This document shows positions 1 to 48,253 of a stretch of 48,253 nt of DNA, one piece after another. Location: IMG/VR virus record IMGVR_UViG_3300030406_001057, positions 2,189-50,441 of that record. One strand, written 5' to 3'. The notes beneath the pieces are model-generated. The model worked only from the letters and a program-made list of their open reading frames with translations. It ran no database searches and had not been told where the DNA came from. Position 1 is the first letter of the stretch; every line of letters starts with the position of its first letter. This DNA comes from a virus. Both the position numbers and the translations under genes were made by a program.

Positions 1-2
1 TG

Positions 3-356
3 GTTCGCCCTTATACTGACGATATCTGTGCTCATTGGAGATTTAAGACACCAGAGATTGCAGTAGAATCTTCTAATCATATCTTCGGCATGTATCTAGA
101 TTACCGAGATCAAAAAGATTTTATCGGTATGGATATGTGCCGTAAGTTTTTAGAGATGGGTTTTACTAGATCTAGACGCTATGCTAATCATAGGGATGGT
201 AAGAAATATAAAAATGGTAAAGTCTTGCCACAAGAACCAGATCATGCTACATGTGATTTTGCTAAGTCTGCAAAAATATTTAAAAAAGTTAGAGATATTG
301 TAGCGAAGAATAAAACTTATGTTACAATGAGGAAAGAGTGGAGATCATCTGAATGA
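3..356 (+). CDS. DUF4385 family protein, 5' end cut by window
   Basis: The frame is open from the window edge, so the N-terminus is missing; the first internal ATG at 90 is not the true start. The visible part has the hallmarks of the DUF4385 family of T4-like cyanophages and some bacteria: a HWRFKTPE motif near position 40, then DMCRKFLEMGFTRSRRYANH around 135-190, rich in conserved Arg, Met and aromatic residues. The family's function is unknown. The stop overlaps the next start (ATGA at 353), so the two genes are probably co-translated. Family assignment is by remembered pattern; the role is not inferred. Confidence 0.75.
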   Translation, partial: VRPYTDDICAHWRFKTPEIAVESSNHIFGMYLDYRDQKDFIGMDMCRKFLEMGFTRSRRYANHRDGKKYKNGKVLPQEPDHATCDFAKSAKIFKKVRDIVAKNKTYVTMRKEWRSSE

Positions 357-868
357 ATATCTTTGTTACCGATCCTGACCCGATCAAATCTGCTCAGGTA
401 TTACCTGATAAACACATTGTAAAAATGCCTTTAGAAACCTGTCAAATGTTATCCATTGTAGGTTCTAAGAAGTGGGGTCGTGGTTTCGGTGACTTGCCTA
501 AGTTAGATGGAACACCATACAAGACAGAGAAGGGTGCATTTCGTAATCACCCTTGTACTCTCTGGGCACAAGACAACTGGTCGTGGTTGATTCGTCATGG
601 TCTAGCATTGTGTGAAGAGTATACACACAGGTATGGTAAGGTTCATAGTTGTGAATCTACTATCCTACATGCAGAAAGTATATTTCCATTTCAATACATC
701 AGACACGTCAGAGAGTATTCATTTGAATTTGTATTTGCAGGACCTGATGAGTTCAAGTACGACACAAGTATTGATATCTTTACTGCTTATAAAAGATACA
801 TCGCATCTAAACCATGGGTACATGATAATTACCTAAGGAAACCAGAACGCAGACCAGAGTGGGTATGA
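353..868 (+). CDS. conserved phage protein, possibly pyrimidine dimer DNA glycosylase-like
   Basis: A 171-residue soluble protein. The N-terminus has the pattern DPDPIKSAQVLPDKHIVKM followed by LETCQML. The middle has NHPCTLWAQDNWSWLIRHG and then CEEYTHRYGKVH. This family is frequent in cyanophages and other T4-like phages and has been annotated as pyrimidine dimer DNA glycosylase (Pyr_excise) or left hypothetical. Conserved His, Lys, Glu and Trp residues would fit an enzyme. A UV-repair role would suit a surface-ocean phage, but I see no decisive catalytic signature. It overlaps both neighbours by 4 bases. Confidence 0.6.
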   Translation: MNIFVTDPDPIKSAQVLPDKHIVKMPLETCQMLSIVGSKKWGRGFGDLPKLDGTPYKTEKGAFRNHPCTLWAQDNWSWLIRHGLALCEEYTHRYGKVHSCESTILHAESIFPFQYIRHVREYSFEFVFAGPDEFKYDTSIDIFTAYKRYIASKPWVHDNYLRKPERRPEWV

Positions 869-1098
869 TGTGGAAAGTATGGAAATACGCTCTTGGATCA
901 TTCCAAGATGAAACTACACAAAAGTATGATAATATTATATGTGTAGTCAGAACTTTTATACTACTCGCCTATCTCGTTACCAATTGTTTTATTGTAGCGG
1001 GAGTAATCAGACATTGGAATAAACAATCATGGGAAGAAAATTCGGTGGAGAAGTTTGGGACTTGCTCTCAAGTATCAACCAAACAAAAAAGAATTTGA
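865..1098 (+). CDS. small membrane protein, hypothetical
   Basis: Seventy-seven residues from the ATG at 865, which overlaps the previous stop (ATGATG). A GTG two codons upstream is less likely. A Trp- and Lys-containing start (MMWKVWKYALGSF) is followed by one hydrophobic helix at roughly residues 27-49 and then a polar tail. The last 70 bases overlap the start of gp62 in another frame, so the final residues are probably little constrained. The protein is likely in the inner membrane. I do not recognise a function. Confidence 0.6.
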   Translation: MMWKVWKYALGSFQDETTQKYDNIICVVRTFILLAYLVTNCFIVAGVIRHWNKQSWEENSVEKFGTCSQVSTKQKRI

Positions 1099-1427
1099 TG
1101 GATGAAGATCCATCTTTAGAGAAGAAATACAACACCTGGATCGTTAATAAAGCATTGTCTGGACACACAGATAGTATTCTTTTCGTTAATGAAATGAACA
1201 AAAACTGGCATCTTGATAGGCGGTTACAATACGATTTTTATATAAATAGTTTACGACCGAGGTATCGTAAGTATACTTTTGGTAAGAAAGAGTCGATTGA
1301 ATACCTTGATGATGTAAAGGAATACTTTGGATACAGTTATACCAAAGCTCTTGAGACAATCAGGATTCTATCACTAGACGATTTAGAAACTATACGTAAA
1401 TTATTAGATAAAGGTGGAATGAGATGA
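1029..1427 (+). CDS. 62: clamp loader small subunit gp62
   Basis: Resembles T4 gp62, the small subunit of the gp44/gp62 complex that loads the gp45 sliding clamp. The stretch VWDLLSSINQTKKN followed by YNTWIVNKALS and VNEMN matches the T4 pattern (FFEIIGAINNKTK, then a VENALS-like segment). This alignment reaches back to residue 7, so the start at 1029 is preferred over the ATG at 1098, although the latter touches the upstream stop as TGATG. At 132 residues it is shorter than T4 gp62 (about 187), as is usual in cyanophages. Its 3' neighbour regA is also its neighbour in T4. Confidence 0.85.
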   Translation: MGRKFGGEVWDLLSSINQTKKNLMDEDPSLEKKYNTWIVNKALSGHTDSILFVNEMNKNWHLDRRLQYDFYINSLRPRYRKYTFGKKESIEYLDDVKEYFGYSYTKALETIRILSLDDLETIRKLLDKGGMR

Positions 1428-1840
1428 GTGTCGAAACTGTCGTCCAGTGGAAGCAATCAGATATGATTGAAGTGGTTCTCAAAGAACCAGATGACTTCCT
1501 AAAAGTACGTGAGACTTTAACAAGAATTGGAGTTGCATCACGCAAAGAAAGAAAAATTTATCAATCATGTCATATCTTGCATAAGCAAGGTAAGTATTAT
1601 ATCGTACACTTTAAAGAATTATTTGCTTTGGACGGCAAGATTGCTAACATCACTTTGAATGATATTCAACGTAGAAATAGAATCACACAGTTGTTGTCTG
1701 ATTGGGGACTGTTGAATATTCTAAACCCAGAACTAGTTGGTGAGTTAGCACCACTCAATCAAATTAAAGTTATTTCATTCAAAGAGAAAGGTGAATGGAC
1801 TTTAGAATCGAAATATAATATAGGAAAAAAGAAAGTCTAG
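1424..1840 (+). CDS. regA: RegA translational repressor of early genes
   Basis: Clear homologue of T4 RegA, which binds early mRNAs near their start codons and blocks translation. Shared pattern: MIEVVLKEPDDFLKVRETL, YQSCHILHKQGKYYIVHFKE, then LLSDWGLLNI and KVISFKEKGEW. The start at 1424 gives an ATGA overlap with gp62 and 138 residues. An internal ATG at 1463, preceded by GGAAG, would begin exactly where T4 RegA begins (MIE), so the first 13 residues may be dispensable or untranslated. A strong hairpin terminator follows the stop by 17 bases. Confidence 0.93.
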   Translation: MSVETVVQWKQSDMIEVVLKEPDDFLKVRETLTRIGVASRKERKIYQSCHILHKQGKYYIVHFKELFALDGKIANITLNDIQRRNRITQLLSDWGLLNILNPELVGELAPLNQIKVISFKEKGEWTLESKYNIGKKKV

Positions 1841-1857
1841 TAAACCGTATATAATTC

Positions 1858-1882
1858 AGAGGGTTCTCACACCCTCTTTTTT
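1858..1882 (+). terminator. intrinsic terminator after regA
   Basis: A 7-bp stem AGAGGGT / ACCCTCT with a 6-base loop is followed directly by a run of six T. It closes the gp62-regA unit and separates it from hsp20. Confidence 0.85.
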
Positions 1883-1958
1883 ATGCTAATATGTTTAAAT
1901 AATAATGTGATGCCTAACGGGTCACATCAACTTATGTCGCTTTAAGGAGGACACAATC

Positions 1959-2363
1959 ATGGTAGACTTTAATATCTACAGCCCATTTTCAATTGGATTC
2001 GATGAAACATTCAGTAGACTTGAAGCTCTTGCAGGAGCTGGAACAAATTATCCACCATACAATGTCGTTAACGGACGTGATGGCAGAACCACTCTTGAAA
2101 TCGCTCTTGCTGGATTTTCGAGCGAGGATATCGGAGTGGCAACAGAACGAAATGTTCTAACTGTTACTGCAAAGAAAAAGAAAGAAGAAAAAAACTATGC
2201 CCACCAAGGTATTTCAAACAGATCATTTTCTAAGAACTGGCAACTAGGATCTGACGTCGTGGTCGAGAACGTTACATATGTTGACGGACTATTGACCGTT
2301 GATCTAGTCAAAGAATTACCTGATAAAGAGAAACGAAAAGTATGGTATGGTGAGGCAGCATAA
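1959..2363 (+). CDS. hsp20: small heat shock protein Hsp20 (IbpA-like)
   Basis: A 134-residue small heat-shock chaperone typical of T4-like cyanophages. An N-terminal arm (about residues 1-33) precedes an alpha-crystallin domain: YNVVNGRDGRTTLEIALAGF, then VLTVTAKKKK, FSKNWQL and GLLTVDLVKELP. It would hold partly unfolded proteins during infection, perhaps virion or photosystem proteins. A strong Shine-Dalgarno AAGGAGG lies 10 bases before the ATG. It is flanked by terminators at 1858 and 2371, so it may be an independent transcript. The upstream gap has a short ATGTGA/TCACAT dyad (1905-1927) but no clear promoter. Confidence 0.93.
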   Translation: MVDFNIYSPFSIGFDETFSRLEALAGAGTNYPPYNVVNGRDGRTTLEIALAGFSSEDIGVATERNVLTVTAKKKKEEKNYAHQGISNRSFSKNWQLGSDVVVENVTYVDGLLTVDLVKELPDKEKRKVWYGEAA

Positions 2364-2370
2364 CAATTTA

Positions 2371-2399
2371 AAAGCGAGGCTTGCACGTCTCGCTTTTTT
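2371..2399 (+). terminator. intrinsic terminator after hsp20
   Basis: The arms AAAGCGAGGC and GTCTCGCTTT (one G-T pair) close on a 6-base loop and end in a run of T at 2394-2399. The loop contains the -35 box of the promoter that follows. Confidence 0.88.
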
Positions 2400-2409
2400 G
2401 GTGTATAAT
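2381..2409 (+). promoter_or_regulatory. sigma70-type promoter overlapping the hsp20 terminator
   Basis: TTGCAC (2381-2386), a 17-base spacer and a perfect TATAAT (2404-2409) lie 24-52 bases before the start of the replication block at 2433. This fits a host-polymerase early promoter. The -35 box sits in the terminator loop. Confidence 0.65.
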
Positions 2410-2432
2410 AAAATATGGTTTGAGGAAAAAGC

Positions 2433-2807
2433 ATGAGTATTAAAATCTGTGTGCTTTCGGACGGAGTGAGAGTGATAGGTGATTTCTATGAAGTCACTTC
2501 TACGTTTAAAAAGGTTGTTGGTTATGCAATAGTCCATCCTCAAATCATTTCCATGACCAGAACTGTTCCTTCTTCAATGGTTACACAAACCAATGAACCA
2601 CAGTTCAATGTTCAATTTTCACCATGGAATCCATTTGCAAAAAACCAGTTCTTTAGATTGAACATGGATAGAGTTGTAAGTGTGAGTGATGCTCGTGAAG
2701 ATATTTTACAAATCTATAAGGAACAGTTCTATGTGGAAAATTATCTAGACGATCTAATACCTGACGAACCTTTGGAGAGAATTATCTATGACGATTCAAG
2801 TCGTTAA
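2433..2807 (+). CDS. hypothetical protein, possible Sm-like fold (first of three)
   Basis: A 124-residue soluble protein, first gene behind the promoter at 2381. The N-terminal pattern, an LSDGVRVIGDFYEV strand pair followed by VHPQIISM, looks like the bent beta-strands of Sm/Hfq-like proteins, but this is inference from hydrophobic spacing. The later segment FSPWNPFAKNQFFRLNMDRV is matched in the next protein (SKWNPYTDEAMFQVGFDLV), so the two are probably paralogues. GAGGAAAAAGC before the ATG is an adequate ribosome site. Function unknown; the position just upstream of the polymerase suggests a replication or RNA-related role. Confidence 0.75.
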   Translation: MSIKICVLSDGVRVIGDFYEVTSTFKKVVGYAIVHPQIISMTRTVPSSMVTQTNEPQFNVQFSPWNPFAKNQFFRLNMDRVVSVSDAREDILQIYKEQFYVENYLDDLIPDEPLERIIYDDSSR

Positions 2808-3150
2808 TATGAAATACACAGGGCAGTTGATCATTACTGATCTTGCTAATGTGTGGGAAAGTGAAGAGGCAAAAAACGAAGGAAAACCACCTGTGTGTTT
2901 TTCTTTTGCTAGACCTTATGTACTAGAGATAGACAGTTTGACTGATGAGGGTTATAATCTTCGTATGAGCAAGTGGAATCCTTACACGGATGAAGCAATG
3001 TTCCAGGTTGGTTTTGATTTAGTCACTACTATTAGTGAACCTAAAGCAGCAATCATTGAAGCATATAATAATCGTCTTACACAAGACTCAAAAGATGGTA
3101 CACCAGACTCTCTAAAAGATGGAAAAGAAACTACTAAAGATTCAGAGTGA
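2788..3150 (+). CDS. hypothetical protein, paralogue of the preceding gene
   Basis: One hundred and twenty residues. The start at 2788 overlaps the previous gene by 20 bases and has GGAGAG at suitable spacing, whereas the ATG at 2809 has no ribosome site. Shared with the previous protein: an N-terminal strand region (GQLIITDLANV), a RPYVLEI segment, then SKWNPYTDEAMFQVGFDLVT and a short helix ending in EAYNNR. The C-terminus is polar and probably disordered (KDGTPDSLKDGKETTKD). Function unknown. Confidence 0.72.
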   Translation: MTIQVVNMKYTGQLIITDLANVWESEEAKNEGKPPVCFSFARPYVLEIDSLTDEGYNLRMSKWNPYTDEAMFQVGFDLVTTISEPKAAIIEAYNNRLTQDSKDGTPDSLKDGKETTKDSE

Positions 3151-3352
3151 ACCTTGGATAATTGCCGAGGTAGAAGCGGTTGAAGATGCTGTACTGGGAG
3201 AACCAGATTGTATTCTTATCAACCCTGTAACAGTTGATGGTGAGAAGTGGCCACAGTATTCTGATGATACTGAGGTTGCTCTTAGATCTTCTGATATAAT
3301 TGTAATGGTTAATGCTTCTAAGGAAGCATCTAAGAAGAATTTGATTGAATGA
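3119..3352 (+). CDS. small hypothetical protein, possible third Sm-like member
   Basis: Seventy-seven residues, overlapping the previous gene by 32 bases and the polymerase start by 4 (ATGA). The core has WIIAEVEAVEDAV, DCILINPVTVDG, then SSDIIVMVNAS: a strand-turn-strand order like its two upstream neighbours but without their WNP segment. The coupling to gp43 suggests translation levels tied to the polymerase. Function unknown. Confidence 0.65.
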   Translation: MEKKLLKIQSEPWIIAEVEAVEDAVLGEPDCILINPVTVDGEKWPQYSDDTEVALRSSDIIVMVNASKEASKKNLIE

Positions 3353-5838
3353 AATTTTACACAAACGTTGAACAAGCAGGAAATAATCTGCTAGTACGCG
3401 GATATGAAGGTGGGCAGGCATTTAGTTACAAGGTTAAGTTTAACCCTACACTATACCTGCCCTCTTCTAATTTCTCTAAGTGGAGAACACTAGAGGGAGA
3501 GTGTGTGCAACCAATGAAGCAAGGAACTATTTCTGATGCAAAAGAAACAGTAGCAAGATACCGTGATGCAACCAACATGCAAGTGTATGGGAACACACGG
3601 TATTTGTATCAGTATATTGCTGAAGAATATCCTGCTGATCATGTAATGTTTGATCCCAAACAAATTCGTGTATTCAACATTGATATTGAAACTGCTGCAG
3701 AGAATGGATTCCCAGATATTGAAACTGCTGATCAGGAGATCCTTGCTATTTCGCTAAAGGATTCTCACACTGGTCGCATTACAGTTTGGGGTGCTCGTCC
3801 ATTTAAAAACACAGACAATAAAGTTGACTACTTACACTTTAGAACTGAGTCTGGAATGCTTCAAGCGTTCTTAGAGTATTGGATGAAAAATTATCCTGAT
3901 GTTATTACTGGTTGGAATGTTCAGCTTTTTGATATTCCCTATATTGCTGGGCGCATTGATAGGGTACTTGGTGATCGCTATACTCGTTTTCTTAGCCCGT
4001 GGAATCTTATCTCTAGACGAGAGATTTATATCAAAGGGAGAAAGCAAATTGCCTATGATCTTCCAGGGATTGCTACGTTGGATTATCTGGAACTATACAG
4101 AAAGTTTACGTACTCTAATCAAGAGAGTTACAAACTGGACTACATCTGTTCTGTCGAACTCGGGGAGAAAAAACTAGATCACTCTGAGTATGATACGTTC
4201 AAAGAGTTCTACGAAAACGACTGGCAAAAGTTTATCGAGTATAACATTCATGACGTACGTCTGGTTGATAAACTTGACGGTAAAATGAAGTTACTTGACC
4301 TAGCATTTACAATGGCGTATGATGCTAAGGTCAACTACGAAGATGTGTTTTCACAAGTTCGTATGTGGGATAACTATATCTACGTAGAACTTCTTAAAAG
4401 AAAGATTGCTATTCCTCCTAAAAAGGAAAGTAATAAAGATGAGAAGTATGCAGGTGCATACGTTAAGGAACCTAATCCTGGAATGTATGATTGGGTGGTA
4501 TCATTTGACTTAAATAGTCTATACCCCCACTTGATCATGCAGTACAATATCTCCCCTGAGACACTACAGGATGTTAAACATCCAACAGTAACTGTTGATA
4601 AGATACTCAATCAAGAAGTAAATATTAATGGTCCATTTGCTGTCTGTGCTAATGGTGCTCAATACAGCAGAGAAAAGCAGGGGTTTCTGCCTCAGTTGAT
4701 GCAGAAGATGTATGACGAGCGTGTTATTTTCAAGAAGAAAATGATCACTGCTATGAAGGAGTATGAAAAAAATCCTAGTGTAGAACTATCTAATGAAATT
4801 GCTAGATGTAATAACATTCAAATGGCGAAAAAGATCTCTCTCAATAGTGCTTATGGTGCTATTGGTAATGAACATTTTCGCTATTATAAACTTGCCAACG
4901 CAGAAGCTATTACACTATCTGGTCAGGTTTCTATCCGTTGGATAGAAAACAAAATGAATGCTTACCTAAACAAAATACTTAAAACAAAGGAGGTTGACTA
5001 TGTTATTGCTTCAGATACTGATTCCATCTACCTTAATCTTGGTCCTTTGGTCGAGGTTATATACAAAGAACGAGAAAAGACTACTGAGAGTATTGTTGGG
5101 TTCCTTAACAAGATCTGTGAGGTGGAATTTGAAAAGTATATTGAGAGTTCTTACAAAGCGTTGGCCAACTACGTCAACGCCTATGATCAGAAAATGACTA
5201 TGAAGCGGGAGAATATCGCTGATCGTGGTATTTGGACTGCTAAGAAAAGATACATTTTAAATGTATGGGATAGTGAAGGGGTTCGATACAAAGAACCTAA
5301 ACTAAAAATTATGGGACTAGAAACTGCTAGGTCTTCTACTCCTGCATATTTTAGAACAAAACTATATGATGCTTTTAAGATGATCGTTACTAAGACTAAT
5401 GATGATCTTATTAAATACATTGAAGACACCAAGAGAGAGACAAATTCTCAGGATTATTCTGAGATCTCTTTCCCTCGAGGAGTAAATGGTTTGAATAAGT
5501 ATCAAAGTAAATCTGATATCTATCAGAAAGGCACACCTATTCATGTAAGGGGTGCATTGTTGTACAATTATTACATTCGTAAGAACAACATTCAGAACAA
5601 ACATCAGATGATTCAAGAAGGTGAGAAGATTAAGTTTGTGTATTTAAAAATGCCTAATCCAATCATGGAAAATTGTATTTCATACTTCAGTGAAATACCA
5701 AAAGAGTTTGGACTAGACAATTATATTGATCACAATCTACAGTTTGATAAATCTTTCTTGAAACCTCTGGAAAATGTGCTAGAATGTATTGGTTGGACAA
5801 GTAAGAAAATCGTCACCCTTGATAGATTCTTTGGATGA
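3349..5838 (+). CDS. 43: DNA polymerase, family B (gp43)
   Basis: The replicative polymerase, with 3'-5' exonuclease and polymerase domains, 829 residues (T4 gp43 is about 900). Exonuclease motifs: FNIDIET (Asp112, Glu114), ITGWNVQLFDIPY (about 186-198) and YNIHDVRL (Asp302). Polymerase motif A is SFDLNSLYP (Asp387), motif B is KKISLNSAYGAIGN (about 494-507) and motif C is ASDTDSIY (Asp556, Asp558). WTAKKRY is the conserved KKRY segment. The C-terminus LDRFFG resembles the clamp-binding peptide used to attach to gp45. All catalytic residues are present. The stop overlaps a small ORF start at 5835. Confidence 0.98.
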   Translation: MKFYTNVEQAGNNLLVRGYEGGQAFSYKVKFNPTLYLPSSNFSKWRTLEGECVQPMKQGTISDAKETVARYRDATNMQVYGNTRYLYQYIAEEYPADHVMFDPKQIRVFNIDIETAAENGFPDIETADQEILAISLKDSHTGRITVWGARPFKNTDNKVDYLHFRTESGMLQAFLEYWMKNYPDVITGWNVQLFDIPYIAGRIDRVLGDRYTRFLSPWNLISRREIYIKGRKQIAYDLPGIATLDYLELYRKFTYSNQESYKLDYICSVELGEKKLDHSEYDTFKEFYENDWQKFIEYNIHDVRLVDKLDGKMKLLDLAFTMAYDAKVNYEDVFSQVRMWDNYIYVELLKRKIAIPPKKESNKDEKYAGAYVKEPNPGMYDWVVSFDLNSLYPHLIMQYNISPETLQDVKHPTVTVDKILNQEVNINGPFAVCANGAQYSREKQGFLPQLMQKMYDERVIFKKKMITAMKEYEKNPSVELSNEIARCNNIQMAKKISLNSAYGAIGNEHFRYYKLANAEAITLSGQVSIRWIENKMNAYLNKILKTKEVDYVIASDTDSIYLNLGPLVEVIYKEREKTTESIVGFLNKICEVEFEKYIESSYKALANYVNAYDQKMTMKRENIADRGIWTAKKRYILNVWDSEGVRYKEPKLKIMGLETARSSTPAYFRTKLYDAFKMIVTKTNDDLIKYIEDTKRETNSQDYSEISFPRGVNGLNKYQSKSDIYQKGTPIHVRGALLYNYYIRKNNIQNKHQMIQEGEKIKFVYLKMPNPIMENCISYFSEIPKEFGLDNYIDHNLQFDKSFLKPLENVLECIGWTSKKIVTLDRFFG

Positions 5839-6011
5839 CTAAAAAGGTTTTCGTCGTCACCTGGACTAATTCAGTCGTAGGTCAGGTTAGTCCTGATAGC
5901 ATTAAATTGTTTGAGGACTATACAACTGCTCTTGGTTTTGCTAAACTTATGAGCAAAGAATATAATTATGTAAATTTTTATGAGGATGAAGCAACACAAT
6001 GGGATTCTTAG
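5835..6011 (+). CDS. 58-residue hypothetical protein between gp43 and uvsX
   Basis: A short ORF that overlaps the gp43 stop by 4 bases (ATGA) and the uvsX start by 13, filling the only gap between them. It reads [31 protein letters not shown], then [18 protein letters not shown]. The alternation of strand and helix (VFVVTW, then [15 protein letters not shown]) looks like a real small alpha/beta protein. Function unknown. Both overlaps fit the packing style of this region and support it. Confidence 0.72.
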
Positions 6012-7015
6012 ATACTGTAATTAAAGATAGTGGAAATGAATTCGCTAGTAAAGTTAGTGAAGGAATCGCTGCAGGAGATATCACAAGTTATATTGATACT
6101 GGTTCTTATATCTTCAATGCGTTAGTTAGTGGGTCGATTTATGGAGGTCTTCCTTCTAACAAAGTTACTGCACTTGCAGGAGAGTCAAGCACAGGTAAAA
6201 CATTCTTTGCTTTGAGTGTTGTTCGCAATTTCCTTGAACTCAATCCTACAGGAGGAGTTATATACTTTGAGTCTGAGTCAGCAATTTCTAAATCCATGAT
6301 TGAAGAACGTGGTATTGACTCTAATCGTATGATTATGATGCCTGTTTCTACGATTGAAGAATTTCGTACACAGGCAAGTAGGATTCTTGATAAGTATTTG
6401 AAAGAACCTAAAGATCAACGTGTACCTATGATGTTTGTCCTAGACAGTCTTGGTATGCTTTCAACCTCTAAAGAAATGGAGGACGTCTCTAATGATAAAC
6501 AAGTCAGAGACATGACTAAGAGTCAATTGATCAAAGGTGCTTTCCGTGTATTGACTTTGAAACTAGGACAAGCAAACGTTCCTATGCTAGTTACTAATCA
6601 TACATATGATGTAATAGGATCCTATGTTCCCACAAAAGAAATGGGTGGAGGTACAGGTCTCAAGTATGCAGCATCTAGTATCATCTATCTTACAAAGAGT
6701 AAAGAACGTGATAGTAAAAAAGAAGTTGTGGGTAACATTATTAAGTGTGAAGCAAAAAAATCTCGTTTAACAGTGGAGGGTAGTAAAATTGCAACACGTC
6801 TATTTTTTGACGAACGTGGTCTCGATAAGTACTATGGACTCTTGGAACTCGGCATTGACCACGGGATCTTTGGAAAGAACGGCAATAGAGTTCTTATTGG
6901 TAAATCTTCCGTTTATCCTTCTGCTGTCCTTGCTGATCCCGAAAAGTATTTCACCCCCGAGGTCATGACCAAACTTGACCAAGCAGCAGAAAAGGAGTTT
7001 GCTTATGGCAACTGA
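5999..7015 (+). CDS. uvsX: UvsX recombinase (RecA-like)
   Basis: Strand-exchange protein of phage recombination and recombination-dependent replication, 338 residues. Walker A is [11 protein letters not shown] (about residues 61-71). Walker B is [11 protein letters not shown] (about 143-153). A following segment with [13 protein letters not shown] and [12 protein letters not shown], then [13 protein letters not shown], matches the DNA-binding loop region of RecA/UvsX. It overlaps the small upstream ORF and the helicase gene, so polymerase, recombinase and helicase are probably made together. Confidence 0.96.
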
Positions 7016-8399
7016 GAGGATAGAAGAAACAATTGTTCGGAACCTCTTGTGTAATGAAGAATACTATAGGAAAGTTATTCCTCATCTCGACACATCATAC
7101 TTTGAAAACAATGTAGATAAAACTATCTTTGAAGAGATTCAAGACTTCTCTTGTAAGTATGATAAGTTGCCCACGAAAGAAGTCCTTAGGATTAGTTTAG
7201 GACAGAGAAATGATGTTACAGATGAAATATACAAGTGCTCTATAGATCAGATTACTTCTTATACTGACGAGTGGGTTGATTATAATTGGTTAGTTGACGC
7301 AACAGAAAAATGGTGTCAAGAACGTGCTATCTATAATGCACTCATGCAATCTATTAAGATTGCTGATGGTGGAGATAAGAAAGTAAAGAAAGATGCAATC
7401 CCCTCAATACTACAGGATGCTCTTAGTGTATCTTTTGATGAGCATATTGGACATGACTACATAGAATCTGCTGACGAAAGATATGAATTTTATCATAGAG
7501 ATGAAGAAAAAATACCGTTTGATCTCGAGAAGTTTAACCACATTACAAAAGGTGGTATCCCTAATAAGACTCTCAATGTCGCACTTGCTGGTACTGGTGT
7601 CGGGAAAAGTTTATTCATGTGCCATATGGCTAGCGCCGCGCTCATGCAAGGGCGTAACGTTCTCTATGTTACACTTGAAATGGCAGAAGAAAAAATTGCT
7701 GAACGAATTGATGCAAACTGTCTCAACATCAACATCAAAGACTTAACTGATGTTCCACAAGTAATGTTTAGATCTAAGATCTCTGACTTACAACGTAAAA
7801 CTAAAGGTAAACTTATAATTAAAGAATACCCTACAGCATCTGCACACGCAGGACATTTTCGTTCTTTATTGAATGATCTGACCTTGAAAAAACAGTTCAA
7901 ACCTGATATAATATTTGTAGATTATCTTAACATCTGTGCTAGTGTTAGATACAAAGGTGCTATTGTAAATTCTTACACCTATGTTAAAGCAATTGCTGAA
8001 GAACTCAGAGGTCTTGCCTGTGAGTTTGATCTACCCATTGTATCCGCTACTCAGACTACTAGGTCTGGTTATGGTAATAGTGATGTTGACCTTACTGATA
8101 CTTCAGAATCCTTTGGTCTACCTGCCACTGCTGATCTCATGTTCGCTCTTATCAGCACTGACGAGTTAGAGGCAGAAAATAAAATCTTGGTTAAACAACT
8201 TAAGAACAGATACAATGATCCAACTGTTAATAGAAAATTTGTAGTTGGTATTGATCGTGCTAAGATGAAACTATATGATGTTGATGATTCTCAACAGCAA
8301 CTAATAAATGATGCTGAAGACGATGACGTAGCAGATTCACTTGACTCTCTTAAAAAGAATCAAGCACGACTATCTAAATTTGCTGAATGGAATTATTAG
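7005..8399 (+). CDS. 41: replicative DNA helicase (gp41, DnaB-like)
   Basis: A 464-residue hexameric helicase that unwinds the fork and works with primase gp61. The start at 7005 has AAAAGGAG 5 bases upstream and overlaps uvsX by 11 bases; a longer TTG-start frame from 6975 is unlikely. An N-terminal helical domain (about 1-140) precedes the RecA-like core with Walker [12 protein letters not shown] (about 195-205), [10 protein letters not shown], Walker [13 protein letters not shown], and a SATQTTRSG segment. The C-terminus is acidic and then basic. Confidence 0.96.
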
Positions 8400-8657
8400 A
8401 TGACACTTTCTAAAGAAACAATAGATAAACTTGCTGACGCACTTACATTAGAAGTTATTGATTATATTATTGATAACCCTAAGACAAAAACATTTCTATA
8501 TGAAATGATTAGCGACGCACTATGTGATAAGTTAGGTAACAAGAATGAAGACGGTACTTGCTCTTTTGATAGCAGTTTTCTTACCCCTGCTGTTCTTGAT
8601 AAAATCACATTAACACTTACTCCTAACACAATGCCCTCTGACCCTGCGACATTATGA
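8400..8657 (+). CDS. small hypothetical protein
   Basis: Eighty-five residues, starting at the base after the helicase stop and overlapping mazG by 4. The first half is predicted helical (KETIDKLADALTLEVIDYII, YEMISDALCDKL); the second is Ser/Thr/Pro-rich. Its place between helicase and mazG suggests a minor replication or nucleotide-pool role, but no motif is visible. Confidence 0.72.
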   Translation: MTLSKETIDKLADALTLEVIDYIIDNPKTKTFLYEMISDALCDKLGNKNEDGTCSFDSSFLTPAVLDKITLTLTPNTMPSDPATL

Positions 8658-9076
8658 CTACTCCTATTGATCCTACCGTTGATTACAACAAATATATTGA
8701 CTTTGTTGACTCTACTACCAGTTTCCCTTCAAAAGATGCTGAAGAATTTGTAGCTCGAATATATGATTTGAAAGAAAAAGGTGTAAACATTGAACGTCTC
8801 CTGACCGCTGCTGTTGGTATTACTGCTGAGGGTGGTGAGTTTACTGAGATTGTTAAGAAGATAGCATTTCAAGGTAAGGAACTAAATGATGATACAAAAA
8901 CTCATCTTGTAAAAGAAATGGGTGATGTGTTTTGGTATCTAGCACAAGCATGTCTCGCACTAAATGTAGATTTTCAAACAGTTGTGATGACTAACATGAT
9001 GAAACTTGCAGCAAGATACCCTGATGGTAAGTTTGATATTCAAAAATCAGAAGTCCGCAAGGAAGGAGACATCTAA
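8654..9076 (+). CDS. mazG: MazG-like nucleotide pyrophosphohydrolase
   Basis: A single MazG-type all-alpha NTP pyrophosphatase domain in 140 residues, as in other cyanophages. Metal-binding signature: EGGEFTEIVKKI (about 59-70), then KEMGDVFWYLA (about 88-98), the expected ExxE...ExxD arrangement. MazG-type enzymes cleave NTPs, dNTPs or ppGpp; in cyanophages the role may be dNTP salvage or manipulation of the stringent response, which the sequence cannot settle. GGTAAG..KFDI near the end is typical of the phage clade. A terminator follows. Confidence 0.93.
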   Translation: MTTPIDPTVDYNKYIDFVDSTTSFPSKDAEEFVARIYDLKEKGVNIERLLTAAVGITAEGGEFTEIVKKIAFQGKELNDDTKTHLVKEMGDVFWYLAQACLALNVDFQTVVMTNMMKLAARYPDGKFDIQKSEVRKEGDI

Positions 9077-9081
9077 TCCTT

Positions 9082-9110
9082 ACCCCTCACTAAATAAATG
9101 GGGGGTTTTT
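9082..9110 (+). terminator. intrinsic terminator after mazG
   Basis: ACCCC (9082-9086) pairs with GGGGT ending at 9106, followed by a T run to 9110. The AT-rich loop holds TAAATAAAT, a weak match to the late-promoter motif lying about 25 bases before the next ATG at 9121. Confidence 0.7.
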
Positions 9111-9120
9111 AAATATTTTC

Positions 9121-10350
9121 ATGGCTAAACTAGCATTCGATCAACTTTTCCGTAACGGGAAACCATATATGAAAAGAGACGATGTGTTGATAGATCGTAT
9201 TGCTAATGGAAAGTTGTTTGAGTTGTCAGATAATAGAGGATATTTAAAAGTATTTGATATTGTAGTAAGGTTTCAAGATGGTAGTGAGTCAAAGTATAAG
9301 AGTTCAGATTTAAGCAATGAAAGCGTAGTAAGGATATTAAAAGCAGAGATGCTTAGTTGTGCTAATCAAAAAGGTGGTAAGAAAAAGATATTATTAACAG
9401 GGTCACAGAGTGATCATGATGACTCACTAGTAGCAACATATAGTTTAACAGATTTAGAGAAAACTCATCATTTTGGTGGACAAAAACCTGGTGGACCTAA
9501 AGTAAACTTAGGAAATTTATATGAAGCAGACCTAGCAAATAGTTTTAATAATTTTGTAGATCATGGTGGAAAGTATCCTGATCATGTTACAACCATATTA
9601 AAAGCTATATGTCATGCTGAACCTGGAACTTGTTTCATCAGTGCGAAGCAAGAGGGTGGTGCTAATAAACCAAGACCCATGAGAGAAACTAATGGTGCTT
9701 TCTACATTTCAGCAGAAGGTAAGAATACAAAAGATATAGGTAAGACAGTAACAGATATTACATTAACAATAGCAAAACCTGGTGGTCAAGGAAAAAAGAA
9801 AATATATTTATCAGTCAAATTTGGTAGTACACTATCATTTTTTAACATAGGTGTAAGAGGTGGAGGTAGGGATGCACTATCAATATTCCCTAAACAAAAT
9901 TTACAAGAAGGTAATCTACCACAGATGGGAAAAGATTACTTAGATATGTTCAACATTGATCATCAGAAATTTTTAGATATATTTCAGAAATATGATCCTA
10001 ATGATAAGACTCCTACTGTAGATAACTACAAAGAATCATATCAGATTACAGGAACAGCAAAGAAAAACTTAGAAAATTTCTGTGCTAGTGGTATTGGATA
10101 TGGTTATTGGATGGTCCATTATGATGGTAGTTCTCTTCATTGCTATGAAGTTAACAAGACTTTTATGGAACGTGCTAGTAAATTATCCAGTAGTAAAATA
10201 GATATAGATTATGGTGGATCTCAAGGATATGGTAAGAGAGTTAACATAAATTTCTCCACTCAAGAATATGATTTTAGTTTCAATATTAGATCTAAGTCTG
10301 GTTCTGAAGTATATCCTACACACAGCAACGGAGATTATTTTAAGAAGTAA
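9121..10350 (+). CDS. conserved cyanophage protein, possible PD-(D/E)XK nuclease
   Basis: A 409-residue soluble protein of the cyanophage accessory core. A basic N-terminal third is followed by FGGQKPGGPKVNLGNLYEADL, with Glu135 in a likely helix. Next come an ISAKQEGG segment, then TDITLTI (Asp212), a Gly/Lys turn, and YLSVKFGSTLSFFNIG (Ser231-Val-Lys233). The order Glu, Asp, then S-x-K, followed by a G-S-T-L-x-x-N segment, resembles restriction-endonuclease-like enzymes such as those whose core reads SIK..GSTLLN. This is inference; no family was confirmed. It ends where the ligase-like gene begins (TAATGG). Confidence 0.75.
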   Translation: MAKLAFDQLFRNGKPYMKRDDVLIDRIANGKLFELSDNRGYLKVFDIVVRFQDGSESKYKSSDLSNESVVRILKAEMLSCANQKGGKKKILLTGSQSDHDDSLVATYSLTDLEKTHHFGGQKPGGPKVNLGNLYEADLANSFNNFVDHGGKYPDHVTTILKAICHAEPGTCFISAKQEGGANKPRPMRETNGAFYISAEGKNTKDIGKTVTDITLTIAKPGGQGKKKIYLSVKFGSTLSFFNIGVRGGGRDALSIFPKQNLQEGNLPQMGKDYLDMFNIDHQKFLDIFQKYDPNDKTPTVDNYKESYQITGTAKKNLENFCASGIGYGYWMVHYDGSSLHCYEVNKTFMERASKLSSSKIDIDYGGSQGYGKRVNINFSTQEYDFSFNIRSKSGSEVYPTHSNGDYFKK

Positions 10351-11546
10351 TGGCTAACATCAAACAACTTAAACACTTAGAACATTTGGAAGATGAGATG
10401 CTCAACTATGGAGTTGAGGGATGTAAGGCAGCAGTTTCTTTTCTTGAGGAACTGAGGAAGATGCTTGGTCATCAGGAAAGTAGTGGTTTTATGCAAACCA
10501 AATGGGATGGTGCTCCTGCTGTAATATGTGGAGTGCATCCATATACAAAAAGATTTTTTGTAGGAACTAAATCTGTATTTAATAAAGAGAATCCTAAAAT
10601 ATGCTTCTTTAATGAAGACATAGATACATTTTATGAGGGTGACCTTGCTGAAAAGTTAAAAGCATCTCTAAAATATTTCAAAGAACTAGAGATCAAAGGT
10701 GTAGTGCAAGGTGACTTGATGTTTACTTCTAAAGATTTAAGAAATGAAACCATTAACGGAGAAAAATTATACACATTTAGACCTAATACGATTACCTATG
10801 GTGTTCCTGTGCATCATGATCTTGGAACAAAAGCGAGCAGAGCAAAAATCGGCGTAGTATTTCATACACACTATGAAGGTGATGACCTTGCTACTATGCA
10901 AGCAAGGGCAGGTGCTGATGTTAAGGACTCTAATGATGTGTTTATCATAAAAAATGATACACCTATGCATAAAGTTGGTATGAGTCGTGTCGAGATGAAC
11001 AAGTTTGACCAGTCAATCCAAAAAATTGAACGTATGTGTAGGGAATCTGGTGATTTCTTGAATGAATTGGTTGATGCTCAAGGTAAAACTGGTGACGCAA
11101 AGTTTCATATCTCTTCTTTCTTAAAACCTTTCTTCAATGATGAGATTAAAAACGCTAGATCAATAGGAAATGTATCACAGACTCTAGAAAATCTTGCTAA
11201 TTTTTATCATGCAAAAACATCAAAAGAATTAGCAAAGATTAAAACAGAAAAGAACCTTGTTGCTAAGAGAAATCTTGTATATAAGAGTGAAAACTATCTC
11301 ATGGAGAATGAGACTAAATTTAAAGCGATGCTTTCTCTTTATAAAGAGTTGCAAGAAGTAAAGCAAATGGTTATAGATAAACTCGATCACCTAGAAAAGT
11401 TCAGAACATTTGTTCAAACTGAGAATGGGTATAAGGTTACTACTCCTGAGGGATATGTTCTTCATAAAGATGGAAGTATGATTAAGTTCGTCAACCGTTT
11501 GGAGTTTGCATTTAATAACTTTACTCTACAGAAACAATGGCGTTAG
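10350..11546 (+). CDS. nucleotidyltransferase/ligase-like protein (DUF6267-like)
   Basis: A 398-residue protein, probably of the DUF6267 group common in cyanophages. I read into it the ordered motifs of covalent nucleotidyltransferases (DNA/RNA ligases and capping enzymes). Motif I is TKWDGAPAV, with candidate nucleophile Lys51. The motif III position is VVQGDLMF (about 118-125). The IIIa position is IGVVFHTHYEG (about 167-177). Motif IV is PEGYVLH (Glu367) and motif V is MIKFVN (Lys379). A long helical insert (about 230-345) lies between IIIa and IV. The predicted activity is Lys-AMP formation and nucleic-acid joining or end modification. The stop overlaps the next gene by 10 bases. Confidence 0.8.
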   Translation: MANIKQLKHLEHLEDEMLNYGVEGCKAAVSFLEELRKMLGHQESSGFMQTKWDGAPAVICGVHPYTKRFFVGTKSVFNKENPKICFFNEDIDTFYEGDLAEKLKASLKYFKELEIKGVVQGDLMFTSKDLRNETINGEKLYTFRPNTITYGVPVHHDLGTKASRAKIGVVFHTHYEGDDLATMQARAGADVKDSNDVFIIKNDTPMHKVGMSRVEMNKFDQSIQKIERMCRESGDFLNELVDAQGKTGDAKFHISSFLKPFFNDEIKNARSIGNVSQTLENLANFYHAKTSKELAKIKTEKNLVAKRNLVYKSENYLMENETKFKAMLSLYKELQEVKQMVIDKLDHLEKFRTFVQTENGYKVTTPEGYVLHKDGSMIKFVNRLEFAFNNFTLQKQWR

Positions 11547-12100
11547 ACGGAAAGGTTTGCTTCTTTACATTTGGTAGGTTTCAACCACCTACCACTGGTC
11601 ATGCTGAGAGTTTTAATAGTGTAAAGCGTGCAGCAGGGACAAATGATTATTTGCTTTATATCTCACAGAGTGTTGATACAAAAGGTAGTAATCCTCTTCC
11701 TCCTGAGGTAAAATTGTCTTATATGAATAAGATGTTTCCGCAGCATAGAGGTAAAATTATTTCTGGACCTAGAGATCCAGTAGCAATTATGCAAGATCTA
11801 ATGATGAGAGGATATGATGAAGTTCATTTTCTAGTAGGATCTGATAGAGTTAACGCTATGAAGTTCCTACATAGATATAATGGTACTGAATATTCTTTTC
11901 GTAAAATTTATATTGAATCTTCTGGTAGCAGGGACGCGGACGGAGATACATTTTCTATCTCTGGAACTAAAATGAGACGTGCTGCTAATGATGGAGACTT
12001 TAAGGCATTTCGCCAAGGGATTCCTAGGTCACTATCAGATCAAGATACAAGAAAATTGATGCGAGAAATTGCTAATAGACTACCCGCTAACTTTAAATGA
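11537..12100 (+). CDS. HIGH-superfamily nucleotidylyltransferase (NMNAT-like)
   Basis: A 187-residue Rossmann-type nucleotidylyltransferase. The ATP-binding N-terminus is FGRFQPPTTGH (residues 12-22), the HxGH-type motif. FLVGSDR is at 98-104 and the C-terminal ISGTKMR at 141-147 matches the ISSTxxR motif. Relatives include nicotinamide-mononucleotide adenylyltransferase and pantetheine-phosphate adenylyltransferase; NAD synthesis or adenylylation of some other phosphate is possible. It is coupled to the ligase-like gene by a 10-base overlap. The substrate is not determined. Confidence 0.88.
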   Translation: MALDGKVCFFTFGRFQPPTTGHAESFNSVKRAAGTNDYLLYISQSVDTKGSNPLPPEVKLSYMNKMFPQHRGKIISGPRDPVAIMQDLMMRGYDEVHFLVGSDRVNAMKFLHRYNGTEYSFRKIYIESSGSRDADGDTFSISGTKMRRAANDGDFKAFRQGIPRSLSDQDTRKLMREIANRLPANFK

Positions 12101-12378
12101 AAACTTTTAAAGATATAAAAGAACAAGCACTCAGACAAAATTTCCGTAAAGGTAATGTCTTTACTGAAGGGAAGACTGTTATGAATGTAAACACTGGTGC
12201 AAAAGGAAAAATCATTCGCACTGGTCCAAACTATGTAATTTGTGTGACTGAAAGTAATGAGATGTTCCGCGCATGGGTGCGAGACATCAGGGAAGTCAAC
12301 GAAGTTATAAATAAACCAAGGAGAACACTATTTTTTACTCATGGACAAGCCAACACCGTCAACATCAGTGCGACATAA
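12097..12378 (+). CDS. small basic hypothetical protein, KOW/SH3-like core
   Basis: Ninety-three residues, overlapping the previous stop by 4 bases (ATGA). The core FTEGKTVMNVNTGAKGKIIRTGPNYVICVT looks like a small beta-barrel of KOW or SH3 type that could bind nucleic acid; this is inference. The tail (EVINKPRRTLFFTHG onward) overlaps the next gene by 38 bases. Confidence 0.65.
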   Translation: MKTFKDIKEQALRQNFRKGNVFTEGKTVMNVNTGAKGKIIRTGPNYVICVTESNEMFRAWVRDIREVNEVINKPRRTLFFTHGQANTVNISAT

Positions 12379-13528
12379 CGACGCATATTCTGAAGCAATT
12401 ATAGACTCTTATAAAAAATGGATGGATGGTGATACATTCCAGCAGTCCACTGTAGAAGAAGAGAAAGTCGAGACACCTATTGGTTCTTACGAGAAACCTG
12501 CTTTCGATACAGGTACTATTCCTACTTGTGATAAGTCAAAAGAGAAAGGAGACGATGTTTCTAGTAAAGATCCTAAGGCAAATGCGGGTGCTCCTGATCC
12601 AGCAACGAAACTTGTAGGTTCTATGACTATAGGACAGGGATCTGCTTCTGGTGGTGTTCAACAATCCCATGGTGCTGAAATTCGAGATACTACAAAACTA
12701 GTAGCAAGAGAGGAAGCGGAAAATGTTGAAGAAGGAAAGAAAGGACTCTACGCAAACATCCACGCAAAGAGAAAGAGAGGAGAAGCTCCTGCGAAACCTG
12801 GCTCCAAAGACTATCCAGCAAAGGATGCGTTTAAAAAGGCTGCAAGAACTGCTAAAGAAGAGGTATCCTTCGAGTTAGATGGAGAACTTTATATCTTCGA
12901 GAGAGAAGTTATTGAAGAAGGTAGCATGAAGCAAGCACGTAAAAACGTTGGTGCATCTACATGTTGGAAAGGATATAAAGCACAAGGAACTAAGAAGAAA
13001 GGTGGTAAGACTGTTCCTAATTGTGTAAAAGAATCAATCAAAGTTAAGTGTCCTGACTGTAAAGGAGAAGGTTGTAACCATTGCGACAACAAAGGTTATC
13101 ATCTTAAGGAGTATTTTGTCTCTGATATGAAAGAATATTTTGAGAAGGTTGATGGTAAGATGGTTAAGAAGCACAACTGTGCTAAGAAAGTTAAGTATAA
13201 GAAAGAAGAGTATGATGTAATTCATGGTGAGCACACTCTTTTAGAAGATGGAACTGTAACTCATTATGATATTATGAGTGAGCATGGTACAATTATCCAT
13301 AACGTTCCTGTTGAGGAATTAGAAGTGACTGTTGAGGGAATGCATGAGCATTTCGTTAACGATGCTAAGAATCGTGAGGTTTTTGGTGAGAAACTTGATC
13401 CAGTTGGTAAGGCAGATGCTGATATCGACAACGATGGTGACGTAGATAAGTCAGATAAGTACCTACATGCTCGTCGTAAGAAGGTTACTAAGATCATCGC
13501 TGCTAAGAATAGATCCTCAAAAAAGTAA
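12341..13528 (+). CDS. metal-motif hypothetical protein, zero-frame product
   Basis: A 395-residue hydrophilic, Lys/Glu-rich protein with three recognisable pieces. SFELDGELYIFEREVIEEG (about 176-194) resembles a short repeated segment of phage proteins. CPDCKGEGCNHC (Cys237, 240, 245, 248) is a DnaJ-like zinc-binding cluster. DIDNDGDVDKSD (361-372) is a perfect calcium-binding EF-hand/dockerin-type loop. The zero frame ends at a TAA directly after the slippery sequence A AAA AAG. The -1 frame continues for 89 residues. Upstream AGGAG is 17 bases from the ATG, so initiation may depend on coupling. Possibly an internal head or structural protein; function unknown. Confidence 0.78.
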   Translation: MDKPTPSTSVRHNDAYSEAIIDSYKKWMDGDTFQQSTVEEEKVETPIGSYEKPAFDTGTIPTCDKSKEKGDDVSSKDPKANAGAPDPATKLVGSMTIGQGSASGGVQQSHGAEIRDTTKLVAREEAENVEEGKKGLYANIHAKRKRGEAPAKPGSKDYPAKDAFKKAARTAKEEVSFELDGELYIFEREVIEEGSMKQARKNVGASTCWKGYKAQGTKKKGGKTVPNCVKESIKVKCPDCKGEGCNHCDNKGYHLKEYFVSDMKEYFEKVDGKMVKKHNCAKKVKYKKEEYDVIHGEHTLLEDGTVTHYDIMSEHGTIIHNVPVEELEVTVEGMHEHFVNDAKNREVFGEKLDPVGKADADIDNDGDVDKSDKYLHARRKKVTKIIAAKNRSSKK

Positions 13529-13557
13529 CTGAGGCTTGCGAGTGCGACGACAAGCCT
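13519..13557 (+). promoter_or_regulatory. putative programmed -1 ribosomal frameshift signal
   Basis: The heptamer A AAA AAG (13519-13525) lies in the zero frame as tcA AAA AAG, followed at once by the stop TAA. After a 6-base spacer comes a perfect 7-bp stem, AGGCTTG (13532-13538) with CAAGCCT (13551-13557), around a 12-base loop. This is the classical bacterial -1 frameshift layout, as in dnaX. A slip leads into the 89-codon frame 13525-13794. An indel at the A6 run is the alternative. Confidence 0.72.
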
Positions 13558-13794
13558 AAAGGTAAAAAAGGAAAGAGAGTTGAGGTGATGCCTGAGATTG
13601 ACGATGGGAAAGACCCCAATAAACCTAAGAAATCAAAGGATATTTACGTCAAAGAAGAGGCACCGAAGGGAAAAAAGTATGAGCGTATGATCAAACACAT
13701 TAAAAGATCATACGCAAAAGATGGTAAACTAACGAAGGATGAAAAATCCATCGCGTACGCTACTGCATGGAAACATAAGAACAAGAATAAATAA
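13525..13794 (+). CDS. -1 frame C-terminal extension of the 12341 gene
   Basis: Eighty-nine residues read in the -1 frame after the slippery site, giving a fusion of about 484 residues. It begins VTEACECDDKPKGKKGKR, runs through an acidic linker (MPEIDDGKDPN), and ends in a compact basic helical domain: YERMIKHIKRSYAKDGKLTKDEKSIAYATAWKH. That last segment is a frequent C-terminal module of cyanophage proteins, often following a KVTEAC-type segment, so it probably belongs to the upstream protein. A GTG at 13585 or ATG at 13588 could start it separately, but the ribosome site there is poor. Confidence 0.65.
   Translation, partial: VTEACECDDKPKGKKGKRVEVMPEIDDGKDPNKPKKSKDIYVKEEAPKGKKYERMIKHIKRSYAKDGKLTKDEKSIAYATAWKHKNKNK
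13786..13793 (+). promoter_or_regulatory. possible late promoter AATAAATA
   Basis: AATAAATA ends 27 bases before the ATG at 13821. It is one base off the T4-type late consensus TATAAATA and overlaps the preceding stop codon. Confidence 0.4.
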
Positions 13795-13820
13795 ACATGT
13801 AAACTATGTGAATTTTAATC

Positions 13821-14018
13821 ATGCTATCATTCCTACTACCATTCGCATCTAAAATTGTATCAGATGCAGTAAACAAAATTCCTGATGATTCAGAGTTGGG
13901 AGAAAAGTTAATTGACTTATGTCTAGTCATCCTTGGAAAAGCGGTAAAACTTACCAAAACAGACATGGACGACAAGTTGTTGGAGACAGTTAAGGCTGCA
14001 TTAGCAACCAGAGACTAA
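13821..14018 (+). CDS. small hypothetical protein with amphipathic N-terminus
   Basis: Sixty-five residues: a short hydrophobic start (MLSFLLPFASKIV), then mostly helical sequence with IPDDSELGEKLIDLCLVILGKAVKLT. It could associate with a membrane or a virion surface. No motif is recognised. It sits between two late-promoter-like motifs, so a late virion-related role is likely. Confidence 0.65.
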   Translation: MLSFLLPFASKIVSDAVNKIPDDSELGEKLIDLCLVILGKAVKLTKTDMDDKLLETVKAALATRD

Positions 14019-14022
14019 GTTT

Positions 14023-14030
14023 TATAAATA
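14023..14030 (+). promoter_or_regulatory. late promoter TATAAATA
   Basis: A perfect T4-type late consensus 27 bases upstream of the Ig-domain structural gene at 14058. Confidence 0.75.
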
Positions 14031-14057
14031 AAATACAGAAAATAATACGAGAAAACC

Positions 14058-14849
14058 ATGCCAATCCTCGGACTCATTGACGCTGCAACGTTTAGTAATG
14101 CAGTCGGCGTCACTAGCGGATCAGCAACCGTAACAAAAAACGCTGCAGATTCTATCGACGCAGGCGACATTATTGAACTCAGTGGAGTTCGTTATTTCGT
14201 TAACAGTGTAGATAGTGATACTCAGATCACTCTAGGTACAAACTATGCGGCAGCAACAAATGCTTCTTTAGCAGGTGCTGTTCGTCGTACTGCCCCTAAA
14301 GCACTTGCTGACTACGTTTTACGTGGTGGTGATTCACAATCAGCTAACGTACAAATTCTTGGAGTAAGTCTCACAGAGGCACAACTCACAGAAAACAAAG
14401 CTCGTGGTATCTCAGGACCTGGATGGTGGGCATACAGAACTTATACTGATGCAGCAGGTAGCACTCGCCATAAGGCAGAATGCGTTGCTTCATTCAAGGA
14501 TGGTTCTCAGGTAAGTGGTGACGCTACCGATGACGCAGTAGTCGGTGACGTTACTTCTGTTATCACTATTGGTACTGATCCTGCTGATCAAAACACCTCT
14601 GGTGGTGCTGCAACCTTTACCGTTGTTGCTTCTTCTACAGGTGCAGGTGCTTCACTCACCTATCAATGGCAGAAGTATGACGTTGCTGGATCAGCATTCG
14701 TCGATATTTCTGGTGCAAATGCTGCTTCTCTTGCCCTTACAGGTCAACAAGCTGCTGATTCTGGAGACAAGTATAGAGTTAAAGTAAATAACTCTATTGG
14801 TGGTGTTGAGAAAATTTCTGCTGAAGCAACACTAACATTCGTTAACTAA
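14058..14849 (+). CDS. virion structural protein with C-terminal Ig-like domain
   Basis: A 263-residue protein behind a perfect late promoter. The N-terminal domain (about 1-160) is beta-rich, Ala/Gly/Thr-rich and contains SGPGWWAYRTYTD. The C-terminal 95 residues form an Ig-like fold: VITIGTDPADQNTSGGAATF, LTYQWQKYD, then LTGQQAADSGDKYRVKVNN, with the Trp and D-x-G-x-Y pattern of Ig domains. Such domains decorate capsids and tails of T4-like phages and may bind host surface glycans. Likely a capsid or tail decoration protein. Confidence 0.82.
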   Translation: MPILGLIDAATFSNAVGVTSGSATVTKNAADSIDAGDIIELSGVRYFVNSVDSDTQITLGTNYAAATNASLAGAVRRTAPKALADYVLRGGDSQSANVQILGVSLTEAQLTENKARGISGPGWWAYRTYTDAAGSTRHKAECVASFKDGSQVSGDATDDAVVGDVTSVITIGTDPADQNTSGGAATFTVVASSTGAGASLTYQWQKYDVAGSAFVDISGANAASLALTGQQAADSGDKYRVKVNNSIGGVEKISAEATLTFVN

Positions 14850-14854
14850 TATGA

Positions 14855-15211
14855 ATGAAATTTGACGAACTAAATCATGAAAACTGGATACTCTTTGCTA
14901 TTAAGCACTACGATAATCCACTATCTGTAACTTATGAGGACTTTGAGGAAGATCTCAAACGTTTCAAATATATCAAACGATTACTCAGGAGATATGAAAC
15001 CTCAGGTGACTTCAAAGTCCATCTCATATTGAACCATATCATTATTCTTTATAATGCATTTGGTGACGCGGCGACACCGCTTTTGTTTTATAAAATTGAT
15101 GCAAACCATTGGTCTATTCTTAGGGCATTTATGCAATTCTTGGATAGACTACCCCCCTCGCTAAATACTGATATAGACGAAGAATGTCTAAGGCAACTGA
15201 ACCTAATCTAA
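14855..15211 (+). CDS. conserved cyanophage protein (DUF7207-like)
   Basis: A 118-residue all-helical protein with the pattern NHENWILFAIKHYDNP, FKYIKRLLRRYETSGDFK, then LILNHIIILYNAFGDAATPLLFYKI. This pattern is conserved among marine T4-like phages and I associate it with a domain of unknown function. No catalytic motif is visible. It overlaps the next gene by 28 bases. Confidence 0.75.
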   Translation: MKFDELNHENWILFAIKHYDNPLSVTYEDFEEDLKRFKYIKRLLRRYETSGDFKVHLILNHIIILYNAFGDAATPLLFYKIDANHWSILRAFMQFLDRLPPSLNTDIDEECLRQLNLI

Positions 15212-15909
15212 ATGAAATGATCGCTGGAGACGGTGCTCATCTTTCGATGCCGCCAGCATTCGTATTTGTTAATCCGAAATCTGCTCGGAAATATAAGAAA
15301 GCGAATCAAGATAAAGTTGATGGACGTACCAAAGGTGCCCGTCAAATGCTCTCACGTATCACCAACCGTAAGAAAATGAAGGAAGAATTAGAAAAACAAA
15401 CTATTTCTGAATACGGAGTTCCCTCAGAGACTGAGAGAGCTCAAAAGCAGATTGGTCAAATGAAAAAACTGAAGCGTCAGAAGGCACTTCAGGACAAGAA
15501 GTCAACTGCAAAGAAGTCTATGCAGGACAAGACATCTGAAATGGACGTGTTAATGAAGGCACGTTTGGCTGACTTTAAGAAGAAAGCTTCTTCACAGACA
15601 AAGAAACTACAAAAAAATTCTGTCGAACCAGAAGGAAACATTATTATGGAGAATCAAACTATGGACGCAATGGACATTGCACTACAAGTTGCAACCTCAG
15701 AAATGACTGGAACAGTTGGAGAAACAGATTTTGCTAAGATCACTTTTGGTGATGGATCTCAACAGAATCTAGATAATTTCTCTGCTAAAAAAATTGCTGC
15801 TTGCTACGCACAACTTGAAGGCGAGAAGCAAGATCAGTATCGTTATATGTTGAACAAAGATGCTGCTACATTCCAGTCAGCATTAGATTTCGCTATCAGA
15901 AACATTTAA
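15184..15909 (+). CDS. Lys-rich hypothetical protein, possibly head-related
   Basis: Two hundred and forty-one residues. Residues 40-150 are very rich in Lys, Gln and Met and likely form a long helix or coiled coil (KKMKEELEKQ, KQIGQMKKLKRQ). The C-terminal 90 residues form a separate domain (MDAMDIALQVATSEM, FSAKKIAACYAQLEGEKQDQYRYML). An internal ATG at 15646 would start that domain alone. The basic coiled part recalls prohead core or internal proteins, but this is a guess. Confidence 0.7.
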   Translation: MSKATEPNLNEMIAGDGAHLSMPPAFVFVNPKSARKYKKANQDKVDGRTKGARQMLSRITNRKKMKEELEKQTISEYGVPSETERAQKQIGQMKKLKRQKALQDKKSTAKKSMQDKTSEMDVLMKARLADFKKKASSQTKKLQKNSVEPEGNIIMENQTMDAMDIALQVATSEMTGTVGETDFAKITFGDGSQQNLDNFSAKKIAACYAQLEGEKQDQYRYMLNKDAATFQSALDFAIRNI

Positions 15910-15921
15910 GGAAAATAAAAA

Positions 15922-16350
15922 ATGGCGTTCGGGGTCGGCAAAAATATAGCAGTTCTTGAGAGCAAACTAGATATTTACGAAGACCTTTCTCAGCAAATGC
16001 TAGAGAAGTTAGAACGTGCTGTAGGTGAAATATCATCAAACAGTAACAAAATAGCTATTATTTTAGAACGTCATGAGAATCGTTTGGATGGAATGGAAAG
16101 TTCCGACCAACTGATCATCAAGATGATCGAAGAAATGAAGGAGAATCATTCAAAGGACAATGAGATTCTTCATAAGAGAGTAACTGCTCTACAAAAACAG
16201 GTAAATATTAACGGTAAATTTGTTATAGGTGCTACAGCGGTGCTTACAACACTAGTAACAGTGTTACAAATCGTTGCACCTATCCTTAGAAATAACAATT
16301 TCTTGACTCCTCCAAGATCTTCTGCTAGTATACAAAGACTAGTTGTTTGA
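15922..16350 (+). CDS. coiled-coil protein with one C-terminal membrane segment
   Basis: One hundred and forty-two residues: a long amphipathic coiled coil (about 10-95, with heptad pattern in EKLERAVGEISSNSNKIAIIL and DNEILHKRVTALQKQV) followed by one hydrophobic helix, FVIGATAVLTTLVTVLQIVAPIL (about 99-121), and a short polar tail. The layout is that of a membrane-anchored rod, as in some tail-associated or lysis-related proteins. AAGGAAAATAAAAA precedes the ATG. Function unknown. Confidence 0.75.
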   Translation: MAFGVGKNIAVLESKLDIYEDLSQQMLEKLERAVGEISSNSNKIAIILERHENRLDGMESSDQLIIKMIEEMKENHSKDNEILHKRVTALQKQVNINGKFVIGATAVLTTLVTVLQIVAPILRNNNFLTPPRSSASIQRLVV

Positions 16351-16356
16351 AGATGA

Positions 16357-17358
16357 ATGTTAATTGATGAGGAATACATCGGACTAGTATCTTTCCGATT
16401 ATCTCATTTCGCCAAGAAGCGTAAGCACGTTTGGAATTTTAGGTGCCCCTATTGTGGTGACTCACAGAAGCATAAGAACAAAGCAAGGGGATATATTTTC
16501 AGAATTAAAAACGACTATGTGTACAAATGCCACAACTGTGGTATAGGAAGAACACTGTCTAATTTTTTAAAGGATCAAGACCCAATACTTCATGATCGTT
16601 ACATCATGGAGAAGTTTCGAGACTCTAAATCTAAGACTGGAAAGGGTTCTTTTACACCCAATCCTAAGTTCAATTTTCCAAAACCAATTTTTGCAAAAAA
16701 GGATACAAAAAATATTGATCTTGAGCAAATTTCTGAACTAAATAGTTCTCACCCAGCACGTATCTATCTTGAAAAAAGAGGCATCAAAAAACTAGAACAT
16801 TTCTACTATTGTCCTAAGTTTAAGGAATGGACAAATCAGCAAAAGAAAACATTTGATACTCTAAGACAAGATAGTGACCGTATAATCATCCCATTTAAGG
16901 ACAAGGAAGGAAAACTCTTCGGATACCAAGGCAGATCGCTAGCCCCTACGGCAAAACTAAGATACATCACGATCATGTTGGACGAAGACAAACCTAAACT
17001 GTTCGGATTAAACACAGTAAAACATAATGAACCCATTTATATCGTCGAAGGACCCTTCGACTCAACGTTCCTGGAAAACTCGGTTGCTATGGCTGGGTCC
17101 GATCTTGATCCTAGGTCGTTTGGTTGGAGCGATTATATTTGGGTTTATGATAACGAACCTCGTAACAGAGAAATCGTCAGTAAAATCTCCACCGCCGTCG
17201 ATAGAGGAGATAAGGTAGTCATCTGGTCAAATAACATACAAGAGAAAGATATCAATGATATGGTTCTCGCTGGACATGACGTGCAAAAAATGGTAGAATC
17301 TAATGTCTATCAAGGATTAGAAGCAAAATTAAAATTAAACCACTGGAAAAAAGTATGA
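16357..17358 (+). CDS. 61: DNA primase (gp61)
   Basis: Makes RNA primers for lagging-strand synthesis together with gp41. Residues 1-70 carry a zinc-binding domain with CPYCGDSQKHKNKARGY and CHNCG (four Cys). The core has YGYQGRSL-type primase sequence (KLFGYQGRSLAPTAKLRY), followed by the TOPRIM signature IYIVEGPFDS with Glu, and AMAGSDLDP. At 333 residues it is close to T4 gp61. It overlaps nrdA by 4 bases. Confidence 0.95.
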   Translation: MLIDEEYIGLVSFRLSHFAKKRKHVWNFRCPYCGDSQKHKNKARGYIFRIKNDYVYKCHNCGIGRTLSNFLKDQDPILHDRYIMEKFRDSKSKTGKGSFTPNPKFNFPKPIFAKKDTKNIDLEQISELNSSHPARIYLEKRGIKKLEHFYYCPKFKEWTNQQKKTFDTLRQDSDRIIIPFKDKEGKLFGYQGRSLAPTAKLRYITIMLDEDKPKLFGLNTVKHNEPIYIVEGPFDSTFLENSVAMAGSDLDPRSFGWSDYIWVYDNEPRNREIVSKISTAVDRGDKVVIWSNNIQEKDINDMVLAGHDVQKMVESNVYQGLEAKLKLNHWKKV

Positions 17359-19670
17359 GCAACGGTCACGGTACACAAGTCAAGAAACGTAATGGTTCTG
17401 TTGAACAGTTAAATTTAGAAAAAATTCATAAAGTAGTAGAAGAGGCATGTGAAGGTCTCGGTGGAGGAGTAAGTTCTTCTCAAGTAGAAATGAATTCTGG
17501 TATCCAGTTATACGATGGTATTACAACTGATGAAATCCAAGAAATTCTTATCAGATCTGCTAGTGACTTGATTAGTTTAGAAACTCCTAACTATCAATTT
17601 GTTGCCGCTAGGTTGCTCCTGTATGGACTTAAGAAACAAGTCTTTGCTGATGTGTGGGCAAATGGTCATCCACCTGTTTTAGAGCATGTGAGACGTTGTG
17701 TAGAGCGTGGTGTGTATGACGAAGGAATTATTGATAAGTACAACACATCTGAGTGGGAAACGATCGAAAGTTTTGTCGATCATGAGAGAGATTATTTGTT
17801 TACATATGCAGGTATTAGACAAGTAGCGGATAAATATCTTGTACAAGATCGTAGCAGTGGGGAGGTCTATGAGACTCCTCAGTTCATGTACATAATGATT
17901 GCTACAACACTATTCCAAGACTATCCAAAGGACACGAGGTTAGACTATGTACGAAGATACTACGAAGCGACGAGTAGACACAAAATCAACATCCCCACCC
18001 CCATCATGGCAGGAGTTCGCACCCCTCTTCGGCAGTTTGCGTCTTGTGTTTTGGTTGACTGTGACGACACCTTGGATAGTATTTTTACTTCTGATATGGC
18101 CATTGGTCGTTATGTCGCACAAAGGGCTGGGATTGGTATCAACGCAGGTAGGATCCGTGGGATCAACGCTAAAATCAGGGGCGGCGAAGTTCAACACACA
18201 GGTGTTGTACCGTTCCTCAAAAAGTTTGAAGCAACTGTCCGATGTTGCACTCAAAACGGCATTAGAGGTGGATCAGCGACTGTCCACTTCCCCATTTGGC
18301 ACCAAGAAATAGAGGATATTATTGTCCTCAAGAACAATAAAGGTACAGAAGATAATAGGGTAAGGAAACTTGACTACTCAATTCAAACATCAAAGATCTT
18401 CTATGAAAGATTCATCGAAGATTCTAACATCACCCTATTCTCACCTCACGATGTCCCAGGTCTGTACGATGCTTTTGGGACTGACGAGTTTGATGATCTC
18501 TATACACGTTATGAATCTGACGAGACTATTCCGAAGAAAACTGTCCGTGCTCAAGCACTTATTCTGGACATCTTAAAAGAACGTGCAGAGACTGGTCGTT
18601 TGTATCTAATGAACATCGACCATTGTAATACTCACTCCTCATTTAAAGACAAAGTGAACATGAGTAATCTGTGTCAAGAAATTACCTTGCCTACAGATCC
18701 TCTACAACACATTGATGGAGAGGGTGAAATCGCATTATGTATCCTGTCTGCTATCAACGTAGGCAAAATCAATAAGTTAGATGAACTTGAAAATCTCTGT
18801 GACCTATCTGTTCGAGGTCTAGAGGAACTTATTGACTATCAGAATTACCCAGTAGAGGCAGCAAAAATTAGTACGCTTGCACGTCGCTCCTTGGGTGTTG
18901 GATTTATCGGACTTGCACACTACCTAGCAAAGAACGGTTACAAATATGACGATCCTGCCGCATGGAAAGCAGTCCACGACTTGTCTGAAGCTTTCCAGTA
19001 CTATCTCCTTAAGTCAAGTAACGCAATCGCCCAAGAAAAGGGTGCATGTGAATACTTTAATCGCACCAAGTATGCAGATGGTATCTTACCAATCGACACA
19101 TACAAGCGAGACATTGATGAGTTCTGCGGTGAGGAGTTGAATTATGATTGGGATGGTCTTAGGTATGATATCGCAACCTATGGACTCAGGCACAGCACTT
19201 TGTCCGCACAAATGCCATCGGAGAGCAGTTCCGTTGTGTCTAATGCAACAAACGGAATCGAACCACCCCGTGCCTTTTTGTCCACTAAGAAGTCCAAGAA
19301 AGGACCTCTTAAGCAAATTGTCCCTCAGTACTATGCGTACAAGAATAACTACACTCTTCTCTGGGAAATGAAGGGTAATGATGGTTACATCAAAGTTGTT
19401 GCTGCTATGCAGAAATTCTTTGACCAAGCAATTTCTGGTAACTGGAGCTACAACCCAGAAAATTATGATAACAATGAGGTACCAGTGTCTTTGATGGCGC
19501 AGGACTTCCTAACCACATACAAATATGGTTGGAAAACTTCTTACTACCAGAATACATATGATGTCAAGACTGATCTTTCTGAAGAAGAAGAAAAGAAACA
19601 AGGTTTAGAGAACCTATTAAACGATATCTTTGCAGAACAGGAGGAAGATTGTGACAGTTGCAAAATTTAG
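17355..19670 (+). CDS. nrdA: ribonucleotide reductase class Ia, large subunit
   Basis: Converts ribonucleoside diphosphates to deoxyribonucleotides together with NrdB. Seven hundred and seventy-one residues. An N-terminal ATP-cone (VKKRNGSVEQLNLEKIH) is followed by the catalytic barrel with QFASCVLVDC (redox Cys), GIRGGSATVHFPIWH, MSNLCQEITLPT (radical Cys and Glu), EIALCILSAINVG (second redox Cys) and SAQMPSESSSVVSNATNG. The C-terminus DCDSCKI is the mobile redox pair that is re-reduced by thioredoxin or glutaredoxin. All key residues are present. Confidence 0.97.
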   Translation: MSNGHGTQVKKRNGSVEQLNLEKIHKVVEEACEGLGGGVSSSQVEMNSGIQLYDGITTDEIQEILIRSASDLISLETPNYQFVAARLLLYGLKKQVFADVWANGHPPVLEHVRRCVERGVYDEGIIDKYNTSEWETIESFVDHERDYLFTYAGIRQVADKYLVQDRSSGEVYETPQFMYIMIATTLFQDYPKDTRLDYVRRYYEATSRHKINIPTPIMAGVRTPLRQFASCVLVDCDDTLDSIFTSDMAIGRYVAQRAGIGINAGRIRGINAKIRGGEVQHTGVVPFLKKFEATVRCCTQNGIRGGSATVHFPIWHQEIEDIIVLKNNKGTEDNRVRKLDYSIQTSKIFYERFIEDSNITLFSPHDVPGLYDAFGTDEFDDLYTRYESDETIPKKTVRAQALILDILKERAETGRLYLMNIDHCNTHSSFKDKVNMSNLCQEITLPTDPLQHIDGEGEIALCILSAINVGKINKLDELENLCDLSVRGLEELIDYQNYPVEAAKISTLARRSLGVGFIGLAHYLAKNGYKYDDPAAWKAVHDLSEAFQYYLLKSSNAIAQEKGACEYFNRTKYADGILPIDTYKRDIDEFCGEELNYDWDGLRYDIATYGLRHSTLSAQMPSESSSVVSNATNGIEPPRAFLSTKKSKKGPLKQIVPQYYAYKNNYTLLWEMKGNDGYIKVVAAMQKFFDQAISGNWSYNPENYDNNEVPVSLMAQDFLTTYKYGWKTSYYQNTYDVKTDLSEEEEKKQGLENLLNDIFAEQEEDCDSCKI

Positions 19671-19686
19671 AACCAACGGAGAACCA

Positions 19687-20838
19687 ATGCGTACTAAAGT
19701 TAAAGGAATGACTGTGTTTAACACAGACATTGTTGATAACACAAAACAAAAAATGTTTTTTGGACCTCCCCTTGGTGTCCAACGTTATGATAAATTTAAG
19801 TACCCTATCTTCGATAGATTAACACAGACTCAGTTGGGTTATTTTTGGCGTCCAGAAGAGGTATCTCTTCAAAAAGATCGTGCGGACTATCAAACTCTAA
19901 ATGATGCACAGAAACACATATTTACTAGCAATCTCAAGTATCAGATCCTCCTTGACTCTGTACAAGGGCGTGGTCCTGGGATGGCTTTTAGTCCTTTCTG
20001 CTCACTACCTGAGTTAGAAGGGTGCATGAACATATGGCAGACTATGGAGATGATTCATAGTAGATCATACACTCACATTATTAAGAACGTATACCCTGAT
20101 CCATCAGAGGTCTTTGATACTATTCTAGATGATGAAAAGATTTTACAGAGAGCAAAGTCTGTTACAGCAGCATATGATAATTTCTTACAGGCAGCAAATG
20201 AATATGGGTCTGGAAGAATGTGGGAACACAATCTAACTGGAGTACCACTAGCACAAAATGAACTATATGAACTCAAAAGAAAACTATACAGAGCGATTGC
20301 GAATGTCTACATCCTTGAAGGAGTTAGATTTTACGTATCGTTTGCATGTTCTTTCGCCTTCGGCGAACTTAAACTCTTGGAAGGATCTGCTAAGATCATC
20401 GGACTCATTGCTAGAGACGAATCACAGCACATGACTGTGACTCAGAATATTATTAAGAACTGGCAGAAGGGTGATGATGCAGATATGCAACAAATAGTTG
20501 CGGAAGAAGAGGAAAACGTGTATAATATGTTTAGAGAGTGCGTAGAAGAAGAAAAGTCTTGGGCAAATTACTTGTTCAAAGATGGATCTATCATCGGTTT
20601 AAACGACAAACTACTCTCTAAGTACGTAGAATGGACTGCTAACCGCCGTCTAAAATCTATTGGACTAAATCCTATCTTCGATGCTCCAATCGCTAACAAT
20701 CCGCTTCCATGGACAGCACACTGGTTGTCTTCTAAAGGACTACAAGTAGCACCACAAGAAACAGAAGTAGAATCTTACATGATAGGTAGTATTAAACAAG
20801 ACGTAAAGAAAGATACGTTTTCTAATTTTAAATTATGA
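19687..20838 (+). CDS. nrdB: ribonucleotide reductase class Ia, small subunit
   Basis: Carries the diiron-tyrosyl radical cofactor for NrdA. Iron-ligand segments: LPELEGCMNIW, then EMIHSRSYTH, and later ARDESQHMTV. The C-terminus ends FSNFKL, the tail that docks on NrdA. I place the start at the ATG 19687, with GGAG 5 bases before it. A GTG at 19651 has a stronger AGGAGG site and overlaps nrdA. Most cyanophage relatives as I remember them begin near the later MTVFNTD (ATG at 19708). The true start is therefore uncertain by up to 20 residues. Confidence 0.95.
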   Translation: MRTKVKGMTVFNTDIVDNTKQKMFFGPPLGVQRYDKFKYPIFDRLTQTQLGYFWRPEEVSLQKDRADYQTLNDAQKHIFTSNLKYQILLDSVQGRGPGMAFSPFCSLPELEGCMNIWQTMEMIHSRSYTHIIKNVYPDPSEVFDTILDDEKILQRAKSVTAAYDNFLQAANEYGSGRMWEHNLTGVPLAQNELYELKRKLYRAIANVYILEGVRFYVSFACSFAFGELKLLEGSAKIIGLIARDESQHMTVTQNIIKNWQKGDDADMQQIVAEEEENVYNMFRECVEEEKSWANYLFKDGSIIGLNDKLLSKYVEWTANRRLKSIGLNPIFDAPIANNPLPWTAHWLSSKGLQVAPQETEVESYMIGSIKQDVKKDTFSNFKL

Positions 20839-21788
20839 TCAAAATTTTGAGAGAAAGGGTTGAAAACCTTTCAAATTATGATGACGAATACGATGTTGTA
20901 TATCTCGATCCTCCCTTCGGATTGGATCGAGAATTTTTTATGTTTGAAAAGGATAAAAAGGTAGCATTTGATGATAAATGGGAGTCAACAGACGCATATA
21001 TTGAGTGGTATGCATCTGTAATTCAAGATTGTTTTGCTGCACTCAAACCTAATGGTTGGTTGTATGCTCACAACAACTTTGATTCTAATGCTTTAGTCTT
21101 AGGTGATGTTACAAAAGACATTAGATCTAAGTTTTATACAAATATTTCTTGGAAACGTTCTGGACCTAAGAACAACATCCGTAAGGGGTGGGGTAACATA
21201 GTAGATTCTATTCTTGTATTCAAAAAAGGTGATCCATACTTCAATGTAGAGTATCAACCACTAGATGAAACCTATGCTAAGAACTCTTTTAAGAACAAAG
21301 ATGATAAAGGATTCTATGCACTAGGTAAGTTGACTGGAGAGAAGTCTCGTATTGGTCACATGTACGAATACAACGGGTATAATCCTCAGTATGGGTGGAG
21401 ATTTGCTGAAGATAAAACTAAAACTTTACACGAGCAAAATCTTATTCACTGGGGTGCTAATCTTCCATACAAAAAGATCTATCTAGACGAGTCTAAAGGG
21501 TCTCCAATTCAAAATTTCTGGGATGATATACATTTCATCTCACGTTCTGAAAAGAACAAGCGTAAATATCCAACACAAAAACCAGTCAAGTTACTTGAAC
21601 GTATTGTGAGGACATCATGCCCTCCTGATGGTAAAGTTTTAGACCCTTTCTGTGGGTCAGGAACTACTGCTCTTGCATGTTATAATCTAGGACGTGATTG
21701 TACCACCATGGATATCTCTAAAGACTCAATTAAGATCGCTACTGAGGCATTAATTGATGCTGGATGTGATATCAATACTGAAGAATGA
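20835..21788 (+). CDS. DNA methyltransferase, N4-cytosine/N6-adenine type (beta class)
   Basis: A 317-residue SAM-dependent DNA methylase. The catalytic motif YLDPPFGLD is near residues 23-31. The SAM-binding motif VLDPFCGSGTTALA is near residues 270-283, preceded by YPTQKPVKLLERIV. The order catalytic motif first, SAM motif last is that of beta-class methylases. No partner restriction enzyme lies next to it, so protection of phage DNA from host restriction, or a regulatory mark, is more likely than a full restriction system. It overlaps nrdB and the next gene by 4 bases each. Confidence 0.9.
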   Translation: MIKILRERVENLSNYDDEYDVVYLDPPFGLDREFFMFEKDKKVAFDDKWESTDAYIEWYASVIQDCFAALKPNGWLYAHNNFDSNALVLGDVTKDIRSKFYTNISWKRSGPKNNIRKGWGNIVDSILVFKKGDPYFNVEYQPLDETYAKNSFKNKDDKGFYALGKLTGEKSRIGHMYEYNGYNPQYGWRFAEDKTKTLHEQNLIHWGANLPYKKIYLDESKGSPIQNFWDDIHFISRSEKNKRKYPTQKPVKLLERIVRTSCPPDGKVLDPFCGSGTTALACYNLGRDCTTMDISKDSIKIATEALIDAGCDINTEE

Positions 21789-22393
21789 TTGATAAGATCA
21801 AACAATATACAGATGATATAGGAGATGTGTATGGATCTGAGGATCTTTGTATACATTTGTATTCTTGGGTGAAGATGCTAAAACCTAGACAGATAATAGA
21901 ATTTGGTACTGGTCTAGGTGCATCTACATTGTGGATGAATCAGGCAATAAAAGAAAATGGTGGTGGTATCTTACATACCATTGATGATGGAAGTAATTTT
22001 GTTGAAGCAGCAGAAATTGTAGGTTTATCACAACGTTCTTATGAAAATTATATTGTAGACTTATACAATAAATTTGATATTCAAGATGGTGTTACCTTTT
22101 ATAGATGTATTGTTGAAGATTTTTATACTGAGGTTGGTAAACATTTAGAACCAGAGAGTGTTGATATGATTTTCTCTGATTATAATCATCATCCTAAGAC
22201 AATAGAAGACATGTTTAACAAGTATCTACCATCATTATCAAGAGGTAGTATGGTCTTCATAGACAGTGCTCCTAGTAAACGTCAGTCTATGGAAATGATA
22301 GAAGACATTTGTTCATACCATGGGTTTAATTACTACAACATCTATGAAAATAAAGACTCACCACAGGCAAGCACCTGTTGTATACAACTATAA
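21785..22393 (+). CDS. class I SAM methyltransferase-like protein
   Basis: Two hundred and two residues with a Rossmann-type SAM site: QIIEFGTGLGASTLWM (motif I, about residues 37-52), GILHTIDDG (acidic end of strand 2), VDMIFSDYNHHP (motif IV position) and a SMVFIDSAP strand. It resembles the O-methyltransferase/Methyltransf_24 type more than DNA methylases. The substrate is unknown. It is co-translated with the DNA methylase. The acidic segment usually involved in metal binding is only partly visible. Confidence 0.78.
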   Translation: MIDKIKQYTDDIGDVYGSEDLCIHLYSWVKMLKPRQIIEFGTGLGASTLWMNQAIKENGGGILHTIDDGSNFVEAAEIVGLSQRSYENYIVDLYNKFDIQDGVTFYRCIVEDFYTEVGKHLEPESVDMIFSDYNHHPKTIEDMFNKYLPSLSRGSMVFIDSAPSKRQSMEMIEDICSYHGFNYYNIYENKDSPQASTCCIQL

Positions 22394-22419
22394 ATATAGG
22401 AGAGTAATATTATGATCAA

Positions 22420-22857
22420 GTGGTTAAGGAACGAGTTTACGAAAACCCCTGGATATATGAGGGTAAACCTTTCACTTCTGACGACATTGGCGATTTCTTC
22501 GGTTACGTCTACGTCATTACTAATAAGTCAACAGGCAAAAAGTACATCGGTAGAAAGTATTTCATGCAGAAGAGGAAACCCAGAGGTGGAAAGCGTAGAG
22601 TTACAAGTGAATCAGACTGGAAGAGATATTATGGATCGTGCCCCGAACTCAAATTGGACATCAAAGAGATGGGAAGAGATTCGTTTACCAGAGAGATAAA
22701 ATCTTTACATAAAACTCTAGGTAAAACAAATTACGAAGAGACGAGACAATTATTTTTAAACAATGTGTTAACTGAGGCACTTGACGACGGGTCGCCAATG
22801 TACTATAATAGCAACATCCTTGGACGGTACTACAGGAAAGACTATTTTGAATCATGA
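22420..22857 (+). CDS. GIY-YIG domain protein, start uncertain
   Basis: About 145 residues. FGYVYVITNKSTGKKYIGRKYF (roughly 27-48) matches the GIY-YIG nuclease core, and RRVTSESDWKRYYGSC follows with the conserved Arg-containing helix region. The family is common in cyanophages beside metabolic genes and may be a repair or recombination nuclease. The only start in this frame is a GTG at 22420; the frame is closed by a stop at 22405. The good AGGAGAG site at 22398 is spaced for the ATG at 22412, which lies in a different frame. Either the GTG is used with a long spacer or a small indel altered the start. Confidence 0.78.
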   Translation: MVKERVYENPWIYEGKPFTSDDIGDFFGYVYVITNKSTGKKYIGRKYFMQKRKPRGGKRRVTSESDWKRYYGSCPELKLDIKEMGRDSFTREIKSLHKTLGKTNYEETRQLFLNNVLTEALDDGSPMYYNSNILGRYYRKDYFES

Positions 22858-23039
22858 AGTATCATTTGTACGATGAAAACTATACTCATAAAGGAACCTT
22901 CCGATCAATCATAGAAATGAGAAATTTTCTATGTGAAAGGAAGTATGATAATGATGATAGAACATATATGGATGATACATTTGATTACATAAAATCTATC
23001 GGATGGCACTGGGATGTAGAAGAACTTCAAATTAAATAA
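22854..23039 (+). CDS. small hypothetical protein
   Basis: Sixty-one residues, overlapping the GIY-YIG gene by 4 bases (ATGA). Sequence: MKYHLYDENYTHKGTFRSI, a helical EMRNFLCERKYDND, then IGWHWDVEELQIK. Tyr- and Asp-rich and soluble. Function unknown. Confidence 0.65.
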   Translation: MKYHLYDENYTHKGTFRSIIEMRNFLCERKYDNDDRTYMDDTFDYIKSIGWHWDVEELQIK

Positions 23040-23041
23040 AC

Positions 23042-23722
23042 ATGAAACTTTTTATTGACTCTGCTGATACACAAGAGATCATATCTAGATTTGAAACAGG
23101 ATTGATTGATGGAGTAACCACTAACCCATCTCTCATAAAAAAATCAGGAAAAGATCCTGAGGATGTATACCAAGAACTAATTGATGCAGGTGTTCCTGAT
23201 ATCAGTATGGAAGTTGTTGGTTCTGTTGAAGAAATGTTCAAAGAAGGTATGCGTTTGTTTGAAAAATTTGGTGAACAAGCAACTATTAAAGTTCCCTGTG
23301 ATCCAGATGGTCTTGCAGTTTGTAGAGATCTTGGAATTAATACTGATTGTGAGGCTAAGGTAAATGTTACCCTTATCTTTAGTGTATCTCAGGCAATCCT
23401 AGCAGTAAAAGCAGGTGCTAAATACTTATCTCCATTCGTAGGTCGTGTAGATGATCAGAGATTTGGTGGATGTAATCTAATCAGGAGAATTAGAGAGGTT
23501 CTTCCACTACATATATGTGCTCAATATAATAATCCTGAGATTTTATCTGCATCTATTAGATCAGTAGGAGATGTAGAACATTCATTTGCACAAGGTGCTG
23601 ATATAGTTACTATGCCTTCTAAGATCTTTGATGGTATGTACAAACATGTACTAACTGATGTAGGTCTAGATATTTTCCAGAAAGATTTTGAAGAAACTCA
23701 AAAACTTATAAACAATGGTTGA
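23042..23722 (+). CDS. talC: transaldolase-like protein TalC
   Basis: An auxiliary metabolic gene common in cyanophages. Transaldolase moves a dihydroxyacetone unit between sugar phosphates and would push carbon through the pentose phosphate pathway to supply NADPH and ribose for phage DNA. The 226-residue TIM-barrel is of the short TalC/fructose-6-phosphate aldolase type: MKLFIDSADTQEI, DGVTTNPSLIKKSG, TIKVPCDPDG with the Schiff-base Lys83, NVTLIFS, and SPFVGRVDD. It overlaps the next ORF by 8 bases. Confidence 0.96.
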   Translation: MKLFIDSADTQEIISRFETGLIDGVTTNPSLIKKSGKDPEDVYQELIDAGVPDISMEVVGSVEEMFKEGMRLFEKFGEQATIKVPCDPDGLAVCRDLGINTDCEAKVNVTLIFSVSQAILAVKAGAKYLSPFVGRVDDQRFGGCNLIRRIREVLPLHICAQYNNPEILSASIRSVGDVEHSFAQGADIVTMPSKIFDGMYKHVLTDVGLDIFQKDFEETQKLINNG

Positions 23723-23921
23723 AATAACTGAAGAAGAATTACAAAAAAACTACGATAATTACATTGAAAAATGTGAGCAAGGCGAGTCTTTTTTGATTGT
23801 TAAAAAAGATGGTAGAAAAGTTATGATGGTTCCTGCTAAAGACTTTGAAGATATTAAATCTTGTGTTAGTATGGACTTAGATGAATATGATTATCTAAGA
23901 GATCATGACGACGCTACGTAA
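23715..23921 (+). CDS. Phd/YefM-like small protein
   Basis: Sixty-eight residues that read like the N-terminal fold of Phd/YefM antitoxins: ITEEELQKNYDNYIEKCEQGESFLIVKKDGRKVMMVPAKDFEDI, that is, helix, Gly turn, two strands ending in a VP-x-x-D/E-(F/Y) segment. The C-terminus is acidic. No toxin gene of the usual small-nuclease type lies beside it; the next gene encodes a membrane protein. It may neutralise a host toxin or act as a DNA-binding repressor. The family assignment is moderately secure, the role is not. Confidence 0.72.
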   Translation: MVEITEEELQKNYDNYIEKCEQGESFLIVKKDGRKVMMVPAKDFEDIKSCVSMDLDEYDYLRDHDDAT

Positions 23922-24249
23922 AAAATACGTAAGACTACTTAGAAAGATACCACCAAGACATTACTGGTCTATCTTTGTGTTCTTATCTCTATACTTTGTT
24001 GTACCATATAGTGAGATCACAGTAACAGTTGCTGCAATTCTCTACTACAAATTTGAAAAAAATATATCTCCTTATATACAGAAAGTAACTAAGATAATTC
24101 CAGACTGGATACGCTTTGGTGGTAGTCTTCTTTTCTTTCTTGTTATGATGAATGATACTCTACTGTATGTTGTTCTAATTACAGCAGCATTTTGGAGTAG
24201 AAAACAAGTGTTGCAAGATGAAAAAGAACGTGCTACAATAAACGAGTAA
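23905..24249 (+). CDS. membrane protein, hypothetical
   Basis: One hundred and fourteen residues with a basic start (MTTLRKKYVRLLRKIPPRHYW) and three or four hydrophobic segments: SIFVFLSLYFVVPY, ITVTVAAILYY, GGSLLFFLVMM and LLYVVLITAAFW. Positively charged N-terminus and loops suggest an inner-membrane protein. It overlaps the Phd-like gene by 17 bases. Function unknown. Confidence 0.7.
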   Translation: MTTLRKKYVRLLRKIPPRHYWSIFVFLSLYFVVPYSEITVTVAAILYYKFEKNISPYIQKVTKIIPDWIRFGGSLLFFLVMMNDTLLYVVLITAAFWSRKQVLQDEKERATINE

Positions 24250-24260
24250 TCACTCACATT

Positions 24261-24500
24261 ATGAAACCAACCGTCTTACTTGAAAGATTTCCCTACCGAT
24301 ATGTACAGGTAGGTTTTTTAAAAACTAACGGTAAACCAGACTACCGCATTCAAAAATGGAACGAATGGACTGAAAGGTACAACGATATGTACCTACTGGA
24401 TAATTCCATACAACTAGACACTGCTATGGAAGATTTTGAATACACCAAGTGGTTAGATCCTGATCCAGAGGTCGCTGCTTATGCACACAATGCTTCATAA
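24261..24500 (+). CDS. small hypothetical protein
   Basis: Seventy-nine residues: MKPTVLLERFPYRYVQVGFL, then KPDYRIQKWNEWTERYNDMYLLD, ending EYTKWLDPDPEVAAYAHNAS. Trp- and Tyr-rich and soluble. A terminator-like hairpin (24292-24319) lies inside codons 11-20. Function unknown. Confidence 0.68.
   Translation: MKPTVLLERFPYRYVQVGFLKTNGKPDYRIQKWNEWTERYNDMYLLDNSIQLDTAMEDFEYTKWLDPDPEVAAYAHNAS
24292..24319 (+). terminator. terminator-like hairpin inside a coding region
   Basis: CCTACC (24292-24297) pairs with GGTAGG (24308-24313) over a 10-base loop and is followed by six T. It lies at the start of the 24261 ORF, so it could attenuate transcription of the distal genes unless ribosomes cover it. 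Confidence 0.5.
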
Positions 24501-24843
24501 AATTATGTCTGAAAAGAACCATCTAGATACAGCAGAAGACTCACTTAGACAGGCAATTATTTCCTGTCTTAATAATAAAAAGGATGAAAACATTAAAGAT
24601 CTTTTCAAAGCATTACAGTTGATAAGAAATGTCAACTCTAAAACTCCTGATATAGATCTTGGTAATATAGATTTTGACTATTCATCTTATCTTGATAGCA
24701 GTCCAATCACATTTGAATCTGACTACATAGCAGGTGCAGATAAAATAGATTTTATTCCAGGTATCCGTCCTGGTAGTGATATGGATTCACTTGATAATGT
24801 ACTTGAATTTAAAACAAAGGATGATGAGTCTCGGAAAGACTAA
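24481..24843 (+). CDS. hypothetical acidic protein
   Basis: One hundred and twenty residues from the ATG at 24481, which has AGAGG upstream and overlaps the previous gene by 20 bases. An ATG at 24505 (MSEKNHLD) would lie just after the previous stop. The first half is helical (EDSLRQAIISCLNN, LFKALQLIRNV), the rest acidic and probably extended (DLGNIDFDYSSYLDSS, then GSDMDSLDNVLEF). Function unknown. It is the last gene before a strong terminator. Confidence 0.68.
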   Translation: MHTMLHKIMSEKNHLDTAEDSLRQAIISCLNNKKDENIKDLFKALQLIRNVNSKTPDIDLGNIDFDYSSYLDSSPITFESDYIAGADKIDFIPGIRPGSDMDSLDNVLEFKTKDDESRKD

Positions 24844-24874
24844 AAACCTGCCCTGGTGGGTCAGCTCATAACTT

Positions 24875-24898
24875 AGGGGTCTAATGACCCCTTTTTTT
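24875..24898 (+). terminator. intrinsic terminator before the fibre region
   Basis: AGGGGTC / GACCCCT with a TAAT loop is followed by a run of seven T. It ends the middle metabolic block. Confidence 0.9.
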
Positions 24899-24907
24899 AT
24901 TGTCTTA

Positions 24908-24915
24908 TATAAATA
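24908..24915 (+). promoter_or_regulatory. late promoter TATAAATA
   Basis: A perfect T4-type late consensus 27 bases upstream of the first large fibre gene at 24943 and just after a terminator. Confidence 0.8.
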
Positions 24916-24942
24916 CCTCGGAAGCACTAGGTAAATAATAGG

Positions 24943-27900
24943 ATGTCTCGAGCTCGTGTCGATCAGATAGTTAATCAACAAGGTACAGGTGGTGTAGAAT
25001 TCCCTTACGGTCTTGAAGTTAACGCTGATCAAACCTTAAAAATTGGAGGACCTGTAGTATTACATGGAGGTTCTGCATCAACATCAGCAAACCAAATACC
25101 TAAGACAGGAAGCAACGGAGAACTGGTATGGGGAACACTCCCTAACTTTCAAGTCAACGCTGTTGATTCTGGTAGTAATTTTGGTGTGCAAATTAGTGAT
25201 CCCTCAGGACAGTTTCCTTCATCTCAAGTTGAATTTGTTGGTGGTTCAAATGTAACTTTAACTAGAGCAGGTGATCAAATCACAATCAATTCTAGTTTTG
25301 TTAATACTAACACAATTACTACTCTAGAAACATCTGGTGGTAGTCCCGTATCTGGTACGTTGACTCTTGCTGGCGCAGGCAGTACCACAATTACACAAAA
25401 CTCAAGCACTTTTAACATCAGTTCTGTTGATACAACATACACTGCTGGAACTGGTATCAATCTAGTAGGAACAGAGTTCAGTCTTCCTCAAGCATTAAAC
25501 ACATCAGACTCTCCTACATTTGATGCCCTTACTGTTACCAATGGAATCACAGCAGGATCTATTTCATCTAGTGGTAACATAAGTGGTACATGGAATGGTA
25601 GCGTAATCGGAATTGATAAAGGTGGTACAGGATCAACCACTGCGTCTGCTGCATTCTTAGCACTTGCACCTAGTGTTGCTTCAGCATCTGCTAAGTTTCT
25701 GACTACAGATGGAAGTAGTATTTACTGGGATAATTTACCATCTACCAGTGGATTTACACCAGTCACATATCAGATGACTGCACTGGACGGTGCAACTGCT
25801 AATAATGTTAAGACTAGAATCACTGATAACGGTGGTAACTACTCGGAAGTTGTCTTTACAACCAGTGATGATATTACTTTAAGTAGATCTGGTAATACTA
25901 TTACTATTGGATCTACAAATGCAAACGATACTGTACTAACTTCAGAACAGGTAGAAGATATCGTCGGTGGAATGATCGACAACAATGCTAATACTGGTAT
26001 CACAGTTGCATATAACGATGTGACTGGTAACATGGAATACTCTGTTAGTTCTACAGCAGTTACAGATGCTGATACAACATATGATTTAACGAGTGCTCAG
26101 ATCACAGGTGGTATCGGTCTTCAGTTAGTTCCTGGAGGAACAGGACAGGGTAGTGCGACTGATCAGGTTAATATCATCGGTGGTAATAACGTCTCAGTCT
26201 TAAAAGATAGTAGCACTGGAAACATTACTATCGCTGCTACTGATACAAACACTGATACTGTTACACAACTACAAGTTACTGGACCCAACACTTCAGGAGG
26301 TTCATATGCTTCAGGAAGTATTTCTTTCCAAGCATCTGGGTCTATCAACATGGTTCAGGCAGGACAGGTCATCGCTATTAGTGCAAGTGATACAAACTCT
26401 TATGTAAATGATGCAACTTATAATCAAATTACTGGTGCTCTAACTCTTGAAAGAACTGGTGGTTTAACAGATGTTGTTCTACCTATTACTGATCTTCAAA
26501 CATACTTGGACAATAGGTATATTACAATCGCTGGTGCGAGTGATGCAAAGATTACATCAGCAAATTGGAATACTGGAAACGGTAATCTAACTTTAACTGC
26601 TAACGATGGTAGTTCTCCTCTTGTCGTCAATCTTGATGGTAGATATACTACAGACACTGGTCCTAACTGGTATGTTAAACAAGGATCTTTTGCAGTAGCA
26701 GGTAATAATCCAGGTGGATTCCATACAAACAGATTACTTTTGAATCTTATTAGAGATGATGGAGCGGGTGATACAACTGTTTCCATTGAGACTGAACCTC
26801 TATACGATTATCTTGATACACTGTATGCTCCTATCACCACTGTTGATACTGCTGTAAGTTCCTTTACGTTTAGCAGTGGAACTCTTGCTATGACTGTTAG
26901 TAACGGTGATGCTTATAGTTTTGATCTAGATGCTAGGTATGTTACAGAAGATACATTTGTTTCTGGTTCTACTTTTGATGTTACAAATGGTGTTTTGACT
27001 ATCACGCAGGGTATGAACTCTCCGTTTGGTAATCCAAATCCACCTTCTGCTGTTACTGTAGATTTAGATGGTAGATATAAACTAGACACAGCATTAGATG
27101 TTGCTATCTCAACACTAAATTTCAACCCAGCTAACGGTCAACTATATGCTGCAAGAAATGATGGTACTAATACTGTAACAGAAAGTTTAGATGGTAGATA
27201 TTTTGATGATGTTAGTTTAAGTGGAACTACATTTACATTCAACAGAACTAATGGAAATAATAAAGTAATCAATCTTAATCCACAAAGAATTGATGTTCCT
27301 AATGGAGCAAAATTACTTTTTTATAATTCTTCTGCTCCCTGTGGATATGTAAAAGTTACAACTAGCGTCCTTAACAACTCAGCATTGAGAGTTGTAACTG
27401 GAACTGGTGCTGGAACTGGTGGTAATACATCATTCACTAATATATTCACTGCAAGTAGAAGTGATGGTGCTAGTGTTGCTAGAGGTAATTTAGATGTTGG
27501 AGGTGGAGTTGATGTAACTTTTGGATCTGGATTTGCTGTTAACAGAGGAAACCTTTCTTTAACTGGTAACCCAACCGCAGTTCTTGGATCTGGATTCTCA
27601 ATTAACATTACTGGTAATCCTTCTCCAGGAAATTTAAAAGCAGCAAACCATGCTGTTTCACAAAACCAAATGCCTAGTCATACACACAGTTATCAAAGAG
27701 CTACTTTTAATGGTAGAGCAGACTGGGATGATGGTTCATGTTCTAGAGGTCATCAAACTGTTAATACAGGAGGAAGAGGTGGTGGTCAAGGACATCAACA
27801 TAACATGAATGGTAATCCAGGAAGAGGAAACTTAGGTACTAGTATTAGTGGAAACCTTACTTCTGGTAGAGGAAATCTTGCTATCAATGGTAATCCATCA

Positions 27901-28065
27901 GTTAGTGGTGATATTAGTAGTAGTGGTTCATCTCAACTAAATATTACAGGACAACCTACTCTTTCTGCTGGTAGTATAAACATGGCAGTAAAATATGTGG
28001 ATGTTATAATAGCTGAAAGAGTAACATCTGCACCTAATCAATGCAACATTAATGATGGAGACTAA
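24943..28065 (+). CDS. large tail-fibre or virion adhesin protein
   Basis: A 1040-residue late protein rich in Gly, Ser, Thr and Asn. The start (MSRARVDQIVNQQGTGG) and the segments FVGGSNVTLTRAGDQITINSSF and YTAGTGINLVGTEFSL also appear in the fibre gene at 29013, so they are paralogues. The middle has repeats ending in LDGRY (at least five). Residues about 850-1000 are glycine-rich collagen-like or polyglycine sequence (GRGNL, GNPSPGNL, GGRGGGQGHQHN) around QMPSHTHS, the histidine-containing tip motif of tail-collar proteins. Probably a trimeric adhesin for host binding. Confidence 0.85.
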   Translation: MSRARVDQIVNQQGTGGVEFPYGLEVNADQTLKIGGPVVLHGGSASTSANQIPKTGSNGELVWGTLPNFQVNAVDSGSNFGVQISDPSGQFPSSQVEFVGGSNVTLTRAGDQITINSSFVNTNTITTLETSGGSPVSGTLTLAGAGSTTITQNSSTFNISSVDTTYTAGTGINLVGTEFSLPQALNTSDSPTFDALTVTNGITAGSISSSGNISGTWNGSVIGIDKGGTGSTTASAAFLALAPSVASASAKFLTTDGSSIYWDNLPSTSGFTPVTYQMTALDGATANNVKTRITDNGGNYSEVVFTTSDDITLSRSGNTITIGSTNANDTVLTSEQVEDIVGGMIDNNANTGITVAYNDVTGNMEYSVSSTAVTDADTTYDLTSAQITGGIGLQLVPGGTGQGSATDQVNIIGGNNVSVLKDSSTGNITIAATDTNTDTVTQLQVTGPNTSGGSYASGSISFQASGSINMVQAGQVIAISASDTNSYVNDATYNQITGALTLERTGGLTDVVLPITDLQTYLDNRYITIAGASDAKITSANWNTGNGNLTLTANDGSSPLVVNLDGRYTTDTGPNWYVKQGSFAVAGNNPGGFHTNRLLLNLIRDDGAGDTTVSIETEPLYDYLDTLYAPITTVDTAVSSFTFSSGTLAMTVSNGDAYSFDLDARYVTEDTFVSGSTFDVTNGVLTITQGMNSPFGNPNPPSAVTVDLDGRYKLDTALDVAISTLNFNPANGQLYAARNDGTNTVTESLDGRYFDDVSLSGTTFTFNRTNGNNKVINLNPQRIDVPNGAKLLFYNSSAPCGYVKVTTSVLNNSALRVVTGTGAGTGGNTSFTNIFTASRSDGASVARGNLDVGGGVDVTFGSGFAVNRGNLSLTGNPTAVLGSGFSINITGNPSPGNLKAANHAVSQNQMPSHTHSYQRATFNGRADWDDGSCSRGHQTVNTGGRGGGQGHQHNMNGNPGRGNLGTSISGNLTSGRGNLAINGNPSVSGDISSSGSSQLNITGQPTLSAGSINMAVKYVDVIIAERVTSAPNQCNINDGD

Positions 28066-28394
28066 TGCAATTAGAAACTGGTGATTTTTGTCCGTTAGTA
28101 AATGGACCATGTAAAAAATTTGAATGTAAATGGTGGATTCAAGTCAAAGGTAATCATCCTCAGACTGGACAAGAAATTGAGGAGTGGGATTGCACAGTAG
28201 CATTTCTACCCATGTTAATTATTGAAGCATCACAGCAGGCAAGACAAACTGGTGCTGCGGTAGAGAGTTTTAGAAATATTGCGACTGAACAAAATCAACA
28301 GTTGCAAGAAAATTTATTAGAAGCACAGAAGATAGTTCCTGCTATCGTCTCTGCTGCTCTAAATAATAACGGAGTCATAGAAGGAAGCAAATGA
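28065..28394 (+). CDS. conserved cyanophage protein, Cys-containing
   Basis: One hundred and nine residues, starting on the stop of the fibre gene (TAATG). The N-terminus has FCPLVNGPCKKFECKWW and then WDCTVAF, four Cys that could bind a metal or form disulphides. The C-terminal half is helical (ESFRNIATEQNQQLQENL). I do not know its function. Position between fibres suggests an assembly or accessory role. Confidence 0.75.
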   Translation: MQLETGDFCPLVNGPCKKFECKWWIQVKGNHPQTGQEIEEWDCTVAFLPMLIIEASQQARQTGAAVESFRNIATEQNQQLQENLLEAQKIVPAIVSAALNNNGVIEGSK

Positions 28395-28975
28395 AGTTTT
28401 TTCTTATGAGAGGTAACGGTGACCCTGATGGTACTGTCTCATTTAATTCTGATATAACATACTGCAATGAAGACTATTCAACAAAGATTAGTGAGGACGT
28501 TTGGTGTGTTCGTTATGATGATGAAGTTGTTCCTGCTATCTCTGATATAGAACTAAGCGATGGAACACATAAATCTCTCGATCAGGATGAACTAAATACT
28601 TTCAGTGCCTTAGCAGAAAAACTTTTTAATGAGGCAAAAGCTGCTGCCGATGCGAGTGAGGCAGAACAACAGAGACAAGATGATGAAGAGTACATGCGTA
28701 ATTACATTACTTGGACTATAAGGGCTAAGAAATCTAGAGATGAGATGTTAGCATCATCTGATCCTTATATTCTATTGAGTAACTTAGATGATACTGGTTG
28801 GGAAGCGTGGAGACAATGGGTTAGGGATCTTCCACAACAACATGATGCTCCCATGAATATTGATTCATGGACTGAACCACCAACGAATGCTAATGATATG
28901 GTTGTTGATATTTTCACTAAATTCAAACGCAACTGTGAAACTAGCAAGAAACTTTACGATCATTATTATCCCTAA
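28391..28975 (+). CDS. possible tail-assembly chaperone-like protein
   Basis: One hundred and ninety-four residues. The C-terminal half resembles phage tail-fibre assembly chaperones: RAKKSRDEMLASSDPYIL, then DDTGWEAWRQWVRDLPQ, the R-x-x-x-L-x-x-S-D ... W-x-x-x-R-x-x-x-R-D-L-P layout. The N-terminal half is beta-rich (MKFFLMRGNGDPDGTV) with an acidic Ala-rich linker. Such chaperones fold or attach fibres made by neighbouring genes, which fits its place between two fibre genes. Family call is by pattern only. Confidence 0.7.
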   Translation: MKFFLMRGNGDPDGTVSFNSDITYCNEDYSTKISEDVWCVRYDDEVVPAISDIELSDGTHKSLDQDELNTFSALAEKLFNEAKAAADASEAEQQRQDDEEYMRNYITWTIRAKKSRDEMLASSDPYILLSNLDDTGWEAWRQWVRDLPQQHDAPMNIDSWTEPPTNANDMVVDIFTKFKRNCETSKKLYDHYYP

Positions 28976-28977
28976 CT

Positions 28978-28985
28978 GATAAATA
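28978..28985 (+). promoter_or_regulatory. late promoter GATAAATA
   Basis: One base off the TATAAATA consensus, 27 bases before the ATG at 29013. Confidence 0.55.
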
Positions 28986-29012
28986 CTTTTATTACAGGGG
29001 AAGTAGTGTCTA

Positions 29013-32000
29013 ATGTCTAAAATTAGAGTAGATGAACTCATCAATCAAAGCAATAGTGGACCTACTTTAGCAGTAGAAGGTCTTCGAGTTCCTTCTACTA
29101 AATCTTTGGTAGTTGAAGGCATCATCTCTTTAAACGGTGACACTGGATTGACTGGACAAGTTCTTTCTAGGACTACTACTGGAGTGGGTTGGAGCAATGT
29201 ACCCCTCACAGATAACAATACTACTTACACACTCAGCACTATTGATGGTGCTAACCCTGCTACTGATAAAGTAATTAGATTGTCTGCTGGTGGATCTGGA
29301 AGTGGATACACCGATGTTGTTCTTGTAGCAGGCAATAATGTTTCTCTTACAAGAAGTGGTGGAAGAATTACTATAGATTCTTCATTCACTGATACAAATA
29401 CTGTTACACGATTAGGTGTTAACGGACAGAATTATACCGATGGTGATCTTAATCTTATCGGAACTGGTGCAGCGACAATCACCCAGTCTGGTAGAACATT
29501 TACCATCAATGTTAACGACGACAATACAACATACACTGGAGAAAGTGGTGTTACAATTACTGGTGATAACAAGATTAAGATTGGACAACCTGTAGGTCCA
29601 AATGATCCTGTTACATTCCAGCAAGTAACTGTTAGTGGAAATTTAATTGTACAAGGTACAACCACTACAAGTAATACAGTTACTGTAACTACTTTAGATA
29701 AATTTATTAACTTAAATGATGTTGTAATTCCTACAGATGCTGTAGCAGATGGTGGTGGAATTAGACTTAAAGGTGACTCTCCACATACTATTCTGTGGAG
29801 TAATACTAATGAATCATGGACTTCTTCTGAGCATTTTAATCTTGCTAGTGGAAGAACTTATAAAATCAATGGTGATGAAGTCATTACCAGTACAGGACTT
29901 GGAAATATTATCAGAGCATCAAGTTTAGAATCTGTTGGTGTTCTATCTGCTGGTAGATGGGAAGCACAAACTATCGGTATTGCATATGGTGGTACAGGTA
30001 CAACCAATGCTAATGATGCTTTAAATGCATTCTTACCATCACAAGCAGCAAACTCTAGTAAGTATCTAACAACCGATGGGCAGAATACATCTTGGGCTTC
30101 TATACCTCCAACATATAATGGATGGAGTGTTGGAGATAATAGTGTTACCACATCTGTAGACTCTAATGATATTGTTAGATTTATTGGTACTGGTAGTGCT
30201 TTAGTCACGTTGGATAATGTTAATAAAAGATTAACTATCAATGCAGACAACACAACATATAATCTATCTGTTGAGAACCAACAGCAACCTAATAGAAAGA
30301 GTATTCGTTTAACAGACAGCACTGGATACGCTGAAGAGGTAGTTCTATCTGCTGGTACTGGTGTTACTCTAACAAGAACTGGATCAAGACTAGAGTTTTC
30401 TGTAGATCAAGACCTTAGTGCAAGTGCAATACCTAACTTTACTGGTATTGATATTACTGGTACTGTTAATGCTACAACATACACTGGTTCTGCAGCACAA
30501 CTATCAAACTTAACTGGAGTTCCTAACGGAGTTTATGGTAGTTCTGGAGTCATTCCTGTTATATCTGTTGACCCTACTGGTAGAATTACAAATATTTCTA
30601 CAGCACCAAACACAGGTGCAGCAGGTTCTGGTGGTATTGTTGCTGGTGGTAGTGACTACTCATTACAATACAATAATAATGGAGGACTTGCTGGATCAGA
30701 TAAAATTAAATTTGAACCTATTCAAGGTGAATTAACACTTAGTGGATATCTTGTATCAGATAATATTGTATCTACTGGTGCAACAATTACAGAACTACAA
30801 GCACTTGATTACATTAAGTTCCCAAGTAAAACTATTAGTGAACGTGATTATCTAAATGTTCTGAACGGATCTGTAATTTATAATAATGTTTCTAACCGAC
30901 TTGAAATGTATCAAGACGGTGAGTGGATTCCTATAGGTGGTATCACACAACTCGGAGATCTATTAGATGTTCAAGCAGGACACCCTGGTGATGGACAAGT
31001 TCTAAGTTTTAGTTCTAATGGTAATAGATGGGTTCCTACTACTGTTACAGCTGGTGGTGGTATACAACAGAACAGTTCGATGGTTGTTAACAACAACTCT
31101 ATTCCTTCTGGTTCTGGTAGTTTAACATTTAACTCTGCACAAAACTTACTTACATTTACTCCACCCGATATCAGTTCGTTTATTTCAAGTGAAACAGATC
31201 CAATATTTTCTGCATCACCTTCAGCAAGTATTACTAGTGCAAATATTTCTAATTGGAACTCAGCATATAATTGGGGTGATCATTCTATTGTTGGATATCT
31301 ACAAGCAACAAATACAGACAAGGCAAATTGGAATTTAGCATACAGTTGGGGTGATCATTCTTCTGCAGGATACTTAACATCGGAAACAGATACTCTTGAT
31401 AGTGTAACTGGTAGAGGTAATACCACTATCAACAATATCTCAGTCGGACAACTAACTGCTGGTGGTTTAACTTATCCAAACACCAACGGGACATCAGGTC
31501 AAGTTTTGACTAGTGATGGCACAGGAAATATTGTATGGGCAGCAGGTGGTTCTGGTGGTGGATCAACTGTATCTGATATAGATGATCTTACCGATGTTAC
31601 TATTTCATCTCCAACTTCAGGTCAGGTTCTTTACTACAATGGAACTAACTGGACTAATGGTGTTACCTCATCTTATGGTGATTCTGATGTAAGCACACAT
31701 CTTAATACTTCTAGTGCTTCAGCAGGTCAAATTCTTAGTTGGAATGGTACTGATTTTGTTTGGGTAGCAGATCAAACTGGTAGTTCTGGATCATCAACTT
31801 TTGTAGGACTAACTGATACTCCATCTTCGATGGGAACTGCTGGACAATTTATTGCAGTTAACTCTGGTGGAACAGCACTTGAGTTTGTTGCTGCTCCTTC
31901 TGGTGGAGGTGGTGCTAATGTAACCATATCTGATAACCCTCCTGCTAATCCTACTTCAGGTGATCTATGGTGGGAATCAGATAAAGGAAGATTAAAAATT

Positions 32001-34061
32001 CTTTACTCTACTGTGTGGGTTGACGCTAATCCTGTTGGAGGTGGTGGCGGTAGTGGTACATCCTATACAAATGGTGATGTAGATTCTCACCTTAACACTA
32101 GTGGTGCTACATCAAATCAAATTTTAAGTTGGAACGGCACTGACTATACTTGGATAGCACAGGTTGATACTGATACAACATACACCGCTGGAACTGGTAT
32201 CAGTCTAGTAGGAACACAGTTTAGTTTAGATTCAACTAGTTCTCCTACGTTTGCAGGAATGAGTTTAAATGGAACTGCACTACCATTTACTGATGGAACA
32301 TTTGATCTTGGTAGTACAACTAAGAAATGGAGATTTGTATACACTGATGGATTAGTTGCTGGTGGTTTAACTTATCCAACTTCCAACGGGACTAGTGGAC
32401 AGGTCTTGACTAGCAATGGATCTGGTGGCGTCACATGGACTACCGTATCTGGAGGAGGCGGTGGTGGAGCAACATCTCTTAATGGTCTTAGTGATGTAAA
32501 TACTGGAACTATATCTACTGGAAATGTATTACAGTATGATGGTACAGCAGGTGCATGGGTAGCAAATAATCTTGATGATATTCCTGGACACCCAGTAATC
32601 TCATGGACTCTTACACAAACAGCATCTGCTCATTACATATTTGCTGGCGAAGGATTCCCTGCAACTGCTGAAGATCCAACTTTATATCTCATAAGAGGTC
32701 AGTCATACGTCTTTAAAAATAGAACAGGTGGACATCCCTTTAGAATTCAATCTACAACTGCAACACCTGGTGGTGGTACACAATACAACGTTGGTGTAAC
32801 AAATAACGATGCTGCTAATAATACAGATTTAATATTTGTTGTTCCAATGAATGCACCTGATACATTGTACTATCAATGTACATCACATCCTGCGATGTTT
32901 GGAACAATTAATATTCTAAATGCCCAGCAGTCAATTGCTCTTAATGATCTTACTGATGTAGATGCAGTTTCTAATGCTACGAATGGATATATCTTAAAAT
33001 ATAATGGAGCTACATGGGAAATGGCTCCCGATTTAACTGGTTCTGTTTATACACTAAATGAAGTATTAACCGCAGGCAATACAAGTTCTGTAGCAGCAAC
33101 AGTCGGAGACCTTACATGTAGTAATTTAACAGTCAATGGAACGACAACTACAGTCAACAGTAACAATGTAAATATTGGAGATTCTAATCTTACTCTTAAC
33201 AGTGATGAGACAGGTACACCATCACAAAATGGTGGACTCACAATCGAAAGAGGTACATCTGATAATGTAGAAATTCGTTGGAATGAAACTTCAGATAAAT
33301 GGGAGTTCACTAATGATGGTACTTCTTACACTGATCTTGGTGGTGGTTCTTATAGTGATAGTGATGTTGAGAGTTTGATGGGTCAATATGATTTCCATAT
33401 TATACCTACGTCAAATGCTAATTATGATATTGGAACTGCAGAAAGAAAAGTAAGACACTTATTCTTAAGTGATAATAGTATCAAGTTTACTAACGATCAG
33501 AATCCTCCAGTATCATTCTCCCTTGGTGCTCCTAATGGTAAACTTACCTTTGAAGGAAAAGAAGTTGCAACCGTAGACACTACTGGTCTTGCTGAAGGAG
33601 ACAGTATGAGATGGCAAGCGTCTACTGCTTCGTTCGTCCCAGATCAACGTCTTAATGAAGTTGCTCCTGTTGGTTCTATCATGATGTATGGTGGATCTAC
33701 AGCACCTCCAGGTTGGTTGTTATGTGATGGTACATCAACAGCTTCTTATGGTGCTCTAGCAGCAGTAGTTGGACAATACACTCCTGATTTAAGAGATAGA
33801 TTTATTATAGCTGCTGGTACCACTTATGCTGTTGGTACTACTGGTGGTGAAGCAGAAGTAACTTTAACAGAAGCACAAATGCCTTCTCACTCTCACACTT
33901 GGACTCGTCAGGACTCTTCCGTTAACGCAGGTTATCGTCCTTGGCCAGCAAATAATAATGATGTTGTTGGAACCACAGTCAACACAAGTTCTGCTGGTGG
34001 AGACCAAGCACACAACAACATACCACCATATTATGCTTTGGTTTTCATTATCAAGACTTAA
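29013..34061 (+). CDS. giant tail fibre with cupredoxin-like domain and collar tip
   Basis: A 1682-residue late protein, the longest in the window. It opens like the fibre at 24943 (MSKIRVDELINQ). The body is a chain of beta-repeats including YNWGDHSIVGYL, TSGQVLTSDGTG and a VQGTTTTSNT module that appears twice and again in the next gene. Residues about 1190-1305 look like a cupredoxin: FKNRTGGHPFRI (His1241), then YYQCTSHPAMFG (Cys1289, His1292, Met1295), a full type-1 copper ligand set. The C-terminus is a tail-collar tip: MMYGGSTAPPGWLLCDG, LRDRFIIAAG, EAQMPSHSH. Likely a receptor-binding fibre. Confidence 0.9.
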   Translation: MSKIRVDELINQSNSGPTLAVEGLRVPSTKSLVVEGIISLNGDTGLTGQVLSRTTTGVGWSNVPLTDNNTTYTLSTIDGANPATDKVIRLSAGGSGSGYTDVVLVAGNNVSLTRSGGRITIDSSFTDTNTVTRLGVNGQNYTDGDLNLIGTGAATITQSGRTFTINVNDDNTTYTGESGVTITGDNKIKIGQPVGPNDPVTFQQVTVSGNLIVQGTTTTSNTVTVTTLDKFINLNDVVIPTDAVADGGGIRLKGDSPHTILWSNTNESWTSSEHFNLASGRTYKINGDEVITSTGLGNIIRASSLESVGVLSAGRWEAQTIGIAYGGTGTTNANDALNAFLPSQAANSSKYLTTDGQNTSWASIPPTYNGWSVGDNSVTTSVDSNDIVRFIGTGSALVTLDNVNKRLTINADNTTYNLSVENQQQPNRKSIRLTDSTGYAEEVVLSAGTGVTLTRTGSRLEFSVDQDLSASAIPNFTGIDITGTVNATTYTGSAAQLSNLTGVPNGVYGSSGVIPVISVDPTGRITNISTAPNTGAAGSGGIVAGGSDYSLQYNNNGGLAGSDKIKFEPIQGELTLSGYLVSDNIVSTGATITELQALDYIKFPSKTISERDYLNVLNGSVIYNNVSNRLEMYQDGEWIPIGGITQLGDLLDVQAGHPGDGQVLSFSSNGNRWVPTTVTAGGGIQQNSSMVVNNNSIPSGSGSLTFNSAQNLLTFTPPDISSFISSETDPIFSASPSASITSANISNWNSAYNWGDHSIVGYLQATNTDKANWNLAYSWGDHSSAGYLTSETDTLDSVTGRGNTTINNISVGQLTAGGLTYPNTNGTSGQVLTSDGTGNIVWAAGGSGGGSTVSDIDDLTDVTISSPTSGQVLYYNGTNWTNGVTSSYGDSDVSTHLNTSSASAGQILSWNGTDFVWVADQTGSSGSSTFVGLTDTPSSMGTAGQFIAVNSGGTALEFVAAPSGGGGANVTISDNPPANPTSGDLWWESDKGRLKILYSTVWVDANPVGGGGGSGTSYTNGDVDSHLNTSGATSNQILSWNGTDYTWIAQVDTDTTYTAGTGISLVGTQFSLDSTSSPTFAGMSLNGTALPFTDGTFDLGSTTKKWRFVYTDGLVAGGLTYPTSNGTSGQVLTSNGSGGVTWTTVSGGGGGGATSLNGLSDVNTGTISTGNVLQYDGTAGAWVANNLDDIPGHPVISWTLTQTASAHYIFAGEGFPATAEDPTLYLIRGQSYVFKNRTGGHPFRIQSTTATPGGGTQYNVGVTNNDAANNTDLIFVVPMNAPDTLYYQCTSHPAMFGTINILNAQQSIALNDLTDVDAVSNATNGYILKYNGATWEMAPDLTGSVYTLNEVLTAGNTSSVAATVGDLTCSNLTVNGTTTTVNSNNVNIGDSNLTLNSDETGTPSQNGGLTIERGTSDNVEIRWNETSDKWEFTNDGTSYTDLGGGSYSDSDVESLMGQYDFHIIPTSNANYDIGTAERKVRHLFLSDNSIKFTNDQNPPVSFSLGAPNGKLTFEGKEVATVDTTGLAEGDSMRWQASTASFVPDQRLNEVAPVGSIMMYGGSTAPPGWLLCDGTSTASYGALAAVVGQYTPDLRDRFIIAAGTTYAVGTTGGEAEVTLTEAQMPSHSHTWTRQDSSVNAGYRPWPANNNDVVGTTVNTSSAGGDQAHNNIPPYYALVFIIKT
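31458..31514 (+). repeat. direct repeat copy 1 in fibre gene
   Basis: The first 22 bases are identical to 32358-32379 and most of the rest agrees. The two copies are exactly 900 bases (300 codons) apart, so recombination between them would keep the reading frame. Confidence 0.8.
32358..32414 (+). repeat. direct repeat copy 2 in fibre gene
   Basis: Partner of 31458-31514. Both encode the segment AGGLTYP, then NGTSGQVLTS. Confidence 0.8.
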
Positions 34062-34073
34062 ATAAATACCCTT

Positions 34074-36530
34074 ATGGCTATTACATTCCCATCGAATCCT
34101 TCACCAGGAACTACACACACCGCAGCAGGTATTACCTGGGAGTGGGACGGAACCTCTTGGGTATCTCTTGCTCCTACTGGTGGTGGAGGAGGTGGAGCGT
34201 CTGCTCTTGGTGACTTAACAGACGTAACATTATCTTCTTTAACAACTGATCAAGTTATAAGATATGATGGTACATCTGAATGGTTGAACGAATTAAATAA
34301 TGTTATCAATGTAACAACAAAGGCAAGTGATAATCTTCAACTTCCTTTAATTCTTGGATCTGCTGCTACTGGTAACGTAGAAACATTTGCAGACGATACT
34401 CTTACATATAATCCATCTACAGCAACCATTGGTGGTGCAAATGTTTCTGGTAGCTCTACTGGACTATCTGGTAATCCAAATGTATCAGTAAACAATTTAA
34501 CTGTAGGTGGTATTGCTAACTTTACTAATTCAACTGATGCAACTTTTACTGGAGGCATCACTACAGGTAATGGATCATCTGGATCTACTCAATGGAATGC
34601 AGCATACAACTGGGGAGACCATAGTACTCAAGGATATCTGGTTGCTGGTTCTTTAACTAATATTGGTATCAATACTTTTAGTGATGTTGATACACAAACA
34701 GCAGCACCAACAAACGGACAAGCACTGATCTGGGATTCTACTTCTGGTAAATGGGAACCAGGAAATGCTGCAGCTGCATCAGAAACTGATCCTGTATTTA
34801 CTGCTTCTCCTGCTGGAAGTATCACACTAGCAAAACTAGCAGAATGGGATGCTGCATATGGATGGGGTGATCATGGTGCTGCTGGATATTTAACTTCACT
34901 TGCATTACCTAATCTAACTGACGTAACGATATCGAGTTTGGTTACAGGTGATCTGATTAAGTACAATGCAGCTACATCAAAGTGGGAAAATTTTACTCCA
35001 GCATATCTAACTGCTGAATCTGATACTCTTGATACTATTACAGGTAGAGGTGGTACTACATCTAATAACTTATCTGTTGGTGACCTCACAGTTACAGGTA
35101 ATTTACTTGTACAAGGAACGACAACTAACACCAACGTAAATACTCTTAGCGTAACTAACAATGAGATTATTATTAATGATGGTACAACAGGAGCACCATC
35201 ACAAAATGGATCAATCAGAATTGATAGAGGTACGTCAACTGATACAACATTACGTTGGAATGAATCTACTGATAAGTGGGAGTGGACAAACGATGGAACT
35301 ACTTACTACAACTTAAATAATTATACTCTTTCTGTAGGAACTACCTTAGCAAGTAACGAAGCTACAGTTACTCTTACCGCTACAGACGGCACAACATCTA
35401 GTTATCAGATTCTTGCTCTAGGTGGTACATCATTAACACATGAACCTGCTAACAATAGAATTACTTTTAATAGTGTTCAACCAGTAAATGCTGATTGGAC
35501 TGCGACCACTGGTCTATCACAAATTCTTAATAAACCTGCTAGTTTCTATACACTACCTCAAGCATCTACAACAGTCTTAGGAGGAGTCAGAATAGATGGA
35601 ACTAGTATTACTATGGCGTCTAATGGACAGATTAGTGCTGCTCCTAGTGGATATACATTACCTGTTGCAACTAATGGAACTTTAGGTGGTGTAATGGTTG
35701 GAGCTGGTCTTGCGATCACTTCTAGTGGTGTTCTTAGTACCACTGTTCAATCTATTCCTGTTGCTTCTGCTACTATATTAGGTGGTATTAAAATTGGTTC
35801 TGGACTAGCGATTGATAGTAGCACTGGGATTGCTAGTGTAGATTTACCAACTGCATCTTCTACTATTCTTGGAGGAGTTAAAGTTGGATCTGGATTAAGT
35901 ATTGATTCTTCTGGAGTTCTTAGCACTTCAGCATCTGCTATTTCTATTGCATCACCAACATCTCTTGGTGGTATTAAAAATGGTACTTCAATCAGTGTAG
36001 ATCAGACTACAGGAGTTACTAATATTGTTCCCGCCACATCTTCTCAGATAGGTGGTGTAATTATAGGATCTGGTCTTGCTATTACTGCTAATGGTGTTCT
36101 CTCTGCGACTGGTGGAGGAGGAGGTGGTGGAGGAGGTACTCCTCTTTCTAGCAGAACAACTGTAAGTGGAACTACAATTCTTATAGCACCTGGAACTTAT
36201 GATACTTTTGATATAAGTGGTGGGTTTAAAACATATGCATTGATCCAAGTTAACCTATCTGATGCGGCATGGTGTCGCATATATAGTAGTAGCCAAGCAA
36301 GAACTAACGACTTAAATAGGAACGTAGGTGAAGACCCTGCTCCTGGTTCTGGTGTAATTGCTGAAGTAATTACCACAGGTCAAAATCAAGAGCAAGTTAT
36401 AACACCATTTACTCTTGGTGGTAATACTGAATCACCAGTTAGCACCAACATTTATATCGCTGTAACAAATCTTTCTTCGCAGAACACAACAATCACTGCA
36501 ACTCTTACCATATTGCAACTGGAGGCGTAA
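34074..36530 (+). CDS. tail-fibre-like protein with LGGI/LGGV repeats
   Basis: An 818-residue fibre or virion protein. The start ITFPSNPSPGTTHTAAGITWEWDGTSW is typical of cyanophage fibres. It shares YNWGDHSTQGYL, DTITGRGGTTSNNLSVGDL and the VQGTTTNTNVN / RGTSTDTTLRWNES module with the gene at 29013. Residues about 490-680 are a run of roughly six repeats of the type ATILGGIKIGSGLAIDSSTG, likely a triple-stranded beta-helix shaft. A polyglycine hinge (GGGGGGGGG) precedes a C-terminal beta domain of about 135 residues. No collar tip is seen. Confidence 0.85.
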   Translation: MAITFPSNPSPGTTHTAAGITWEWDGTSWVSLAPTGGGGGGASALGDLTDVTLSSLTTDQVIRYDGTSEWLNELNNVINVTTKASDNLQLPLILGSAATGNVETFADDTLTYNPSTATIGGANVSGSSTGLSGNPNVSVNNLTVGGIANFTNSTDATFTGGITTGNGSSGSTQWNAAYNWGDHSTQGYLVAGSLTNIGINTFSDVDTQTAAPTNGQALIWDSTSGKWEPGNAAAASETDPVFTASPAGSITLAKLAEWDAAYGWGDHGAAGYLTSLALPNLTDVTISSLVTGDLIKYNAATSKWENFTPAYLTAESDTLDTITGRGGTTSNNLSVGDLTVTGNLLVQGTTTNTNVNTLSVTNNEIIINDGTTGAPSQNGSIRIDRGTSTDTTLRWNESTDKWEWTNDGTTYYNLNNYTLSVGTTLASNEATVTLTATDGTTSSYQILALGGTSLTHEPANNRITFNSVQPVNADWTATTGLSQILNKPASFYTLPQASTTVLGGVRIDGTSITMASNGQISAAPSGYTLPVATNGTLGGVMVGAGLAITSSGVLSTTVQSIPVASATILGGIKIGSGLAIDSSTGIASVDLPTASSTILGGVKVGSGLSIDSSGVLSTSASAISIASPTSLGGIKNGTSISVDQTTGVTNIVPATSSQIGGVIIGSGLAITANGVLSATGGGGGGGGGTPLSSRTTVSGTTILIAPGTYDTFDISGGFKTYALIQVNLSDAAWCRIYSSSQARTNDLNRNVGEDPAPGSGVIAEVITTGQNQEQVITPFTLGGNTESPVSTNIYIAVTNLSSQNTTITATLTILQLEA

Positions 36531-36536
36531 TAGAAC

Positions 36537-38657
36537 ATGGCTGTAACCGTAAACACACATAGTAAACCAATTGGGTGGTCAAGAAGTGATGTTATAGACC
36601 AACTAGAAGAAGCACATACCACAGTCGGAGCACACATGGGTCCTGTTACTGGGTTGGTTGCTGGTGTTAAATCTTGGACTTTTGGTGGAGTAAATACTCA
36701 GCGTTCATCTTATACCGAATGGGATTATTATTATGATGTTGAACCAACACAATGGACAGGATCAGGAACTGGTGCTACTTTTGAAGTAGGTGTTTATGCT
36801 GGAACAGTACGCTATGTTAAAGTTAATCGTCAGGGTTATGGATATGCAAATGGAGATGTTCTAACTTTAAATGATTTAGATTTTGGTGGTAATGGTTCTA
36901 ATGGTGTACAAGATATTAATGTAACTGTTTACGTTGAAGGATATGCTGATCTTGGTACTACTTACGAGTTGGGGTATGACTCTAACCAAGATCTGAGTGG
37001 TGTTGATGCTAATGGGGCAATCAACGCTACAAATATTTCCGTCGCAGCAAACATTACTATCGCCGAGGGTGATACTCTTATATTAAAAGGGATGAGCGGG
37101 TTTTCTGCCTACACATACATTTTTTGGTATGATCCTAGTACTGATACTTCTTTAGGAAACACTCTCGACACTGGAGCTCTTAGTAATGATTGGACTGGTA
37201 GTTATTGGAATGTGAAACCTGAAAATGTTGTTAATCAAGGTGCACGTCAGTACAGTAGTCAAAATGATAATTGGTATTTAAAATGGAAACCTGCTCCTGG
37301 ACAGGCAGGTACATATTATATAAGATCAACTGGACTTGGTTGTGTACACACAATTACTGTAGTTGCTGCTAATTCTTCTAATGTAGTTGTTAAAACTTAC
37401 GGTGCAACAAACGCATTTTTTGATAAACAAAATAGACAAAGTGGATTGTCACCTTGGGGTGTATGTAGGAGAGAAGTTGAGTCAAATAAAAAATATGGAA
37501 TTACATATCAAGCATATCAATTTAAACAGGATACTGATGGTAGAACGGAACTGAGTATTGCTACGGGAAGTTCATATCGTCCAAAAACGTCAACGCTTCC
37601 TAGTAACTATACTATCTTAAGTAATTCACGTACTGCACATGGTAGAGGTTATGATTATGCTAATGATTTAGCAGTTACAAGTGATGATCTAGCGTATGAT
37701 ATGTACGATCGTCGTTTTAAAGGAACTCCTGGATGGGATATACCTTATGGTCCTAATGGTGATATATGTTTAAACGATTCTGAATCTGTAAATAGTCCAG
37801 TCATTAACTATGGTTCAATGCGTTACGATGATCATGGAATGAGGATCGCAGATTACAATGCATATAACAGCTACTCACTTGATTTAATTACTTATCAGTC
37901 TGGAATAGATCCAAACTTTGTTGTTTACTCTTTCAAGCAACCTAACTTATCATCAACCATCTTGAGAGATAATAGTTTCATGACTTGGTTTGTTCATGAC
38001 TATACAAGTCCTGGATTATTTGATTATAATGATTTGTGGTTGGGTGGTGTTACTCTTATTGCAGCAGCAAATGACGGAACTACTGATATTGATTATCCCT
38101 ACATCAGGTTTAGAAGTTTTATGGCTGGCCAGCATTATGTAACCACTGATCAATATTTAAGTAAGAGATCTGCTGAGTGTGGATTTATACCTTACAAATC
38201 CTTAAGTCTTAATGGTAATGCAGAGGGGCAACCATATTTTGATACCATATATGGATGCGGATCATTGACTACTAAAGAAGGAAGCAATGATTATGTTAGC
38301 CTCTACTACAGAACTAATCAACTTCATACTAATAGAGGTATTGGTGGTGATAATGCGATAAAATCTAGCTCAAGTCCACAAGGTAGTCTTGCTTATGCAG
38401 CACAACAGTTACCAGATAGCACTAACTTTAACGCAGTTATCAAAGGTCTTCCTTTAAGTGTAAAGATAGCTCCAGTACCATACTATCTACCTAATGATTT
38501 TGCGATGATTGACTTTGATGTTTCTACTCCACAAGCAAACATCCAACAAGGTGATACTATTACTGTTAGTGGAACAGAAGTTTATACTATAATTACAGGA
38601 TCTTATAATCAGACTGGTAGAACTAGAGGAATTCTATTCTGTGCTAGAACAACCTGA
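36537..38657 (+). CDS. virion structural protein, hypothetical
   Basis: A 706-residue protein rich in Tyr, Asn and Gly, with none of the fibre repeats. The N-terminus has SKPIGWSRSDVIDQLEEAHTTVGAH, followed by a GTGATFEVGVYAGTVRYVKV / RQGYGYANGDVLTL domain that is widespread in cyanophage structural proteins. The rest contains unusual aromatic segments (YDMYDRRFKGTPGWDIPYGP) and no catalytic motif that I can name. It is directly upstream of the subtilase, 12 bases apart, so it may be its partner or substrate. Confidence 0.75.
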   Translation: MAVTVNTHSKPIGWSRSDVIDQLEEAHTTVGAHMGPVTGLVAGVKSWTFGGVNTQRSSYTEWDYYYDVEPTQWTGSGTGATFEVGVYAGTVRYVKVNRQGYGYANGDVLTLNDLDFGGNGSNGVQDINVTVYVEGYADLGTTYELGYDSNQDLSGVDANGAINATNISVAANITIAEGDTLILKGMSGFSAYTYIFWYDPSTDTSLGNTLDTGALSNDWTGSYWNVKPENVVNQGARQYSSQNDNWYLKWKPAPGQAGTYYIRSTGLGCVHTITVVAANSSNVVVKTYGATNAFFDKQNRQSGLSPWGVCRREVESNKKYGITYQAYQFKQDTDGRTELSIATGSSYRPKTSTLPSNYTILSNSRTAHGRGYDYANDLAVTSDDLAYDMYDRRFKGTPGWDIPYGPNGDICLNDSESVNSPVINYGSMRYDDHGMRIADYNAYNSYSLDLITYQSGIDPNFVVYSFKQPNLSSTILRDNSFMTWFVHDYTSPGLFDYNDLWLGGVTLIAAANDGTTDIDYPYIRFRSFMAGQHYVTTDQYLSKRSAECGFIPYKSLSLNGNAEGQPYFDTIYGCGSLTTKEGSNDYVSLYYRTNQLHTNRGIGGDNAIKSSSSPQGSLAYAAQQLPDSTNFNAVIKGLPLSVKIAPVPYYLPNDFAMIDFDVSTPQANIQQGDTITVSGTEVYTIITGSYNQTGRTRGILFCARTT

Positions 38658-38668
38658 TCGGGGGTACG

Positions 38669-41600
38669 ATGAAAAGGTTAATAGTAAAAGCGTGTGGTAA
38701 TTCTCCTCTCGAGGATATTCGTGCTTCTATTGAAGCGAGACTTCCTTATGCTCAGTTTCATGAGAGTCTTAGAAGTTTTCGTATATTAATTTTTGAAATT
38801 CCTGATGAAAATATTGACCAAGTAAAAGGTGATGTTAATGATTGTGGTCATAAATGTTCTTGGGATAAAACTGTAGAGTTAGATCCTGTAGAAGAAGAAG
38901 TTATTATAGAAGATATAGAAACAGAAATTAGTTCAGAAGCAAGTCAAGATACAACGTGGGCTACATCTGCTGGTGGTGCATATAGATGGATACGTGTTGT
39001 TCAGTGGAATGGAAACCCTGTATTTGAGTACTCATTTGATCAGTCCACTTGGTACAAACCAGGAATTGCTGTTACTGGTGGAGCAGGATACACACATTAT
39101 TTTAAACAAACAGACTCATCAAACACTGGTTACCCACTTAGATTTTCTACAACTCCTGATGGTATATGGAATGGTGGTGTAGAATACACAGGCGGTAATT
39201 TTAACGCTGGTAATTATGCACCTGGTAGTAGTAGTCACCAGTCAAATTTTAGTTGGCAAGGTCCACCTACTCATAGTACTTACCATGTACCTGTTTTATA
39301 TCCTTATTGTCCTACTCAACCTAGGATGTGGAGGACTAATGAATCTCCAACAAGATACGGTAGTTTTCACTATGCTAAAAATGCATGGCATTTAGATATT
39401 ATTTCAAAGAAAAATAGATCAGCACTTAATAATCAATTTACTTACACTCACACAGGTGATGGTGTTGATCTTTATATTATTGATACTGGAGTTCGTGGTG
39501 CGAGTAGACCTACTGGTTCAACAGCAGCACTACATCCTGAGTTATATGATCCAAATAATAGAAACTTAACTACTATAGTCCCAGATCAAGGTTTATATAG
39601 AGTGATGGAACTACCTCATTTTAGTGGTCTTGGTGGTACTAATGAGGATGATCATGGACATGGAACTAACTGTGCAATTCTAGCTTCTGGATGGAGATAT
39701 GGAGTTGCTAAAGATGTGAGAATCTACGCACTCAAAGTATTTGGTTCTAATAATACTGGTTCATTATCTGATATCGCTTCAGCATATCAAGCAGTTATAG
39801 ATCATAATGATTCTAGTAGTGCTTACTACAAAGGTAACAATAGACCAGCAATTATTAATGCTTCTTTAGGTGTTAATACTCCTAGTGGAAGTTATCCTAT
39901 TATTGAATTAAATGATGTAGGTACAGACTATCCATATAATGAACAAGAAATTTTGGATGAGATTGAGAGCACTGTTTGTAGGTCACATAATATTATTATT
40001 TGTCGCTCTGCTGGTAATGGATTTACTTCTGCAAGTGATACTTTCTTAGGTCCTCTACAAGCAAAGTTTCAAGCAGGAAAAAGGACTGGAGGACCAAGAG
40101 ATTTAAGATTTAATAACGTTGACTATGATCAACCTAAGATTGTTGTTGGTGCTACTCAATACAATGATAGATTTGCAGACTTTTCTAACTATGGAAACTC
40201 TGTAGACGTCTGTGCTCCAGGACAACTACTTGCAGTTCCTGATTATGAATGGAGTGCTAATACTGGTTATGGAAGTGGTAGTAGCACCTATGATTATATT
40301 CAAGGAACTTCTTATTCTACGCCGATTGTTGCTGGTATCATAGCAACGTGGCTTGAGTATAATAATTATGATCTGACTACAAGTAATCTACCACAAAAAG
40401 CAAAAGACTGGATTCGTGCTGCTAACCCAGGACATAGAACAAGTGCTGGAAGTATTGATTATCCTATTAATGGAATGGATGAAAGAGAATTAATTTCCAA
40501 TCCATTTTCATCTACTAATGGATCTTCTCAGATTGTAGTTAAATTTAACCCTGCAGACAGCGCACATTTTTTAGGTAATGTAGGTAAGAAAGTACAGATC
40601 AGAACACCTCTTCCTCCAGAACCAGCAACACTTGTAGGTAATATTAATTTAACTTCAGCACTTATGCAGTGGTATGGAATTGTTGGTGAAGATTCTCTCA
40701 ACAATAGTGTAACAGTTGACCTTGGTAGTAGTAATGTATTTACATCTACCAACGTTGATGTTGGTGGTAATGGACCATTTTCTATGGGTATCATCACTGG
40801 TACACATCAAGAAACTGATGGTCCTCATTTTGGAAGTGTATCTCTAGAGACTAGAACTGATACACAAGAAAGTAATAATACTGGTACAAGTGTTTCTACT
40901 GGTCTTCCTGTTGATGCTGGGTACTTTGATCCTATAGCTAAAACTTTTACTCCTTCTGATTATAGGGGTGCTATCTTCCCATTTGTTGAGAAAACATTTA
41001 CATGGGCACAAGCACAAGGAACTCTTAGTCAAAGTCCGATTGCAAATGGATCTGTTATGAACATTAATCTAGGATACTCAAGTGCTGTTACATCTGGTGG
41101 AGAGACAGTTGATACAGGACCATGGACAATTAGTGGCGATAGTTTAATTTCTACTAATATAACATTCAATACATCCACAGGGTATCTCCAATCATCTGCT
41201 ACTAATAGTTACTTTCAAGATACATCTTTTAATGTAACAGTAACAGACACATCTACAGGTAATGCACAAACATATAGTTTTACTCTCACGGCTAGTGGTG
41301 TTAATAACATAAGATCTTTTACAGGTAGTTCTCCAGCAGTTCCAGGAAACTTTAAGTTTAGTAATCAATGTGCTAGTGAACTGGATAAGTATTGGAAAAT
41401 GACTCCTGCTATTGATGCTAACTGGACTCTTGCTTTCCAGTGGACTAGTCAGCATACCAGTGATGCTACTATGATCAATGGAACTCAACGTTATGGTAAT
41501 TTTGCTTATACCTTTAGTCCTGCTTCAGCACAACATGATGATACAAGCAAACGTTTTGTTTATACTTCTCAAAACCAAGTACCAGCACAGTGGACAGATC

Positions 41601-42037
41601 AAACACCACCTCCTACACTCAATTACACCATGTCTCTGACTAGTGCAGATATGCGTGATCAATCAGTCAATAAAAAGTTCTTCCCAATATTGCCTCCATA
41701 TCCTATATGGACTAAGGGATCTCGTCCAGGATCTATGAACTATACACAGACAAATCTTGATCCAGTTGTTTACATTTCTCCTGGTAGACCATTTGCTTTA
41801 CTTGATAACGGTCAAATATTTCCTAGATTTTTTGATGAGGTCGATGAAGAAACAGTACCAGCACAAACAGCATCAGGAACAGGTCTTGCAGAGATAGATC
41901 ACTATGACTTTTTGAATAACAATGCGATAACAGATTCATGTTACCTTAATACCAGTAGAGAATTTGTAAAAGACAAGAGACCTAGGACTGGATTACTATA
42001 CCCTAGAGGTAATACATATAGACCTGATCAAAACTAG
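38669..42037 (+). CDS. virion-associated subtilisin-like serine protease (S8)
   Basis: An 1122-residue multidomain protein. Residues 1-75 resemble an I9 inhibitor propeptide (FRILIFEIPDENIDQV). Residues about 110-235 resemble the cupredoxin of the 29013 fibre but with Tyr155 and Gln217 in place of the His ligands; Cys214 and Met220 remain. Residues about 260-580 are a subtilase: LYIIDTGV (Asp272), DDHGHGTNCA (His331), CRSAGNG (oxyanion Asn) and GTSYSTPIVAG (Ser548). The C-terminal 500 residues are beta-rich and fibre-like. Probably cleaves a virion or host-surface protein. No signal peptide is seen, so virion assembly is the likely route. Confidence 0.9.
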   Translation: MKRLIVKACGNSPLEDIRASIEARLPYAQFHESLRSFRILIFEIPDENIDQVKGDVNDCGHKCSWDKTVELDPVEEEVIIEDIETEISSEASQDTTWATSAGGAYRWIRVVQWNGNPVFEYSFDQSTWYKPGIAVTGGAGYTHYFKQTDSSNTGYPLRFSTTPDGIWNGGVEYTGGNFNAGNYAPGSSSHQSNFSWQGPPTHSTYHVPVLYPYCPTQPRMWRTNESPTRYGSFHYAKNAWHLDIISKKNRSALNNQFTYTHTGDGVDLYIIDTGVRGASRPTGSTAALHPELYDPNNRNLTTIVPDQGLYRVMELPHFSGLGGTNEDDHGHGTNCAILASGWRYGVAKDVRIYALKVFGSNNTGSLSDIASAYQAVIDHNDSSSAYYKGNNRPAIINASLGVNTPSGSYPIIELNDVGTDYPYNEQEILDEIESTVCRSHNIIICRSAGNGFTSASDTFLGPLQAKFQAGKRTGGPRDLRFNNVDYDQPKIVVGATQYNDRFADFSNYGNSVDVCAPGQLLAVPDYEWSANTGYGSGSSTYDYIQGTSYSTPIVAGIIATWLEYNNYDLTTSNLPQKAKDWIRAANPGHRTSAGSIDYPINGMDERELISNPFSSTNGSSQIVVKFNPADSAHFLGNVGKKVQIRTPLPPEPATLVGNINLTSALMQWYGIVGEDSLNNSVTVDLGSSNVFTSTNVDVGGNGPFSMGIITGTHQETDGPHFGSVSLETRTDTQESNNTGTSVSTGLPVDAGYFDPIAKTFTPSDYRGAIFPFVEKTFTWAQAQGTLSQSPIANGSVMNINLGYSSAVTSGGETVDTGPWTISGDSLISTNITFNTSTGYLQSSATNSYFQDTSFNVTVTDTSTGNAQTYSFTLTASGVNNIRSFTGSSPAVPGNFKFSNQCASELDKYWKMTPAIDANWTLAFQWTSQHTSDATMINGTQRYGNFAYTFSPASAQHDDTSKRFVYTSQNQVPAQWTDQTPPPTLNYTMSLTSADMRDQSVNKKFFPILPPYPIWTKGSRPGSMNYTQTNLDPVVYISPGRPFALLDNGQIFPRFFDEVDEETVPAQTASGTGLAEIDHYDFLNNNAITDSCYLNTSREFVKDKRPRTGLLYPRGNTYRPDQN

Positions 42038-42045
42038 TATAAATA
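42038..42045 (+). promoter_or_regulatory. late promoter TATAAATA
   Basis: Perfect late consensus directly after the subtilase stop and 21 bases before the ATG at 42067. Confidence 0.8.
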
Positions 42046-42066
42046 GAATAGCAAATAATAAACATT

Positions 42067-42471
42067 ATGGCAGATACAAAGAAAGTCGAGGAGAAACCGA
42101 AAGGTATCCTTGGTAAGATTAAAGAAGCTGCAGATGATAAAGAGGAACAACTAGCATACCTAGCGACTCTTATAAGAGTGATCGTTCTCGTGTGGTCAGC
42201 AGGAATTTTAACTTTAAACTACGTTAAAATACCTGGATATGATGCAGGAGAGAAGATTGATCCAACTTTCATAGCTTCGGTCTTCACAGGAACGCTAGCT
42301 ACTTTTGGCGTCCAAACGGGAGGTAAGAAAAAGAATGGTGCTGGTGGTGGAGATGCAAACATATCTAAAAAAGATATGGAGTTTCTTATTGCTAAGGCAT
42401 CTGAAACTGCACCCGCTCAAACTATCAGGATTGAATCTGCTCCTGTAAAAATTGTCCCAAACGATAAGTAA
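42067..42471 (+). CDS. membrane protein, possible holin-like
   Basis: One hundred and thirty-four residues. A Lys-rich N-terminus is followed by two hydrophobic segments, YLATLIRVIVLVWSAGILTLNYV (about 36-58) and TFIASVFTGTLATFGVQTG (about 74-92), a KKKNG turn and a polar C-terminal tail. Two membrane helices with charged ends fit a small holin, but many cyanophages carry this protein without proven function. It heads a late-promoter cassette of four membrane-linked proteins. Confidence 0.72.
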   Translation: MADTKKVEEKPKGILGKIKEAADDKEEQLAYLATLIRVIVLVWSAGILTLNYVKIPGYDAGEKIDPTFIASVFTGTLATFGVQTGGKKKNGAGGGDANISKKDMEFLIAKASETAPAQTIRIESAPVKIVPNDK

Positions 42472-42476
42472 ACATC

Positions 42477-42698
42477 ATGCAAAAAATTATTAACGGAATC
42501 GCTATTTTCTCAGGTGCAGTAGCACTTGGTGTAGTTGGTCTCGGTGGATATGTATTCATTAGAAAGGATGCAATCATTGAAGACGTTAAATCAAAAATTA
42601 CAGAGGCAGCACTAGGGTCAGTCACTGGTTCTCTACCAGACATACTTCCAAAAGCAACTGGTCCAGCACTTCCTTCTCCTTCTATTCCTCAGTTCTAG
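42477..42698 (+). CDS. small single-pass membrane protein
   Basis: Seventy-three residues. One N-terminal hydrophobic helix (GIAIFSGAVALGVVGLGGYVFI), a charged central helix (KDAIIEDVKSKITEAAL) and a Pro-rich end (LPKATGPALPSPSIPQF). The layout is that of an anchored periplasmic or cytoplasmic strut. It lies 5 bases after the previous stop. Confidence 0.7.
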   Translation: MQKIINGIAIFSGAVALGVVGLGGYVFIRKDAIIEDVKSKITEAALGSVTGSLPDILPKATGPALPSPSIPQF

Positions 42699-42707
42699 GA
42701 GGTCACC

Positions 42708-43319
42708 ATGCTTACTAATAAGTGGAAGTGGATATCATTCGGTGTGGTAGGCAGTCTATTCGCTGTCTCACATCTTGGTATGATAGGATATATCGCCACG
42801 AGAGATAAAGAAGCACCACTACCATCAGTTGATTTACCTGTAGGTCCTTACACATCATATAAAGTGAGTGTATCAGACGAAGGATATGCTATTTCATATA
42901 AAGCAAACGATCCTAAGACTGCATACATCACGAAAGATATTAAAGAGAAAGGTGGTTTCTTAGGACTTGCTACAGAAACAACTAAGGTTGCTGAAGAATA
43001 CTTTATGGATGGTCAGATCAACCAAGGTGGTGCAGTGTCTAATGCTAGGTCTTGGATAGATCAACCACCTGGTTTAACAGGTGCACAGGCACAAGCAATA
43101 ACTGATGCCCGAAAAAGCGAAGCCTGTATCGAAGCAATCGGATCCGCAAAAGGTACAGGAAGACTTGTGGGGACAAGTATTGGTGCTAGTGCTGCTCCTG
43201 CTCTTAGTGGTATCCCCTTTGTTGGTTGGGTTGCTGCTGGTTGGGTCGCTATGTTTGGCGGTAATCAGGGGGCAGAAATAGGTGGAGGTATGGCTGAGGA
43301 CTTGAATAAGAACTGTTAA
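42708..43319 (+). CDS. membrane-anchored hypothetical protein
   Basis: Two hundred and three residues behind a strong AGGAGG site. One N-terminal anchor (WISFGVVGSLFAVSHLGMIGYI) precedes a soluble domain (SYKVSVSDEGYAISYKAND) and a Gly/Ala-rich hydrophobic C-terminal region (GIPFVGWVAAGWVAMFGGNQGAE). The last part could be a second membrane segment, giving a hairpin topology. The family is frequent in cyanophages beside the previous two genes. Function unknown. Confidence 0.75.
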   Translation: MLTNKWKWISFGVVGSLFAVSHLGMIGYIATRDKEAPLPSVDLPVGPYTSYKVSVSDEGYAISYKANDPKTAYITKDIKEKGGFLGLATETTKVAEEYFMDGQINQGGAVSNARSWIDQPPGLTGAQAQAITDARKSEACIEAIGSAKGTGRLVGTSIGASAAPALSGIPFVGWVAAGWVAMFGGNQGAEIGGGMAEDLNKNC

Positions 43320-44134
43320 TGTCTATCCCAAAGATTCACATCAATGATTCCTATATTCGCGATTCTTATATAAAAGATGTAAGTATATTCAGTGCTGATA
43401 TACCAGACTTTTTACTTAGAACTCCAACTCAAGTTATTCCATATGCACCACCTGCTACAGTCATTATAGGTAACCCTATTATTGATATGCCTGGGTGCGT
43501 TGAAGCACATGAGTTTAGTGATAGGAATAATCAAATTATCAAAGACGATGAAGATAACGTCTTGGTATTTTGTGATGCAGAATATCCATCATATGATGCG
43601 ATGGACTATGAACCAGATCAGTTGCAGATGCAGATGGAGGCAACACCTCCACCTGTTGTTGAACCACCACCAGCACCAGAAGTGGATGCACCTGAGGTTC
43701 CACCAATAACTCCACCTGAAACTGAGTGTCCTGCACCTAATCAGCCGCGAGTGGGTGACTTAACACAGGATGGTAGTGAGAAAGTTGTAGGACATGAACT
43801 ACAAGGCACTACCTGTGTGGTATTGTATGAGGACACTACTGCTGCTGAGAAATATCTTCCCTCTACAAATCAGGTCAGCACTACAGCAGCGATAGCAGTG
43901 GTAGCAACAGCGGCAGCTGCTGCAACACCATTATTATTGAGAGTTATAAAACCAGTCATTAAAAAACTCACTACGACTGCACAAAGGAAGTTAGGTAAAG
44001 AACCACCTAAGTTAAGTCGTAATGAGATACAGTGTAATAGATATCGTGAGAAAAAAGGACTACCACCTTTCAAAATTCCTAAGAAAAGCATCGTCAATAG
44101 GTTTAAAGGTAGATATTTTAAAAAGAAAGATTAA
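43319..44134 (+). CDS. Pro-rich membrane protein, hypothetical
   Basis: Two hundred and seventy-one residues. The N-terminal half is soluble with Cys residues (IDMPGCVEAHEF). A Pro/Glu-rich linker follows (EATPPPVVEPPPAPEVDAPEVPP), the sort of stiff spacer that crosses the periplasm. Then come an Ala-rich hydrophobic helix (AAIAVVATAAAAATPLLLRVI, about 197-217) and a basic C-terminal tail. A role in spanning the envelope during entry or lysis is conceivable. It converges with the minus-strand block, the two stops overlapping by 4 bases without an obvious terminator. Confidence 0.75.
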   Translation: MSIPKIHINDSYIRDSYIKDVSIFSADIPDFLLRTPTQVIPYAPPATVIIGNPIIDMPGCVEAHEFSDRNNQIIKDDEDNVLVFCDAEYPSYDAMDYEPDQLQMQMEATPPPVVEPPPAPEVDAPEVPPITPPETECPAPNQPRVGDLTQDGSEKVVGHELQGTTCVVLYEDTTAAEKYLPSTNQVSTTAAIAVVATAAAAATPLLLRVIKPVIKKLTTTAQRKLGKEPPKLSRNEIQCNRYREKKGLPPFKIPKKSIVNRFKGRYFKKKD

Positions 44135-44973
44135 TTATTACCGATAGATATTTCTTTTAAGACACTTGAATTACCACTAGGTATGATATGTTTATGTGGA
44201 GTAACTCCATTCACACCTTTTACCACAACGTCTGCACATATACTATAGTATGGTGACTTTGGATGGAATGATATTCCATCCTTCATTAATTGACCACAAT
44301 TTTTTAGTCTCGCGACCTCAAAATCTAATCTTTTATTAGCAGTCACTTGTTTTTGTAGAGCTATTTGTGTAGCAACTGCTTCTTTACATTGTTCTTGTGC
44401 TTCTTTATCTAATGGTTTAGACCATGTAGCACTAACACCTATTGAAATGTTATAGTTATCTTTCTGTGCTGTTCTTGTAGGAACGTAGTAGAGTATGTCC
44501 CCAGGATTGTCTAACACACCGTTATCATCTAGGTCAGACATGTCGTACACTGGCGAATCCCAGTAATCTTCATATGGTTTTTGTGCTGATGCTGTTCCTG
44601 TTGCATATGGTGTAACGTTGAGTGTTGCACCTTGACATTGTATACCACCACCATAAGTGTTAGTAATATACGGTCCCTGTAACACCTGTATAGCTTGATT
44701 GGTGACACTGCCACTGGAATTCGCGATCGGCGATGCAGTCGCACTAACTCCACCAACTGTTTCTGCTATAGCAGACGGCATAAACCCAGTCATAGCAAGG
44801 GATATTGCTATTGACTGAAGATACTTGTTGTATCTGTTACGCTTGTTACGTTTGTTGTGCGATTTATTACTGTGTGATTTGACAACCCTGGTCCTTGCAT
44901 CGTTTCCGTGTATTGAAACGGTGCTCCTGGTGTCGTCTGTGTAAAGGTTGGTGTTGACCCTACTCCTGTCCAT
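44131..44973 (-). CDS. exported hypothetical protein (third gene of minus-strand block)
   Basis: The frame gives 280 residues. An internal signal peptide is clear: a basic segment (RNKRNRYNKY), a hydrophobic core (LQSIAISLAMTGFMPSAIA) and then ETVGG. The secreted part has Cys residues, YYVPTRTAQKDNYNISIG and a helical DKEAQEQCKEAVATQ segment. The only ATG giving the signal peptide is at 44973, which adds 47 odd, highly basic residues overlapping the upstream gene by 166 bases. No GTG or TTG lies closer. The start is uncertain. Confidence 0.68.
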   Translation of the reverse strand: MDRSRVNTNLYTDDTRSTVSIHGNDARTRVVKSHSNKSHNKRNKRNRYNKYLQSIAISLAMTGFMPSAIAETVGGVSATASPIANSSGSVTNQAIQVLQGPYITNTYGGGIQCQGATLNVTPYATGTASAQKPYEDYWDSPVYDMSDLDDNGVLDNPGDILYYVPTRTAQKDNYNISIGVSATWSKPLDKEAQEQCKEAVATQIALQKQVTANKRLDFEVARLKNCGQLMKDGISFHPKSPYYSICADVVVKGVNGVTPHKHIIPSGNSSVLKEISIGNN

Positions 44974-45236
44974 GTTGTATTCACTCCTTCAATCGTTACA
45001 TTATTAGTTGTAGTGGTTGGTGATAAATTATCGTTGGTTGTTATCCCATTCCCTGTGACAGACCACTGATAGCCTGTATTATAATCCATCGAATTTATAA
45101 TTTCTGTCACAGTAGAAGTCGTTTCCGTGTGGGTAGTCATCGAGCCCTGTTGGAAATTTGGGACCACAGGCACTGCTATGACTGGGGTTACGCCCATAGC
45201 AAAAAACATGAGGAATAGTTTAGATATATTCCTCAT
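44808..45236 (-). CDS. exported Thr-rich hypothetical protein (second gene)
   Basis: One hundred and forty-two residues from the ATG at 45236, which follows the previous stop by 4 bases; a TTG at 45248 is unlikely. Signal peptide: MRNISKLFLMFFAMGVTPVIA, predicted cut before VPVVP. The mature part is almost all beta-prone Thr, Asn and Ser (SMTTHTETTSTVTE, TTTTNNVTIEGVNTTW), like a surface or fibrous protein. Function unknown. Confidence 0.75.
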   Translation of the reverse strand: MRNISKLFLMFFAMGVTPVIAVPVVPNFQQGSMTTHTETTSTVTEIINSMDYNTGYQWSVTGNGITTNDNLSPTTTTNNVTIEGVNTTWTGVGSTPTFTQTTPGAPFQYTETMQGPGLSNHTVINRTTNVTSVTDTTSIFSQ

Positions 45237-45240
45237 GATC

Positions 45241-45771
45241 TTAATCAAAGATAGTTACTTCACTTACGAACTGACCTGTTGTAGATGTACCTACGTTACC
45301 TGTACCTGTTAGAGTGATTGCGTGTGCAGCAGTTATAGTTCCTGGTGCGTTAGTTGAATCATTCTGTGTACCTGCACTTGTAATGGTTACAGTACCAAAG
45401 TCTGAGTATTCAGAACCTGTACCTGCTATATCACCTTGTGTCCATGCCTGAGAAAAGGAAAATGATCCAGTTCCGTTAGTTGTTCCTTGACCTGCTGTGA
45501 TTGTACCGACTGTTCCAACACCAGTTGTTGCATTATAGGAGTTGACTCCTAGTCCACCAGTAGTTGTTACTGCATCATTACCAGTTCCAACTGTATGACT
45601 AGTGGTAACATTAGTACCAGAGATGGAGTATGAGTTTCCCATCCTTGAGTATGTGGCTGATTGTGCGTCCACTGTGTGTTGTAAACTAGACTGATGCCTA
45701 GTGCTTAACCCACCAGCATGTGCCGCACTACCAATAACAAAGAGAGAAACGAGCATTAAATATTTTTTCAT
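45241..45771 (-). CDS. exported Gly/Thr-rich hypothetical protein (first gene)
   Basis: One hundred and seventy-six residues. A textbook signal peptide, MKKYLMLVSLFVIGSAAHA, is cut before GGLST. The mature protein is low in charged residues and rich in Gly, Thr, Ser and Asn, with alternating strand-like segments (SYSISGTNVTTSHTVG, GVGTVGTITAGQG). It could form beta-rich fibres or an outer-membrane-associated protein. It is the first gene behind a minus-strand late promoter at 45801-45808. Confidence 0.8.
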   Translation of the reverse strand: MKKYLMLVSLFVIGSAAHAGGLSTRHQSSLQHTVDAQSATYSRMGNSYSISGTNVTTSHTVGTGNDAVTTTGGLGVNSYNATTGVGTVGTITAGQGTTNGTGSFSFSQAWTQGDIAGTGSEYSDFGTVTITSAGTQNDSTNAPGTITAAHAITLTGTGNVGTSTTGQFVSEVTIFD

Positions 45772-45800
45772 GCTAGTATAGATATGAAGATCTTCCTATT

Positions 45801-45808
45801 TATTTATA
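45801..45808 (-). promoter_or_regulatory. late promoter TATAAATA on the minus strand
   Basis: The + strand reads TATTTATA; its complement is a perfect TATAAATA 29 bases before the ATG ending at 45771. It would drive the three exported genes late in infection. Confidence 0.75.
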
Positions 45809-45814
45809 TCCCTT

Positions 45815-46324
45815 ATGATCATTGATAACTTTTTACCTGAAGAAAACCTTAAATTCCTGCAGGAGAGAGTGATGTGGAATTGTAATTTTCCTTTTGATCT
45901 TCATAATGATGTCGCTACAGATGGTGATGGAGATCATTTAGATAATTGGTATGGAACTTCTTTGATTTATTATGACTCAAAACCAGTCATAGAATTTTAT
46001 GAAGATGTGAATAGTATATTTAAAGACAAAATTGAAGACTTTGGTGCATGGTTACGTATCAAGGTCAACTTCTATCCACATACTGCACAGATATATGAGC
46101 ACAAACAACACTATGATTACAATTTTTCTCATAAAGCAGCGATCTTTTGTTTGAATACATGTGATGGATACACTAGGATAGGTCAGGACATCAAGATAGA
46201 AAGCGTCGCAAACAGATTTTATATATTTGATGGATCAATACCCCATAACTCCACAACCACTACAAACACTAAGGGTAGGTTCAACTTCAATTTTAATTAT
46301 GTAAATGTTAAGAAATTCTTATGA
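45815..46324 (+). CDS. 2OG-Fe(II) oxygenase-like protein
   Basis: One hundred and sixty-nine residues with the layout of 2-oxoglutarate/Fe(II) dioxygenases: start MIIDNFLPEENLKFL, metal-ligand segment HKQHYDYNFSHKA (H-x-D), second ligand SIPHNSTT, and GRFNFNFNYV, where the Arg would hold 2-oxoglutarate. Such genes are common in cyanophages. Proposed roles are hydroxylation of a protein or small molecule, or nitrogen/2OG sensing; the substrate cannot be told here. Confidence 0.82.
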   Translation: MIIDNFLPEENLKFLQERVMWNCNFPFDLHNDVATDGDGDHLDNWYGTSLIYYDSKPVIEFYEDVNSIFKDKIEDFGAWLRIKVNFYPHTAQIYEHKQHYDYNFSHKAAIFCLNTCDGYTRIGQDIKIESVANRFYIFDGSIPHNSTTTTNTKGRFNFNFNYVNVKKFL

Positions 46325-46333
46325 ATGGAGGGC

Positions 46334-46363
46334 TTGACTTTTAAGATTTGTTACATATATAAT
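46334..46363 (+). promoter_or_regulatory. sigma70-type promoter of the hli cassette
   Basis: TTGACT (46334-46339), an 18-base spacer and a perfect TATAAT (46358-46363), 30 bases before the first hli start. The -10 box lies inside the spacer of a perfect inverted repeat. Confidence 0.75.
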
Positions 46364-46379
46364 ACGTAATGTAACAAAT
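46346..46379. repeat. perfect 11-bp inverted repeat over the hli promoter
   Basis: ATTTGTTACAT (46346-46356) and ATGTAACAAAT (46369-46379) are exact reverse complements, separated by 12 bases that contain the -10 box. No T run follows, so it is not a terminator. It looks like an operator or a 5' mRNA hairpin. Confidence 0.75.
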
Positions 46380-46392
46380 TGTTAAGATTAAC

Positions 46393-46599
46393 ATGACTAC
46401 AGTAACTGAATCAGGTGGAAGACAGAACATGTATCCAACCGAACCTCGTCCTTATATTGATGAGAACATCTCCTATGAATCATGGGCAAAAAATGCCGAA
46501 AAGATCAATGGTAGATGGGCAATGCTAGGTTTAGTTGCTGGTTTTGTATCCTACGTTACCACAGGAAACTTCTTCTTTGGTGGACTCCTAGGATTTTAA
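46393..46599 (+). CDS. hli: high-light-inducible protein (Hli), long form
   Basis: Sixty-eight residues. One membrane helix carries the chlorophyll-binding motif EKINGRWAMLG, followed by VAGFVSYVTTGNFFFGG. Hli proteins bind chlorophyll and carotenoid and protect photosystem II during repair, so the phage keeps energy flowing. The N-terminal 34 residues are polar, with MYPTEPRPYIDENISYESW. It is first in a run of related genes. Confidence 0.93.
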   Translation: MTTVTESGGRQNMYPTEPRPYIDENISYESWAKNAEKINGRWAMLGLVAGFVSYVTTGNFFFGGLLGF

Positions 46600-46647
46600 A
46601 TCCATACACACAATCGACACACTTTTAACACAAACAGGTAAAAAACA

Positions 46648-46755
46648 ATGACTCCAGAAGCAGAAAGATTTAACGGATGGGCAGCAATGCTAGGTTTCGT
46701 AGCAGCAGTTGGTGCTTATACAACTACAGGTCAAATCATCCCAGGTATATTCTAA
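46648..46755 (+). CDS. hli: high-light-inducible protein, minimal 35 residues
   Basis: MTPEAERFNGWAAMLGFVAA, then GAYTTTGQIIPGIF. It keeps Glu, Asn and the AM-x-G of the chlorophyll-binding motif but has Trp where the motif has Arg (NGW, not NGR). It is almost only the membrane helix. The stop overlaps the next start (TAATG). Confidence 0.88.
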   Translation: MTPEAERFNGWAAMLGFVAAVGAYTTTGQIIPGIF

Positions 46756-46895
46756 TGTACCCATCAAATTCTAAAGAAGTAGAAGCACAAAAGGTAGTTG
46801 CTGAAAAACTTAACGGTAGATTAGCAATGCTAGGTATCATCGCAGGGATCGGTGCTTACTTAACAACAGGTCAACTCATTCCAGGTTTTGTATAA
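46755..46895 (+). CDS. hli: high-light-inducible protein, 46 residues
   Basis: MYPSNSKEVEAQKVVAEKLN with the full motif EKLNGRLAMLG, then IIAGIGAYLTTGQLIPGFV. It begins on the stop of the previous hli (TAATG) and ends in the same way on the next gene. Confidence 0.9.
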   Translation: MYPSNSKEVEAQKVVAEKLNGRLAMLGIIAGIGAYLTTGQLIPGFV

Positions 46896-47008
46896 TGAAA
46901 CATTGGATATTTGCAGAAAAATTAAATGGTAGACTAGCGATGATTGGTCTACTCGCAGCAGTAGTGAACTATGGTTTCACTGGTTGGATCGCCCCAGGTA
47001 TATTCTAA
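46895..47008 (+). CDS. hli: high-light-inducible-like protein, 37 residues
   Basis: MKHWIFAEKLNGRLAMIGLL, then AAVVNYGFTGWIAPGIF. The chlorophyll-binding motif is complete, but VVNYGFTGW replaces the usual Gly-Ala-Tyr-x-Thr-Thr-Gly. TAATG overlaps on both sides. Confidence 0.85.
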   Translation: MKHWIFAEKLNGRLAMIGLLAAVVNYGFTGWIAPGIF

Positions 47009-47142
47009 TGAACTATCACGACGTCATGGAAGCGTACAAGAGACCTATGTCTGTACGTTACATTCCATTCTTTTATTTTATTATCGCTACAACTATTACA
47101 GCAACAGTTGGACTACCAGTGTATGCTCACGGAATAGTTTAA
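47008..47142 (+). CDS. small membrane protein in the hli cassette
   Basis: Forty-four residues: MNYHDVMEAYKRPMSVRYIP, then one membrane helix FFYFIIATTITATVGLPVYA and HGIV. It has no chlorophyll-binding motif, so it is not an Hli. Its TAATG coupling to hli genes on the left and an acidic membrane protein on the right suggests a thylakoid or photosystem-related role. Confidence 0.78.
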   Translation: MNYHDVMEAYKRPMSVRYIPFFYFIIATTITATVGLPVYAHGIV

Positions 47143-47312
47143 TGTACGTTGATCAACAAACATGGATTCAAACTTTTTTGTTCCCATTCATGCCCGTCAT
47201 ATGTGTGTTCGTAGTTAGTTACTTCATGCTTGGTGATCTCCCTTGGGATGACGACGATGACGATGATGATGGTGGTGGAGGAATTATGATTCCTGCATAT
47301 AATCCAGTTTAA
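47142..47312 (+). CDS. small membrane protein with poly-Asp tail
   Basis: Fifty-six residues: a Trp/Phe-rich start, one membrane helix (PVICVFVVSYFMLG), then eight Asp in a row and GGGGIMIPAYNPV. The acidic stretch could bind metal or a basic partner. It is last in the cassette and is followed by a terminator. Function unknown. Confidence 0.78.
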   Translation: MYVDQQTWIQTFLFPFMPVICVFVVSYFMLGDLPWDDDDDDDDGGGGIMIPAYNPV

Positions 47313-47321
47313 TGTTATAAT

Positions 47322-47345
47322 TAGGGGGTAGTACCCCCTATTTTT
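47322..47345 (+). terminator. intrinsic terminator after the hli cassette
   Basis: TAGGGGG (47322-47328) pairs with CCCCCTA (47334-47340) over a 5-base loop, then five T. Confidence 0.85.
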
Positions 47346-47498
47346 ATGTCTGGACTTTGGAATAGGATGTGGGCAGACTCATCGTTTGTACCTGCATCAG
47401 GACAACCAACTAATAAAACAGATCAAGAACGCATTGAAGATCTAGAGAAGCGTGTTCGTGAACTGGAGTTTCGGTTATCCAAACTAAACGGTATCTAA
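47346..47498 (+). CDS. small coiled-coil protein
   Basis: Fifty residues beginning right after the terminator's T run: MSGLWNRMWADSSFVPASG, then a heptad-patterned helix (QERIEDLEKRVRELEFRLSKL). It lacks a clear ribosome site, so its expression depends on read-through or a promoter I cannot see. Short coiled coils of this kind follow hli genes in other cyanophages. Function unknown. Confidence 0.62.
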   Translation: MSGLWNRMWADSSFVPASGQPTNKTDQERIEDLEKRVRELEFRLSKLNGI

Positions 47499-47511
47499 TG
47501 ATACAAAATAT

Positions 47512-47724
47512 ATGAATACATATAGAAGTAAGAATTTAATTCCGATGATTAAAGAAAAAGTTTTTCATATCTACAAAAAGAATACTGAAGAAACTATAGT
47601 CATTAAGCACTGCGTAACCGTAGATAAACTAGAAGAAATGATGGCGAATAAAGAAATAGATTGGGATAATTGGGAGATTGTTCCAGTTGAAAGTGAATAC
47701 TGTGAAGAGGATGCATCATTCTGA
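47512..47724 (+). CDS. small hypothetical protein
   Basis: Seventy residues: MNTYRSKNLIPMIKEKVFHI, a strand-rich start, then helix (VDKLEEMMANKEIDWDNW) and acidic end. The fold could be a small alpha/beta domain. Function unknown. It overlaps the next ORF by 14 bases. Confidence 0.65.
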   Translation: MNTYRSKNLIPMIKEKVFHIYKKNTEETIVIKHCVTVDKLEEMMANKEIDWDNWEIVPVESEYCEEDASF

Positions 47725-47869
47725 TATAAAAAAACACCTTAAGTTTCTACGAGAAGTAAAGAGAGACCTAAAAAAGAATCCCAAACATAAAGTTCCCAAA
47801 CACCCCTTTAAAAATAAGCAAAAATACTCAAAAAATAAGCTTGACGGGAACTTGAGCGATGATGTATGA
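47711..47869 (+). CDS. very basic small protein
   Basis: Fifty-two residues from the ATG at 47711: MHHSDIKKHLKFLREVKRDL, then KKNPKHKVPKHPFKNKQKYS. About one third is Lys, Arg or His. It may bind nucleic acid. Codon content is less typical than in neighbours, so this is a moderate call. The psbA promoter elements overlap its end. Confidence 0.5.
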   Translation: MHHSDIKKHLKFLREVKRDLKKNPKHKVPKHPFKNKQKYSKNKLDGNLSDDV

Positions 47870-47875
47870 TAAATA
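47841..47875 (+). promoter_or_regulatory. overlapping sigma70-type and late promoters upstream of psbA
   Basis: TTGACG (47841-47846), an 18-base spacer and TATGAT (47865-47870) form a host-type promoter. GATAAATA (47868-47875), a one-off late-promoter motif, overlaps the -10 box. Transcription from either would leave a leader of about 200 bases before psbA. Confidence 0.6.
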
Positions 47876-47884
47876 AGTAAACAA

Positions 47885-48037
47885 ATGTTACGAAAGTCTG
47901 ACTTTCAAAACATTATCATTAGGAAGGACCCGAAATTATCGTCACCCTTGCTACAAACTGCTCGCAAACCGAGACCTACAGGCAGTATAATAAGTCGTCT
48001 CTCATATCCAGAAGGGAAGGGATTTCTGGAAATATAG
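47885..48037 (+). CDS. possible 50-residue ORF in the psbA leader
   Basis: MLRKSDFQNIIIRKDPKLSS, then a Pro/Arg-rich middle and SRLSYPEGKGFLEI. It fills most of the stretch between the promoters and psbA. No ribosome site and no recognisable motif are seen, so it may instead be untranslated leader. I see nothing else between 47870 and 48080 except the promoter motif. Confidence 0.3.
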   Translation: MLRKSDFQNIIIRKDPKLSSPLLQTARKPRPTGSIISRLSYPEGKGFLEI

Positions 48038-48080
48038 TATCGCTTCTAACCCTTGAAGCCCTACTTAAAACGTCTTACTA

Positions 48081-48253
48081 ATGACAACTTCCAATTTAAC
48101 TCGTAGCAGACAGAGTGGACTCCTACAAGGATGGCCAGAATTCTGTGAGTGGGTTACATCAACAAACAACAGAATATATGTTGGTTGGTTCGGTGTACTC
48201 ATGATCCCATGCTTGCTAACAGCAGCAGCATGCTTCATCGTTGCTTTCATAGC
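48081..48253 (+). CDS. psbA: photosystem II D1 protein PsbA, 3' part outside window
   Basis: The first 57 residues of D1: [20 protein letters not shown], then [23 protein letters not shown], the conserved start of the first membrane helix. Phage D1 replaces the photodamaged host protein and keeps photosynthesis going during infection. No Shine-Dalgarno is seen before the ATG. Whether the gene is intact or holds an intron cannot be seen. Confidence 0.97.

Follow-up and report, generated by a model that had tools for sequence, protein, structure and literature searches.

The window, a 48,253-nt stretch of a viral record, carries at positions 9121-12378 four tightly packed plus-strand open reading frames, exactly where the first-pass annotation had placed four genes, with 1, 10 and 4 bases shared between genes 1-2, 2-3 and 3-4. 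Each has a family match, among phrog_8438, DUF6267/PF19782, phrog_455, phrog_3041 and phrog_4808, which marks all four frames as real genes and not as ORFs arising by chance. Gene 1 (P1; 9121..10350, + strand, 409 aa) is a nuclease candidate of HinP1I/MspI fold with a small N-terminal beta domain and occupies a hypervariable slot. Gene 2 (P2; 10350..11546, + strand, 398 aa) belongs to DUF6267; it is a candidate covalent nucleotidyltransferase of ligase-like type, interrupted by a helical insertion at approximately residues 213-348. Gene 3 (P3; 11537..12100, + strand, 187 aa) encodes an NMNAT/cytidylyltransferase-like enzyme, recognized by phrog_3041 and two signature motifs, and gene 4 (P4; 12097..12378, + strand, 93 aa) a small basic beta protein that is fused to P3 in many relatives. 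P4 matches phrog_4808 (E 6e-32) as well as columns 211-274 of phrog_395.

A fifth gene (P5; 12341..13528, + strand), overlapping gene 4, encodes a CxxC-rich protein of unassigned function (phrog_22379, phrog_764). We count it with the module because P3, P4 and P5 form a single ORF in 48 related loci; P4 and P5 do so in 3, and P3 and P4 lie within one ORF in 79 of the 179 P3-bearing ORFs. The single profile phrog_455 spans the P2 to P4 regions, pointing to a P2-P4 fusion in some phages.

Predicted folds and catalytic signatures

P1 matches the phrog_8438 profile (E 6e-127) and its AlphaFold2 model (mean pLDDT 89.1) resembles the type II restriction endonucleases HinP1I and MspI. Foldseek returned HinP1I (2fkc) at E 1e-4 and probability 1.00, and VIA-align gave Z scores of 10.3 for HinP1I and 8.4 for MspI (top three 10.3, 9.3 and 8.4; next row 5.5). 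The predicted fold is common to these proteins over some 200 residues, along with a D...x-K type active site. The candidate site of P1, D-x18-S-x-K, extends from D212 to K233 (9754..9819, + strand): D212, S231 and K233 are each invariant in 38/38 aligned rows, the D-to-S spacing ranges from 12 to 18, and the D...(E/Q/N/S)xK pattern of HinP1I/MspI-like PD-(D/E)XK enzymes is thus present in every row. E135 (9523..9525, + strand), on a predicted helix (residues 130-143) ahead of the core strands, is equally invariant (38/38). Unlike HinP1I and MspI, P1 has a serine where Q or E is usual before x-K, carries an extra N-terminal domain and has no methyltransferase noted adjoining; at the sequence-profile level it matched neither enzyme, no homology to HinP1I being detected. 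A BFVD structure search returned cyanophage relatives on top and then weak matches only. Modelling supports the possible PD-(D/E)XK core noticed earlier, and we regard P1 as an accessory nuclease candidate of the HinP1I/MspI fold in a variable slot ahead of P2.

P2 matches DUF6267/PF19782 (E 1.9e-124) and also phrog_455. Among the VIA-align matches listed for its structure model (pLDDT 85.4), 49 of 50 belong to RNA or DNA ligases, with Z from 5.4 to 7.8, the best of those listed being Naegleria RNA ligase (7.8), T4 Rnl2 (6.5) and T4 Rnl1 (6.4); all Z scores stay below 8, a range also reached by common structural arrangements, and Foldseek alone gave an E of only 0.17. The ordered set of covalent nucleotidyltransferase motifs proposed in the first-pass annotation is present: motif I, K51-W-D-G54 (10500..10511, + strand), contains the predicted nucleotidylated lysine and is conserved in 41/41 rows, followed by motifs III, IV and V (Q120-x-D122, E367-G368 and K379), also invariant (41/41). 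Together with the predicted adenylyltransferase-domain fold, the KxDG motif and its ordered companions argue for membership of that superfamily. Motif III usually has E, and P2 has GD in place of GE. A C-terminal OB domain with motif VI is a trait of DNA ligases and capping enzymes, and Rnl2-type RNA ligases have other C-domains; P2 ends approximately 20 residues past motif V, with neither an OB domain nor motif VI, and is therefore not filed as an OB-type DNA ligase. The predicted fold and the motif order I-III-IV-V are shared with T4 RNA ligase 2, Naegleria RNA ligase and ATP-dependent DNA ligases, and the motif IV string EGYVL is identical to that of T4 Rnl2, whereas the GD, the large helical insertion, the lack of an OB domain and the absence of detectable sequence homology set P2 apart. 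No ligase came up when PDB sequences were searched by profile. Comparison by hhalign with four-row ligase sets gave no match either, though this test was a weak one, since in several records the longest ORF, which was used, is not the ligase (L266 and L271 lack KxDG, and L267 is a spurious-looking frame).

P3 matches phrog_3041, "cytidyltransferase" (E 9e-65), and carries the sequence signatures GRFQPPTTGH at residue 13 and ISGTKMRR at residue 141, which correspond to the (H/T)xGH and ISxTxxR motifs of NMN adenylyltransferases and agree with its earlier description as a HIGH-family nucleotidylyltransferase, here of NMNAT-like character. The GRFxPxxTGH and ISGTxxR signatures are common to NadR/NadM-type enzymes, and the best NCBIfam match is nadR_NMN_Atrans (E 3.3e-5). 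Nevertheless, P3 scores below the family cut-offs, far below in the case of TIGR01526 (23.3 vs 341.15 bits; PF01467, 18.7 vs 21), and differs from NadR/NadM in its association with P4 and P5, by fusion or linkage, and in belonging to the phage-specific families phrog_3041 and phrog_395. NAD-linked chemistry, one of the roles originally suggested for the module, is plausible for P3.

Distribution and a candidate for the missing ligase

The module had been read as one coupled, undescribed system of cyanophages, and distribution does not bear this out. P1 is accessory, with matches in 24 of 50,697 phage records (467 for P2 and 526 for P3) and in 3 of 17 complete genomes. P2 and P3 are present in all 14 complete cyanophage-type genomes, as neighbors in 10 and far apart in 4; a scan of genome contigs by means of the P2 alignment retained 15 loci. 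Moreover, these genes have long been on record as cyanophage T4-gene clusters that lacked an explanation. What stands of the original reading are the predicted cutter, joiner and adenylyl-transfer folds; a single fixed system does not.

DUF6267 is found in 14/14 cyanophage-type genomes and in 0/3 enteric, vibrio or aeromonas T4-like genomes. Two known ligase families show the opposite pattern: PF01068 DNA ligase is above cut-off in 1/14 cyanophage-type vs 3/3 other T4-like genomes, and PF09414 RNA ligase likewise in 1/14 vs 3/3. PF01653 is found in 0/17 of the complete genomes. Besides DUF6267, 12 of the 14 cyanophage-type genomes have no recognizable ligase. The accessible text of a 2010 review reports that no g30 homolog was found in cyanomyoviruses and favors the use of host ligase instead (PMC2984593). 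Considering the structural model, DUF6267 is at present the best candidate for the DNA or RNA ligase activity that had seemed to be absent from cyanomyoviruses. Within PubMed Central, to which our search was confined, leaving subscription papers and preprints outside its reach, no paper mentioning DUF6267 was found, and hence no link between it and ligases.

Capsid-targeting-like N-termini and virion association

In T4, according to the available portion of PMC9026906, residues 4 and 7 of the capsid-targeting peptide direct targeting, residues 8 and 10 make processing possible, and cleavage by gp21 follows L/I-x-E; such peptides are described as sending proteins into the prohead core. Our strict pattern is a ten-residue N-terminus with an aromatic at 4, a hydrophobic at 7 and L/I-x-E at 8-10. 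In T4 it returned 2 of 252 ORFs, both starting MKTYQEFIAE, and in S-SM1 1 of 207, the very cytidylyltransferase (T4-GC190) that is reported from its virions. At annotated starts in S-CREM2 it matched 4 proteins, a SAM hydrolase and a kinase among them, and all 4 belong to the 52 virion proteins reported for its 219 CDS. The S-SZBM1 matches at annotated starts, gp084 and gp085, are both missing from the virion table as accessible in PMC9146016.

In the window the peptide is on P4 and not on P3: residues 1-9, MKTFKDIKE (12097..12123, + strand), make up a short, looser capsid-targeting-like N-terminus ending in the L/I-x-E protease-site pattern. It is the only form A or B match among the 61 ORFs of the 50,939-base record, and a form B N-terminus is found in 78/78 stand-alone P4 ORFs. 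A strict or short tag also occurs on 67 of 172 P2 ORFs, tagged DUF6267 being found in a Methylophilales/pelagiphage-type lineage. The cyanophage relatives have the same ten-residue arrangement as the T4 internal proteins IPII and IPIII (aromatic 4, hydrophobic 7, L/I-x-E), but here the tag is on enzymes, in the window it is confined to P4 and shorter by one residue, and processing is putative.

Proteomic reports, as far as their accessible parts go, place members of the P3 family in virions: T4-GC190 in S-SM1 (PMC3037559), ORF154 with its neighbors 155 and 156 in S-CREM2 (PMC10665884), S-SZBM1_140 and _139 (PMC9146016), and ORF91 in S-SCSM1 (PMC9602691). Two of these papers carry the authors' own warning of carry-over (PMC10665884, PMC9602691). 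P2 and the P1-slot protein are absent from the S-SZBM1 virion table as available (PMC9146016). In S-SM1 and S-SZBM1 these virion-associated cytidylyltransferases/NMNATs also lie at the same locus as P3. The accessible parts of the published accounts give no targeting mechanism, and packaging of P3 and P4 in the window's virus is predicted here from sequence. A search of PubMed Central, which does not extend to subscription papers and preprints, linked capsid-targeting peptides to cyanophages nowhere beyond a reference title.

Proposed role and competing readings

With moderate confidence we propose that T4-like cyanophages and related phages have here a core locus in three layers, namely a ligase-like P2, a virion-targeted P3-P4-P5 and an accessory P1; enzyme activities, packaging in this virus, cleavage and timing are what we infer. 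K51 of P2 would take an NMP from ATP or NAD+ and transfer it to the 5′ end of a nucleic acid, which could then be sealed. P3, with P4 and P5, would form an NMNAT-like nucleotidylyltransferase unit, which in most relatives a T4-type N-terminal peptide may bring into the prohead, where the prohead protease would cut and whence the virion would carry it; in the window's lineage the tag is on P4 and not on P3. Being carried by the virion, the unit would take effect in the host as soon as injection occurs, its target most likely being NAD or a related nucleotide pool. P1 would be an accessory nuclease in the variable slot before P2.

P1 might instead take the place of T4 denA/denB as a sequence-specific nuclease, breaking down host DNA at a site that the phage genome itself avoids. 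The HinP1I/MspI-like predicted fold is compatible with this, denA, ndd and denB are given as missing in cyanomyoviruses in the accessible text of PMC2984593, and TGNCA is depleted in the window's record (45 observed vs 174 expected). Slot clusters at first look had distinct depleted palindromes: before relatedness was controlled for, the slot-cluster partition scored -61.6, whereas random partitions averaged -35.1 and reached -55.2 at the lowest. However, this initially suggestive link between slot gene and avoided palindrome was not supported in pairs matched for P2 identity, a comparison of 80 loci, 40 of them with an avoided motif and 32 after removal of near-duplicates. With slot identity of at least 88%, the avoided motif is common to 7/9 pairs at P2 identity of at least 93% and to 1/7 at 85-93%; with slot identity of 60-88% and P2 below 85%, to 0/23. 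TGNCA avoidance is, moreover, common to loci with three different slot genes. CCGG, the MspI-like site, was rejected as the P1 target: it occurs 0 times vs 136 expected in 41 related loci with P1 and also 0 times vs 123 expected in 30 related loci without it, and is likewise at 0 in the P1-less genomes S-SM1, S-SZBM1, Syn19 and S-PM2. A Pfam search (E up to 1) found no nuclease family in 8 proteins at the slot position. We consider such a host-DNA cutter a long shot.

It is somewhat unlikely that P2, despite its ligase fold, joins P3 in a NAD or cofactor unit and transfers nucleotidyl groups to a small molecule or a protein instead of a nucleic acid, leaving replication to host LigA. The reach of phrog_455 from P2 to P4, the adjacency of P2 and P3 in 10/14 genomes, the missing OB domain and the preference for host ligase in the 2010 review (PMC2984593, accessible text) are in its favor; against it, the best structural matches are polynucleotide ligases and P2 is far from P3 in P-SSM2, SynMITS9220M01, S-CREM1 and S-CREM2 (4/14), so the two need not form a strict metabolic pair. 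Virion association of P3-P4-P5 could also be structural, with the three proteins serving in the head core or scaffold and retaining their enzyme folds as mere vestiges. Delivery to the prohead core by capsid-targeting peptides would suit this, as would the emPAI of the S-SZBM1 P5 relative, 0.39 vs 0.26 for P3 in the accessible part of PMC9146016 (_139 is taken as the P5-position protein by gene order); we find it quite unlikely given that window P3 retains both catalytic signatures and that the same tag is present on other S-CREM2 enzymes, the SAM hydrolase and the kinase. An anti-defense kit that would, for instance, restore NAD+ after host NAD depletion and mend cut nucleic acids is an unlikely reading too. 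An NMNAT-like P3 with a ligase-like P2 would fit it, virion delivery suits early action and a pathway for NAD+ reconstitution has been described in phage (PMC12774641, as far as accessible), but no NARP partner enzyme was noticed in the window region and PADLOC defense models (E 0.1) matched 0/5 of the proteins P1-P5.

Beyond our proposed three-layer locus, we speculate, and hold it improbable, that a self-contained end-sealing unit operates in or beside the head: DUF6267 would be a new NAD+/ATP-using class of polynucleotide ligase replacing T4 gp30, and virion P3 would turn released NMN, or NMN from host NADases, into NAD+. If true, sealing of the incoming phage DNA and maintenance of NAD would both precede the expression of phage genes, and the tagged DUF6267 of the Methylophilales/pelagiphage-type lineage would be the packaged ligase itself.

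Judging from the accessible text of PMC2984593, it was still an open question in 2010 why T4-like cyanophages have neither a homolog of T4 DNA ligase nor homologs of the T4 nucleases that degrade host DNA. A universal ligase-like core protein beside a nuclease slot makes the missing-ligase question directly testable. The targeting-peptide pattern, in turn, would provide a simple sequence rule for which cyanophage proteins are packaged in the head for delivery to the cell. Applied to published virion proteomes, it could tell real cargo, such as kinase, SAM hydrolase and cytidylyltransferase, apart from carry-over.

A five-gene locus with a hypervariable first position

The record holding the window (50,939 bases, of which the window takes 48,253) presents a UvsX-like recombinase, a gp41-like helicase and MazG upstream of the module, the same gene order as in T4-like cyanophages (Kyanoviridae). 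The coordinates of the four genes that the first-pass annotation had placed at 9121-12378 are confirmed, its fold assignments (a cutter, a joiner and an adenylyl-transfer enzyme) are judged right, and a fifth gene (P5, 12341-13528, + strand) belongs with them. What does not hold is its proposal of one single undescribed system: the candidate nuclease P1 is rare, turning up in 24 of the 50,697 phage records and in 3 of the 17 complete genomes, and the ligase-like P2 and nucleotidylyltransferase-like P3, neighbours in 10 of 14 genomes, are widely separated in the other 4.

The structure of P1 (9121-10350, + strand) was modelled from a 38-row alignment (A1) with mean pLDDT 89.1 and pTM 0.78. HinP1I with DNA was its sole PDB match at E <0.001 (Foldseek, E 1e-4), and VIA-align gave Z 10.3 and 9.3 for HinP1I and 8.4 for MspI, the next row reaching only 5.5. 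The predicted HinP1I/MspI-like fold, together with E135, D212, S231 and K233 invariant in 38/38 rows, bears out the earlier PD-(D/E)XK guess; the third position is a serine. The slot directly before P2, filled by P1 in the window, is hypervariable (80 related loci, 26 protein clusters at 85% identity), and a P1 relative is present in 41 of 77 loci from the P2 scan. In one type of slot protein (L010, 9135-9995) a PD...ELK string is present.

Palindrome avoidance is a lineage trait; matched comparisons did not support the slot nuclease as determinant of the avoided motif. CCGG is absent from the window's record with flanks (64 expected from base composition) and likewise from S-RIM44, S-RSM4, Syn19, S-PM2, S-SM1 and S-SZBM1; S-SM1 and S-RIM44 also lack GTAC. 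TGNCA is strongly depleted in the window's record (45 observed, 174 expected), most relatives being enriched instead, and this depletion is common to loci L001-L004 and L007-L013, across three different slot genes.

DUF6267 as a candidate ligase

P2 (10350-11546, + strand) belongs to DUF6267, and its structure model (pLDDT 85.4) found T4 RNA ligase 2 as best Foldseek match, below significance (E 0.17). Upon realigning the 1000 top chains, RNA or DNA ligases made up 49 of the best 50 listed, the remaining one being Hsp70. Residues K51-W-D-G54, K74, D122, E367-G368 and K379 are kept in 41/41 rows, two short Syn19-type rows included, and their order and spacing agree with what covalent nucleotidyltransferases show for motifs I, Ia, III, IV and V, with a helical insertion between the middle part and motif IV.

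Seventeen complete genomes were compared: 14 cyanophages and relatives (DLP6, Melnitz-2, Syn19, SynMITS9220M01, HTVC008M, P-SSM2, S-RIM44, S-RSM4, S-SM1, S-CREM1, S-CREM2, S-SZBM1, S-PM2, Syn9) and T4, KVP40 and Aeh1. DUF6267 occurs in 14/14 of the former versus 0/3 of the latter, a count biased because most genomes came via matches to the module; S-CREM2, S-PM2 and Syn9, chosen independently of a P2 match, all have it. Conversely, PF01068 and PF09414 at cut-off are each found in 3/3 of the comparison phages versus 1/14 (DLP6 and S-CREM1, respectively) and PF01653 in 0/17, therefore by these three models 12/14 have no other recognisable ligase. The S-CREM2 gp190, 'DNA ligase' in its record, matches none of the three. 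According to PMC2984593, no g30 homologues were found in cyanomyoviruses, with distant homologues or host ligase use both left possible.

In S-PM2 (AJ630128, 103037-104774), DUF6267 extends over two frames, the second continuing into a cytidyltransferase, which suggests a frameshift and fusion. DUF6267 is also seen on contigs of bacterial or archaeal assemblies (15 loci, L272-L286).

P3, its fusions and its relatives in virions

P3 (11537-12100, + strand) has both HxGH nucleotidylyltransferase signatures; its best curated match, the NadR NMN adenylyltransferase (E 3.3e-5), is far below cut-off. Matches to phrog_395 occur in all 14 cyanophages and relatives, KVP40 and Aeh1, with none in T4. P3 and the small basic P4 (12097-12378, + strand) form a single ORF in 79 of 179 P3-bearing ORFs, 48 of which also include P5, and a single profile, phrog_455, spans the P2, P3 and P4 regions. 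P5, which a Pfam search matched to no family, has paired CxxC motifs and a string resembling an EF-hand (DNDGDVDKSD). Many public records name P4 orthologues 'ribonucleotide reductase alpha subunit' or 'NrdB', probably a propagated error.

P3 relatives detected in virions by earlier proteomic work include T4-GC190 in S-SM1 (PMC3037559), a label that sits on the gene after P2 in Syn19 and S-SM1 annotations; ORF154 with neighbours 155 and 156 in S-CREM2 (PMC10665884); and an NMNAT in S-SCSM1 (PMC9602691), the authors of the latter two flagging carry-over as possible. The virion table of PMC9146016 holds a further P3 relative, S-SZBM1_140, along with _139, and neither S-SZBM1_141 (P2) nor _142, with numbering assigned via protein order and length.

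Capsid-targeting-like N-termini

The T4 targeting sequence is IPIII residues 1-10, of which 4 and 7 serve targeting and 8 and 10 processing, and gp21 cleaves after L/I-x-E, as described in PMC9026906. We searched for M-x-x-aromatic-x-x-hydrophobic-[LIMVF]-x-E (form A) and a one-residue-shorter version (form B). Form A returned 2 of 252 T4 ORFs, both MKTYQEFIAE (100 and 193 aa; IPII and IPIII judging by size), IPI not being matched, and 1 of 207 in S-SM1, the cytidylyltransferase (MKKFSAFLNE-A). At annotated S-CREM2 starts it marks a SAM hydrolase, an APH-like kinase, gp136 and the cytidylyltransferase (MKNFSSFLTE-A), and each of these four is a virion protein, as are 52 of the 219 CDS products overall (chance ~0.003 by simple multiplication); form B marks gp92 and gp135, both missing from the virion list. 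S-SZBM1_140 begins with a shifted form missed by both patterns (MRFRQFIIE-A), and the two strict matches at annotated S-SZBM1 starts are not in the virion table of PMC9146016.

The virion-detected SAM hydrolase and APH-like kinase of S-CREM2 (OR473000, 3837-13331) share the cytidylyltransferase's tag. A virion-detected S-CREM2 protein annotated Cas9 has a similar string (RFASFMAE) close to its N-terminus, which suggests a true start later than annotated.

Across related loci, form B is found in 78/78 P4-alone and 46/48 P3+P4+P5 ORFs; forms A and B, respectively, in 20 and 8 of 31 P3+P4, 56 and 11 of 172 P2, and 1 and 11 of 100 P3-alone ORFs; and neither in P1 (0/82), P5 (0/111) or P4+P5 (0/3), against 18 and 59 in 2107 other ORFs, many from the same operon, a comparison among mutually related rows that is tilted somewhat toward the module because several start codons were allowed there and only the first in background ORFs. 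P4 is the sole match among 61 ORFs of the window's own record.

Literature and pattern together suggest that P3-P4, via P4 in the window, may join the prohead core, be trimmed there and enter the cell along with the DNA, where it would act on NAD or a related nucleotide. Judging by fold and residues, P1 would cut DNA and P2 would seal nucleic acids in replication, or at injection where P2 itself is tagged. Two points are new: a universal cyanophage protein gains a candidate identity as a ligase, and its virion-borne neighbour a plausible rule for how it is targeted.

What the first reader, a model, noticed from the sequence alone, without database searches (positions are those of the whole stretch)
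10350..11546. Ligase-type motifs in a protein of unknown function
TKWDG (Lys51), VVQGDLMF, IGVVFHTHY, PEGYVLH and MIKFVN appear in the right order and rough spacing for motifs I, III, IIIa, IV and V of DNA/RNA ligases. A long helical insert between IIIa and IV is unusual.
Basis: partly seen in the sequence, partly recalled or inferred. Interest (0 to 1): 0.72.

Follow-up and report, generated by a model that had tools for sequence, protein, structure and literature searches.

The report
Divergent ligase-type enzyme of cyanophages
A "function unknown" gene carried by nearly all T4-like viruses of marine cyanobacteria looks like a very divergent member of the DNA/RNA ligase superfamily, which may help explain how these viruses manage without any recognisable DNA ligase of their own.

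Summary
ORF 10350-11546 encodes a 398-aa Pfam DUF6267 / phrog_455 protein (function unknown) of a T4-like cyanophage (Kyanoviridae).

An AlphaFold model (pLDDT 92) re-aligned by VIA-align matches only covalent nucleotidyltransferases in its top 25 rows (Naegleria RNA ligase Z 9.0, T4 Rnl2 7.4). A second model, cut to run from motif I to motif V, matched only ligases in all 50 rows. Its ends put the lysines on NgrRnl K170/K326, Rnl2 K35/K225, Rnl1 K99/K240 and Lig1 K568/K744. Foldseek and sequence profiles alone give nothing significant, so the relationship is very remote.

Motifs III (Asp for Glu), IIIa (His for Phe) and V (KxVxR for KxK) depart from the classical forms. RLIG1 RNA ligases also use a motif IIIa His.

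DUF6267 is about as widespread in cyanophages as the phage DNA polymerase. All ten Kyanoviridae genomes tested lack a gp30-type ligase, and all carry a standalone ligase DNA-binding domain (DUF6433). DUF6267 is coupled or fused to an NMNAT-like HxGH transferase. Most likely it is a polynucleotide ligase; DNA versus RNA substrate is unsettled.

The parts
10350..11546 (+). DUF6267 / phrog_455 protein, 398 aa: predicted divergent covalent nucleotidyltransferase of the ligase superfamily
10374..10394 (+). N-terminal HLEHLED (residues 9-15; H9, H12, E14, D15 invariant in 94 sequences), upstream of motif I; family signature of unknown role
10497..10511 (+). motif I TKWDG (residues 50-54), predicted AMP-acceptor Lys51
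   Evidence: invariant in A4; structural register on catalytic lysines of ligase families
10569..10571 (+). Lys74 of FFVGTKSVFN (residues 69-78), candidate counterpart of the motif Ia Arg (R55 in T4 Rnl2)
   Evidence: invariant; position by spacing; assignment inferred
10707..10715 (+). motif III QGD (residues 120-122), Asp where classical ligases have Glu
   Evidence: sub-significant HHalign segments place it on Rnl2 FGE
10863..10874 (+). motif IIIa HTHY (residues 172-175), His instead of Phe
   Evidence: His precedent in RLIG1, PMC11494293
   Evidence: model secondary structure; shorter in the short form
11448..11459 (+). motif IV EGYV (residues 367-370)
11484..11498 (+). motif V KFVNR (residues 379-383): first Lys kept, second replaced by Val, then invariant Arg
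   Evidence: register on motif-V lysines
11537..12100 (+). HxGH-type nucleotidyltransferase, NMN/NaMN-adenylyltransferase-like (annotated 'cytidyltransferase' in phages), overlapping the DUF6267 stop by 10 bases; fused to DUF6267 in S-PM2 and in two distant loci
9121..10350 (+). upstream variable gene (phrog_8438), 409 aa, sharing one base with the DUF6267 start; nuclease-like D...SxK motif seen by eye only
   Evidence: nuclease role inferred
3349..9076 (+). replication module upstream: DNA polymerase gp43 (3349-5838), UvsX (5999-7015), gp41 helicase (6975-8399), MazG (8654-9076)

Best explanation
The protein is a divergent covalent nucleotidyltransferase of the DNA/RNA ligase superfamily. It most likely attacks the alpha-phosphate of ATP (or NAD+) with Lys51 to form a lysyl-AMP, held by Asp53, Lys74, Asp122, His172, Glu367 and Lys379, then passes the AMP to a 5'-phosphate and seals a strand break. 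Shown here: family, conservation, ligase-type fold, and register of motif I and motif V. Inferred: catalysis, donor and substrate. Within this reading, the likeliest job is nick sealing in the phage replication/recombination module, replacing the gp30 ligase that these phages lack, with target binding supplied by the helical insert and/or the standalone ligase DNA-binding domain DUF6433. My estimates: ligase-type nucleotidyltransferase fold and active site 0.9; enzyme acts on polynucleotide ends 0.65; DNA nick sealing as its main role 0.35.
For: Fold: AlphaFold model pLDDT 92.1, pTM 0.87. VIA-align top rows are Naegleria RNA ligase Z 9.0 (179 residues, 3.8 A), T4 Rnl2 Z 7.4, T4 Rnl1 Z 7.1, DNA ligase I Z 6.6, with ranks 1-25 all ligases. 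An independent short-form fragment (pLDDT 93.7) gives 50 of 50 ligase rows. Its end-points put the motif I Lys on NgrRnl K170, Rnl2 K35, Rnl1 K99, hLig1 K568, REL1 K87, Trl1 K148, archaeal Rnl K97, and the motif V Lys on NgrRnl K326, Rnl2 K225, Rnl1 K240, hLig1 K744, REL1 K307. Conservation: including relatives at 22-24% identity that keep K51, D53, G54, Q120, D122, H172, T173, E367, G368, K379, V381, R383. Precedent for a motif IIIa His in an active RNA ligase lacking an extra RNA-binding domain: RLIG1, PMC11494293. Role: gene lies in the gp43-uvsX-gp41-mazG module. Found in 368 Synechococcus and 61 Cyanophage records versus 376 and 61 with the polymerase. No PF01068 in ten Kyanoviridae genomes, nor PF09414 or PF09511 in those searched for them, while T4 has all three. 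DUF6433 present in all ten and homologous to ligase N-termini. PMC2984593 leaves open a distant unrecognised ligase homologue in cyanomyoviruses; PMC7824862 reports no known ligase but a standalone ligase DNA-binding domain.
Against: Foldseek E-values are not significant (best ligase hit 0.56 for the fragment). HHalign against T4 Rnl2 and gp30 families is not significant (the gp30 alignment there held one wrong sequence). VIA Z of 7-9 is modest. Motif III Glu, motif IIIa Phe and the second motif V Lys are replaced. There is no OB domain after motif V, which DNA ligases use, so DNA sealing alone is uncertain. Stenotrophomonas phage DLP_6 has DUF6267 together with a full ATP-dependent DNA ligase, so DUF6267 is not simply a substitute. 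Absence of gp30 and presence of DUF6267 may each be one clade-level event. Coupling to an NMNAT-like enzyme is not explained by plain nick sealing.
Confidence: 0.65

Rival explanations
1. It is an RNA-repair ligase: it rejoins tRNA or other RNA cleaved by host defence nucleases, as T4 Rnl1 and RLIG1 do, rather than sealing DNA.
For: Highest structural scores are RNA ligases (NgrRnl, Rnl2, Rnl1); motif IIIa His as in RLIG1 and no OB domain; no other known RNA ligase family was found in the Kyanoviridae genomes searched.
Against: Encoded in the DNA replication module; near-universal in the clade rather than sporadic. RNA-ligase and DNA-ligase Z-scores are too close to discriminate.
Confidence: 0.3
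2. It is a covalent nucleotidyltransferase with a substrate other than a polynucleotide break, working as one pathway with the HxGH NMNAT-like transferase (for example adenylylating a small molecule, cofactor or protein).
For: Translational coupling, adjacency in 142 of 148 long-form loci not cut short by the contig end, fusion in S-PM2 and in two distant 939-aa proteins; the HxGH partner is most like NMN/NaMN adenylyltransferases.
Against: Short-form members are usually not next to the HxGH gene (41 of 55 assessable loci); the scaffold is shared with polynucleotide ligases and capping enzymes.
Confidence: 0.2
3. A catalytically dead descendant of a ligase that now serves as a binding or scaffold protein.
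For: Classical motif III Glu, IIIa Phe and second motif V Lys are replaced.
Against: Lys51, Asp53, Gly54, Asp122, His172, Glu367 and Lys379 are near-invariant in 94 diverse relatives and down to 22% identity, which is not expected after loss of catalysis.
Confidence: 0.1
4. The motifs are a coincidence and the fold is unrelated to ligases.
For: Foldseek and profile comparisons alone are not significant.
Against: All top VIA rows are ligases and the motif I and V register is exact across several ligase families from an alignment that knows nothing of motifs.
Confidence: 0.05

Closest known systems
Naegleria gruberi RNA ligase (NgrRnl; PDB 5cou, 6vt8)
   Same: Best structural match (Z 9.0, 179 residues); NTase fold; motif I Lys and motif V Lys in register; NTase domain ends shortly after motif V.
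   Different: No significant sequence similarity; DUF6267 was not seen to carry NgrRnl's N-terminal OB domain, and it has a long helical region between IIIa and IV, Asp in motif III, His in IIIa, and one motif V Lys.
T4 RNA ligase 2 (Rnl2, PF09414)
   Same: Z 7.4; register K51-K35 and K379-K225; order and rough spacing of motifs.
   Different: No HMM match; no Rnl2 C-terminal domain; IIIa-IV spacing 195 versus 85 residues; motif V KxV not KxK.
RLIG1 (C12orf29 and viral homologues)
   Same: KxDG nucleophile; His in motif IIIa; Glu in motif IV; Lys in motif V; NTase unit without a separate RNA-binding domain; NgrRnl as nearest structure (PMC11494293).
   Different: Motif III is Glu in RLIG1; spacing differs (I-III 101 versus 71, IIIa-IV 45 versus 195); no sequence link found here.
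T4 gp30-type ATP-dependent DNA ligase
   Same: Same superfamily; sits functionally in the replication module; its N-terminal DNA-binding domain survives as standalone DUF6433 in the same phages (PMC7824862).
   Different: DUF6267 has no PF01068 match and no OB domain; T4-ligase structure aligns less well (Z 5.6).
Pfam DUF6267 / phrog_455 / T4-like gene cluster 71
   Same: The protein is a member (E 1.9e-124; GC 71 label).
   Different: The family has no assigned function in these libraries.

Membership tests
DUF6267 (PF19782) | Profile match over the gathering score | tested here: met
   416 bits against cut-off 27
Covalent nucleotidyltransferase (ligase) superfamily | Motif I KxDG/KxxG lysine at the position of the AMP acceptor | tested here: met
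   K51 invariant; equivalent Lys on NgrRnl K170, Rnl2 K35, Rnl1 K99, Lig1 K568 by alignment end-points
Covalent nucleotidyltransferase (ligase) superfamily | NTase (ATP-grasp-like) fold | tested here: met
   VIA-align Z up to 9.0, ranks 1-25 all ligases; 50 of 50 rows for the second model; Foldseek alone not significant
Covalent nucleotidyltransferase (ligase) superfamily | Motif III with Glu | tested here: not met
   Invariant Asp122; conservative change
Covalent nucleotidyltransferase (ligase) superfamily | Motif IIIa aromatic stacking residue | tested here: not met
   Invariant His172 followed by Thr; RLIG1 also uses His
Covalent nucleotidyltransferase (ligase) superfamily | Motif IV EG | tested here: met
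   E367 and G368 in 99%
Covalent nucleotidyltransferase (ligase) superfamily | Motif V Lys (KxK) | tested here: inconclusive
   First Lys present and in register; second is Val or Ile
Covalent nucleotidyltransferase (ligase) superfamily | Lysyl-NMP intermediate and end joining | not testable with these tools
   needs bench assay
RNA ligase 2 family (PF09414) | Profile match and C-terminal domain after motif V | tested here: not met
   No PF09414 match among the families shown for 94 members; protein ends 15 residues after the motif V Arg, with one helix
ATP-dependent DNA ligase (PF01068 with OB domain) | Profile match and OB domain with motif VI | tested here: not met
   No PF01068 or OB match among shown families; nothing but one helix after motif V
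NAD+-dependent DNA ligase (PF01653) | Profile match to the adenylation domain with domain Ia | tested here: not met
   No match in own record or related phages
RLIG1 family | RLIG1 profile or sequence similarity | tested here: inconclusive
   No such family among Pfam matches shown but not compared directly

The most novel reading that the evidence does not exclude
DUF6267 is the catalytic subunit of a split, in-trans ligase of the cyanophage replisome. The standalone gp30-type DNA-binding domain (DUF6433) brings it to nicks, and the fused or translationally coupled NMNAT-like HxGH protein regenerates NAD+ from the NMN released if NAD+ is the AMP donor, giving a self-recycling nick sealer found across Kyanoviridae in place of the T4 gene 30 ligase.
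Probability: 0.15. Interest if true: 0.85.

Novelty: new variant of a known kind. Interest (0 to 1): 0.66.

Why it matters
T4-like cyanophages are among the most abundant viruses in the ocean, yet their replisome was reported to lack any recognisable DNA ligase (PMC2984593, PMC7824862). A ligase-type active site in a near-universal 'unknown' gene beside gp43, uvsX and gp41 makes that gap directly testable. It would assign a function to DUF6267 (468 phage records), add a divergent branch to the ligase superfamily with a His-type motif IIIa, a single motif V lysine and a helical insert, and link it to an NMNAT-like partner whose role is also unknown.

Tried and rejected
Sequence-only routes failed: phmmer and profile search of the PDB found no ligase; Pfam on 94 members found no ligase family among those shown; HHalign to Rnl2 and gp30 was not significant, although the best Rnl2 segment put QxD on the motif III FGE. 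In one search one sequence of the gp30 alignment was a wrong ORF (antisense, DLP_6), corrected for the DUF6433 test only. Foldseek against the PDB gave noise. PF04675 (DNA_ligase_A_N) was absent everywhere, including T4, so it was the wrong model for the gp30 N-domain; DUF6433 (PF20025) proved the right one. A simple HHalign of DUF6433 to T4 gp30 failed but an HMM with diverse members hit DLP_6 and other gp30-type ligases at the N-terminus (E 2e-5 to 4e-3 for most, 0.019 for T4 itself). Jumbo phages slurp01 and Cassandra have the HxGH gene but no DUF6267 near it. The 'fused' label printed by my script means overlapping stop-to-stop ORFs, not protein fusion. No paper in the library names DUF6267. 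Nuclease identity of the upstream gene could not be confirmed.

Full report
OBSERVATION. The ORF at 10350-11546 (+) is a genuine 398-aa gene. It belongs to Pfam DUF6267 (E 1.9e-124) and phrog_455, both without function. The window lies in a 50.9-kb virus record; its gp43, UvsX, gp41 and MazG genes precede DUF6267 and its nearest relatives are Kyanoviridae, T4-like cyanophages. In 94 diverse relatives K51, D53, G54, K74, Q120, D122, H172 and T173 are invariant, and E367, G368, K379 almost so. A motif-order pattern fits 241 of 249 members, 2 of 1081 other ORFs, and 0.22% of shuffles. Very distant relatives (22-24% identity) keep the same residues apart from K74.

FOLD. AlphaFold with a 94-row alignment gave pLDDT 92.1, pTM 0.87. 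Foldseek against the PDB was not significant. VIA-align of Foldseek's top 1000 chains ranked Naegleria RNA ligase first (Z 9.0, 179 residues, 3.8 A), then T4 Rnl2 (7.4), T4 Rnl1 (7.1), DNA ligase I (6.6), with ranks 1-25 all ligases. Because that tool reports only range ends, I predicted a second protein: a short-form relative (L090), cut to start four residues before the motif I lysine and end three residues after the motif V lysine. All 50 rows were DNA, RNA or tRNA ligases. If the alignment has no gap in those few terminal residues, the motif I lysine falls on NgrRnl K170, T4 Rnl2 K35, T4 Rnl1 K99, human Lig1 K568, TbREL1 K87, fungal Trl1 K148, archaeal Rnl K97, and the motif V lysine on NgrRnl K326, Rnl2 K225, Rnl1 K240, Lig1 K744, REL1 K307. 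K170, D172, K326, E227 and E312 of NgrRnl are named as mutants in the PDB titles; the other residue identities are established knowledge, and the T4 Rnl2 ones were checked in its sequence. That register across ligase families is the strongest single piece of evidence. It is an alignment of predicted models, and the absolute Z is modest.

MOTIF DEPARTURES. Motif III is QGD with Asp for Glu; IIIa is HT-Y with His for Phe; V is KxVxR with one lysine. RLIG1, a proven RNA ligase family, also has a motif IIIa His, a single discussed motif V Lys and no separate RNA-binding domain, and its nearest structure was likewise NgrRnl (PMC11494293). The IIIa-IV distance is 195 residues here and 132 in the short form, against 85 in Rnl2 and 45 in RLIG1, so the helical insert is real, larger in the window's clade, and unusual. 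The invariant N-terminal HLEHxED has no assigned role.

PHYLETIC PATTERN. By tblastn DUF6267 is in 468 phage records: 368 Synechococcus, 61 Cyanophage, 24 Prochlorococcus and a few others, against 376 and 61 for gp43. The published view is that cyanomyoviruses lack a g30 homologue, 'either... distant homologues... [quoted passage not shown] Another analysis found most group 2.1 cyanophages without a known ligase but with a standalone ligase DNA-binding domain, AAX44695 (PMC7824862). I identified AAX44695 as DUF6433. It occurs with a distribution like that of DUF6267, and is present in all ten Kyanoviridae genomes tested, none of which has PF01068. The Pfam DUF6433 model itself hits the N-terminus of phage DLP_6's complete ligase (E 6.5e-4), and an extended HMM hits it at 2e-5 and T4-type ligases more weakly at the same N-terminal register. 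So the same phages keep a ligase DNA-binding domain without its catalytic half and, separately, a ligase-type catalytic domain without an OB or DNA-binding domain. That they work together is inference. DLP_6, which has DUF6267, DUF6433 and a full ligase, argues against simple substitution.

NEIGHBOURS. The next gene (11537-12100) overlaps DUF6267 by 10 bases and is an HxGH nucleotidyltransferase. Its closest curated models are NMN/NaMN adenylyltransferases (nadR 6 of 10 members, TIGR00482 down to 7e-8), all far below the equivalog cut-offs. In IMG/VR and phage-record loci it immediately follows 142 of 148 long-form DUF6267 genes whose loci are not cut short by the contig end, but only 14 of 55 short forms. 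It is fused to DUF6267 in S-PM2 (591 aa) and in two very distant 939-aa proteins that also carry a C-terminal domain with a PD-(D/E)XK-like motif by eye. The gene upstream of DUF6267 is variable and shows D...SxK motifs by eye; its nuclease identity was not confirmed.

MECHANISM. Best supported: Lys51 adenylylation followed by transfer to a 5'-phosphate and strand sealing. Whether the strand is DNA or RNA is not settled: structure leans slightly to RNA ligases, gene context and phyletic pattern to DNA. An NAD+ donor with NMN recycling by the partner is a testable, less likely, more novel option.

VERDICT. The protein is a new divergent branch of a known superfamily, with real interest because it may supply the catalytic domain that was reported missing from cyanophage replisomes.

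Noticed in passing
L284:15440-16063 (P-SSM2 AAX44695) and all Kyanoviridae tested: DUF6433 (PF20025, phrog_461) is a standalone homologue of the N-terminal DNA-binding domain of gp30-type ligases; Pfam and PHROGs list it as unknown.
   Followed up: partly
L425:1819-4635 and L427:285-3101: 939-aa proteins fusing DUF6267, an HxGH nucleotidyltransferase and a C-terminal domain with a PD-(D/E)XK-like motif (GPFE...GDVKIGDYQVEVKS), in contigs binned as a Firmicutes MAG.
   Followed up: partly
window 9121-10350 and upstream genes of L082, L083, L084, L085, L087: The gene just before DUF6267 is highly variable between phages (several unrelated PHROGs) but keeps a D...SxK-like motif by eye; a possible diversifying nuclease.
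   Followed up: partly
window 11537-12100: The gene that phage records call cytidyltransferase scores best against NMN/NaMN adenylyltransferase models, not cytidylyltransferases.
   Followed up: partly
window 12097-12378: The 93-aa ORF matches phrog_4808 labelled 'ribonucleotide reductase alpha subunit', but it is far too short and resembles the C-terminal extension of some HxGH proteins (phrog_395); the label is probably a carried-over misannotation.
   Followed up: no
L084:6682-8850 (Stenotrophomonas phage DLP_6): The HxGH protein there is 722 aa with a long C-terminal extension containing a DGHHR-type stretch that resembles ParB-like domains by eye.
   Followed up: no
S-PM2 records LN828717 versus AJ630128: DUF6267 and the HxGH domain are one 591-aa ORF in the resequenced genome; in the older record tblastn needed two pieces and separate products are annotated, suggesting a frameshift or sequencing difference.
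   Followed up: partly

Follow-up and report, generated by a model that had tools for sequence, protein, structure and literature searches.

Comparative sequence evidence indicates that the boundary between two coding regions of this cyanophage DNA is very probably a −1 programmed ribosomal frameshift site of the dnaX type. The site had been proposed for this one instance in the first-pass annotation, and the proposal is supported by the conservation of the heptamer and stem, by a covarying stem in a second clade of relatives, and by purifying selection in the −1 frame. It appears to be common to many T4-like cyanophages, and would be an example of a known mechanism operating in a new gene family. 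The likely role of the shift is to provide some copies of a phage protein that has EF-hand and cysteine motifs with a basic C-terminal module. The gene is unrelated to those of the tail assembly chaperones, to which most annotated phage frameshifts belong; if the interpretation is true, abundant marine viruses have a frameshift that is conserved but unannotated, and the protein set of these cyanophages changes.

The junction and the upstream protein

The window, i.e. the whole stretch of 48,253 nucleotides analysed, is a portion of an IMG/VR virus record that is 50,939 bases in full; all features described here lie on its + strand. The zero-frame ORF (12341-13528) ends UCA-AAA-AAG-UAA, with the slippery heptamer A_AAA_AAG (13519-13525) in phase and the UAA stop codon (13526-13528) immediately 3′ to it. 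A perfect stem of 7 bp begins after a spacer of 6 nt, its 5′ arm AGGCUUG (13532-13538) pairing with CAAGCCU (13551-13557) across a loop of 12 nt. The −1 frame continues open for 89 codons to a stop at 13792-13794. The predicted products are 395 residues in the zero frame and 484 residues for the −1 fusion. The first-pass annotation had noted the heptamer and its adjoining stop, which we confirmed to the base, and its hairpin, open frame and product lengths were all found as described.

Ribosomes at UCA-AAA-AAG would encounter the stem about 6 nt further on, with the stop codon adjoining the heptamer. The two lysyl-tRNAs would move one base upstream, their pairing changing from AAA-AAG to AAA-AAA, and the shifted fraction would then read GUA-ACU-GAG into the extension to give the longer protein, while the remainder would terminate at 395 residues. 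In relatives the putative stimulator would be a GGAG sequence upstream (resembling an internal Shine-Dalgarno sequence), a stem downstream, or both. We infer the occurrence and efficiency of slippage, its stimulation by the stem or GGAG, and the use of both products. In E. coli the slipperiness of A_AAA_AAG is tied to the sole tRNA-Lys (PMC5009743). The genome of the marine, host-type Synechococcus RCC307, the only one checked, has 41 tRNA places with one tRNA-Lys (UUU), and the true host of this phage presumably resembles RCC307 in this respect.

The upstream protein of 395 amino acids is modular, containing a KKGLYANIHAKRKRGE segment, a CWKGYK...CVK segment, a CxxC cluster and an EF-hand-like segment. 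The cysteine cluster CPDCKGEGCNHC (13049-13084) is possibly metal-binding, and is missing from many relatives on alignment. The EF-hand-like segment DADIDNDGDVDKSDK (13415-13459) is kept in most relatives, and served as the anchor for our survey of junctions. A Pfam search with the window proteins gave no match, and PHROGs placed them in families of unknown function (phrog_4359 for the upstream protein). AlphaFold models had pLDDT values of 41 for the upstream protein and 58 for the tail, and are unreliable. From the gene neighbourhood we might guess at a virion or head-associated role for the upstream protein.

Conservation among relatives

Relatives were collected by protein searches of IMG/VR, by collection-wide scans directed at the heptamer, and from isolate genomes. 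Of the 68 distinct junctions anchored by the EF-hand segment 45 have A_AAA_AAG, in 18 the start and stop codons overlap as AUGA, and five have unrelated ends; the heptamer-directed scans, in which the matches listed were mostly unrelated loci, raise the first of these numbers, and the junctions from protein searches only are divided 21, 13 and five respectively. The window has 22 AAAAAAG sites compared to 15.5 expected, so that the sequence by itself is not rare and conservation is the meaningful test; the heptamer is conserved beyond chance. It is invariant in phase in all 45 distinct junctions. The first-pass annotation had suggested comparing related phages for the heptamer and the stem, and both are conserved in relatives.

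The constraint is apparent at the level of codons. AAA-AAG are the last two codons right before the stop in 45/45 distinct junctions, which are kin and hence not independent trials but include several tail types that have diverged. Of the other Lys-Lys pairs in these ORFs only 42/449 (9%) are AAA-AAG, and lysine is encoded more often by AAG. The codon 5′ of AAA-AAG is GAA, TCA, GCA or GGA, encoding Glu, Ser, Ala or Gly, and its third base is always A. The stop codon is UAA in 21 and UGA in 24 of the 45, with UAG found in other families. In some members the heptamer is kept and the stop comes one codon later, i.e. CAA-UAG in P-HM2, UCG-UAG in L094 and UAU-UGA in L037. Amongst all distinct ORFs ending Lys-Lys in the viral loci fetched, 71/142 end in AAAAAAG, a proportion inflated by the heptamer-directed scans.

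The heptamer is present in 12 isolates (S-CAM3, S-CAM1, Sf-CH11, Syn1, S-H9-2, S-PM2, Sf-FR1, P-HM1, P-HM2, S-RIM32, Sf-FP1 and MED4-213), with the genera named being Charybdisvirus, Anaposvirus, Vellamovirus, Yushanluvirus, Nodensvirus, Eurybiavirus and Bristolvirus. The gene order in isolates is cytidyltransferase, a gene of the 93-aa type, the upstream gene, the tail, a small gene and a head protein, with primase farther on; the upstream gene of P-HM1 is longer and incorporates the 93-aa-type part, which in the window forms a gene by itself. None of the isolate records examined annotates a joined CDS across the junction, and in Sf-FP1 and MED4-213 the tail has no CDS annotation at all. The first-pass annotation knew of no described frameshift here, and we likewise found none in the upstream gene of cyanophages in open-access PMC papers.

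Some further observations were made at these loci. The 93-aa gene of the window (12097-12375) is labelled ‘ribonucleotide reductase alpha subunit’ (PHROGs phrog_4808, RefSeq), which looks wrong given its short length; it also matches portions of cytidyltransferase families. In relatives from Prochlorococcus phages (L094-L110, P-HM1 (L418), P-HM2 (L419) and MED4-213 (L424)) the heptamer is combined with UAG or CAA-UAG, and the tail is of another type, VASSSVEIMPELDDPDGMK...VDCPIHG. In another family (L037, L038, L044, L045, L047 and L053) A_AAA_AAG precedes UAU-UGA or UCU-UGA, just 5′ of the YERM module; here there is a UUG in the −1 frame that is an alternative possible start. In L166, L319 and L328 a different ORF terminates in a long stretch of lysines that contains AAAAAAG; UAAUG comes next, with a gene beginning MPRKLS. 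This junction is probably an ordinary overlapping start.

Putative stimulatory elements

The AGGCUUG/CAAGCCU stem is invariant in the clade of the window and in S-CAM1, even in L006 where there is a 3-nt deletion in the loop. In the alignment of the window clade all five third-codon positions within the stem are invariant; there is no covariation in this clade and the stem also encodes conserved residues, so that selection on RNA and on protein are not fully separable. Most members of the clade with tails VKxAxVEVMP have a different, strong stem that starts 6-7 nt past the heptamer. The calculated stabilities are about −17 to −23 kcal/mol, with z mostly −2.4 to −5.5; the stems of L230, L277, L235 and L250 are weak. 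On alignment of 13 members 93% of the pairs are formed, compared to 31-63% when the alignment is slid, and four pairs have changed on both sides, showing covariation of the stem in this clade. In the VKKPVVEVMP clade the downstream structure is weak.

Stems of two further families fall at about the same place. GGGGGAC/GUCCCC lies right after the heptamer in L182, L193, L231, L249 and L256, where the upstream protein ends DFNEQVKK and the tail is VKGGLVSPKSPNCIVMP; we found no relative of this tail among annotated phage records. CAGGAGG/CCUCCUG lies about 6 nt downstream in the family of L037, L038, L044, L045, L047 and L053 described above. A search of Rfam gave no match.

GGAG is found 8-14 nt upstream of the heptamer in 18/20 members of the VKxAxVEVMP clade (at 11 nt in 15 of these), and 8 nt upstream in 11/12 of the VKKPVVEVMP clade. 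The corresponding frequencies are 2/13 in the window group and 0/18 in the AUGA types, with a background of 6%. The window junction itself lacks the upstream GGAG, which would be an accessory element that is not required of every member. We note that in S-CAM1 (L410) and L353 an upstream GGAG/EEEKK region from one clade is joined to the window clade's AGGCUUG stem and its EACGCDDKP tail; the chimeric nature of these junctions suggests that recombination has occurred near the heptamer.

The extension, alternative interpretations and known systems

The −1 extension (13525-13794, 89 codons plus stop) has the sequence VTEACECDDKP...VEVMPEIDDG...YERM... Nearly all tails share the VEVMP motif (13579-13593 in the window). 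The basic C-terminal module KKYERMIKHIK...AYATAWKHKNKNK (13648-13791) is predicted with low confidence to form two helices, and relatives have other modules in its place. The tails are basic and their ends swappable, comprising the YERM module, a KKYILKAMKSQ module or, in S-PM2, DUF3008. Purifying selection acts on the extension in the −1 frame. For the 21 codons between the shift and the VEVMP Met in the window clade dN/dS is about 0.28, and all indels are of 3 nt; beyond that Met it is 0.05.

The tail might alternatively be made as a separate protein by termination and reinitiation, starting either at a GUG that overlaps the stop codon or at the AUG within VEVMP. Annotators place the tail start at GUG or AUG, with the ATG at 13588 inside VEVMP the most frequent annotated start in isolates, and an AUGA overlap is present in 18 distinct related junctions. 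A GUG overlies the stop in 24/45 heptamer junctions, i.e. the UGA types, which are individually ambiguous. Yet in the 21 UAA junctions, in the window and in the UAG families, the corresponding codon is GUA, which is not a start. Moreover, the −1 frame of the window clade contains no ATG, GTG or TTG from the preceding −1 stop as far as +60, the first possible tail start in the window, so this stretch could be translated only via frameshifting or from a non-standard start. That a stretch devoid of starts is nevertheless selected in the −1 frame is the strongest argument against reinitiation. Reinitiation would also leave unexplained the conservation of AAA-AAG and of the preceding A, and the AUGA types also conserve the motif VEVMP, but at an internal position. 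We therefore regard reinitiation as unlikely.

In another scheme RNA polymerase would slip on the A run, gaining or dropping bases, and the altered mRNA would be translated to give the fusion. There is a run of six or seven A at the site, but it is short; it is just A6 in the window and in 13 of the 45 junctions, and transcriptional slippage usually requires longer homopolymer runs (about nine or more). Neither the in-phase AAA-AAG with its stop, nor stems at about 6 nt, nor GGAG at fixed spacing would be explained, and we consider this very improbable.

Homopolymers are prone to sequencing error and one additional A would join the frames, but an indel or a decayed gene has a negligible probability, since the same state occurs in many independent assemblies and isolates, there is no fused homolog and purifying selection acts on the extension. 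Independent IMG/VR contigs that are 81-100% identical across the junction all retain A6 and UAA, and together with the isolate genomes, which keep A6 or A7 and the immediate stop, they rule out an assembly error. The first-pass annotation had pointed to such an indel, or to relatives fused in one frame, as evidence that would count against it. Amongst 66 locus records having both parts (some contigs being counted twice) there are no single-frame fusions, and the tail is in the −1 frame in all. Frameshifting could be tested directly in S-PM2, Syn1 and P-HM2, which carry the heptamer; the predicted junction-spanning sequence of S-PM2 includes KEETEKKVKKPVIEVMPEIDDG.

The AUGA pairs, found in isolates S-RSM4, S-WAM2, S-H9-1, Sf-CH1b, ACG-2014h and S-CAM4, have coding parts homologous to those of the heptamer types at the same locus, with the tail in the −1 frame. 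Unlike in the heptamer types, the tail starts at an AUG of its own, with a separate N-terminus (MKxF...), and the junction lacks both A_AAA_AAG and the upstream GGAG. Expression of the one gene pair thus varies naturally between two modes. A tree of a neighbouring gene requires eight switches of architecture, at least three of them forced, a number that is unreliable because some branches are very long and the cytidyltransferases fall into two deeply divided groups. We give about even chances to a broader picture in which recoding is widespread in T4-like cyanophages and has interchanged repeatedly with AUGA pairs, placing swappable C-terminal modules on a fixed proportion of the copies of a modular protein with metal motifs and being tuned by interchangeable stimulators (GGAG, stem or both).

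The closest parallel in mechanism is E. coli dnaX, where the identical heptamer lies in phase with a stem after a short spacer (PMC5009743); upstream GGAG is found in two of the cyanophage clades, and Synechococcus RCC307 has one tRNA-Lys. The shift in dnaX leads to a shortened product via an early −1 stop, whereas that in the cyanophages would extend the protein past an immediate stop; dnaX has an internal Shine-Dalgarno sequence, while the window itself has no upstream GGAG. In gene 10 of phage T7 (10A/10B) a −1 shift near the stop similarly extends the C-terminus in some copies (PMC5009743). By contrast, that is a major capsid gene unrelated to the window gene, and it uses a G_GUU-type heptamer and a distant stimulator. 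The tail assembly chaperones (G/GT of lambda, and others) also have a frameshift conserved in tailed phages that generates two products with a common N-terminus, but they are a different gene located 5′ of the tape measure gene, whereas the cyanophage site lies between the genes for cytidyltransferase and the head protein.
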